Source: Terriglobales bacterium
GTDB taxonomy: Bacteria > Acidobacteriota > Terriglobia > Terriglobales > Acidobacteriaceae
NCBI GenBank assembly: GCA_035764005.1
Contig: DASTZZ010000106.1
Location: 1-35,710 of the forward strand
Length of the DNA stretch: 35,710 nt
Direction: 5' to 3'
In this document: in pieces, positions 1 through 35,710 of the stretch
Layout of the letters: each line of letters starts with the position of its first letter
Numbering within the stretch: position 1 is the stretch's first letter
Notes under the pieces: generated by a model
What the model was told of the DNA's origin: nothing
The model's input: only the letters and a program-made list of their open reading frames with translations
Database searches by the model: none
Made by a program: the position numbers and the translations under genes

Positions 1-77
1 CCGCTCTCGCCGGCATCCATCGCCCGCATCACCGATATCTTGAAATCACGACTGTAGCTGCCTCGGGCCAAGTCCAT
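1..77 (-). CDS. IS3-like transposase OrfA, N-terminal fragment (cut by window edge)
   Basis: Reading the minus strand from an ATG at 77 gives 25 residues beginning MDLARGSYSRDFKISVMRAM and running off the left edge. A basic/aromatic start followed by 'F K (I/L) x V (V/M) R A' is the usual opening of OrfA-type helix-turn-helix transposases of the IS3 family, which bind the ends of their element. Only the first helix is visible, so the family call is tentative. It could also be another HTH protein of the same superfamily. The candidate element terminus at 136 lies 59 bp upstream of the start, the usual position for an IS3 left end. Confidence 0.5.
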   Translation of the reverse strand, partial: MDLARGSYSRDFKISVMRAMDAGES

Positions 78-114
78 TGCCTTTCTCCATTCAATGTACT
101 CAGTCCCTTATTTC

Positions 115-136
115 CCTGTCTCATTTTTGGGGTTCA
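115..136 (-). mobile_element. Putative IS terminal inverted repeat upstream of the transposase
   Basis: On the minus strand, position 136 begins TGAACCCCAAAAATGAGACA. A 5'-TGAACC start followed by an A-run is typical of IS3-family termini. The site lies just upstream of the transposase start, so the element probably spans from here leftward out of the window. The opposite end and any target duplication cannot be seen. Confidence 0.35.
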
Positions 137-621
137 CTCCATGCCCTCCCCCTCCCCCCTTCCAATGCAAAATCCCGGAAGGAAAGGGCTTACTCCGCAT
201 TTTCGGTCCTTTGTCTCGTTTTGGAATACAACATCTTGGGATTTGGAGTTTGGAAATCCCCAAATCTTGGGATTAGCGATTACGAAAATTGCATTCTGAT
301 CACATTCGCACTAGTCATGAGCTCGGTGTTCAATCCAGAAACCCACGCCGGGTGCTGGCAATCGGCAGCAAAATGCAACAGCCGTTGGCTAAACTCCTCA
401 ACCTGTTGAGTACACGCACGAAGAACCAAATCTCCTCGCGTCGCGCCTCAAGGCCGTAATTTCTCTTTTTATTCGCTCATGCTGTCATTTGTAATGAAAG
501 CAGGAATCGCCGTCAGAATCAATACCAAAAAGGTGTGGAAATCCAACGTGGATTCAGCAGCTTAGAGACGGAAGACCGCCGGTATTTTGCTCCGTCGTTC
601 GCAACTTATCAGCGAGAAAAT
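137..621. other. Spacer between IS-like end and glpX; no convincing gene
   Basis: This stretch has a short run of 7-bp-period words (three TTGGnnT-like heptamers, 236-256) followed by a small inverted copy (257-266). It also has one short open frame on the minus strand (280-429). Codon usage in the plus-strand open frames here does not look coding. I see no promoter or terminator I can defend. Confidence 0.4.
280..429 (-). CDS. Possible small protein, 49 aa (unrecognised)
   Basis: This is a short open frame starting at a TTG at 429 and ending at TAA (282-280). The translation includes QQVEEFSQRLLHFAADC and ends in MQFS, with an amphipathic, protein-like composition unlike the neighbouring junk frames. 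A GAGGAG lies only about 3 nt upstream of the TTG, which is too close for a normal ribosome site. I do not recognise the protein. It may be a remnant of a longer gene damaged near the IS end, or chance. Confidence 0.22.
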   Translation of the reverse strand: MVLRACTQQVEEFSQRLLHFAADCQHPAWVSGLNTELMTSANVIRMQFS

Positions 622-1656
622 TCAAAACCGCACTTTGAACTCTGGCCCCTGATGCACATGGATACTGTCGATGAACCGCACTTTTCCAGTGCTTCTCGTC
701 ATGACTAATGATTGCGTGCGAATCCCGTCACCAAAGAAACGGACGCCTTTCAGCAGAGATCCGTCGGTCACTCCGCAGGCCGCAAATACAACGTTCTCAC
801 CCGGCGCGAGGTCTTCGGAGCGATAGATCTTCTTCATGTCTTTGATTCCCATTTTGGCAACGCGCTGTTCGAGTTCAGGACGGTCGATGACCAGCCGCGC
901 CAGGATCTCGCCGTTGAGGCAGCGCATCGCAGCAGCGGTAATCACACCTTCTGGCGCTCCGCCGGTCCCCATGACGGCATGGACGCCAGTTCCGAGCACG
1001 GCGGCTGCAATGCCGGCGGAAAGATCGCCATCTCCAATCAGTTTAATGCGCGCTCCAGCCGTGCGAATTTCGTCAATGAGCTTTTCGTGACGTGGACGAT
1101 CGAGCACGATAATGACCAGATCTTTCACGGCGCGATCCAGGCTCTTGGCGATCATCTTGAGGTTGTACTTCACAGGCGCATCGAGATCGATGCCGTCCTT
1201 GCACGCCGGACCGACGACGAGCTTTTCCATGTAGCAGTCGGGAGCGTGCAGCAATCCACCACGTTCTGAAGCGGCGAGGACCGTGATTGCGTTAGGAGCG
1301 CCGGTGGCGCAGAGATTCGTGCCTTCCAGCGGATCGACGGCGATATCAACTTCGGGAAGCGCCAGTGCCCCCTCGATTTTGGCTCCGACTTTCTCGCCGA
1401 TGTAGAGCATCGGCGCCTTGTCGCGCTCGCCTTCGCCGATGACAATGGTGCCGCGCATCGGGATCGTGTCCATGGTGCGGCGCATGGCTTCGGTGGCCAC
1501 TTGATCGGATTTAGGGCGATCCCCCATGCCCATCGTTTTGGCGGACTCAATGGCCGCTTCTTCGACGATGCGCGTGAATTCGAGCGCCAGCTCGAATTCC
1601 ATCTGCTGCGTGAGTCCATTGCCCGATTGCACGGTTCCCAAAAGGGGCTTTGCCAT
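622..1656 (-). CDS. glpX: Class II fructose-1,6-bisphosphatase (GlpX)
   Basis: The protein hydrolyses fructose 1,6-bisphosphate to fructose 6-phosphate in the cytosol (gluconeogenesis), using divalent metal. It has 344 residues, the normal GlpX length. Visible family motifs are GEGERDKAP at about 74-82, DPLEGTNL at about 108-115 (metal and phosphate binding) and a later IGDGDL. A longer frame opens at 1677, but the strong Shine-Dalgarno GGAGGA (1662-1667) sits between that codon and the ATG at 1656, with a 5-nt gap, so the start at 1656 is chosen. It stands alone: the upstream neighbour is an acyl-CoA dehydrogenase on the same strand separated by a 137-bp inverted-repeat element. The family also contains bifunctional FBPase/SBPases; here a plain FBPase role is most likely. 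Confidence 0.95.
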
Positions 1657-1661
1657 GGAGA

Positions 1662-1667
1662 TCCTCC
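1662..1667 (-). promoter_or_regulatory. Ribosome binding site deciding the glpX start
   Basis: GGAGGA read on the minus strand, 5 nt before the ATG at 1656. It lies inside the longer open frame and so argues against the upstream start at 1677. Confidence 0.75.
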
Positions 1668-1747
1668 GGTGAGCCACTAGCTCAGCAAAAGTACCGGCAG
1701 GAAGGGGCTGCCTGCAGGCGAAAACTGCTGATTATAGCCTGCTTGAG

Positions 1748-1884
1748 ACAGAACCGGCGCCGGTAGGCGCCTGGACCGGAGATGGCGAATGGCCAGCTCC
1801 GGGCTTTGGAATGCTGCACGCAATCTGGAGAAACGCAGCCGCAACACAAGCGGCTGCCCCACCGGCTACCGCCGCCGGTTCTGT
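1748..1884. repeat. 137-bp inverted-repeat element between glpX and the acyl-CoA dehydrogenase
   Basis: The arms are 1748-1769 and 1863-1884; the right arm reverse-complemented matches the left at 20 of 22 positions (common core ACAGAACCGGCG). The right arm ends one base before the stop codon (1887-1885) of the upstream dehydrogenase gene. The interior has no open frame of note. It may act as a transcript-end hairpin or be a small non-autonomous mobile element. Confidence 0.65.
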
Positions 1885-3066
1885 TCAGAAGGCGTCAATT
1901 CCCGTCACATTCGAGCCGATGATCAACGTGTGGATATCGTGCGTTCCCTCGTATGTTTTCACTGATTCGAGATTCATCATGTGGCGCATTATCGGATAGT
2001 CGTCAGCAATGCCGTTCGCGCCGAGAATGTCGCGAGAGAGGCGAGCACATTCGAGCGCCATCCACACGTTATTTCGTTTTGCCATTGAGATGTGCTGGTG
2101 CTGAACTTTTTCGGCGTCTTTCAACCGTCCAACTTGCAGCGCGAGCAACTGTGCTTTGGTGATTTCCGTGACCATCCACGCCAACTTCTCCTGCACAAGC
2201 TGGTGCGAGGCGATGGGCTGATCGCGAAACTGCTTGCGCAGCAGGGAGTATTGCAGCGCCGTGTCGTAGCAGGACATGGCAGCGCCGATCGCACCCCACG
2301 CTATCCCATATCGGGCCTGGTTCAGGCACATCAGCGGCGACTTCAATCCATCGGACTTCGGCAACAGGTTGCTCTCGGGTACGCGCACATCCTGCAAGGA
2401 GAGACCTGACGTAACCGATGCGCGCAGCGACCATTTCCCATGCACATCCTGCGCTGAAAAGCCCGGCCGATTCGTTTCCACGAGAAAGCCGCGGACCTTG
2501 CCCCCATGCTCCTCGCTTTTCGCCCAGATCACCGCGACGTCGGCGATGGAGCCGGAGGTGATCCACATCTTTTCGCCATTCAGAACGTACTCATTGCCCT
2601 GCTTCACCGCGCGCGTTCGCATGCCGCCGGGGTTCGACCCGAAGCCGGGTTCCGTCAGGCCGAAGCACCCCAGCTTTTCCCCTTTCGCGAGCTTTGGAAG
2701 CCATTGGTCCTTCTGCTCATCGCTGCCGAAGGCGTAAATGGGATACATCACCAGCGCCGACTGCACGCTGACGAACGAGCGCACACCGCTATCACCTCGT
2801 TCCAGTTCTTGCATAACGAGGCCATACTCCACATTCGACATGCCGGCGCAGCCGTAGCCTTTCAGGCTTGCGCCGAAGAATCCGAGTTCGGCCATGGGCT
2901 TTACCAGTTCGCGCGGAAAGCGTCCTTCGCGATTGCATTGTTCAATTATGGGAACGAGATTTTCTTCGATGAACTTGCGCGTGCTGTCGCGCACGAGTCG
3001 CTCGTCGTCTGAAAGCAGCGAGTCGAAATCGATGAAATCAACACCTTTGAACTTGAATGGAGGCAT
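1885..3066 (-). CDS. gcdH: Glutaryl-CoA dehydrogenase-like acyl-CoA dehydrogenase
   Basis: This FAD enzyme of 393 residues has the full family length. Glutaryl-CoA dehydrogenases oxidise and decarboxylate glutaryl-CoA to crotonyl-CoA in lysine/tryptophan/aromatic breakdown. Visible marks are R96-S97 followed by SVQSALVMYPIYAFGS, the block carrying the substrate-carboxylate arginine of this subfamily; GLTEPGFGSNPGG (137-148); MWITSG (168-173); RKQF(R) at about 277-281; and catalytic Glu373 in TYEGTHDIHTLI. The Glu position and the SVQS block separate it from short-chain and isovaleryl-CoA dehydrogenases. No electron-transfer flavoprotein or CoA-transferase gene is adjacent. The substrate is inferred from motifs only; a non-decarboxylating relative cannot be excluded. 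Confidence 0.88.
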   Translation of the reverse strand: MPPFKFKGVDFIDFDSLLSDDERLVRDSTRKFIEENLVPIIEQCNREGRFPRELVKPMAELGFFGASLKGYGCAGMSNVEYGLVMQELERGDSGVRSFVSVQSALVMYPIYAFGSDEQKDQWLPKLAKGEKLGCFGLTEPGFGSNPGGMRTRAVKQGNEYVLNGEKMWITSGSIADVAVIWAKSEEHGGKVRGFLVETNRPGFSAQDVHGKWSLRASVTSGLSLQDVRVPESNLLPKSDGLKSPLMCLNQARYGIAWGAIGAAMSCYDTALQYSLLRKQFRDQPIASHQLVQEKLAWMVTEITKAQLLALQVGRLKDAEKVQHQHISMAKRNNVWMALECARLSRDILGANGIADDYPIMRHMMNLESVKTYEGTHDIHTLIIGSNVTGIDAF

Positions 3067-3177
3067 TCGGAGTCTCTCTTGTGCGGCAATGCAGGATGAA
3101 ATTGTCGTTTGGTGAAAACAGATTAAGGTAACAGATGTTCAGGAGCTGGAGATATGTCGAGACGCTTCGCTCCGCGG

Positions 3178-3315
3178 GTCAGCACCGTTCGCGGGTACGA
3201 ATGGATAAGCCCGCGTCTGCATAGTATCTGCGCTGGCTATTGCGTATGAGAATCACGGATTTTCTACCCCAGTGCTCTAGCTATCCACCCATTCGCTACC
3301 GCGAACGGTACTGAC
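3178..3315. repeat. 138-bp inverted-repeat element between gcdH-like gene and dapF
   Basis: The arms are 3178-3204 and 3289-3315: 23 of 27 positions match after reverse-complementing, beginning GTCAG(C/T)ACCGTTCGCGG. Matching continues, with gaps, to 3210 and 3280. It ends 10 bp before the dapF stop. No coding frame or target duplication is visible. It is nearly the same size as the elements at 1748 and 6555 but unrelated in sequence. Confidence 0.7.
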
Positions 3316-3324
3316 TAAACCTCG

Positions 3325-4119
3325 TCACGCGAAGAATTCACCCCTGCATGTCAAACGTGCAGGCCCTTCCAGCAGAAGCGCATCTGCTCCATCCCAGTGA
3401 ACCACCTGCTTGCCTCCGGGCGCGTACACCTCAACCGGTGATGTCACCTTACCGCTGTGGATAGCAGCGATCGCGGAAGCGCACGAGCCAGTGCCGGACG
3501 ATTGTGTCTCGCCGGCGCCGCGCTCCCAGATTCGGAACTCAATGCGGTTGCGCCCGAATATGCGAACCAGTTCTACGTTGGTTCCGTTCGGAAAATCGCG
3601 ACTTTCGGCTATGGCCGACGCTCGGGCTTGCCAATTCGATGGAAAGTGCTCGACGAACTGCACGAAATGCGGATTACCGGTTGATATCTCCAGACCCTGC
3701 TCGCTGGAATTGTTGATTTTGAGGGTTTTCTCGCCCAGGACCTCAGCTCTTCCCATTTCGGTCATGAATTCGAAATCGCAATCGGAGCGCCGCAGGAGCA
3801 TGCATTCCTTTTCTCCAGCCGCAGTGACAACCTGGACTTCCGAACCTCCGCGCGTTTCCACACACCAGGCAGCTACACAACGCGTTCCATTTCCGGAAAT
3901 TTCTGCTTCTGAACCGTCGGCATTAAAAAGCCGCGCGTGGACTCGCCCTTGTGCGTCCAAGCTTACCCATTCCACTCCATCGGCTCCGATTCCGCGATGC
4001 CGGTCGCACAATCGGCGAGACAATGCCGCCACATCGGTTCCCATGTGCTCTGCATCGACGATCAGGAAATCGTTGCCGCAGGCCTCAGCTTTGTAAAACG
4101 GGATCGATCGCGCGCTCAT
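3325..4119 (-). CDS. dapF: Diaminopimelate epimerase
   Basis: It interconverts LL- and meso-diaminopimelate in the lysine and peptidoglycan pathway, in the cytosol, without cofactor. The 264 residues are a normal length. The two catalytic cysteines of the racemase are in place: Cys81 in SGNGTRC and Cys213 in SSGTGSC. The N-terminal KAEACGNDFLIVD corresponds to the usual 'GNDF' opening, and the GNPHFVQF and ERGAGET blocks are also present. Its ATG overlaps the TGA of the upstream mgtC gene by 4 nt (ATGA, 4116-4119), so translation is probably coupled. No other dap gene is nearby. Confidence 0.96.
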   Translation of the reverse strand: MSARSIPFYKAEACGNDFLIVDAEHMGTDVAALSRRLCDRHRGIGADGVEWVSLDAQGRVHARLFNADGSEAEISGNGTRCVAAWCVETRGGSEVQVVTAAGEKECMLLRRSDCDFEFMTEMGRAEVLGEKTLKINNSSEQGLEISTGNPHFVQFVEHFPSNWQARASAIAESRDFPNGTNVELVRIFGRNRIEFRIWERGAGETQSSGTGSCASAIAAIHSGKVTSPVEVYAPGGKQVVHWDGADALLLEGPARLTCRGEFFA

Positions 4120-4820
4120 TCTTCTTCCGATTTGGCGAAGGTGGCGACGCTCTCAATTCCGCGCTGCAGCTTGATCTTGGATTCGAGTGCGCGATGCTCC
4201 GGCACCGTGCAGGTGAGGTTGAAGAGCACGCGAGAGAGGTCTGCTGAGCGCCCAATCTGAAGGCCATGCATAAAATGATGCGACTCCTCAAACACTCGGT
4301 TGAGTTCGTCGAGAATCTCCGGTGCGCTCTTGCCGGTTACTTCATAGCTGACGGTGATTGGCTTGAGCCCGAGCCGCGCTTCCAGATATCCAAGCAGGTT
4401 GAGCGCAACCAGGATGATGACTGCAGTAAGTGTGGCAAGCAGGTAGTGCCCGGCGCCTGCAGCCATGCCGATGGAAGCAACTACCCAGATCGTAGCGGCA
4501 GTCGTAAGGCCGGAAACCCCACCTTTGTTGTGGAGGATCGCGCCGGCGCCGAGGAATCCGACGCCCTGCACGATGTTCGAGGCAATGCGCGTGCGATCCC
4601 CGACGCTTGGATCCGGAATCAGCTCCGACATGATCGTAAACAGCGCCGCTCCCATGCAGATGAACATGTTGGTGCGGATACCGGCGCTTTTATGGTGCAG
4701 CGTGCGTTCAAGGCCGATGATCCCGCCGAGCGCGCCTGCAAGCAACAAGCGGAGAAGGCTGGGATACAGAAACTCTATTCGATCTACCTCGAGCGCAGTC
4801 ATATTCAAGAGCGAATGCAT
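4116..4820 (-). CDS. mgtC: MgtC/SapB family inner-membrane protein
   Basis: The 234 residues comprise an N-terminal domain of about four to five membrane helices (from LLRLLLAGALGGIIGLER at about 22-39 to about 145) with the family motif GIRTN and QGVGFLGAGAI, then a soluble ACT-like C-terminal domain (about 155-234). MgtC proteins are linked to growth at low magnesium and to modulation of membrane ATP synthase or ion transport; the exact reaction is unknown. A second methionine (residue 7) is an alternative start. It overlaps dapF by 4 nt and follows the glycosyltransferase gene after 42 bp, so the three may be cotranscribed. No Mg2+ leader could be recognised upstream. Confidence 0.88.
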   Translation of the reverse strand: MHSLLNMTALEVDRIEFLYPSLLRLLLAGALGGIIGLERTLHHKSAGIRTNMFICMGAALFTIMSELIPDPSVGDRTRIASNIVQGVGFLGAGAILHNKGGVSGLTTAATIWVVASIGMAAGAGHYLLATLTAVIILVALNLLGYLEARLGLKPITVSYEVTGKSAPEILDELNRVFEESHHFMHGLQIGRSADLSRVLFNLTCTVPEHRALESKIKLQRGIESVATFAKSEEE

Positions 4821-4862
4821 GTAATCAGTGAAGGCGCGATTTTAACAAAGCAGAGGGAGATC

Positions 4863-6524
4863 TCAGTGGCGCGTGGATCGATAGACGGTCGTTCTGGGCT
4901 GTCCCGGAACATCGATTTCAGCGATGCGCGTGAGCGAATCGGGATGAACTGCGACAGCAATGGCTACCGGATCGTCTGCGGACGCTATGACGTAGTCCGC
5001 CGCTTCTGCCGGACATTGCAGAGAGGAATCCCAAACCAGGTAAATGCCTTCGTTGATGGTTCTTCGGAAAGGAACGCCAGCCATTTCGAATGCTCCGGAA
5101 TGGGAGCCGACATATGACAAAATCGTGGCATCTGCGGGAAGCGCATCCAGAACTTTGGCAAGCTCTCGATCCACTTGCAAACGAGCTTGGCCATTGGCGC
5201 GCACTTCACGAAGGCATACCGGTGTTGCGCGCCAAGCTTCCAAATAGGAGAAAGCCACGAGCAGTCCGAGACAGCATGCTCCGAGTAGAGGCGCATATCG
5301 CCACTTCCATCTTTGCTTCAGGAGAACGATTGCAAATCCGAATGCAACTGCTATCGCCGGAATGAGTTCGAGTCCGTAGCGCAGGTTGTAATAAGAGAAC
5401 GGCCACCATACGGGCAGGAATATAGGCACCGAGCCATATGCGATCGAGAGCGCATAGAACGCGAGCGGCGACCACAACAGCGCCGGCATCTGCCAGTCGA
5501 AGCGAAGTGCAAAGAAAAGGCCGGCGAGTGCGACAAACATTACAAGATATCTAGCCAGCTCACTTTCTCCCATGTTTAATTGAGCCGCTTTCTCGAAGTA
5601 AATACCGGCCGTCCAGGGATGTCCCTCGCCTGGATACGGTGGAGCACCTTTGGCGGTAGTTCTCTCTGCAATGGCTTTTGCTGAGTACGGGCCGTTTGCA
5701 AAATCGAGTGGATTTCCCTTCGAGCCGAAATTGAACGCCAGCCACAGTGTGGGAGCGAGGGTGGTGAGGAGCAGTGCTCTGAAAGCTGACCTGCGGATTG
5801 TTTGTCGCTGCTCGTCCGGCAACAAGCGAACTCGCCTGAAGGCGATGGGAAGAACTGTTAGCCAGCAGGCAAAGGCGAGAAACCATCCGTCGTATCGCGT
5901 AAGAATTCCTGCCGCGAGCGCAATGGCACCCCTCTCCAGCCACTTGCCTGCGCGTGCATCGCACCGCAGCAATGCGCGATTTGCTTCCACAAAAAAGACG
6001 AGGGACCAGATGAAGCAAGCCAGGTACATCGGCTCGTTGAGTGCGGTGGTTTGGACGTAGAGAACATTGGGATTCGCCGCGAATATCAGCATAGCCAGCC
6101 AGGCGGCGAGACGCGACCAGATAGAGAGCAAGCGAAAGATTCCCAATCCTGCAATCACATACGAGACCATCGACGGAATCGAACCGCCCAAACCAGACTT
6201 CCACAGCCGTGCGCTCACGACAAACGGAATCGTCAGCACATGAGGGAGTGGGAGCCAGACAGTACCCAACTGCATCGGGCCCGGAGTCCGCGAGTCGAAA
6301 ACGCGGCGCGCGATGTTGATGTGCGCGACCGCGTCTCCGGAGAGAAGAATCTCATTTCGGGAATAGAAGAACCAGAGGACCAGCAGCCCAGCACTCGCGA
6401 GGAGAGCGGCGGCAATGCAGTAATCGTATCGATAATCTGGGGCTTCGTGACGCGATCGAGGGTTTTTTTGCTGCAGACCTCTCAATCTAGCTTTGCTCAC
6501 CGCTAGTTCTGAATTGGAACTCAT
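4863..6524 (-). CDS. Multi-pass membrane glycosyltransferase, GT39/ArnT-like (unassigned substrate)
   Basis: This is a 553-residue protein with about ten or more hydrophobic helices and a C-terminal soluble tail. An early periplasmic loop contains LSGDAVAHINIARRVFD: an acidic residue after the first helix is the usual position of the catalytic Asp in GT-C enzymes, which transfer sugars from polyprenyl-phosphate donors. TALNEPMYLACF (around 170-180) is another common loop. I infer a GT-C fold; the acceptor is unknown. The frame continues upstream to a TTG at 6614, but that extension runs through an inverted-repeat arm (6555-6578), so the ATG at 6524 is preferred, although no good Shine-Dalgarno is visible. 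It could be a dolichol-mannose-type transferase for exopolysaccharide or protein glycosylation. Confidence 0.7.
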   Translation of the reverse strand: MSSNSELAVSKARLRGLQQKNPRSRHEAPDYRYDYCIAAALLASAGLLVLWFFYSRNEILLSGDAVAHINIARRVFDSRTPGPMQLGTVWLPLPHVLTIPFVVSARLWKSGLGGSIPSMVSYVIAGLGIFRLLSIWSRLAAWLAMLIFAANPNVLYVQTTALNEPMYLACFIWSLVFFVEANRALLRCDARAGKWLERGAIALAAGILTRYDGWFLAFACWLTVLPIAFRRVRLLPDEQRQTIRRSAFRALLLTTLAPTLWLAFNFGSKGNPLDFANGPYSAKAIAERTTAKGAPPYPGEGHPWTAGIYFEKAAQLNMGESELARYLVMFVALAGLFFALRFDWQMPALLWSPLAFYALSIAYGSVPIFLPVWWPFSYYNLRYGLELIPAIAVAFGFAIVLLKQRWKWRYAPLLGACCLGLLVAFSYLEAWRATPVCLREVRANGQARLQVDRELAKVLDALPADATILSYVGSHSGAFEMAGVPFRRTINEGIYLVWDSSLQCPAEAADYVIASADDPVAIAVAVHPDSLTRIAEIDVPGQPRTTVYRSTRH

Positions 6525-6554
6525 ACGTATTGTAGAAGGAGATCCAGGAGTAAC

Positions 6555-6695
6555 GTGGAGCCGGCCGCCCTCGGCCGGTGTCTCTCTGGGGCTGCCCGAG
6601 TGCACTTCCGGCAAGCCGTGTTGCCCTTAAGTCTCTCGCTCGGACACGCTTCAGGTTTTGGTTGCGAAAACCCGGCCGAGGGCGGCCGGCTCCAC
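6555..6695. repeat. 141-bp element with perfect 24-bp inverted repeats
   Basis: The left arm 6555-6578 and right arm 6672-6695 are perfect reverse complements over 24 bp (core GGCCGCCCTCGGCC), each itself partly palindromic. The right arm ends 12 bp from the PfkB kinase stop. The 93-bp interior shows no gene. Perfect arms suggest a recent or selected element, of the MITE or REP type. Confidence 0.8.
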
Positions 6696-6707
6696 ATTTG
6701 CTAGCCG

Positions 6708-7640
6708 CTAGCCAATGTGCGTGAGTTCGCGAAAGACTTGATAGCGCGCGTCGATCTCTTCCCTGCTGAGGGATTGCAGCCGCTCGGTTCCAAAGCGTTC
6801 GACGGCGAACGATCCCATCACTCCGCCGTAAAACATAGCCCGTTTGAAGACCTCGCGGTCTACCTTCTTCTGCGACGCAATGTATCCCATGAAGCCTCCC
6901 GCGAACGAATCACCGGCACCGGTGGGATCGCGGACTTCTTCCAGCGGCAACGCAGGAGCGCGAAAGGGATGGTTCCCTCCTCCAAATTCGCCATCTCTGA
7001 AGAAGACGGTTGCTCCGTACTCTCCATGCTTGATCACAAGAGCACGCGGACCAAGCTGCAGGATTTTGCGCGCAGCCCGCGGAACGCTTGTCTCGCCGGC
7101 GATGAGCTTGGCTTCGTTGTCGTTGATCAGCAGAACATCCACGCCCTTGAGCGTCTGAAAAAGATTGTTGCGATGATGCGGATCGGTGATCCAGTAGTTC
7201 ATGGTGTCGCCGCCGACCAGCTTCACCCGTCCATCCATTTGGCGGCGAACGTTGCCCTGTAGCACAGGATCAATATTGGCGAGAAACAGGAATTCAGAAT
7301 CCAGATACTCCGGAGGAACTTGTGGGTTGAAGTTCTGGAAGACATTGAGCTGCGTTTCGAGCGTCCTGGCCTCGTTCAGGTTCTCGCCGTATTCGCCGCG
7401 CCAGAAGAAGCTCTTCCCGTTTGCATGCTCGATGCCTCTGGTATCGACTTTGTGGGAGCGGAATACGTCTTCGTCTTTTTTGTTGAAGTCTTCGCCTACG
7501 ACGGCGACGATCCGAACCTGCGTAAAGTAGCTTGCAGACAGCGCGAAGTATGTTGCGGCACCACCGAGGCAGCGATCAACCTGGCCGGAAGGACTCTTGA
7601 TACCGTCATATGCGACCGAACCAACGACAACGATGGCCAT
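6708..7640 (-). CDS. PfkB-family carbohydrate/nucleoside kinase
   Basis: A cytosolic ATP-dependent sugar or nucleoside kinase of 310 residues. Visible features are the N-terminal GSVAYD and LGGAATYFA (25-33, the substrate-side glycine pair) and the C-terminal signature DPTGAGDSFAGGF (238-250), with catalytic Asp244 in the anion hole GAGD. The ATG overlaps the TGA of the upstream mtnP gene by one base (TGATG at 7640), so the two are translated together. That pairing suggests it phosphorylates a product of purine or methylthioadenosine turnover: adenosine, ribose 1-phosphate or methylthioribose are candidates. This is inference. Sequence alone does not separate ribokinase, adenosine kinase and related subgroups. 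Confidence 0.85.
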   Translation of the reverse strand: MAIVVVGSVAYDGIKSPSGQVDRCLGGAATYFALSASYFTQVRIVAVVGEDFNKKDEDVFRSHKVDTRGIEHANGKSFFWRGEYGENLNEARTLETQLNVFQNFNPQVPPEYLDSEFLFLANIDPVLQGNVRRQMDGRVKLVGGDTMNYWITDPHHRNNLFQTLKGVDVLLINDNEAKLIAGETSVPRAARKILQLGPRALVIKHGEYGATVFFRDGEFGGGNHPFRAPALPLEEVRDPTGAGDSFAGGFMGYIASQKKVDREVFKRAMFYGGVMGSFAVERFGTERLQSLSREEIDARYQVFRELTHIG

Positions 7641-8521
7641 CAGGCTTTCGCCTCCTGCGTCTTGAGATATTTGTCAAGCAGCAGGTTGAGCTTGCGACGA
7701 GTCTCGGCGGGAATTCTTGAGCGGTCTGTCAGAATCGCGTACTCCAGCGCCGAGCCGCACTTGCACGACCGCGTTTTCGGCATGTCGGCCACCGTCTGGC
7801 GGACGACTCTGCACGCGTTCTCAGCGTTCTTGTTGAGATAAGAAATTACGGTCTCGACCGTCACGGCATCGTGTTCGGGATGCCAGCAGTCATAATCTGT
7901 GACCATCGCGATAGTTGCGTAGCAAATCTCGGCCTCGCGAGCGAGCTTGGCCTCTTGGAGATTCGTCATGCCGATCACGTCCATGCCCCAGCTTCGGTAC
8001 AAATTGGATTCGGCGCGCGTCGAGAATTGCGGACCTTCGATACAGATGTACGTTCCACCGCTCTTGCCGGTGACTCCAGACTTCTTGCATGCACTCACCG
8101 CTGCTTTCGCGACTTCAGCACAAACCGGATCGGCGAATGCAACGTGCGCGACCAGGCCTTCGCCGAAGAAGGTCGAGACTCTCTGACGAGTGCGATCGAC
8201 GAACTGATCGGGAATTACGAAGTCCATCGGCCTGTGCTCTTCTTTCAAAGAGCCGACAGCGGAAACCGAGATGATGCGTTCGACGCCGAGCTGCTTCATG
8301 CCGTAGATATTGGCGCGAAAGTTGAGCTCAGTCGGCATGATGCGATGCCCGCGTCCATGGCGCGCCAGAAAAGCGACTTTGCGACCCTCAAGAGTGCCCA
8401 GAATGTATGCGTCGGACGGTGATCCGAAGGGTGTTTCCAGCTTCTCTTCATGTACATCGGAGAGGCCAGGCATCGAATACAGTCCACTCCCTCCGATGAT
8501 TCCAATTTCAGCTTTTTGCAA
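7640..8521 (-). CDS. mtnP: S-methyl-5'-thioadenosine phosphorylase
   Basis: It cleaves methylthioadenosine (from polyamine and related synthesis) with phosphate to adenine and methylthioribose 1-phosphate. The 293 residues match the PNP/MTAP family 2: [10 protein letters not shown] (7-15, phosphate loop), [17 protein letters not shown] and the diagnostic run [20 protein letters not shown], followed by a VTDYDCWH block. The start is a TTG at 8521, supported by GGAG at 8533-8530 with an 8-nt gap. It overlaps the PfkB kinase by 1 nt and follows alkD by 65 bp. A 6-oxopurine-type specificity is possible in this family, so adenine specificity is likely rather than proven. Confidence 0.92.
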
Positions 8522-8529
8522 TTGAACGG

Positions 8530-8533
8530 CTCC
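8530..8533 (-). promoter_or_regulatory. Ribosome binding site supporting the TTG start of mtnP
   Basis: GGAG on the minus strand, 8 nt before the TTG at 8521. There is no ATG or GTG near the expected N-terminus, and the protein family begins within a few residues of this point. Confidence 0.5.
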
Positions 8534-8586
8534 GGTGAGCTAGGGATGAGGTACTTGAAATTATATCGAACACGGTTTCATGCAGC

Positions 8587-9330
8587 TCAGTCGAATTCAC
8601 CTCTGAGATACCTTTTACGCACCGTTTCAGGCATACGCTCGATCGCATACCGCAATGTTGTGCGCGCCATAGCCGAGTAGTGTGTTTTAAGAAATCGGAC
8701 GAGCTGAGGCTCAGATTGTTTGCCCGCTTCGCGCAGCATCCATCCAACTGCCTTGTGAATCAAATCATGCTTGTCTCCAAGGAGCAACTCTGAGATGTTG
8801 AACGCATCTGTAAGATCTCCGCGGCGAATAAAGGCGTGGGTGGCAATAATTGCGATTCGCCGCTCCCACAGATCTGCGGATTTCGCGAGGGTGTAAAGAA
8901 TTTTTCGCGAGCGGGAGGCTAGATGCTCGCCAACAACATCGCGCGCCGATGCATCGACCAGATCCCAGTTGTTGATGCAGCGCGTGTTTGCCAGATAGAA
9001 ATCAAAGATATTTCCTCGCGCCGAAGCGTCTGCGCGCTTGTATTGCTCGACCAAGATCAACAGAGCCGCCAGACGATGTTCATGAATTGCAGAGCCCAGG
9101 AGCTTCTTCATGTCAGAAAGCTTGAGATCTCGGTAGCGGCTCGCGATCTTGCGAAGCGCCGGCACGGTGATTCCGCAGAATTGATCGCCTTCCCCGTATT
9201 CACCCTTTCCGGTTTTGAAAAACCAGGCAAGGTTCTTCGCGCGTTTCGCGTCAGATGCTCTTCCGAGTTCATTTTTGATGTCGGCGAGGGTAAGAGCAGT
9301 TCTTGATGAGATTCTCTTCGGCTGTGCCAT
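8587..9330 (-). CDS. AlkD-like DNA alkylation repair protein (HEAT-repeat DNA glycosylase)
   Basis: 247 residues, entirely helical HEAT-like repeats. AlkD glycosylases remove bulky or cationic N3/N7-alkylpurines from DNA without flipping the base. The catalytic pair is visible in NNWDLVDASA: Trp122 and Asp126, with the same spacing as W109/D113 of Bacillus AlkD. Other family marks are FFKTGKGEYGEGDQFCGITVP (39-56) and WERRIAIIAT. The ATG at 9330 is preferred to an in-frame TTG at 9342. It may share a transcript with mtnP and the kinase. Loss of methylthioadenosine and alkylated-base repair have no obvious common logic, so this may be simple proximity. Confidence 0.88.
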   Translation of the reverse strand: MAQPKRISSRTALTLADIKNELGRASDAKRAKNLAWFFKTGKGEYGEGDQFCGITVPALRKIASRYRDLKLSDMKKLLGSAIHEHRLAALLILVEQYKRADASARGNIFDFYLANTRCINNWDLVDASARDVVGEHLASRSRKILYTLAKSADLWERRIAIIATHAFIRRGDLTDAFNISELLLGDKHDLIHKAVGWMLREAGKQSEPQLVRFLKTHYSAMARTTLRYAIERMPETVRKRYLRGEFD

Positions 9331-9387
9331 TCTGGGATTCAATCAGGAGGAATTTTACAGCGATTTCGCGAATACAGAGATCGTGCC

Positions 9388-9469
9388 GCCCTTTCAGGGC
9401 TCGACCGCAGCGCGCACTCCAACCCAGGGCTGACGCCACTGGGCTGCGCTTATGTCGGCCCTTCGGGCC
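9388..9469. repeat. Triple-hairpin intergenic repeat between divergent genes
   Basis: Three successive stem-loops lie within 82 bp: GCCCT/AGGGC (9388-9400, loop TTC), CCCAG/CTGGG (9423-9443) and GGCCC/GGGCC (9457-9469, loop TTC). The sequence style ('CCCAGGGCTGACGCC', 'GGCCCTTCGGGCC') resembles high-copy intergenic palindromes of soil bacteria. It lies between the divergent starts of alkD and the B12-domain gene, so it is not a terminator for either. Confidence 0.6.
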
Positions 9470-9554
9470 TTTGCTCTTCTGAGGGCACTCTCCACTCGTA
9501 CGCTCGACTCATACGCTCCACCCATAGCTCTCCGCTATAATCACCAGTTCTCTA

Positions 9555-9977
<423 letters not shown>

Positions 9978-9982
9978 ATCGA

Positions 9983-10606
9983 GTGCAGTCCGCGACTGAG
10001 CACTTCATTCTCGAATCGCGCGAAGAATGCAGCATCATCCATCTGATTTCCGCCGACCGCATGAACCGGCTGATGCTTGCGCGCGTGCAGTCGATGAGCC
10101 GTCTAGTTGAACAACTGATGGGAGAGGTGCCGGGAAGCGCGAAGTGTAGGCCTCTGATCATCACGGGGGATGACGAGTACTTTTCCGTCGGCGCCGATCT
10201 AACCGAGATTGCTGCGCTCTCGAGCACAGATGCTCTTGCGTTCGCGCGAGAGGGTCAACAGTTAATGAACCTGATTGATGAATTCCCTGCTCCGGTCTAT
10301 GCCGCCATTTCGGGGTACTGCATGGGAGGCGGACTCGACCTCGCTCTGGCCTGTGACTTCCGCCTGTCCGCCGCTAACGCGGTCCTTGGGCATCGCGGTG
10401 CTGCACTGGGCCTGATTACAGGCTGGGGCGGTACACAGAGGCTTAGGGACTTAGTGGGACGCGGCCGGGCGCTGCAAATGTTCGCTGCAGCCGAAAAGCT
10501 CGGAGCTGCAGAGGCGCTGGAGGTTGGCTTAATAAGTGAGATTGCGGCCAATCCTCTGGCGCGCTGCGTAGAGCTAATCGCCAAGACACGGCCGCACGGT
10601 CCGTGA
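9983..10606 (+). CDS. Short crotonase-fold protein, probably not a standard hydratase
   Basis: 207 residues with a GTG start, 5 nt after the B12-domain gene. The crotonase core is clear: oxyanion-hole GADLTE and the YCMGGGLDLALACDF block (about 112-126), then LGLITGWGGTQRL. It stops about 50 residues before the usual family end, so the C-terminal helical trimerisation region is missing. The two catalytic glutamates of enoyl-CoA hydratase are replaced: the GGGCE glutamate is Asp here, and the second (20 residues on) is Gly. It keeps the CoA-ester binding frame but may catalyse isomerisation, decarboxylation or hydrolysis instead. Pairing with a mutase domain suggests an acyl-CoA substrate. Confidence 0.8.
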   Translation: MQSATEHFILESREECSIIHLISADRMNRLMLARVQSMSRLVEQLMGEVPGSAKCRPLIITGDDEYFSVGADLTEIAALSSTDALAFAREGQQLMNLIDEFPAPVYAAISGYCMGGGLDLALACDFRLSAANAVLGHRGAALGLITGWGGTQRLRDLVGRGRALQMFAAAEKLGAAEALEVGLISEIAANPLARCVELIAKTRPHGP

Positions 10607-10663
10607 ATTCGCTGTGGAAACTGCGAAGGCCTCCTGACGAAATCAAATCGTGGTGATAAAAAG

Positions 10664-10690
10664 ACAAGTGCGCAAATTGCGCTTGTTTTT
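10664..10690 (+). terminator. Rho-independent terminator after the crotonase-like gene
   Basis: A stem ACAA(gt)GCGC / GCGCTTGT with loop AAATT is followed by TTTTT (10686-10690). It lies between the crotonase-like gene and the acylase start at 10699, so the two are likely separate transcripts. Confidence 0.55.
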
Positions 10691-10698
10691 CACAGCTC

Positions 10699-12885
10699 AT
10701 GAGAACTCTGGGAATTTCTATAAACAGGCTCCTCCTCATACTTGCACTGCTCGGTACAACGTTTGCCGCAGAACCTTCGACGTCTGATATTGCCAGATGG
10801 GAGAGAGAATCAGCGAAGGTGACTATCATTCGCGACGATTGGGGCATTGCCCACGTGTATGGAAAAACCGATGCCGATGCGGTCTTCGGGGCCGAGTACG
10901 CGCAGGCGGAGGATGATTTCAATCGCGTCGAAACCAATTACATCAATGCGATGGGACGGCTAGCCGAGGCTGAGGGCGAGTCGAAGGTTTATCAGGATCT
11001 GCGGATGAAAATGTTCATCGATCCTGAAACCCTGCAGCACGATTACGCAACCAGCCCCGAATGGCTGAAGGAGTTGATGAATGCATTTGCGGACGGGCTT
11101 AACTTCTACCTCTATAAACATCCTGAAGTGAAACCGAGAGTCATCCAGCGGTTCGAGCCATGGATGGCGATGAGCTTCACCGAAGGCAGCATTGGCGGGG
11201 ACATCGAGCGCGTAAATCTGAAAGAGCTGCAGGCGTTCTATGGCGGAGTTCCTCCGAATAGCTCGACCGCATCAATGGAACGCGATGTGGAAGCAAGTGG
11301 ATCCAACGGCATCGCCATTTCTCCGGCCAACACGGCCGATCATCATGCGCTGCTTCTCATCAATCCGCATACCGACTTCTTTTTCCGCTCCGAGCTGCAG
11401 ATGGTAAGCGACCAAGGCCTCGATGCCTATGGAGCCGCCACTTGGGGACAATTCTTCATTTATCAGGGTTTCAACGATCGGATTGGCTGGATGCATACCT
11501 CGAGCGGTGTGGACGCCATTGACGAATATCTTGAGACGGTGCAGAAGAAGGGAGGTCGATTCTTTTACAAATACGGGAATGAGGAGCGGCCCGTAATCGC
11601 ACGCGTAATCACCGTGCCTTATAAGACCGAAACGGGAATGGCACAAAGGAAGTTTACGGTCTATCGCACGCATCATGGTCCGATCGTGCGTGAGGAAAAT
11701 GGTAAATGGGTGAGCGTGCGACTGATGCAGAAACCAATCCCGCAGCTCATTCAGTCATTCACTCGCACGAAGGCGCGAGACTACAAGTCGTACTTGAAAA
11801 CGATGGAGCTGAAGGCGAACTCGTCCAACAACACCATCTTCGCCGATGCCGACGGCGACATCGCCTACTTCCACGGCAACTTCATTCCGAAACGAGATAC
11901 GAGATTCGATTGGACGAAGCCCGTCGATGGTAGCGATCCTGCAACGGAGTGGCAGGGAGAGCTACCGGTCGATCAAACTCCGCATCTGCTGAATCCCAAA
12001 AGCGGATGGCTCTACAACTCCAATAACGCTCCGTGGTCGGCGGCTGGGCCAAGCAGTCCGAAGAAAGAAGACTATCCTGCATATGTTGAAATGGGCGGCG
12101 AAACTGCACGCGGACTGCATGCTGTACGCGTCCTCGAGGGCAAGAAAGACTTCACAGTCGACTCGATCATCGCGGCTGCGTTCGATAGCTATCTGCCCTG
12201 GTTTGAGAAGACCATTCCGGCCCTCCTCAAGGCATGGGATGCGCTGCCGTCGGACGATCCTTTGAAGGCCAAGCTGGCGGACCAAATCGGAACTCTGCGC
12301 TCCTGGGATCTGCGCTGGGGTGTTGATTCGATTCCTACGTCCCTTGCAGTGTTCTGGGGTGAAGACGTCTGGCGCAGCGCAGGGCGGGCCGGGCGCAACA
12401 AAGGCATCGCAACCGGCGACTACGTCGCCACGAGCATTTCTCCGGAACAGTTGCTCAAATCTCTTTCCAATGCCATTGACAAGCTCACAGCCGATTTCGG
12501 TACCTGGAAAACTTCCTGGGGCGCCATAAATCGATTCCAGCGCGTCAACGACAGTATCGTTCCGCACTTCAGCGATTCCGACCCAAGCATTCCGGTCGGC
12601 TTCACCTACTCCCGCTGGGGATCGCTGGCTTCGTTCAGCGCCAAGGCATATCCGGGAACTAAGAAGTGGTACGGAACGGCTGGGAACAGCTTCGTTGCTG
12701 TGGTCGAGTTCGGAGATCGCATTCGGGCCAGGGCTGTGAAAGTTGGCGGCGAGAGTGGCGATCCTCGGTCTCGTCACTTCGACGATGAAGCCGAGCGCTA
12801 CAGCACCGGGAATTTGCGGGACGTCTATTTCTACCGATCGCAGCTGCAGGGACACACCGAACGCGAATATCACCCCGGCAGCTAA
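10699..12885 (+). CDS. Penicillin-acylase-family N-terminal-nucleophile amidase, secreted
   Basis: 728 residues. A signal peptide (residues 1-23, cut near TFA-AEP) exports it to the periplasm. The alpha part opens with IIRDDWGIAHVYGKTDADA and AEYAQAEDDF, the family hallmark. A spacer leads to GSNGIAI, where Ser202 is the expected autoproteolytic cut and N-terminal nucleophile of the beta chain, followed by LLINPHTDF and GFNDRIGWMHTSSGVD. The family (S45) includes beta-lactam acylases, aculeacin acylases and acyl-homoserine-lactone acylases such as PvdQ. GSN rather than the SNMW type of penicillin G acylase favours the acyl-lipopeptide/AHL branch. The true substrate is unknown. It is flanked by CoA-ester genes without overlap. 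Confidence 0.88.
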   Translation: MRTLGISINRLLLILALLGTTFAAEPSTSDIARWERESAKVTIIRDDWGIAHVYGKTDADAVFGAEYAQAEDDFNRVETNYINAMGRLAEAEGESKVYQDLRMKMFIDPETLQHDYATSPEWLKELMNAFADGLNFYLYKHPEVKPRVIQRFEPWMAMSFTEGSIGGDIERVNLKELQAFYGGVPPNSSTASMERDVEASGSNGIAISPANTADHHALLLINPHTDFFFRSELQMVSDQGLDAYGAATWGQFFIYQGFNDRIGWMHTSSGVDAIDEYLETVQKKGGRFFYKYGNEERPVIARVITVPYKTETGMAQRKFTVYRTHHGPIVREENGKWVSVRLMQKPIPQLIQSFTRTKARDYKSYLKTMELKANSSNNTIFADADGDIAYFHGNFIPKRDTRFDWTKPVDGSDPATEWQGELPVDQTPHLLNPKSGWLYNSNNAPWSAAGPSSPKKEDYPAYVEMGGETARGLHAVRVLEGKKDFTVDSIIAAAFDSYLPWFEKTIPALLKAWDALPSDDPLKAKLADQIGTLRSWDLRWGVDSIPTSLAVFWGEDVWRSAGRAGRNKGIATGDYVATSISPEQLLKSLSNAIDKLTADFGTWKTSWGAINRFQRVNDSIVPHFSDSDPSIPVGFTYSRWGSLASFSAKAYPGTKKWYGTAGNSFVAVVEFGDRIRARAVKVGGESGDPRSRHFDDEAERYSTGNLRDVYFYRSQLQGHTEREYHPGS

Positions 12886-12934
12886 AGGAATTCGGCGCGG
12901 TTTGCTACCCTAGAGGGTTTCGTTTGAGAGCCTA

Positions 12935-14635
12935 ATGGCAGAGAGCCGCGTCGGTCCCAACCCGCAGAACGTCATCACCTCCAGTCTGGATCCAAGCTCA
13001 CCTCGCTTTCAGAAGAACGCTCGCGCGATGGCCGACCTGGTCGGCACCATTGCGCGCGAACAGGAGAAGATTGGCGAAGGCGGTGGAACCAGGGCCATCG
13101 ACTCACAACATGCAAAAGGAAGGCTCACCGCTCGTGAACGCATTGCGCGGCTCATCGATCCCAAAACGGAGCTGATGGAGCTAGGCAGCTATGCCGCTTA
13201 TCAGATGTATGAAGAATGGGGCGGCGCTCCTGGAGCGGGGGTTGTAACTGGTCTCGGACGCGTGCATGGACGATTGTTCATGCTCGTCGTGAACGATGCC
13301 ACCGTAAAAGCAGGGGCGTTCTTCCCAGTGACCGCGAAAAAGGTCATTCGCGCACAGAATATCGCCATCGAGAATCGCATTCCTACTATCTATCTGGTCG
13401 ATTCAGCCGGAGTATTTCTCCCATTACAGGAAGATGTATTCCCAGACACCGACGATTTTGGCCGCGTCTTCCGCAACAATGCAGTCATGTCAGCGATGGG
13501 CATTCCGCAGATCACTGCCATTATGGGAATGTGCGTCGCCGGCGGCGCGTATCTGCCGGTTATGTGCGATCACATCCTCATGACTGAAGGCAGCGGGCTA
13601 TTTCTCGCCGGTCCCGCGCTGGTCCAGGCTGCGATTGGGATGAAGTATTCAGCAGAAGAACTTGGCGGCGCGAAGATGCATTCGCAGATTTCCGGTACGG
13701 TGGATTATCGCGAGCCGAACGACGAAGCCTGCATCGCTCGTATTCGTTCGCTGGTCGAAAAGATGGGGGCGCGTCCGAGTGTACCGTTCAGCCGGGTTCA
13801 GAGCGAAGAGCCAGCTTTGCCTAAAGAACAACTGCTCGGGATCATCGATGCCGATCCCGCTCGGCCCTACGACATGAAGGAGATCATCGGACGGATCGTG
13901 GACGGCAGCCGCTTCGACGAATACAGGGCCGAGTACGGCAAAACGGTTCTGTGTGGATACGCGCGCATCGGCGGCTTCGCCGTGGGAATCGTCGCGAATC
14001 AGAAGACCAACGTGCAAGAGTTGGATAAACACTCGGGCGAGCGACGCGTCGAATTCGGCGGGGTCATCTATACCGAATCGGCAGAAAAAGCAGCCCGATT
14101 CATTATGGACTGCAATCAGAATCTCGTTCCTTTGATTTTTTTGCACGATGTAAACGGATTCATGGTGGGGCGTGACGCGGAATGGAGCGGCATCATTCGC
14201 GCGGGCGCCAAGTTGGTGAATGCCGTATCGAATTCTGTTGTGCCAAAGATTTCGGTGATCATTGGCGGCTCATTCGGTGCGGGACACTATGCCATGTGCG
14301 GCAAAGCCTACGATCCGCGATTTGTCTTCGCATGGCCCACAGCGCGATACGCGGTGATGAGTGGCGCGTCGGCCGCGGGAACTTTGGTTGAGATCAAAAT
14401 CAAACAGCTCGAACGCGGCGGCAAAAAGCTGAGCGAGTCCGAAAAGAAAGAGCTGTACGAATCGGTGAAGAAGACTTACGACGAGCAAATGGATCCTCGT
14501 TACGGCGCCGCCCGACTATGGATCGATAGCATCATCGATCCATTGAAAACACGCGATGTTTTGATTACTGCACTGGAAGCGGCGTCCTTGAATCCCGATA
14601 TCCCGAAGTTCAGTGTGGGAGTCTTGCAAACGTGA
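12935..14635 (+). CDS. Acyl-CoA carboxylase carboxyltransferase subunit, methylcrotonyl-CoA type
   Basis: 566 residues with paired crotonase-fold halves typical of biotin-dependent carboxyltransferases, which move the carboxyl from biotin to an acyl-CoA. LVDSAGVFLPLQEDVFPDTDD, then MSAMGIPQITAIMG, AGGAYLPVMCDH and FLAGPALVQAA in the first half, and GSFGAGHYAMCGKAYDPRF with FAWPTARYAVMSG in the second, match methylcrotonyl-CoA carboxylase beta subunits better than propionyl-CoA carboxylases. The HMG-CoA-lyase-like gene and hydratase downstream support a role in leucine breakdown (liuB position). The biotin-carrying alpha subunit is not in the window. Geranyl-CoA or another branched substrate is possible. 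Confidence 0.88.
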   Translation: MAESRVGPNPQNVITSSLDPSSPRFQKNARAMADLVGTIAREQEKIGEGGGTRAIDSQHAKGRLTARERIARLIDPKTELMELGSYAAYQMYEEWGGAPGAGVVTGLGRVHGRLFMLVVNDATVKAGAFFPVTAKKVIRAQNIAIENRIPTIYLVDSAGVFLPLQEDVFPDTDDFGRVFRNNAVMSAMGIPQITAIMGMCVAGGAYLPVMCDHILMTEGSGLFLAGPALVQAAIGMKYSAEELGGAKMHSQISGTVDYREPNDEACIARIRSLVEKMGARPSVPFSRVQSEEPALPKEQLLGIIDADPARPYDMKEIIGRIVDGSRFDEYRAEYGKTVLCGYARIGGFAVGIVANQKTNVQELDKHSGERRVEFGGVIYTESAEKAARFIMDCNQNLVPLIFLHDVNGFMVGRDAEWSGIIRAGAKLVNAVSNSVVPKISVIIGGSFGAGHYAMCGKAYDPRFVFAWPTARYAVMSGASAAGTLVEIKIKQLERGGKKLSESEKKELYESVKKTYDEQMDPRYGAARLWIDSIIDPLKTRDVLITALEAASLNPDIPKFSVGVLQT

Positions 14636-14654
14636 TTACGAGACGGACCTCGCG

Positions 14655-14847
14655 TTTTGTCATTCCGAACCGCCTGCTCTTGGCGGTGAGGAATCGCTAT
14701 CGTCTTCTATGCTGATCCCGAAGCGTTCATGTGGTTGTTTGTGGAAAAATTCAGAATCGTCACGGGGACGAGTGTGTTGACCCAACCGTCTGTAGCAGTT
14801 CGTAGGGATTCCTCACCGCCAGAATCATGCGGTTCGGAATGACAAAA
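14655..14847. repeat. 193-bp inverted-repeat element with 41-bp arms
   Basis: The left arm 14655-14695 and right arm 14807-14847 match as reverse complements at 37 of 41 positions. Each arm starts or ends with TTTTGTCATTCCGAACCGC-like sequence and GGCGGTGAGGAATC. It begins 20 bp after the carboxyltransferase stop. A run of CTCCGTG words (14853-14874) follows up to the next start codon. It probably belongs to a high-copy intergenic family. Confidence 0.75.
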
Positions 14848-14882
14848 GGAAACTCCGTGTACTCCGTGGCTCCGTGGTGAAA

Positions 14883-15752
14883 ATGGAAGTCAAACTCATC
14901 GAATGTCCGCGTGATGCATGGCAAGGTCTTAAGCACCAGATTCCTGCAGACACGAAAGCGCAGTATCTGCGCGCACTGATTGGAGCAGGATTCAAACACA
15001 TCGACGCTGTCTCGTTCGTCTCGCCCAAAGCTGTTCCGCAGATGGCGGATTCGGAGCAGGTGCTGAAAGAGCTCGATCCTCCCGATGATGTCGAGATCAT
15101 CGGAATCGTAGTGAACGAAAAAGGTGCGGAGCGGGCAATTGCCACCGATGCTGTGCGCACGCTGGGGTTTCCGTATTCAGTATCGCCGACGTTCCTCAAG
15201 AATAATCAGAATCAAACGCTCGATGAATCCATCGACGTTCTCGAAGCGATTGAACAAAAAGCCCGGGATGCCGGATTGGGAATCGTCGTGTACATCTCTA
15301 TGGCTTTCGGCAACCCCTACGGCGATCTGTGGAACGTGCAGGAAGTGATCGAGGCAGTGGATCTGTTGGCCGACATGCAAATCGAACAGATCTCATTAGC
15401 AGACACGGTGGGCCTCGCCTCTCCCCAGCAGATTGCTGACCTTATTGGCCCAATCATCAATCGATTCGGTCACCTCGAAATCGGAACACATCTGCACAGC
15501 CGTCCTGGCGACGCGAAGGAGAAAATCAAGGCCGCGTACAATGCCGGATGCCGTCGTTTCGATTCGGCGGTCGGGGGCCTCGGTGGATGTCCCTTTGCCC
15601 AGGACGAGCTCGTGGGAAACATCCCGACTGAAGCGGTGATCGAAGCCTTGAAAGAGTTGGGAGCCGAAGTTCCGATTCGGAAGCCACTCGATAATGTTTT
15701 GAAGATGTCACAATTGATCGCCATGGGTTCGGCCTCATCGCAACTTCAATGA
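14883..15752 (+). CDS. Hydroxymethylglutaryl-CoA lyase-like protein
   Basis: HMG-CoA lyase splits HMG-CoA into acetyl-CoA and acetoacetate, the last step of leucine breakdown. 289 residues from the ATG at 14883 (a GTG nine bases upstream is also in frame but sits in a repeat). The TIM-barrel features are present: IDAVSFVSPKAVPQMAD (40-56), the metal histidines in THLHSR (His203, His205) and the catalytic-loop cysteine in GGLGGCPFA (Cys236). The N-terminal metal/acid motif is CPRDAWQGL (Arg10, Asp11) rather than the textbook GPRDGLQN, so it belongs to a divergent branch. It overlaps the following hydratase by 4 nt (ATGA). A related aldol-type lyase for another acyl-CoA remains possible. Confidence 0.82.
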   Translation: MEVKLIECPRDAWQGLKHQIPADTKAQYLRALIGAGFKHIDAVSFVSPKAVPQMADSEQVLKELDPPDDVEIIGIVVNEKGAERAIATDAVRTLGFPYSVSPTFLKNNQNQTLDESIDVLEAIEQKARDAGLGIVVYISMAFGNPYGDLWNVQEVIEAVDLLADMQIEQISLADTVGLASPQQIADLIGPIINRFGHLEIGTHLHSRPGDAKEKIKAAYNAGCRRFDSAVGGLGGCPFAQDELVGNIPTEAVIEALKELGAEVPIRKPLDNVLKMSQLIAMGSASSQLQ

Positions 15753-16531
15753 ACTTTCAGACCATCACTTTGCACGAGAGCGATCGGATTGCTCTGCTCA
15801 CACTAAATCGGCCAGACAAACGCAATGCCGTCAGCTACGAATTGATCGCCGATCTCCAGCAGGCGCTCGATCATGTGCGCGGCTCGAGTTTGCAGGTGCT
15901 GATCATCACCGGTGCAGGCAAAGCCTTCTGTTCCGGAATGGACCTCGAGAACCTCAAAGCACTGGTGGGGCGGACGCACGAGCAGAACGTGGAAGATTCG
16001 CGCACCATGGCTCGGCTTTTTCGATCGATCTACGATTTTCCGAAACCGACGATTGCCGCGGTGAACGGCGCGGCGATTGCCGGCGGTACGGGAATCGCCA
16101 CCATTTGCGACTTCACGCTCGCCACTGCGGAAGCAAAGTTCGGATACACCGAAGTTCGAATCGGATTCGTTCCCGCCATCGTTTCTAATTTTCTAGTGCG
16201 GCAAGTTGGTGAGAAACACGCACGCGATCTGCTGCTGACCGGAAGAATCTTCGGAGCAGAAGAAGCGCTGCGCCTCGGGCTCGTGAATGAGATCGTTGAC
16301 CCTGCTCATCTGCTCGCTCGCGCGCATGAGCTCGCGCACACGCTGATGGAGAACAGCGCCGCATCGCTGCGCGCGACCAAGCAGCTCCTGTCGCAAAACG
16401 TGAATGAAGAGCTTGACCGCCGGATTGAAGCTTCGATCGAGGAAAACGCGCGCATCCGCCAGACGCACGACTTTCGCGAAGGCATCACCGCATTCCTGGA
16501 AAAACGCAAACCGCAGTGGAGCGGGCATTGA
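15749..16531 (+). CDS. Enoyl-CoA hydratase, methylglutaconyl-CoA hydratase-like
   Basis: 260 residues, full crotonase length. It adds water to an enoyl-CoA; next to an HMG-CoA-lyase-like gene, 3-methylglutaconyl-CoA is the likely substrate (liuC position). Visible features are NRPDKRNAVSYELI (20-33), oxyanion-hole ITGAGKAFCSGMDL and AIAGGTGIATICDF, and FGYTEVRIGFVPAIVS carrying the catalytic Glu that corresponds to Glu164 of the rat enzyme. The other glutamate (Glu144 position) is Gly, as I recall for bacterial LiuC-like hydratases. Its ATG overlaps the lyase stop by 4 nt, and its stop lies within the next gene, so three genes form a tight operon. Confidence 0.85.
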   Translation: MNFQTITLHESDRIALLTLNRPDKRNAVSYELIADLQQALDHVRGSSLQVLIITGAGKAFCSGMDLENLKALVGRTHEQNVEDSRTMARLFRSIYDFPKPTIAAVNGAAIAGGTGIATICDFTLATAEAKFGYTEVRIGFVPAIVSNFLVRQVGEKHARDLLLTGRIFGAEEALRLGLVNEIVDPAHLLARAHELAHTLMENSAASLRATKQLLSQNVNEELDRRIEASIEENARIRQTHDFREGITAFLEKRKPQWSGH

Positions 16532-16956
16532 CGCATCCGGCTTCGCCCAAAGTTCATGAAGTTCGCGTTCGCGTCCGCTACGCCGAGACCGACAAGATGG
16601 GCGTTGTTTACCACGCGAACTTCTTCATCTGGATGGAAGTCGGGCGCGTGGAGCTGATGCGCAGCCTCGGATTCGACTACAGGCAGATGGAACTCGAAGC
16701 CGATTGCCATCTGCCCGTTGTTGATGCGCGCTGCCGCTACAAATCTCCGGCGTATTACGACGAAGAGATCATCATCAGAACCGAGCTGCGCAATTTCCGC
16801 GGATCGCTAATTCATTTCGGCTATGCCATAGTGCGCCAGCATGACGAGACGGTTCTGGCCGAGGGCGAAACCACTCATCTGGTCGTAAACTCGAGAATGG
16901 AAAAGCGAACGCTTCCGGAACCGTATCGCGCAGCTTTCGAAGCGCTCATGCTGTAG
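16516..16956 (+). CDS. Hotdog-fold acyl-CoA thioesterase (YbgC/4-hydroxybenzoyl-CoA type)
   Basis: 146 residues from a GTG at 16516; a TTG at 16528 that overlaps the previous stop (TTGA) is an alternative, and the conserved domain starts well after both. The domain signature RYAETDKMGVVYHANFFIWMEVGRVEL (about 21-47) contains the Asp of the catalytic DxxxxVxHxxY motif. It hydrolyses acyl-CoA to free acid and CoA, freeing CoA in the same operon as the lyase and hydratase. The substrate chain is unknown. In other bacteria YbgC accompanies tol-pal genes, which are absent here. Confidence 0.85.
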   Translation: MERALTHPASPKVHEVRVRVRYAETDKMGVVYHANFFIWMEVGRVELMRSLGFDYRQMELEADCHLPVVDARCRYKSPAYYDEEIIIRTELRNFRGSLIHFGYAIVRQHDETVLAEGETTHLVVNSRMEKRTLPEPYRAAFEALML

Positions 16957-16969
16957 TTGCCAGTGACCA

Positions 16970-17683
16970 ATGGCCAGCAAGTTAACGCACATCTACAATG
17001 CGTCTAAGGGCATCTATCATGGGGTAATGTTCGGCCCGGCTCTTCTTTCTTTAGCGATCGCTGTCGCTGCACTGCTCGCGTGGCATGTGTACTACGCCCG
17101 CAAGTCACGAAAGCGCGCCTTTGAAGTGCTGGGATGGATCGAGGACCTGCTCTGCGGCCACGGCCACGTTGCAGGCGTGAGGTGGAATGGCGCTTCGAGC
17201 TTCCACATCCCCGTGAAGCTACGCGCCAACGCGTTTCACAACGCGAGCTTACGCGTAAATCTGATTCCGAAAGAGCTTCCCCTGAACTGGCTGGTCAACA
17301 AAATCAAGAAATCCCAGGAAACGCTGATGTTCGAGGCCGACCTCGACTGGGCTCCGCCATTCACGCTTGAACTGCAGAGCTACAGGCTCTTCGCTCGAAC
17401 CCGCAAAGATTTGCCGCCTGATGCTCCCGGCTGGGACTTCGAGCAGACCACGCCATTTATCTTGACCACGCGTAAGGACTGGCAGCGCGAGATTACGTCG
17501 GTGATTACCAGCCTGCTGAGTCATCCCGACCGTCAGTTCCTAAGCATCGCCTTCAGCCAGAAATCTCCGCATTTCACCGCCACCATGACGCTGGACTCGA
17601 TTGCGCCGACCTCAGCCTGCCGTACAGAGATCTTTGATTCCCTCCGCGAACTCGCCGCAGGGGCTTCAGCACCGCAGATTTAA
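16970..17683 (+). CDS. Membrane-anchored protein of unknown function, 237 aa
   Basis: Not recognised. It has one clear N-terminal membrane helix (FGPALLSLAIAVAALLAWHVYYA, about 21-43) followed by a basic stretch (RKSRKR) and a soluble mixed alpha/beta domain with no cysteine motif or obvious catalytic residue. Topology by the positive-inside rule puts the C-terminal domain in the cytoplasm. It starts 13 bp after the thioesterase and is likely on the same transcript. The ATG at 16970 is used; a second ATG at 17027 begins just before the helix. Confidence 0.65.
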   Translation: MASKLTHIYNASKGIYHGVMFGPALLSLAIAVAALLAWHVYYARKSRKRAFEVLGWIEDLLCGHGHVAGVRWNGASSFHIPVKLRANAFHNASLRVNLIPKELPLNWLVNKIKKSQETLMFEADLDWAPPFTLELQSYRLFARTRKDLPPDAPGWDFEQTTPFILTTRKDWQREITSVITSLLSHPDRQFLSIAFSQKSPHFTATMTLDSIAPTSACRTEIFDSLRELAAGASAPQI

Positions 17684-17692
17684 AGAAAGCAA

Positions 17693-17721
17693 TTGACAAT
17701 GTAGCCTCAAGTAGCTACATT
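17693..17721 (+). promoter_or_regulatory. Promoter of the toxin-antitoxin pair
   Basis: TTGACA (17693-17698) and TACATT (17716-17721) are separated by exactly 17 bp, a near-consensus sigma-70 promoter. The predicted start of transcription, about 17728, is essentially at the GTG at 17729, so the mRNA may be leaderless. Confidence 0.65.
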
Positions 17722-17722
17722 G
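17697..17722. promoter_or_regulatory. Palindromic operator overlapping the TA promoter
   Basis: CAATGTAGC (17697-17705) and GCTACATTG (17714-17722) are perfect 9-bp inverted arms around an 8-bp centre, covering the -35/-10 spacer and the -10 box. This is where a Phd/YefM-type antitoxin would be expected to autorepress. Confidence 0.6.
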
Positions 17723-17728
17723 ATTTCC

Positions 17729-18022
17729 GTGCGAACGGTCGGCATCCGTGAATTGAAAAATCAGCTCAGCGACTACGTTCGCCAGGTGCGTGCGGGAGAA
17801 ACCATTCTCGTTACTGATCGGGGCGAAGTTGTAGCAGAAATAAACCCTCCAGGTCGGAGAGAGGAGGATTCTTCCCTGCCTCCTGGGCTCCTGGAGATGG
17901 CGAGGAAGGGCTTGGTCCGTCTCGGAGGAAAAAACGATCCGTCGGCCTATCCCCGCATGCCCGCACTCATGAGCGCAGAAGAAATCGCAGAGCTTCTTAA
18001 TGAAGAACGTGGGGAGCGGTGA
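17729..18022 (+). CDS. Type II antitoxin, Phd/YefM family
   Basis: 97 residues from the GTG at 17729. The N-terminal VGIRELKNQLSDYVRQVRAGE is the Phd/YefM DNA-binding fold, followed by ILVTDRGEVVAEI; the C-terminal half is acidic and disordered-like (SAEEIAELLNEERG), as expected for the part that blocks the toxin. It binds its PIN partner and its own promoter. An in-frame TTG at 17720 would lie inside the -10 box and so cannot be the start of a transcript from that promoter. It overlaps the toxin gene by 4 nt (GTGA). Confidence 0.9.
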   Translation: MRTVGIRELKNQLSDYVRQVRAGETILVTDRGEVVAEINPPGRREEDSSLPPGLLEMARKGLVRLGGKNDPSAYPRMPALMSAEEIAELLNEERGER

Positions 18023-18450
18023 ATCTCTACGCCGAATCAAGTGCCGTGCTCGCGTGGTTATTCGAGGCGGCACGCGCTGCTGAAACGCAGCAACTGCTTG
18101 CCTCTGCGGAAATCGTGAGTTGCTCCGACTTAACCCTGATTGAGTGCGGACGAGTTCTGATTCGGGCAACCAGTCTCGGTAGAATCACCGAAACCGAAGC
18201 CGCAGACCGACAGAGGCAGCTCTCGGCGTCTGCACATAACTGGAACGTTTTCCCCATTGGCGCAGAGATCGTCGAGAGAGTTCGGCGTCCCTTTCCGAAC
18301 GAACCTGTCAGATCACTGGATGCGATACACCTCGCGTCAGCGTTGGTTGCACGCACGATCATTCCTCACCTTGAGCTTTTAAGTCTCGATGCTCGCCTTC
18401 GGAACTCGGCACATGGTCTTGGATTCAAGTTGCAACCACACCTAGTCTGA
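18019..18450 (+). CDS. PIN-domain ribonuclease toxin (VapC-like)
   Basis: 143 residues from a GTG overlapping the antitoxin stop. PIN toxins cut RNA (tRNA, rRNA or mRNA) using a cluster of acidic residues and Mg2+. Here the cluster would be Glu6 (LYAESSAVLAWL), Glu42 (LTLIECGRVL), Asp101 (RSLDAIHLASAL) and Asp124 (LLSLDARLRNSA). The first is Glu where most VapC proteins have Asp; the other three are standard. It ends 12 bp from the convergent terC stop. Confidence 0.9.
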   Translation: MNLYAESSAVLAWLFEAARAAETQQLLASAEIVSCSDLTLIECGRVLIRATSLGRITETEAADRQRQLSASAHNWNVFPIGAEIVERVRRPFPNEPVRSLDAIHLASALVARTIIPHLELLSLDARLRNSAHGLGFKLQPHLV

Positions 18451-18462
18451 TAATGGAATATT

Positions 18463-19386
18463 TCACTCTTCCGCAGCCTCCGGCTCAGGCCAGATCAGCG
18501 AAGCGCCCACTGACAAGGCCAGAATTCCGATGACCACGCCGAGCGTAATCCCAAGCGGCGCCTCGTAGAAATGCGAGATCAGCATCTTCACACCGATCAG
18601 CATCAGGATTACCGAGAGCCCATAATGCAGGAAGCGGAACATTCCGAAGAAATGCTCCAGAGCGAAGTACAGCGACCGCAATCCCAACACGGCAAACACG
18701 TTTGAGGTGTAAACGATGAATGCATCGCGGCTGATTGCGAGGATTGCTGGAATGGAATCCACGGCGAAGATCAGGTCGGTGGTTTCGACTACCAGCAGGG
18801 AAAGAAACAGCGGGGTAGCGATCCAGCTTCCGTCGCGCTTGACGAAGAAATTCTTGCCTTCAAAGTTCTCCGTAATCGGAAAGAAGCGCCGGAAAATCCG
18901 GAGCACCAGGTTCTTTTCCGGATCGACATCCGGCTCGCTGCTCCGGAGCAGACCGATGCCGCTGTAAATCAGAATCGCGCCGAAAACATAGATGATGAAC
19001 TCAAAGCGCTGGAGCAGAGAAACGCCGATCAGAATAAAGACTAAACGCATTATCAGCGCACCCAGCACTCCCCAGATCAGGACTTTGTGCTGAGAGTCGC
19101 TAGGCACCCGGAAGTAGCGGAAAAGGATCAGGAACACGAAGAGGTTGTCGACGCTCAGAGACTCTTCGACAACGTATCCGGTGATGAACTGGAGCATGGC
19201 CCCATGCCCATGCCACAGGTACACCAAGCCAGCGAAAGCCGCCGCCAGCAGCACCCAAAAAATGGTCCAGCCGACCGCCTGCCGGAAGGTCATTGTCGGG
19301 CGCCGCCGATGCAGGCCAATATCGAGCGCCAGCATCGCGAGCACAAAGAGGTTGAAGCCAACCCAGAACAGCCAGGATTCGGTCAT
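18463..19386 (-). CDS. TerC-family integral membrane protein
   Basis: 307 residues with about eight or nine membrane helices. The family motifs are present: EESLSVDNLFVF (membrane Asp) and VVETTDLIFAVDSIPA, paired acidic segments inside the membrane thought to carry metal ions. TerC proteins take part in tellurite resistance or in manganese export and metal loading of exported proteins. The ATG at 19386 begins directly before the first helix (MTESWLFWVGFNLF); an open extension to 19590 runs through a heptamer repeat array and is rejected. I looked for a yybP-ykoY-type manganese leader and could not support one. Confidence 0.88.
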   Translation of the reverse strand: MTESWLFWVGFNLFVLAMLALDIGLHRRRPTMTFRQAVGWTIFWVLLAAAFAGLVYLWHGHGAMLQFITGYVVEESLSVDNLFVFLILFRYFRVPSDSQHKVLIWGVLGALIMRLVFILIGVSLLQRFEFIIYVFGAILIYSGIGLLRSSEPDVDPEKNLVLRIFRRFFPITENFEGKNFFVKRDGSWIATPLFLSLLVVETTDLIFAVDSIPAILAISRDAFIVYTSNVFAVLGLRSLYFALEHFFGMFRFLHYGLSVILMLIGVKMLISHFYEAPLGITLGVVIGILALSVGASLIWPEPEAAEE

Positions 19387-19425
19387 GCGGGAGTTCAAGT
19401 GAGTCCTCAGCAGTGTACAGAAATG

Positions 19426-19573
19426 CGGCTCTCGGCTTTTGGCTGTCGGCATTCGGCCAACAACCCTTCTGGTCACAAGAGAACGTAAGAGCGTGGTTAG
19501 TACTGATTCCCGTTCTGGATGGGGAAACCAGCACGTCGCTGGCCGAAAGCTGAGAGCCGATGGCCGACAGCCG
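19426..19573. repeat. Inverted pair of heptamer arrays, family A (YGGCTNT)
   Basis: The left array 19426-19460 has five 7-bp units (for example CGGCTCT, CGGCTTT, TGGCTGT). The right array 19539-19573 has five units that read on the minus strand as CGGCTGT, CGGCCAT, CGGCTCT and so on. The arms are 78 bp apart and inverted, in the spacer between the divergent terC and DUF2231-Rieske genes. Unit length is exactly 7 throughout each arm. Confidence 0.7.
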
Positions 19574-19644
19574 CTTTTTCGGCCATCCATAATTCCGCAA
19601 CTTGCAACAGTCTATGTAGGCCGAATCGGGCCGAGGTGATCGCC

Positions 19645-20478
19645 ATGCAATCGCGCGCGCAGATTAAGTCTCATCCTATCCATCCCATGCTGATCGTGCT
19701 GCCCTTAGGGCTATTTGTCGGCAGTTGGATCTTCGATCTGATTGGCAAAGCCACAAACAATGAGCTGCTCTGGGCTGCAAGTTACTACTCCGCCATCCTC
19801 GGCATCATTGGCGGGTTCTGCGCCGCTATACCGGGCGCTATCGACTGGTTCACGGTTGTGCCTCCACGCTCCAGCGGAAAAAGACGCGGTCTGCTTCATG
19901 CCGGCCTGAACCTGCTCGTCCTAATCGGATTCATCGTGATTGCGGTCCGCCGGTACAGTGCGATCGCTGAGCCCGGAGGATTCGAACTGGGCCTCATGAC
20001 CGCCTGCATCGTCGTACTCGGAATAAGCGGATGGCTCGGCGGCACGCTCGCCTATCGCAATCAGATTGGAGTCGATCATCGCTACGCGAATGCCGGCAGA
20101 TTCAAAGAGCGGCGGCTGGAGAGCTGGGATCGTCCCGCATGCAATCAGAGCGAGCTCAGCGAAGGCCAGATGATGCTGGTACGCGTTGGCAACGAACGCG
20201 TGGTCGTCGGACGCTGCCCGCAAGGCATGATCGCGTTCAGTGATCACTGCACGCACAAAGGCGGACCGCTGTCAGACGGTGCTCTCGTCGGTTGCACCGT
20301 CCAGTGCCCATGGCACGGCTCCCAGTTTGACGTACACACCGGACGCGTTGTCGCAGGTCCGGCGAAGAGCAAGATTGACGTTTACGAAACTCAGATTCGC
20401 GGAGGAGAGGTTTACATCTTGCCGCCTCAAAGTCATTCTCAAGATCAGACGGACGAGAAGGAGCCTGAGGCTGCGTGA
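19645..20478 (+). CDS. DUF2231 membrane domain fused to a Rieske [2Fe-2S] domain
   Basis: 277 residues from the ATG at 19645, with GAGGTGAT 5 nt upstream. Residues about 1-135 form four membrane helices of the DUF2231 type (IKSHPIHPMLIVLPLGLF at 7-24). Residues about 160-255 form a Rieske domain with Cys202 and His204 (CTH) and Cys221 and His224 (CPWH), 16 residues between the two pairs, all four cluster ligands present. The fused domain probably passes electrons at the membrane, but its partner is unknown. The cluster side of the membrane is uncertain. No oxygenase or cytochrome gene is adjacent. Confidence 0.88.
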   Translation: MQSRAQIKSHPIHPMLIVLPLGLFVGSWIFDLIGKATNNELLWAASYYSAILGIIGGFCAAIPGAIDWFTVVPPRSSGKRRGLLHAGLNLLVLIGFIVIAVRRYSAIAEPGGFELGLMTACIVVLGISGWLGGTLAYRNQIGVDHRYANAGRFKERRLESWDRPACNQSELSEGQMMLVRVGNERVVVGRCPQGMIAFSDHCTHKGGPLSDGALVGCTVQCPWHGSQFDVHTGRVVAGPAKSKIDVYETQIRGGEVYILPPQSHSQDQTDEKEPEAA

Positions 20479-20558
20479 GTGTGGACGGCGACGAGGGAAC
20501 TGCTATTTCAGTTCGCCTCCGAGGATGAGCTTGCGATCTGGACAGCTACAATCATCCT

Positions 20559-20777
20559 GTGAATTTCTCTATTGACCGGCGGCACTGGGCATTTGCACTG
20601 CTGCTATTTGCGTTGAATATTGTCGGATTGGTGATCACAGTCTCCAGGAGTTCTGTCTTATTCGACTCCAAAACCGTTCTGCTGATGATTGCATGCTCCG
20701 CCATGATGAGCTTTCTGACCGCGTTCGTAGTCGTCGCGCTATTCGACGCAATGTCCCGTCGCTCGAGGTCGAGGTAG
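20559..20777 (+). CDS. Small two-helix membrane protein, unknown
   Basis: 72 residues from a GTG at 20559, ending in a basic tail (SRRSRSR). Two membrane helices are clear: AFALLLFALNIVGLVITV (11-28) and VLLMIACSAMMSFLTAFVVVALF (40-62). It lies 13 bp before the DNA ligase gene on the same strand. No function can be given. An alternative is that the frame is fortuitous, but the double hydrophobic pattern and position favour a real gene. Confidence 0.5.
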   Translation: MNFSIDRRHWAFALLLFALNIVGLVITVSRSSVLFDSKTVLLMIACSAMMSFLTAFVVVALFDAMSRRSRSR

Positions 20778-20790
20778 ACCGAGCGTAACT

Positions 20791-21915
20791 ATGGCAGCAA
20801 GAAAAAGTCATCGAGAACCTCTCGCTGGAGCTGTTCCTGCTGAAGAACTCCAGGCGCAGTTCCCCGACATCGGCTTACCTATCGAGCCTCCATTCCCTCC
20901 GATGGAGGCGCGCAACGCTGCACGCCTTCCCGAATCGGGAGACTGGCTCTACGAACCAAAATGGGACGGATTTCGCGGTCTTGCTTTCCGCAAAGGCAAC
21001 GAAGTTCTCCTGCAATCGAAAGCCGGACAGCCTCTCGGCCGCTACTTTCCCGAATTGATCGAAGCGCTGCAGAAGCTGCCGCAAAAGCAATTCGTGCTCG
21101 ATGGCGAGATCGTGATCCTCAGCGGCGGCCACCTCGACTTCAATGCTCTCCTCCAGCGCATTCATCCCGCCGAAAGCCGCATTCGACGCCTCGCGCGCGA
21201 AACTCCGGTTACGTTTCTCTGCTTCGATCTGCTGGTCGACGCCAAAGGCAAGCTGCTGACTGATCAATCCCTCGAGCACCGGCGCGAGGCGCTGGAAGAG
21301 TTTTTCAGGGAAGTTCCGAAGGGAGTTGGAGTAAGACTCTCGCCTGCTACGCGCACCTTCGCGACTGCTGATCGCTGGATGGGCAATCTCGCCACTGTGG
21401 GCTTCGATGGGGTGGTTGCGAAGCGGATCGACGAGCCATATCACTCAGGCGACCGCAATGGGATGGTGAAGATAAAGCGGCTGCGAACGGCAGATTGCGT
21501 GGTCGGTGGCTTTCGTTATGCCACCAAAGGCAAGTTCGTGGGATCGCTGCTGCTCGGACTCTATGACGAGCAGGACAAGCTGAATCACGTCGGCTTCACG
21601 TCAAGCTTCAAAGCGGAAGATCGACCAAAGCTGCTGAAAACGCTCGAACCATTTATTGCCGATGACAAAGCACTCGGCTTCAGCGGCAATGCTCCGGGAG
21701 GTCCCAGCCGCTGGTCAAATGAACGCTCAACCGAATGGGTTCCACTTCGGAACAAGCTCGTCTGCGAAGTGCAATACGATCACTTCTCCGGCGGACGCTT
21801 CCGCCATGGCTGCAAGTTCCTCCGCTGGCGCCCTGATAAGAAGCCGAGTCAGTGCACGTACGAACAAGTGATTCCGGGGACGGCGGGGGATTTGGAGAAG
21901 TTGCTGGCGGCGTGA
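20791..21915 (+). CDS. ATP-dependent DNA ligase (LigC/LigD-ligase type)
   Basis: 374 residues: an adenylation domain with active-site Lys57 in EPKWDGFR (motif I, KxDG), then LDGEIVI (motif III region), CFDLLVDAKG, FDGVVAKR (motif IV) and MVKIKR (motif V), followed by an OB-fold domain from about 235. It seals DNA nicks using ATP. It has no polymerase or nuclease domain and no Ku gene nearby, so it resembles the stand-alone LigC group used in base-excision or back-up end-joining repair. It is convergent with hpnJ. Confidence 0.92.
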   Translation: MAARKSHREPLAGAVPAEELQAQFPDIGLPIEPPFPPMEARNAARLPESGDWLYEPKWDGFRGLAFRKGNEVLLQSKAGQPLGRYFPELIEALQKLPQKQFVLDGEIVILSGGHLDFNALLQRIHPAESRIRRLARETPVTFLCFDLLVDAKGKLLTDQSLEHRREALEEFFREVPKGVGVRLSPATRTFATADRWMGNLATVGFDGVVAKRIDEPYHSGDRNGMVKIKRLRTADCVVGGFRYATKGKFVGSLLLGLYDEQDKLNHVGFTSSFKAEDRPKLLKTLEPFIADDKALGFSGNAPGGPSRWSNERSTEWVPLRNKLVCEVQYDHFSGGRFRHGCKFLRWRPDKKPSQCTYEQVIPGTAGDLEKLLAA

Positions 21916-21918
21916 GCT

Positions 21919-22044
21919 AGGTTACAGGGAACAGGGGAGAGGTTACAGGAAAAACAATTACCAATCGCTTGTAATCAGCGATTGAATCCGCGGGGACCGA
22001 GGTAAAGTCGAGGCATCCTGTTCCCTGTTCCCTGTAACCTAATC
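21919..22044. repeat. Inverted pair of heptamer arrays, family B (AGGGAAC)
   Basis: The left array 21919-21953 has five units (AGGTTAC, AGGGAAC and variants). The right array 22017-22044 has four units reading CCTGTTC, CCTGTAA and variants, the inverse family. An 18-bp core, AGGTTACAGGGAACAGGG, is perfectly inverted in the two arms. The element fills the space between two convergent stop codons (21915 and 22052), starting 3 bp after one and ending about 7 bp before the other, so its transcripts can fold into one large hairpin from either side. Confidence 0.8.
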
Positions 22045-22051
22045 CCTGCTT

Positions 22052-23557
22052 TTACTCCGTCCCCACTTCCACTGGTTCTTCTATGCGTGATTCCGGAGCA
22101 ATCGCCGCCGGACGCGGTGCTTTGCGCGCTTCTTCAACGTAGCGATTACGCGCTGCACGCAGCTTCAGGAATGACTTGGCTTCTTTGTACAGGCGCTTGC
22201 GTTCGTCGTTATTGAAGATGGCTTTGCGGACGATGCGATACACCTGCTTTGGACGGAAGTAGTACTCGTCGTAGAAGCGGTGGACCATCTCCATCACATA
22301 GTCGCGCGGCAGGCCAGGATACTCGATGTGGGCCATCTGGTGTCCGCCGGAGTCGACCATCGATTGGGTGTTGATGATGAAACCGTTCTTCTCGGCGTAA
22401 TCGTGGAACTCGGTTCCGGGATAAGCGTGAGCAACAGAAACCTGAATGGTCTCGCAGTCGAGCGACTTGGCGAAATTGATGGTATTGCGAATTGTCTCCC
22501 GCGTCTCGCCTGGCAGTCCCAAAATGAAGTCCGCGTGGATGACGAGTCCCAGCTTGTGACAATCGCGGGTGAAGTCGCGCGCACGTTCGACCGTCGCGCC
22601 TTTCTTGATGTTCTTCAGAATCTGCGCATCGCCTGATTCGTAGCCGACGATCAACAAGCGGCAGCCGGCGTCACGCATAGCCTTGAGAGTTTCGTAGTCG
22701 GTCGTCACGCGCGAAGTGCACGACCACGTGAGCTTCAGCGGCTTGAGCTTCTCGCAGAGTTCGACTGTGCGCGCCTTCTGAATGTTGAAGGTGTCGTCGT
22801 CGAAGAAGTACTCCTTGACGTTCGGCCAATACTCTTTTGCTTTGGCCATCTCGCGTGCAACTGCATCGCTCGAGCGCTTACGCCAAGCGTGTCCACTGAG
22901 CGTCTGCGGCCACAAGCAGAACGTGCACTGCGCGGGGCAGCCGCGCGTCGAATACAGCGACACGAACGGGTGAAGCAGGAACGGTACGTTGTAGCGCGTG
23001 ACGTCCAAGTCGCGCTTATAAACGTCGGTGACGTCCGGCAGCGCATCGAGATCCTGAATCTGCGGACGGTCGGGATTGTGTACGACGCGTCCGTTTTTGC
23101 GATAGGAGATGCCAAGAATCTCGTCGAGCGGCTTACCTTGCGCGTACTCAACCACCGAATAATCGAATTCGCGGCGGCAGACAAAGTCGATGGCGTCGCA
23201 TTCAGTGAGAGCTTTGTCCGGCGCGGTCGTCACCGGCGGACCAACGAAGGCGATCTTCAGCTTCGGATTCGCCGCCTTCATTGCATAGGCGAGTCTCTGA
23301 TCTCCCTGCCATCCCGGGGTGCTGGTGAACAACACCAGGAATTCGTACTGCTTGCCAATTTCGATGGTCTCGTCGGAGGAGACGTGGTGAGGCGGAGCGT
23401 CGAGCAGGCGCGAGCCTTCCAGCATGCCTGCCGGATAAGCCAACCAAACCGGGTACCAGTACGATTCGATCTCTCGAGTGGCCGGCCAGCGCGAACTAGC
23501 GCCGCCGTCAAAGTTCTCGAACGAGGGAGGGTTCAGGAACAGGGTTTTCAATGGCAT
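22052..23557 (-). CDS. hpnJ: B12-binding radical SAM protein, HpnJ-like (hopanoid side-chain enzyme)
   Basis: 501 residues from the ATG at 23557. An N-terminal cobalamin-binding-type domain (MPLKTLFLNPPSFENFDGGA, to about 190) precedes a radical SAM domain with CPAQCTFC (Cys207, Cys211, Cys214; CxxxCxxC). The opening and the LYSTRGCPAQCTFCLWPQTL block match HpnJ proteins, which convert bacteriohopanetetrol toward its cyclitol ether. The upstream frame continues to 23722 through a heptamer array and is rejected as a start. No squalene-hopene cyclase or other hpn gene is adjacent. Another B12-radical SAM role is possible, but the N-terminal sequence is distinctive. Confidence 0.85.
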   Translation of the reverse strand: MPLKTLFLNPPSFENFDGGASSRWPATREIESYWYPVWLAYPAGMLEGSRLLDAPPHHVSSDETIEIGKQYEFLVLFTSTPGWQGDQRLAYAMKAANPKLKIAFVGPPVTTAPDKALTECDAIDFVCRREFDYSVVEYAQGKPLDEILGISYRKNGRVVHNPDRPQIQDLDALPDVTDVYKRDLDVTRYNVPFLLHPFVSLYSTRGCPAQCTFCLWPQTLSGHAWRKRSSDAVAREMAKAKEYWPNVKEYFFDDDTFNIQKARTVELCEKLKPLKLTWSCTSRVTTDYETLKAMRDAGCRLLIVGYESGDAQILKNIKKGATVERARDFTRDCHKLGLVIHADFILGLPGETRETIRNTINFAKSLDCETIQVSVAHAYPGTEFHDYAEKNGFIINTQSMVDSGGHQMAHIEYPGLPRDYVMEMVHRFYDEYYFRPKQVYRIVRKAIFNNDERKRLYKEAKSFLKLRAARNRYVEEARKAPRPAAIAPESRIEEPVEVGTE

Positions 23558-23660
23558 GCGTATAAGCGTCAAATATAACATCCGGAACGGGACTCTTAGT
23601 CCGTTTGGGTAAGAAAATGTTGCCTGCGTAACTGCTTGGAAATCTACGACTTTGGTCGGG

Positions 23661-24227
23661 GCGGTGGGCAAGGGGCAGTAGGCAATAAGCAATAGGCGAT
23701 AGGCGACACGAAGAAGCCGCAAGGCGACACCTATTGCGGGTTATCCGCTCCGATCTTTCGAATTAGTGTTGAAAGCATCGCCTTAATCGATCTCAGCTCG
23801 ATGAACAACTTCTCATAAGCGTCGCGCGCAAGGAAGCCAAGATCACGAGCCAAGAGCAGTTCGCAATCGAGTTCTGACGCCGATCCTAGCGCGATATAAA
23901 GAAAGCGGCGCAAATCCAGATCTCCCGATCGGCCGCAACCTTCAGCGATATTGGCTTCAATCGACACGCAACACCGTCGTACTTGGCTTGTGAGACCAAA
24001 CTTCTCCTCATTCGGAAAGCTTGTGGTAGCACGATAGACAGCAAGACTCAGCCTGTGCGATTTCTGCCAGACTTCCAGACGCCGAAATCTTTCACGTACA
24101 AAGCATCTTGCTCGATCCCAAGTTCTCCAAGTACCAGCCTTGATGCACTGATCAGTATTCGATTCGCCTACCGCTTATCGCCTATTGCCTATTGCTTATT
24201 GCTTATCGCCTATAGCCTACGGCTACC
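23661..24227. mobile_element. Candidate mobile unit: S23-type gene bracketed by inverted heptamer arrays, family C
   Basis: The left array 23661-23709 has seven units (GCAATAA, GCAATAG, GCGATAG and variants), with phase kept to 23730 including a repeated GCGACAC. The right array 24165-24227 has nine units (CGCTTAT, TGCCTAT, TGCTTAT and variants), which is the inverse family. Between them lies one minus-strand gene of the four-helix-bundle (S23) type. The right array runs into the tolC-like stop codon (24225-24223). The whole 567-bp unit sits between two genes that are otherwise neighbours on the minus strand. Confidence 0.55.
23731..24095 (-). pseudogene. Four-helix-bundle protein (23S rRNA intervening-sequence type), frameshifted near the start
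   Basis: From 24084 down to 23731 one frame reads RRLEVWQKSHRLSLAVYRAT, then SFPNEEKFGLTSQ and NIAEGCGRSGD, then FLYIALGSASEL and LLLARDLGFL, a near-perfect S23/four-helix-bundle family sequence. These small proteins form pentameric helical bundles of uncertain role; relatives include the Avd proteins of diversity-generating retroelements. The expected start VKDF (GTG at 24095) is in another frame, one base missing near 24084, and the family frame has no start codon until a GTG at 23967, which would drop the first helix. So the gene is probably broken, unless this is a sequencing error. Confidence 0.75.
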
Positions 24228-25500
24228 TCGTCGACAATGCCCACTTCTCCAAATCCCCCGTCTGCTTCAGCAACTGCATCTGCGCTTTCTCGAGTTCGTA
24301 GGTGGCGTCGAGCAGAGTTGAATACTTGTCGTTCTCGTCGAGCTGCGCTTGTTGCTGATCGCGTAGTGTTGCCTGTCCGGCGTCGACCTTCGCCTGCATC
24401 GCCTCGGTGTTATTTTGGGCGAGCTGGTATTCAAGTTTGGCGACCTCACGCGCTGCGCTGAGCTGAGCAACACTGCGTTGGAGCTTCAGAGTCTCGGTTG
24501 AAACCTGCTCCTTCGCTGCGTCGACGTCCTTGCGCGCACGCAGAGCATCAGCATAGGCGGCCTCGCTATGGTCTTTCTGCCCTTTGTTGAGAAATGGGAA
24601 GCGGATTTCAATGCCAATCGCTCCGTTATTTCGACGGAAGGTTTTGTAGTACTGGTCGTAGTTGTTGTATTTGGTGAATCGCGCGTACTGTCCAACGAGA
24701 TCGACGGCTGGATAAAGCTGCTTGTGCTCTCCGCGAGCCTGGAACAGCTTCGCCGAAGCCAGTTCTTTCGCACTCGCTACGGCAGGGCTGAAGTTCACGG
24801 CACGTGTTGCCAGGTCTTCGCCTTGCGAGACTTCCGGCAGGCGCGGAATAGACTCGGCGACGGTTTCAAATTCCTTTGCGGGCAAACCGGTGAGCTGAGA
24901 GAGACGCATGCGCAGCGTGTCCGCTCCCGCGACCAGTTCCGCGATCTTTAGCCGAATGCGCGCCGTGTTCAGTTTTGCCTTGGTGAGTTCGATGGGCGCG
25001 TCGACGCCAGCCTGAATGCGCTGGTGCTCAATGTCTTCGAACTTCAGCGCGGCATCTTCCTGCTGGCGCAGCACATTGATCGATGCCTCATTCTTATCCA
25101 ACTCTGAATATGAAAGCGCTGTTTCGAGAATTATCTGACCCTTCTTTTCTTGCTTGTTTAAAGTCGCGGCACGAACGTCGCTGCGCGCGGCCTTGATGAA
25201 CTCGCGTTGCGCCTCGTTGAGCAGCAGGCTGGTCGAACTCACCTTGAACAACGACGGCTCGCCCAACGGAAAACCGAACGAGTACGCGAGTCCAGAACCG
25301 AAATAGACCTGGGGGATGTACTGATCACGCGCCTCTTGGTATGTCGCTTGCAATCGATTCACATCGACATCTGCGGCGTTCACCGCCGTGCTGTTGCGAA
25401 TAGCAAGCTCAATGGCGCGCTTGAAAGTTACTGGTTCAGCATTCGCGATCGAGGGAACAAAAGCAGCGAGAAGAAGAACAACTCGATATTTCTGGAGCAT
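24223..25500 (-). CDS. TolC-family outer-membrane efflux protein
   Basis: 425 residues. Signal peptide 1-21 (cut after SIANA). Two repeated helical halves follow, with VTFKRAIELAIRNSTAVNAAD (24-44) opening the first and long heptad-rich helices (about 110-190 and 320-400) that would build the periplasmic tunnel. It would form the outer-membrane exit duct of a tripartite pump or type I secretion system. No membrane-fusion or inner-membrane pump gene is adjacent, so its partner is elsewhere. The heptamer array at 24165-24227 begins at its stop codon. Confidence 0.85.
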   Translation of the reverse strand: MLQKYRVVLLLAAFVPSIANAEPVTFKRAIELAIRNSTAVNAADVDVNRLQATYQEARDQYIPQVYFGSGLAYSFGFPLGEPSLFKVSSTSLLLNEAQREFIKAARSDVRAATLNKQEKKGQIILETALSYSELDKNEASINVLRQQEDAALKFEDIEHQRIQAGVDAPIELTKAKLNTARIRLKIAELVAGADTLRMRLSQLTGLPAKEFETVAESIPRLPEVSQGEDLATRAVNFSPAVASAKELASAKLFQARGEHKQLYPAVDLVGQYARFTKYNNYDQYYKTFRRNNGAIGIEIRFPFLNKGQKDHSEAAYADALRARKDVDAAKEQVSTETLKLQRSVAQLSAAREVAKLEYQLAQNNTEAMQAKVDAGQATLRDQQQAQLDENDKYSTLLDATYELEKAQMQLLKQTGDLEKWALSTR

Positions 25501-25506
25501 GGCTCA

Positions 25507-25529
25507 AAATTCTAATTGTTTGAGTCATG
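25507..25529. promoter_or_regulatory. Possible operator upstream of the tolC-like gene
   Basis: Inverted CTCAAA ... TTTGAG sits just before the tolC-like start at 25500. It could be a regulator site or a chance AT-rich palindrome; no promoter boxes are clear. Confidence 0.2.
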
Positions 25530-25551
25530 CTTTTCTGGAGGCGGTACAGAC

Positions 25552-25582
25552 AAAAAAGAGCCGGCAATCAGTTTGCCGGCTC
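25552..25582 (-). terminator. Rho-independent terminator of the secreted-repeat-protein gene
   Basis: On the minus strand a perfect 10-bp stem GAGCCGGCAA / TTGCCGGCTC (25582-25558, 5-nt loop) is followed by six T (25557-25552). It lies 20 bp after the stop of the 189-residue gene and upstream of the tolC-like start. Confidence 0.85.
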
Positions 25583-25602
25583 CAATTCAGAAGAATGTTG
25601 AG

Positions 25603-26172
25603 TTAACGCCCGTTGTACCCGATCTGATACCCCTGCTGATATCCCTGGCGGTAGATGTTTTTGTATTGCTGGCGATCGCCCATATTTGAGCTGTAGCCAG
25701 GAGCGTTCTTGTAGTTATCGTCCTGCGTAGGACGGAAGCTGTGGCCAGTCATGCGATCTTTGCGGCCATCATTCATGCCATCGCGATAGCCGTTCTGCTG
25801 CGCGATGGAGTTCATGTTGCCATAGCCGCGACCGGGGTAGTATCCGCCGTTGTTGTAGCCGCCATTGTTGTAGACGCTGTTGCGATTGCGATCGCGGTCA
25901 CGATCCCAATCACGTCCCCCGCCACTGCGGTATCCGACCTCGTAGCCATCACGAAATGCACGGCGATCGTCGCCTTCCCGATAACGATTCGCATCGGGAT
26001 GAAATCCGCGATGGCTGCGCGCGTCAATCTGCCCTTGCTGGTATCCCTGCCGGTAAGCCGCGCGATCGTCGCGGTCATGGCCCTGAACCGGCTGATAGTA
26101 GCCTTGGCCGAAGGCCCACGCTGAGGTCGTCAGCAGAGCCGCTCCTAACATCAAAGTACGAATCAGTTTCAT
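25603..26172 (-). CDS. Secreted Gly/Tyr/Arg/Asn-rich repeat protein, unknown
   Basis: 189 residues. The signal peptide MKLIRTLMLGAALLTTSAWAFG directs export. The mature protein is low-complexity, with repeated YRxGYxxG-like units: YRQGYQQGQ (about 41-49), FRDGYEVGY, YRDGMNDGR and YRQGYQQGYQIGY near the C-terminus, separated by Asp/Arg and Asn/Gly/Tyr-rich linkers. No catalytic motif is visible. Such proteins occur in Acidobacteriota, but I know of no function; a surface or matrix role is a guess. A strong ribosome site (GGGAGGAG, 26175-26182) precedes the ATG and a strong terminator follows, so it is a single-gene, well-expressed unit. Confidence 0.8.
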   Translation of the reverse strand: MKLIRTLMLGAALLTTSAWAFGQGYYQPVQGHDRDDRAAYRQGYQQGQIDARSHRGFHPDANRYREGDDRRAFRDGYEVGYRSGGGRDWDRDRDRNRNSVYNNGGYNNGGYYPGRGYGNMNSIAQQNGYRDGMNDGRKDRMTGHSFRPTQDDNYKNAPGYSSNMGDRQQYKNIYRQGYQQGYQIGYNGR

Positions 26173-26370
26173 TGCTCCTCCCGAATACTCACGATTGTTG
26201 GGTGGCGTCTGAACTTCTTAACACCTTAGATGGCGGGAAGTTCCGGAGGAGAACAGCGGAAGGGCTTGGTGCGCATTCCTTGTAATCACTGATTCGAATT
26301 CGCTGACAGAAAAAATATCTTCTTTGGAACAACCAATGGCGGTAGCGAACGGCCGGGATCGGCTCCCTGG

Positions 26371-27447
26371 CTATTTCGCTGTAACTTCTGTTTCTCGCTG
26401 CAAATTTGCCGGCTTTAAGCGAGTAGTCGTTGATTCGCGAATCACAAGCTCCGGTTCCACGGCTACTTCGCGTGGAGCTGCGCCTTTTTCGCGGAGCCGC
26501 TCGAGCAAAGTCTGAGCGGCAATTTCTCCCATGCGACGAAGCGGCTGGCGAATCGTAGTCAGGCTGGGTGTGTTGTAGGCCGCGCTCGGAATATCGTCGA
26601 AGCCAACGACAGCTACGTCGTCCGGCACTTCCATGCCGGCATCGCGCAGAGCGCGGATGGCCCCGATTGCAGACACGTCATTAAAAGCAAACAACGCGGT
26701 AAAGCGCCCGCCTTGGGCTAACAGCTTCTGAATCACCGGATATCCCATATCGGGAAACGGGGTGCTGAACTCCATTTCTACGCACAGTTCCGGCTTCATC
26801 TCCAGACCCATGCCCTTTGCCACTTCGCAGATGCTTTGCCAGCGGACTTCGCTATCCGAACTCACTCTCGGACCCTTCATGAAGGCAATGCTGCGGTGTC
26901 CCAATTGCACTAGATGGCCTAAAGCCAACTCGGCAGCCCGTTTGTGGTCGAGTACTACGTTGGTCACGCCAGAAATGCTGCGGTGCCCGGAAATGGCGAT
27001 CACCGGAAACGGGAAGGAGTGATTCACAGGCGTATCGATCACGATGATCCCTTCGACGGCGCGATCCATCATGATCATCGGATATTCTTCGATCAGCTCT
27101 GGATTGTTGCGATGCCCGGCAGCGAAGTAGAAATAGCCTTCGCGCATGAGGTGATCTTCAATACCGTTCGTAAGCAGCGCTACGTAATCCGATAGATCCG
27201 GATGCAGCACACCGATCATGAACGAACGCTGCGTGCGCAGCGAACGGGCGTAGAAGTTGGGGCGATAATTCAGCTTCTTCGCCGCTTCGAAGATTCGCCG
27301 CTGCGTCTCCTCGGGAATGGCTGAAGCTCCCTTCGAACGGTTGATTACCAGCGAAACCGTGGTAGGAGACAGCTGTAAGTGCTCGGCCAGAGCCTTGAGG
27401 CTGATGCTGCGGTTTTTAGGAATACCGCCTGTTTTGGACTTCGCCAT
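26371..27447 (-). CDS. LacI-family transcription regulator
   Basis: 358 residues from the ATG at 27447. The helix-turn-helix ISLKALAEHLQLSPTTVSLVINRS (15-38) and hinge with YRPN (61-64) are followed by a periplasmic-binding-protein-like sensor domain (75-340) with GHRSIAFMKG and VAVVGFDDIPSA. It should bind a palindromic operator with a sugar-type or nucleoside ligand. The sequence ASAIPEETQRRIFEAAKKLNYRPN is standard for the family. No sugar-use genes are adjacent, so its targets are not evident. An upstream open extension to 27639 crosses a 15-bp tandem duplication and is rejected. Confidence 0.9.
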   Translation of the reverse strand: MAKSKTGGIPKNRSISLKALAEHLQLSPTTVSLVINRSKGASAIPEETQRRIFEAAKKLNYRPNFYARSLRTQRSFMIGVLHPDLSDYVALLTNGIEDHLMREGYFYFAAGHRNNPELIEEYPMIMMDRAVEGIIVIDTPVNHSFPFPVIAISGHRSISGVTNVVLDHKRAAELALGHLVQLGHRSIAFMKGPRVSSDSEVRWQSICEVAKGMGLEMKPELCVEMEFSTPFPDMGYPVIQKLLAQGGRFTALFAFNDVSAIGAIRALRDAGMEVPDDVAVVGFDDIPSAAYNTPSLTTIRQPLRRMGEIAAQTLLERLREKGAAPREVAVEPELVIRESTTTRLKPANLQRETEVTAK

Positions 27448-27535
27448 GGTTCGTGCTCGACGCGCGAATCGAAATGTTGTGTTATACGCTCTCACATACT
27501 CGAATGTTTCACCAATAAAAAAATGCTTATTCCCT

Positions 27536-27565
27536 GAATACTGAAGGTTGGAATACTGAAGGTTG
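27536..27565. repeat. Perfect 15-bp tandem duplication upstream of the LacI-family gene
   Basis: GAATACTGAAGGTTG occurs twice head to tail (27536-27550, 27551-27565), about 90 bp before the regulator start. It is probably a slippage event in the leader or promoter. Confidence 0.85.
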
Positions 27566-27706
27566 GACGGTAGGGCTGAACCCAAGCAGTAAATCGATTT
27601 TCTATACCAGCGACTCGTTTCGTCCATCCGCTGCTTCAATGCGCAGATTTCCCAAAGTGGTTTACGCTTGGAGCCGCAGAGCCGTCTGAGGATCTGGAAA
27701 CGACTC

Positions 27707-28024
27707 TTACCTGGCTTCGATGTCGCGCTTGACGGAATCGAACAGCTTTCTCAGCTCAGGGGCCATATTCTGCGCAGAGTCCGGTTGCGATAGAAGATGT
27801 TCAATTTGGGACGACATTCCTGAGCTGGAGGCAAGCCCAAATGTCCCGAGCGAGCCCGCAAGCTTATGAGCTTCCAGGGCGGCGACGCGCGCTAACTCGC
27901 GGTCGAGGTGCCCAGCCTCAAGAGTCTCGAGTGCCAGTTGAATCGCGGCCAGGCGGAGCACCATTGTTGGCAGGTATGTTTGCCAGAGCGCATTGAGTTT
28001 CTTGGCGACTTCTGATGAACTCAT
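27707..28024 (-). CDS. Hpt (histidine phosphotransfer) domain protein
   Basis: 105 residues from the ATG at 28024, 7 nt after the receiver gene's stop. The helical bundle carries the phospho-accepting His53 in AALEAHKLAGSLGTFGL. It passes phosphate between receiver domains in a phosphorelay. It is the last gene of a four-gene minus-strand cluster with a NarL-type regulator, a CHASE3 kinase and a CheY-like receiver, which supplies all parts of a relay. A start ten residues earlier (28054) would overlap the receiver gene and is less likely. Confidence 0.85.
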   Translation of the reverse strand: MSSSEVAKKLNALWQTYLPTMVLRLAAIQLALETLEAGHLDRELARVAALEAHKLAGSLGTFGLASSSGMSSQIEHLLSQPDSAQNMAPELRKLFDSVKRDIEAR

Positions 28025-28031
28025 GTGCCAC

Positions 28032-28412
28032 TCACCATCCCAGCGTCTGTGCAATCTGATCGGCGAGTTTCATGGGATCGAAGGGTTTGGCCAGCGTACC
28101 GGACGCACCAATCTCTTTCAGCCGCTGACGCTCGATCGCCTGCACTTTGGCGGTAAGAAAAACCACGGGGATGCTTTTCGTGCTCTCGTTCTGCCGAAGC
28201 AGCCGCAAAATTTGAGCTCCATCCTGGTCCGGCATCATGACATCGAGCAGAATCGCGTCGGGCCTGGCGTGCTCCGCTAGTTTCACTCCTTCCGCGCCGG
28301 AGCTGGCGCAGGTTACCCGCCATCCGGCGACGGTCTCCAGACTCATGGCGGCGACTTCGCGAATATCATCTTCGTCGTCGATCAGCAAAATGTGTTTAAA
28401 GGGAGTTCCCAT
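28032..28412 (-). CDS. Single-domain response regulator (CheY-like receiver)
   Basis: 126 residues, receiver domain only. Acidic pocket Asp12-Asp13 (LLIDDEDD), phospho-acceptor Asp57 in ILLDVMMPDQDG, Thr in FLTAK and Lys in AKPFDP are all present. It has no output domain, so it acts as a phosphate carrier or by protein contact. Its start lies 17 nt inside the end of the upstream kinase gene, implying coupled translation. It likely links the kinase to the Hpt protein. Confidence 0.92.
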   Translation of the reverse strand: MGTPFKHILLIDDEDDIREVAAMSLETVAGWRVTCASSGAEGVKLAEHARPDAILLDVMMPDQDGAQILRLLRQNESTKSIPVVFLTAKVQAIERQRLKEIGASGTLAKPFDPMKLADQIAQTLGW

Positions 28413-29793
28413 TTTGGCCCTTCGACATCCCTATCAAAGACGCTTTGGGCTCATCACTGTCATTCTGCCGCACGTTTGCCAGCGGAATCGTAAAGAAGAA
28501 CGAACTACCTTTGCCCAATTCGCTTGTCACCCAGATACGTCCGCCATGTTGGAGAACGATGCTGCGGGTAATAGCGAGTCCCAAACCGGTACCGCCTTTG
28601 CGGCGAGAATCCGATGCATCCACCTGATGAAAGCGCTCGAAGATGCTCTCGCGTTTGTCGGCGGGAATACCGCGGCCGTGATCTGTCACCTCGAATTGGA
28701 CATCATCCACTCCGACCGCCGCTTTGATCGAGACCTGACTTCCCCCCGGATGGGAAAATTTGATTGCGTTGCTCAGGAGATTGGTCAAGCACTGCAGGAT
28801 GCGGTCGCAATCGGCGTCGATGGTTGCTTGTACTTCCGACACACGGATCGTGACCTTGTGCTCATCGGCCATAGGCTTCATCACTTCGACCGAACGACGA
28901 ATTAGATCGCCGGCCCCGCAGACTGTGCGATTCATCTGGACACTGCCCGATTCAAGCTTCTCGATATCAAGAATGTCATTGAGCAGTCGGATGAGCCGAT
29001 CAGTGTTGTTTACGGCAATCTCCAGCATCCGCTTCCCTTTTTCACTCTCAAGCAGACCTGAAGAGAGCAAACCGAGCGAACCGTGAATCGACGTGAGCGG
29101 CGTACGCAGCTCATGGCTAACCACCGAAACGAATTCCGACTTGAGACGATCGACTTCCCGCCGGCGCGTGAGATCCCGAAACGCCAAAAAGACCGAAGCG
29201 AGTACGGCAGTCATTGCCAGCATGATGGCGAAGAGCACTACAAGGAATGCGCGACGCGAGCTTTCACGCTCCCGCCGATTGCGTTCTGCCAAAAGCCGGT
29301 TCTCCTCGTTGCGCATCTCGCCGATCACATTCGTGATCTGGGCGCTCAATATCAGTCCACGGTTACTCTTCGATAGTGCAAGCACTGCGGGCAAGCCGCC
29401 GGTTTTGCGCCTTTGGATTGCATCATCGAGAATCGAGAACCGTTCGCCAACAACGGCTTCGAGTTGCAGCAGCTTGGCCTGCTCTGCAGGATTGTCGGAG
29501 ATCTTAATCTTCAGCTCCGATAACAGAGGCTCAAGACCGCTGCGATCGAGCAGGTACTGCGACTCAAAACGGGAGTTCGCAGTGATAACAAATCCGCGAA
29601 CTGACGCTTCTGCCTGGGTAATCTGAAAGGACACATGCTGCAGGAGTTCCAACACTTCGTGCGTGTGGTTTACCCACTGGCTGTCATCGATGAGGCCGTG
29701 AATCGTGCGCTGCGAGACGACTCCCACGATGCCGAGTAGGGCCAGCACAATCACAAATCCCGTAAGAACCGTCTTCTCGACGGTGCGCTTCAT
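28396..29793 (-). CDS. Membrane sensor histidine kinase with CHASE3 domain
   Basis: 465 residues from the ATG at 29793. Helix 1 (about 9-27) and helix 2 (about 182-205) flank a periplasmic helical sensor of the CHASE3 type (about 35-175; SFQITQAEASVRGFVITAN). Next come HisKA with phospho-acceptor His227 (VVSHELRTPLTSIHG) and a HATPase with N box NLLSNAIKFS, G1 DHGRGI and GGTGLGLAI. There is no receiver or Hpt module in the protein; those are encoded separately just downstream. The stimulus is unknown. The long open extension before 29793 lacks kinase-like sequence. Confidence 0.92.
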   Translation of the reverse strand: MKRTVEKTVLTGFVIVLALLGIVGVVSQRTIHGLIDDSQWVNHTHEVLELLQHVSFQITQAEASVRGFVITANSRFESQYLLDRSGLEPLLSELKIKISDNPAEQAKLLQLEAVVGERFSILDDAIQRRKTGGLPAVLALSKSNRGLILSAQITNVIGEMRNEENRLLAERNRRERESSRRAFLVVLFAIMLAMTAVLASVFLAFRDLTRRREVDRLKSEFVSVVSHELRTPLTSIHGSLGLLSSGLLESEKGKRMLEIAVNNTDRLIRLLNDILDIEKLESGSVQMNRTVCGAGDLIRRSVEVMKPMADEHKVTIRVSEVQATIDADCDRILQCLTNLLSNAIKFSHPGGSQVSIKAAVGVDDVQFEVTDHGRGIPADKRESIFERFHQVDASDSRRKGGTGLGLAITRSIVLQHGGRIWVTSELGKGSSFFFTIPLANVRQNDSDEPKASLIGMSKGQNGNSL

Positions 29794-29929
29794 CGGCACG
29801 GTGCTTCCGATTGTATTGCGAAACCGGAGCCCTATTGAGCCGAAAAGATGCCGAGAACCAGTCGGATTCGATCCGCCGAAGTGCGAGTTTGGGAGATCGC
29901 ACGGAGGTTTTTGCAATAACGGAAGCTCT

Positions 29930-30628
29930 TTAAAGGCCGCCTGCCTGGCCGGCGACCAGTTTGTTCTTGAGCGCAAAGAGCGCCAATTCCAGTCGCGTGG
30001 ACATTCCGACCTTATCGAACACATTGGTCAGGTGCCGCTTCACGGTGTCTTCTGTAATGCTCAGACGCGAAGCCACTTCGCGATTGCTGCATCCTTCAGT
30101 GACCAGCCCGATCACCTCGATCTCCCGTTGAGTGAGGCCGAAATTTCGCCGCGGCTCAGCACTACCCAATGTCTGCGACAGTTCACGCAAGAGCGTGCCC
30201 ACATCGGAGACCTCGCGATCTTCAACCCAATATTTGCCCGCGAGGACCGTTCGCAAAGCAGACTCGAGGCTCGCAATGTGATTTTTGCTGAGGATGCCCC
30301 GCGCGCCGAGCTGCAGCGCCTGCACAATCTGCTGCGGGCCAGCGGCGGAGCTGAAGATGATGGTATGTCCATGACTGCGTTTAGACGACAGTTCCTGCAA
30401 AGCCTCGATCCCGGGAAGATTAGGCATGAGTAGATCGAGCAGCAGAACATCCGGACGCAACCTCTCTACCTGTTCCAGTGCCGCTCGACCGTCTTCGGCC
30501 TCCCCGATCACTTGAAAATCATGAGCTGCAGAGAGCCTCGCGCGCACAACCTCCCGAACAATGGGATCGTCATCGGCGAGCAGTACAGTCTGCCTTGGGC
30601 GAGATGATGGGGATATGGTTTCACTCAT
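29930..30628 (-). CDS. NarL/FixJ-type response regulator (LuxR HTH)
   Basis: 232 residues from the ATG at 30628. The receiver domain (13-130) has Asp19-Asp20-Asp21, phospho-acceptor Asp65 in LLLDLLMPN and Lys115; the C-terminal LuxR-type helix-turn-helix (165-222) has LTQREIEVIGLVTEGCSNREVA and VKRHLTNVFDKVGMSTR. Phosphorylation should trigger DNA binding. It precedes the kinase by 136 bp on the same strand and is the likely output of the relay formed with the three downstream genes. Its targets are unknown. Confidence 0.92.
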   Translation of the reverse strand: MSETISPSSRPRQTVLLADDDPIVREVVRARLSAAHDFQVIGEAEDGRAALEQVERLRPDVLLLDLLMPNLPGIEALQELSSKRSHGHTIIFSSAAGPQQIVQALQLGARGILSKNHIASLESALRTVLAGKYWVEDREVSDVGTLLRELSQTLGSAEPRRNFGLTQREIEVIGLVTEGCSNREVASRLSITEDTVKRHLTNVFDKVGMSTRLELALFALKNKLVAGQAGGL

Positions 30629-30812
30629 GAGAACTGAGGAACTGCAGCCTCGTTTGTACCGGATTCGCATGCTTGCAGGCAACTCGGCCGATGCCAGAAT
30701 GGAACCTTAAGCGAGTGCCTTCGAAACCGAACTTTCGGAGCCGGAAAACTCTTTGATGAAAACAGCCGGCGGCTTGCGAAGAAGCACGAGAAGTAAAGCG
30801 CAGCCTATTGGT

Positions 30813-30840
30813 TTGAAAATCTCTGCGCCGCTGGTAATAT
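30813..30840 (+). promoter_or_regulatory. Promoter of the initiator tRNA gene
   Basis: TTGAAA (30813-30818) and TAATAT (30835-30840) are separated by 16 bp. The expected transcript start, about 30847, coincides with the first base of the mature tRNA, so little or no 5' leader would be removed. Confidence 0.6.
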
Positions 30841-30845
30841 GAATC

Positions 30846-30922
<77 letters not shown>

Positions 30923-30940
30923 AAGGAATCATAAGCTTAG

Positions 30941-30965
30941 GGCCAGTCGCAACGACTGGCCTTTT
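30941..30965 (+). terminator. Terminator after tRNA-fMet
   Basis: A perfect 9-bp stem GGCCAGTCG / CGACTGGCC with a 3-nt loop (CAA) is followed by TTTT. It lies 18 bp after the tRNA. Confidence 0.85.
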
Positions 30966-31087
30966 CATTTCGCCCGTGTTCTTTCCGTGAATGGCAGATG
31001 GCGAAAACGTCGGTAACTTGCGGCATACCTTTGCGCGAGTCATGCTTGCGCCGCACAAGGAACTACAAACGCGAGGAGGTTTCTGAA

Positions 31088-31396
31088 ATGAGACACTTGG
31101 CGTTCAGAATCGGAGACATCGTCTACCGCTTCGACTTTTTCATGTGGTTCTATTTCACGAAGCTCGCCGTCATCATCTTGGCTGTCAGCGCCGGGGCTAG
31201 CTGGCTATTCCGTTCGAAGAGAGCGCTTCTGGTTGTTACCGCGTGCCTGATGATCGTTGCCGGGACATATGGTCTGTGCGAGTGGTCTCACTTGCAGCAT
31301 AGAATGAACTGCTACGGCCGGTTCGGACAATTTCAATGCGATCTCAGTGCTCGTCCGGAATCGGCTAAAAACGGCGGCGCTCGCTTTCAAAACTGA
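31088..31396 (+). CDS. Small membrane protein, unknown (102 aa)
   Basis: A classic ribosome site GAGGAGG (31073-31079) stands 8 nt before the ATG at 31088, so this start is chosen over an open extension from 30998. Two membrane helices are visible: FFMWFYFTKLAVIILAVSAGASWLF (about 17-41) and ALLVVTACLMIVAGTYGLC (about 46-64). A short cysteine-containing tail follows (CYGRFGQFQCDLS). Not recognised; function unknown. It follows the tRNA terminator and has no clear partner. Confidence 0.6.
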   Translation: MRHLAFRIGDIVYRFDFFMWFYFTKLAVIILAVSAGASWLFRSKRALLVVTACLMIVAGTYGLCEWSHLQHRMNCYGRFGQFQCDLSARPESAKNGGARFQN

Positions 31397-31436
31397 TGCA
31401 GGCGCTTCAAATCCATCCGCCCGACAAACTTTAAGT

Positions 31437-31509
31437 GCCGCATTTGCTGCGGCCCTTGTCACTTTCTTGCCGTTCAGGGGCCTGTGTTTCTGGCCCGTTA
31501 TAGAAACAC
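31437..31509. other. Two hairpins between convergent genes
   Basis: GCCGCA / TGCGGC (31437-31453) and GTGTTTCT / AGAAACAC (31484-31509) lie between the stops of the small membrane protein and the phosphoesterase. Neither has a T-run, so terminator function is uncertain. Confidence 0.35.
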
Positions 31510-31521
31510 GCGTTCAGAGTC

Positions 31522-32550
31522 TTACTTGAAGAACTCGATCATGGGGTTGGCAGTTGCAGCAGCACCGATATTTCCGTCGATGCCCATGTAATTTGTGATC
31601 GTCTTCAGCAGATTTTCGTGCTGATAGAAGTTCGAGCTCTGAAAAGCGGTCTTTGCGCTTGGTCCGGCCACGACCATGGCTACGCGTCCGCCGCCGTGGC
31701 TGGAGTCGGTGTCGTCAGCTTCGTCAAAGACGACGATCAAGACTCCACCGTTCTGAAACCGTGAACTGGTAAGAACGGGCGCAATGTTCTGTTTCAACCA
31801 TGCATCCGCCTGGGCGAGGCTGCCGTCATGAGCGTCGTCATTCACGTTGGGAACTACAAAAGAGAAGTCCGGAAGTTTGCCGGCACCCATATCATTCGCG
31901 AACTGACTGAACGGAACCAGGTTGTTCGCCTGCGCTGTTCCGCGGACGTCTGAAAAATAAGAGAAAGGATTGTGACGCTCGAGGTATGCGCCCTGATTGC
32001 CGCCGGTATAGCCGACGTTCGGCAGATCTTCTGCATACGACTTCCACGTCTTGCCCGCCGCTACCATGTGACGCACGAGATTATCGGCATTGACAGTTCC
32101 CGTGAAAGAATCCGGATCGGACGTTCCCGTCAAATTCGTGAGCAACGAACCGGTCGTGAACATGAAGTAGTTACCGATCGACGGATGCGTATCCGCGTAA
32201 TACTGCGTAGCGAGTCCGTACTGATTCGCGAGTTGGTTCAAGTACGGCATCGCCGAGCTTCCAATCACGCTGCTATAGCCATAGTTCTCTTCCAGCACCA
32301 GCACCACCGGACCTGTCGTGGGTGTCGGAGTGGGAGTCGGGGTCGGAGTTGGAGTCGGAGTCGGCGTCGGGGTCGGGGTTGGCGTGGGTGTAGGTGTCGG
32401 GGTTGGTGTCGGCGTCGGATCCGATACTGGATTTGATGAACTACTGGTGTTTGGAACACCCGAGCTGGCTCCGCAGCCAAACAGGCAAGCTAATAAAGCG
32501 AGCGCAGCAATGAACCGCACTCCCTTGCTGAATACTGACAGAACGCGCAT
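31522..32550 (-). CDS. Phosphoesterase-family lipoprotein with a Pro-Thr linker
   Basis: 342 residues. The lipoprotein signal ends at LFGC (Cys26), so the protein is lipid-anchored outside the inner membrane. A Ser/Asn stretch and seventeen PT dipeptides (32418-32317) form a stiff linker. The catalytic domain follows, with LVLEENYGYSSVIGSSAMPYLNQL, then DTHPSIGNYF, DDAHDGS and VVFDEADDTDSSHGGGRVAMVVAGP, matching the phosphoesterase family that includes acid phosphatases and phospholipase C-type enzymes (PF04185, SapM-like). The metal-binding Asp/Glu/His residues are retained. The substrate may be a phosphate ester or phospholipid; the nearest match in function cannot be set from sequence. Confidence 0.85.
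   Translation of the reverse strand: MRVLSVFSKGVRFIAALALLACLFGCGASSGVPNTSSSSNPVSDPTPTPTPTPTPTPTPTPTPTPTPTPTPTPTPTPTTGPVVLVLEENYGYSSVIGSSAMPYLNQLANQYGLATQYYADTHPSIGNYFMFTTGSLLTNLTGTSDPDSFTGTVNADNLVRHMVAAGKTWKSYAEDLPNVGYTGGNQGAYLERHNPFSYFSDVRGTAQANNLVPFSQFANDMGAGKLPDFSFVVPNVNDDAHDGSLAQADAWLKQNIAPVLTSSRFQNGGVLIVVFDEADDTDSSHGGGRVAMVVAGPSAKTAFQSSNFYQHENLLKTITNYMGIDGNIGAAATANPMIEFFK
32317..32418 (-). repeat. Hexanucleotide microsatellite coding for (PT)17
   Basis: 102 bp of degenerate 6-bp units (third-base variants of CCN-ACN on the minus strand) encode seventeen Pro-Thr pairs. Gain or loss of units would keep the frame and only change linker length. Confidence 0.9.
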
Positions 32551-32867
32551 TGAACCTCTCGCTCGTGGGGGGACGAGCAGGCCAATGGTAGGAATTTCGT
32601 AACACTCGGGCCATTAGCACCCTGCCTTATCGGGTTCGGGAAATTGTCGTAATCCTCATCTAAGGCGAATTGTGGTGTGGAACGAGAGGAAAACGCGCCT
32701 GCCCCTGTGGAGCTGTCTAAACGGGCTTTTTTTCCACAGCGATGCACAAGAAAGACCAGATTCGCACCGCTTTTCCGAACTGTCTCCTTGCATCTCAGCT
32801 TGATTGGGGCCGATTTCCCGAGTACAGGAGATTGGCTACTTGCATCTTTCTCCCCGGAGACAAGCCG
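32551..32867. other. Spacer, no gene seen
   Basis: The spacer holds an inverted CTGTGGA ... TCCACAG (32705-32739) with a T-run in the loop, and AT-poor sequence otherwise. Open frames here are short and lack ribosome sites or protein-like composition. The promoter of the phosphoesterase gene must lie here, but I cannot point to it. Confidence 0.4.
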
Positions 32868-33038
32868 ATGATCAAGCAATCCGAGCAGACTGAGGGACAG
32901 CAGTTGCTAAAACAGCTTAAGGACGAGTATCGAAGACCCGAGGGGCATAATACCGAGGCTGCTGTCGAAGAACATGCCACAGGAAGCCTCCCCGATCCTC
33001 AGTATTGGCCAGCAGAGATCAGCCGCGCGATCAACTAG
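32868..33038 (+). CDS. Small acidic hypothetical protein, 56 aa
   Basis: The ATG at 32868 has GGAGA 7 nt upstream. The product (MIKQSEQTEGQQLLKQLKDE and so on) is polar and partly helical, ending LPDPQYWPAEISRAIN. No family is recognised. Composition and the ribosome site favour a real gene over chance, but conservation is untested. A frame opening 42 codons earlier is judged non-coding. Confidence 0.4.
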   Translation: MIKQSEQTEGQQLLKQLKDEYRRPEGHNTEAAVEEHATGSLPDPQYWPAEISRAIN

Positions 33039-33132
33039 CCGTACTCCTGTTCCATCCGACCACAGTACCCAGCCGGCACGCGGCGGCAGAAGGGACTTTT
33101 GCGGGTGCGCTATCTCCGTGCCCATAAGCAAA

Positions 33133-33154
33133 ATCGCGAGCTTGAGCTCGCGAT
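33133..33154. other. Perfect 10-bp palindromic hairpin
   Basis: ATCGCGAGCT / AGCTCGCGAT with a 2-nt centre. It has an A-run to the left (T-run on the minus strand) but no minus-strand gene to end. It may mark the end of the small plus-strand gene at 33038. Confidence 0.4.
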
Positions 33155-33185
33155 CCGCCTACTTGGCTGCTATGGTTTCGTCAAC

Positions 33186-33201
33186 TCCTAAATAATTAGT
33201 T
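33186..33201. promoter_or_regulatory. BlaI-type operator candidate upstream of blaI
   Basis: TCCTAAATAATTAGTT: two 7-bp half-sites around a 2-bp centre, matching the site at 35075-35090 at 12 of 16 positions. It sits 61 bp before the regulator start, consistent with autorepression. Confidence 0.5.
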
Positions 33202-33246
33202 ACCTTTTCGTTCCTACTGCGTCCAATAATGGAGGAACAAGGACGA

Positions 33247-33630
33247 ATGCCGCCGAGAAGGTCAGAGACGCTCACAGAAGCCGAACTTCGGGTGATGAAT
33301 GTTTTGTGGGAGAAAGGTCCCTGCACAGTTCAGCAGGTGCTTCAGGGGATTCCCGAAGAACTTGATTTGGCCTACAACTCCGTCCTGACTACCGTCCGCA
33401 TTCTTGAAAACAAAGGCTACGTCCGCCACGCGAAGGAAGGACGTGCTCACATTTATGAGCCCATCGTTGCTCGCAACGAAGCCAGCCGATCGGCAGTACG
33501 CCAGGTCGTCAGCCGGTTCTTCGGCAACTCTCATCAATCGCTTCTGTTGAATCTGCTTGAAGAACAGAAGATTGATCCTGAAGAGATCAGCCGTTTGCGC
33601 GAGATCTTGAAAGCGAGTGAACGCAAATGA
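33247..33630 (+). CDS. BlaI/MecI/CopY-family repressor
   Basis: 127 residues. A winged helix-turn-helix (LTEAELRVMNVLWEKGPCTVQQV, then LAYNSVLTTVRILENKGYV, about 10-65) is followed by a dimerisation and cleavage region to the C-terminus. BlaI proteins repress their operon until cleaved after signal from an M56 membrane protease. The ATG at 33247 has GGAGGA 10 nt upstream; another ATG at 33229 contains that ribosome site within its own coding sequence. Its stop overlaps the M56 gene by 4 nt (ATGA). Palindromes before this gene and before the Deg protease are candidate operators. Confidence 0.92.
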   Translation: MPPRRSETLTEAELRVMNVLWEKGPCTVQQVLQGIPEELDLAYNSVLTTVRILENKGYVRHAKEGRAHIYEPIVARNEASRSAVRQVVSRFFGNSHQSLLLNLLEEQKIDPEEISRLREILKASERK

Positions 33631-35051
33631 GCATTCTTCTGCTGCAGTCGGGCTCAATGATCGCTGGTGAACGGCTGATCAACTGCGTTGTTGAAGGCAC
33701 GCTCGTCGCAGTCTTCATTTCGCTCCTGTTCCGGCTGAAGATATTTCGCGATTCCGCAACCCGCTTTGCGATCTGGCTGGTGGCTCTGCTCGCAATACTG
33801 GTACTCCCGTTCATCGGCGCGTCGGCGAGTTCACAATTATCGAGCGCAGCGTCGGCCCTCCATGTCGACGTTCCAGCTGATCTCGTGGGCTATGGCTTGG
33901 CAGCATGGGCGTTAATTTCCCTTTTCGGAATGATCAGAATCTCTGCAGGACTGCTGCGCTTGCGCGGTCTGCGGCGGCGCGCAACTGAACTCGATCTTTC
34001 TCAGCTTCCGCTGGAAGCTCAGTCGGCGCTCGAAGGCTGCAAGTCACAGCGCAATGTTCGCATTTGCGTTTCCAATGAGATCAACGCTCCTACCGCAGTC
34101 GGATTTATCCGTCCCGCGGTGCTGATGCCGGAGTGGGTGCTGAGTGAGCTATCGGGGAAAAAGCTTTGCTCGGTGCTGCTCCATGAAATCGGTCATCTGC
34201 GCCGCTGGGACGACTGGACGAACCTTCTGCAAAAAGTTCTGCGAGCCATCTTCTTCTTTCATCCAGCGGTCTGGTGGATCGACTCGCGGCTGTGTCTGGA
34301 GCGAGAAATGGCGTGCGATGACATGGTTCTCGCCGTCACCAACGACGCCCAGGCATATGCCGAGTGCCTGGTTTCGCTGGCGGAGAAGAGTATGTTGCGG
34401 CGCGGAGTCGCTCTCGCCGTCGCCGCCGTCGGCCGAGTCCGGCAGATGACTCTCCGGCTCGGCCGCATTTTGGACCAGAACTCGCGCGGGCGCGTTTCCG
34501 GCGTTGCCGTGGCTTCGCTCGGCATTTTCGGTGTTTTGGCGATCGCTGCATCGGCGCACCTGCCCATGCTCGTAGTGTTGCAGGAAGGGCTGCCGTCCAC
34601 TTCGGTGGCTGCCAACAACGGCGATAGAGTTGCTCCGACAGTTGGGAGAATGCAGCTCACGTCTGCATCGGATACCGAACTACATGCAAATGTTGTTCCG
34701 GCGATAATGAAGATCCGAAGCAGGGCACAGCAATCGGATTTCAAACTTACAAAGGCGAAAGCAGTCAGCTCCACCCAACACGCACCAGTGGCGGCGAGGC
34801 CTAAAGTGGTTCACACCTCGTTCAAGACCGCCAATAAGCAAACACATTCACAAACTGCGTGGCTATTGATCGTCCACACGGTTCAGCCCGATCCATCGCA
34901 GATTCCCGAAATAGAACTTTTGCAGCCATTCTCCACCACGATTGTCTGTGGCGCGCATTCGGGAACGTGCACGATTGCATCGACTGTGCAGTTCACGATC
35001 TATCGGTCGTCAGGCGCGATTCGGAACGGCTTTGTTGCAAACGTAATTTGA
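33627..35051 (+). CDS. BlaR1/MecR1-like M56 membrane metallopeptidase without penicillin-binding sensor
   Basis: 474 residues. Three membrane helices in the first 110 residues (about 22-36, 46-64 and 86-110) are followed by the zinc site HEIGH (186-190) in SVLLHEIGHLRRWDDW, with the third ligand in LEREMACDD (about 224-232), and another helix at about 294-315. The remaining 150 residues are low-complexity and Ser/Thr/Ala-rich, with a final short beta-like segment holding two cysteines (IVCGAHSGTCTI). The beta-lactam-binding domain of true BlaR1 is missing. It would cleave or inactivate the repressor encoded just upstream; its signal is unknown. Confidence 0.85.
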   Translation: MSILLLQSGSMIAGERLINCVVEGTLVAVFISLLFRLKIFRDSATRFAIWLVALLAILVLPFIGASASSQLSSAASALHVDVPADLVGYGLAAWALISLFGMIRISAGLLRLRGLRRRATELDLSQLPLEAQSALEGCKSQRNVRICVSNEINAPTAVGFIRPAVLMPEWVLSELSGKKLCSVLLHEIGHLRRWDDWTNLLQKVLRAIFFFHPAVWWIDSRLCLEREMACDDMVLAVTNDAQAYAECLVSLAEKSMLRRGVALAVAAVGRVRQMTLRLGRILDQNSRGRVSGVAVASLGIFGVLAIAASAHLPMLVVLQEGLPSTSVAANNGDRVAPTVGRMQLTSASDTELHANVVPAIMKIRSRAQQSDFKLTKAKAVSSTQHAPVAARPKVVHTSFKTANKQTHSQTAWLLIVHTVQPDPSQIPEIELLQPFSTTIVCGAHSGTCTIASTVQFTIYRSSGAIRNGFVANVI

Positions 35052-35074
35052 GGTCAAAAATTTTTGTCCTTATC

Positions 35075-35090
35075 AACTAAACATTTAGTT
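35075..35090. promoter_or_regulatory. BlaI-type operator candidate upstream of the Deg protease
   Basis: AACTAAACATTTAGTT: an almost perfect palindrome, half-sites AACTAAA and TTTAGTT around CA, with the same 7-2-7 geometry as the staphylococcal TACTACA-TA-TGTAGTA operator. It lies 18 bp before the protease ATG, where repressor binding would block transcription. Confidence 0.6.
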
Positions 35091-35108
35091 ATTTAGAAGG
35101 AGAAGCAA

Positions 35109-35710
35109 ATGAACATAGGAAGTTGGAAGTCGAAGCTAGGGCGGCGATTCATCGCGCCAGCCGTGGCTTTGGCGATGACATTCTCATTCGGAGCTTATGA
35201 AGTACTAAAACCCGCGGAGGCGCGCGCCGCGACCGCAGCTCCCGCAGCATCGGCGCTCGACGACAATAGCGTCAGTTCGTTGGTAGCCCTCGACAACGCT
35301 GTCGAAGCGGTGGCCGCACGCGTGACCCCGGCGATCGTGAACGTAACGGTTACGGCGAAGACGAAGGTTGACGCTTCCGACAATGATGACGGGCTGCCGG
35401 AGGGCTTGCCGCCGGGATTCAGCCAGTTCTTCGGTCATCCGATGCAGCCGCAAAACCGCGTTGAGCATGGACTCGGCAGCGGCGTGATCATCTCGCCCGA
35501 CGGTTATATCGTCACCAACAATCACGTAGTCGATGGCGCCACCGATATTCGCGTAACCATGAGCGATCGTCGCGTTCTGCCCGCGAAGTTGGTGGGCCAC
35601 GATCCGCTCACGGATTTGGCCGTACTGAAAATCAACGGCTCGAACTTCCCGAGCGTGCCGTGGGGAGACTCGACCAAACTACGTCCCGGTCAGACGGTGC
35701 TGGCATTCGG
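35109..35710 (+). CDS. HtrA/DegP-type periplasmic serine protease, N-terminal part (cut by window edge)
   Basis: 200 residues are visible from the ATG at 35109, with AAGGAG 6 nt upstream, running off the right edge. A membrane anchor or signal (about 14-32) and an Ala-rich linker lead to the trypsin-like domain: VTPAIVNVTVTAK (72-84), GLGSGVIISPDGYIVTNNHV with catalytic His139, and DPLTDLAVLKI with catalytic Asp169. The serine and PDZ domains lie beyond the window. Deg proteases degrade or refold damaged envelope proteins. A loop of about 25 residues rich in Pro/Gly (95-118) precedes the active-site barrel, as in DegP/DegQ. Confidence 0.93.
   Translation, partial: MNIGSWKSKLGRRFIAPAVALAMTFSFGAYEVLKPAEARAATAAPAASALDDNSVSSLVALDNAVEAVAARVTPAIVNVTVTAKTKVDASDNDDGLPEGLPPGFSQFFGHPMQPQNRVEHGLGSGVIISPDGYIVTNNHVVDGATDIRVTMSDRRVLPAKLVGHDPLTDLAVLKINGSNFPSVPWGDSTKLRPGQTVLAF

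What the first reader, a model, noticed from the sequence alone, without database searches (positions are those of the whole stretch)
19426..24227. Three inverted pairs of heptamer arrays with different sequences but one architecture
Within 5 kb three spacers carry arrays in strict 7-bp register, each with an inverted partner array: YGGCTNT (19426-19573), AGGGAAC (21919-22044) and GCAATAG/CTATYGC (23661-24227). The families share no sequence, only the unit length and the array/inverted-array layout. Degenerate heptamers (STRR) are known in cyanobacteria, but paired inverted arrays as a unit are not something I recognise. A fourth, weaker tract of three heptamers lies at 236-256.
Basis: partly seen in the sequence, partly recalled or inferred. 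Interest (0 to 1): 0.8.

Follow-up and report, generated by a model that had tools for sequence, protein, structure and literature searches.

The report
Mobile S23 genes with heptamer ends
The paired seven-base repeat arrays are the ends of a small jumping DNA element found across many bacterial phyla; some copies carry a gene for a small four-helix protein and others are empty, and this may explain why seven-base repeats are so common in bacterial genomes.

Summary
The three array pairs are real but not bare repeats. The largest encloses an unannotated gene for an S23/IVP four-helix-bundle protein (PF05635). S23 genes of many phyla sit between inverted arrays of 7-mers (some 8- or 9-mers): 28 of 37 Acidobacteriota loci, control 0 of 107; 41 of 79 loci of a capped pan-bacterial scan. 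The other two window pairs lack the gene; one matches an S23 element elsewhere in this genome, as do five of seven ORF-less elements examined. Cyanobacterial plasmids show filled and empty sites with flanks up to 97.8% identical, exact 5-bp target duplications at two of seven S23 sites, and ORF-less insertions. Two S23-lacking relatives have no 7-bp tracts in 787 kb; two S23-bearing ones have 18 and 36 in about 0.4 Mb each. Best reading: an S23-heptamer mobile element family whose protein probably recognises the heptamers. The cutting enzyme is unknown; this genome has no RVT_1 match. Inverted heptamer pairs are in print for Xanthomonas; my searches found no paper linking them to S23 or to movement.

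The parts
23654..24227 (-). S23-bearing heptamer element (gene-carrying copy)
   Evidence: Alignment with G001 is good up to about 23653; the spacers of G001 and G003 lack arrays and S23 frame, though both hold some unalignable spacer there
23661..23706 (.). outer array of GGCAATA-type heptamers, rSAM side
   Evidence: inverted-arm alignment score 47
24178..24223 (.). inverted partner array, OEP side, reaching the stop codon of the OEP gene
23731..24174 (-). open frame for an S23/IVP four-helix-bundle protein (domain 23770-24081); no frame of 80 aa or more with ATG/GTG/TTG start is listed here, only one from ATC at 24144, so this copy may be decayed or start unusually
   Evidence: PF05635 E=1.9e-35, TIGR02436 E=1.2e-35, domain position, start codons
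19421..19578 (.). ORF-less heptamer element, GGCTNTC type, arms 19421-19459 and 19540-19578; cognate of the S23 element L001 in the same genome
   Evidence: score 55 to L001 against 25 or less to the other four S23 elements; fold z -5.2
21918..22041 (.). ORF-less heptamer element, AGGGAAC/AGGTTAC type, arms 21918-21942 and 22017-22041, just after the ligase stop codon
   Evidence: same type at the same site in G003, none in G001 and G002 (by eye); fold z -6.4

Best explanation
These are copies of a small mobile element, here called the S23-heptamer element: two inverted arrays of degenerate 7-bp units (core NRGYNNT read inward) enclosing either an S23/IVP gene (mostly about 400-600 bp in all) or a short non-coding core (about 90-250 bp). 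Shown by comparison: the module is gained at new intergenic sites as a unit, ORF-less modules are gained too, and ORF-less copies tend to match one S23 copy of their own genome. Inferred: the S23 protein, a relative of XCC0516 and of Avd (pentamers, recalled; five chains per solved entry), binds the heptamer units of both ends, holds them together, and delivers the element to an unknown host- or partner-supplied nuclease or integrase that makes a 5-bp staggered insertion; ORF-less copies with matching heptamers move in trans. Insertion or survival is favoured between co-directional genes, so that a promoterless S23 gene is read through. The confidence given covers the element as a mobile family (about 0.9) together with S23 being its recognition factor (about 0.55).
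For: Association: inverted-repeat score 32 or more at 28 of 37 S23 loci against 0 of 107 control sites, and at 41 of 79 pan-bacterial loci; there 50 of 79 reach 28, as do 2% of 606 mismatched left/right flank pairs. Mobility: reciprocal empty sites on Nostoc plasmids; six plasmid records, 97.5-97.8% identical to the L178 region over 84% of it (three are strains of one lineage by name, recalled), of which I aligned two, both lacking exactly 428 bp; 5-bp duplications GTAAT and TTCTA; an ORF-less insertion with three empty relatives, and nesting; BLAST similarity of one S23 element at two different plasmid sites ends at the outer ends of the arrays. Trans pairing: scores 49-82 to the one partner, 29 or less to the others, for 5 of 7 ORF-less elements. 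Dependence: no lag-7 tracts in 787 kb of two S23-lacking genomes. Orientation: between co-directional neighbours S23 points the same way in 85 of 92. Recognition: the residue after NIAEG covaries with heptamer base 4 (z 12.3), and a rule fixed beforehand was right in 28 of 35 further loci. Protein under selection: dN/dS 0.12 in two plasmid pairs, dS about 1.2.
Against: S23 has no known catalytic fold and no enzyme was identified. Exact 5-bp duplications are seen at two of seven S23 sites, a 4-of-5 match at a third; they are unclear at the other four and at the ORF-less site (by eye). After pairing related sequences the residue-base covariation drops to p=0.015 (second among the columns tested, not corrected), so shared ancestry explains much of it. 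Nine of 37 and 38 of 79 S23 loci do not reach score 32, and 13 of 55 further loci show no clear 7-mer pair. Plasmid copies are not uniform: L236 shows no inverted arrays, L184 and L237 have them in direct orientation (by eye). G046 has 36 lag-7 tracts but one strict inverted pair, so many arrays are single or eroded. Rehm et al. report that 90% of Xanthomonas repeats lie between the same genes in two species (PMC4692102), so movement is not frequent there. The window S23 copy lacks a usual start codon.
Confidence: 0.7

Rival explanations
1. The elements are MITE-like DNA moved by an ordinary transposase supplied in trans, and the S23 gene is cargo or a stability factor rather than the recognition factor.
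For: Inverted ends plus 5-bp duplications look like DNA transposition. Y1 transposase copy number follows S23 copy number over 61 genomes (rho 0.68, 0.61 after genome size, not corrected for phylogeny). One of 16 Y1 loci (L208) has a single GGCTNTC-like tract about 440 bp from the Y1 gene.
Against: Strong lag-7 tracts (24 or more of 35) occur at 0 of 16 Y1 loci against 30 of 55 S23 loci, and the L208 tract has no inverted partner within 400 bp; 14 of the 16 Y1 loci have other inverted repeats of score 46 or more. Five S23-bearing genomes have no Y1 match. A mere cargo gene would not explain why so many families, each with its own heptamers, carry the same protein. Other transposase families were not searched.
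Confidence: 0.2
2. Retromobility: the element RNA folds into a hairpin, S23 acts like Avd, and a reverse transcriptase copies the RNA into new sites.
For: The S23 model matches Avd and the DGR reverse-transcriptase complex, TM-scores 0.70-0.87 at Foldseek E 0.01-0.05, and PHROG 3206 Avd; strong sense-strand bias.
Against: G000 has no RVT_1 match, and 29 of 46 S23-bearing genomes have none; other reverse-transcriptase profiles were not tried.
Confidence: 0.12
3. No transposition: heptamers are ordinary hypermutable repeats that grow by slippage, and S23 genes spread only by homologous recombination between existing arrays.
For: Insertions in L178 and L234 differ by 14 bp, two heptamers, in one array; L177 and L243 share arms but have different cores; heptamers are over-represented in bacteria in general (PMC4692102 and PMC4679880, passages read).
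Against: The empty sites that were aligned hold no array to recombine with, and the insertion carries both arrays and core. Slippage does not make inverted partners or match the S23 copy in the same genome.
Confidence: 0.08
4. A regulatory or RNA-processing spacer, like the 23S rRNA intervening sequence, kept because it is excised from transcripts by RNase III.
For: The two short window elements fold far better than shuffles (z -6.4 and -5.2); S23 elements sit inside operons, including CRISPR-cas operons.
Against: Arms in their observed register are no more alike than with permuted unit order (0.886 against 0.893, 42 hand-trimmed pairs), so unit-by-unit pairing does not appear to be selected. 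Presence is scattered among relatives. This describes tolerance, not spread.
Confidence: 0.1

Closest known systems
23S rRNA intervening sequences with S23/IVP ORF (Coxiella, Leptospira and others; PMC4990558, passages read)
   Same: Same protein family, terminal inverted repeats, 428 nt in Coxiella, described as a selfish element; mobility was proposed but not shown in the passages read
   Different: Here the element sits between protein genes rather than in 23S rRNA; its ends are heptamer arrays; several copies and ORF-less copies per genome; empty sites and target duplications seen
RAYT/REPIN elements (PMC3116915, abstract and outline read)
   Same: Inverted doublets of a repeat unit dispersed through the genome, related to a gene that is thought to move them
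   Different: Protein is not a Y1 transposase; ends are tandem heptamers. Y1 loci of the same genomes have separate repeats
Heptamer repeats: Xanthomonas GGGAATC and Nostoc GGGGA(C/T)T (PMC4692102), Beggiatoaceae TAACTGA (PMC4679880), cyanobacterial STRR (PMC2670836) (passages read)
   Same: Tandem 7-mers in spacers; inverted pairs in Xanthomonas; GGGAATC and TAACTGA fit the NRG core by inspection
   Different: The passages read mention no S23 gene, and a search for 'S23' in PMC4692102 and PMC4679880 found none; Rehm et al. generally did not find the repeats with mobile elements. MacGregor suggested that a repeat-binding protein might be the mobile element
Avd of diversity-generating retroelements (4DWL, 8UB7)
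   Same: Same four-helix fold
   Different: No reverse-transcriptase match in G000; template and variable repeats were not looked for; heptamer ends

Membership tests
PF05635 / TIGR02436 S23 four-helix-bundle protein | profile match over the curated cut-off | tested here: met
   121.7 bits against 33.8; 122.1 against 24
PF05635 / TIGR02436 S23 four-helix-bundle protein | fold of the solved members | tested here: met
   model pLDDT 95.8; 2gsc TM 0.77-0.93, 2rld 0.75-0.90
23S rRNA intervening sequence | insertion inside a 23S rRNA gene | tested here: not met
   window element lies between protein genes; no Rfam match in window 19201-24600 or in 20 selected S23 loci; the other S23 loci were not scanned for rRNA
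23S rRNA intervening sequence | excision by RNase III | not testable with these tools
   fold energies only
RAYT/REPIN | Y1 tyrosine transposase encoded in the element | tested here: not met
   only PF05635 found in the element frame
RAYT/REPIN | palindromic REP units (recalled) | tested here: not met
   units are tandem heptamers
Diversity-generating retroelement (Avd) | reverse transcriptase in the same system | tested here: not met
   0 RVT_1 matches in G000
DNA transposon or MITE | target-site duplication of fixed length | tested here: inconclusive
   exact 5 bp at 2 of 7 S23 sites, 4 of 5 at a third, unclear at four and at the ORF-less site
DNA transposon or MITE | transposase acting on the ends | not testable with these tools
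   none recognised in the window element; a trans-acting one cannot be excluded
STRR / heptamer repeat class | degenerate tandem 7-mers in spacers | tested here: met

The most novel reading that the evidence does not exclude
A pan-bacterial class of mobile element in which a pentameric four-helix-bundle protein with no known catalytic fold is the mobility factor: it reads 7-bp units through a simple residue-to-base rule (the residue after NIAEG with heptamer base 4), mobilises matching ORF-less array pairs in trans, is the source of most long heptamer repeats in bacteria, and is the free-living ancestor of the S23-bearing 23S rRNA intervening sequences.
Probability: 0.35. Interest if true: 0.95.

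Novelty: new variant of a known kind. Interest (0 to 1): 0.85.

Why it matters
It would join three loose ends: why heptamer repeats are over-represented in bacteria, what the common 'four helix bundle / S23' proteins are for, and whether 23S rRNA intervening sequences come from mobile elements. It also warns that S23 genes found next to CRISPR-cas or other operons may be hitchhikers. Each step is testable with a protein of about 120 residues and short DNA.

Tried and rejected
Dependence on a reverse transcriptase of the RVT_1 family: rejected as a general requirement. Heptamers as ends of Y1/RAYT elements: little support (one single tract near one Y1 gene). Unit-by-unit hairpin pairing: no excess. 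Repeats at two places in G046 (query 1257-1400 and 4598-4741) looked like empty-site evidence but show no heptamers and belong to something else. 23S rRNA location of 20 selected S23 loci, mostly with weak arrays: no Rfam match. A recognition code as proof of contact: held back to 'suggestive' after the phylogeny control; two base-4 differences there (L004, L256) look to me like register errors of mine. Xanthomonas S23 (XCC0516) beside GGGAATC arrays: not tested, because I had no Xanthomonas genome; a plasmid search with part of that protein showed no Xanthomonas among the 20 of 25 records listed.

L061 dropped for short flank (79 of 80); L006 is a piece of the gene in L005. In one search, five of 129 loci lacked a neighbour call; loci with short flanks plus L005 and L007-L009 were not entered, and neighbours are longest open frames, not annotated genes. 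The 61 arrays were chosen and trimmed by me among lag-7 loci, leaving out weak ones and also L029, L036 and L039; the 42 arm pairs likewise. L005 was skipped. In one search, 13 of 55 loci had no clear 7-mer pair and 7 of the 42 had no prediction; those loci are relatives of the first set, so not independent by descent. The S23-free comparison rests on two genomes against two. Two of six 97.5-97.8% plasmids were aligned.

Papers: passages only for PMC4990558, PMC10910872, PMC8700078, PMC10053308, PMC5524665, PMC2670836, PMC4748335 (a reference entry), PMC4679880, PMC4692102 and PMC3542288 (a reference entry); abstract and outline for PMC3116915. 'Not found in print' rests on listings of the searches, open-licence full texts only.
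Full report
WHAT IS THERE. The three paired arrays exist at the stated places. The third pair encloses an unannotated minus-strand open frame, 23731-24174, that matches PF05635, the S23 or 23S rRNA-intervening-sequence protein, at E=1.9e-35, TIGR02436 'four helix bundle protein' and, weakly, the Avd protein of diversity-generating retroelements (E=9.4e-7). Its model (pLDDT 95.8) matches the solved S23 proteins 2gsc and 2rld, and then Avd and the DGR complex. The frame has no ATG, GTG or TTG start, so the window copy may be decayed. The other two pairs enclose only short non-coding cores.

S23 GENES AND HEPTAMER ARRAYS BELONG TOGETHER. The genome (G000, 5.1 Mb) has nine PF05635 matches, eight over the cut-off, at eight loci; 46 of 61 genomes (G000 and 60 relatives) have at least one. 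Around 37 S23 loci, eight of G000 and the best of 29 relatives, the best inverted repeat scored 32 or more in 28 (my count of the printed rows), against 0 of 107 control sites, maximum 29. Among the 80 best loci of one capped scan over many phyla, 79 had flanks: 41 reached 32 and 50 reached 28, while 2% of 606 mismatched flank pairs reached 28 (maximum 48). The arms are tandem 7-mers in most of the positive ones, 8-mers or 9-mers in some. Of twelve plasmid copies looked at, eight cyanobacterial ones and one Azospirillum copy have inverted arrays, L184 and L237 have direct ones (by eye), and L236 shows none.

ONE DEGENERATE CORE. Sixty-one arrays aligned by rotation give N-R-G-Y-N-N-T read inward from either end, 3.71 bits against 2.25 +/- 0.08 for permuted columns. 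The arrays were chosen and trimmed by hand, so the figure is indicative. In the later automatic run on 55 further loci, most of the 42 heptamers found again carry the RG core, though the rotation used the first profile.

ORF-LESS COPIES MATCH S23 COPIES OF THE SAME GENOME. In 435.7 kb of G000 (C69 and C19 stretches plus the window) there are seven strict lag-7 inverted pairs: two with S23 genes and five without, 93-164 bp. Against five S23 elements of the genome, five of seven ORF-less elements (four of those five plus window 19421-19578) match exactly one, at 49-82, with all other scores 29 or less. The AGGGAAC/AGGTTAC type (window 21918-22041 and C69:38863) matched none of the five.

DEPENDENCE ON S23. 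The same scan finds no lag-7 tract in 400 kb of G022 and 387 kb of G054, both without PF05635 matches, against 18 tracts in G000 and 36 in G046. G046 has only one strict inverted pair, so many arrays there are single or eroded. Two against two genomes is a small sample.

MOVEMENT. In the window, the S23 element is absent from the orthologous spacers of G001 and G003, and the ligase-side element is present in G003 with a different core but absent from G001 and G002. These flanks are only about 72-84% identical and the G001 and G003 spacers hold some unalignable bases, so they are absences rather than clean empty sites. Plasmids give cleaner cases. Nostoc plasmids L177 and L183 carry an S23 element between genes X and Y where L180 has none; L180 carries another between Y and Z where L177 and L183 have none. 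Six plasmid records are 97.5-97.8% identical to the L178 region over 84% of it; the two that I aligned lack exactly 428 bp. Further filled/empty sites with more diverged flanks: a type III-B CRISPR operon in Picosynechococcus PCC 7003 against PCC 7002, and sites in L179, L181 and L238. L226 is a shortened copy at the L178 site, and L227 has ORF-less arrays at the L181 site. An ORF-less insertion in L177, L241 and L243 is missing from L180, L183 and L242; in L177 and L243 a second one is nested inside it, with like arms but different cores. The 78%-identical elements of L183 and L178 show no BLAST similarity beyond the array ends.

TARGET DUPLICATION. Exact 5-bp repeats flank the insertion at the L178 site (GTAAT) and in L177 (TTCTA; the L183 copy has one change). 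The L180 site has a 4-of-5 match. The four other S23 sites and the ORF-less site are unclear because their flanks have diverged (by eye).

ORIENTATION. Of 129 loci entered, 124 had both neighbours called. Where the neighbours point the same way, S23 points with them in 85 of 92, p=4e-18; 32 loci have convergent or divergent neighbours. This suits a gene without its own promoter, whether by insertion bias or by selection.

HOW IT PROBABLY WORKS. Shown: gain of the module as a unit at new sites, gain of ORF-less modules, genome-specific matching, and purifying selection on the protein (dN/dS 0.12 in two pairs, dS about 1.2). Inferred: S23 binds the heptamers. The residue after NIAEG covaries with heptamer base 4 more strongly than any other column and position (z 12.3, next 8.9); the rule C-C, Q-T, Y-G, K-G, A-T, S-A was right in 28 of 35 further loci, against 12.3 expected. 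But on 51 disjoint pairs of related proteins the link falls to p=0.015, second among the columns, so common descent may carry much of it. At the least, protein and heptamers travel together. Paired arms are no more alike unit by unit than with shuffled unit order, which favours repeated binding sites over a selected hairpin, although the two short window elements fold far better than shuffles. Catalysis is unknown. G000 has no RVT_1 match and 29 of 46 S23-bearing genomes have none. Y1 transposases correlate in copy number (rho 0.68, no phylogenetic correction), but strong lag-7 tracts occur at 0 of 16 Y1 loci against 30 of 55 S23 loci, and 14 of those 16 have other inverted repeats; one, L208, has a single weaker GGCTNTC-like tract nearby.

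WHAT IS KNOWN. Rehm et al. (PMC4692102, passages) describe Xanthomonas GGGAATC heptamers, 70 and 75 inverted pairs, generally no link with mobile elements, and 90% of repeats between the same genes in two species. MacGregor (PMC4679880, passages) describes TAACTGA repeats and suggests a repeat-binding protein as the mobile element. Warrier et al. (PMC4990558, passages) record the old proposals that 23S rRNA intervening sequences are transposition remnants or mobile elements with an ORF for mobility. PMC10910872 (one legend) names the IVP domain among the domains of its CRISPR-linked systems; the CRISPR-operon insertions here suggest that some such links may be hitchhiking. The searches named in Tried and rejected listed no paper that I could see joining S23 genes to heptamer arrays or showing their movement.

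VERDICT. A mobile element family with S23 genes and heptamer-array ends is well supported. S23 as the recognition factor is likely but unproven. The chemistry is open.

Noticed in passing
L182:1968-2324 (Picosynechococcus PCC 7003) and L184:1974-2333 (Pseudanabaena galeata): S23 elements lie inside CRISPR operons, between cas10/cmr2 and cmr3 and between cas6 and cas4; PCC 7002 lacks the former.
   Followed up: yes
L177:1191-1455 and L243:101-628: Nested ORF-less elements at the same site with alike arms but unrelated cores, as if cores were exchanged between arrays.
   Followed up: partly
L205-L224 (Y1 transposase loci of G000 and relatives): 14 of 16 Y1 loci have other inverted repeats with palindromic parts (by eye); their copy number follows S23 copy number. 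L208 also has a single GGCTNTC-like heptamer tract near position 1692.
   Followed up: partly
L137 (G046) query positions 1257-1400 and 4598-4741: Multi-copy repeats of about 140 bp without heptamers; the first is absent from G061.
   Followed up: no
L007 and L008 (G000:C98 and C65): Longer open frames (235-237 aa) with partial PF05635 matches; GTGGAC-type 9-mer arrays flank L008, and similar arrays lie beside L007.
   Followed up: no
L178 and L234: The same insertion differs by 14 bp, two heptamers, in one array, so array length changes after insertion.
   Followed up: no
window 32324-32419: Tandem array of 6/18-bp units (GTCGGA), 16 copies, unrelated to the heptamers.
   Followed up: no
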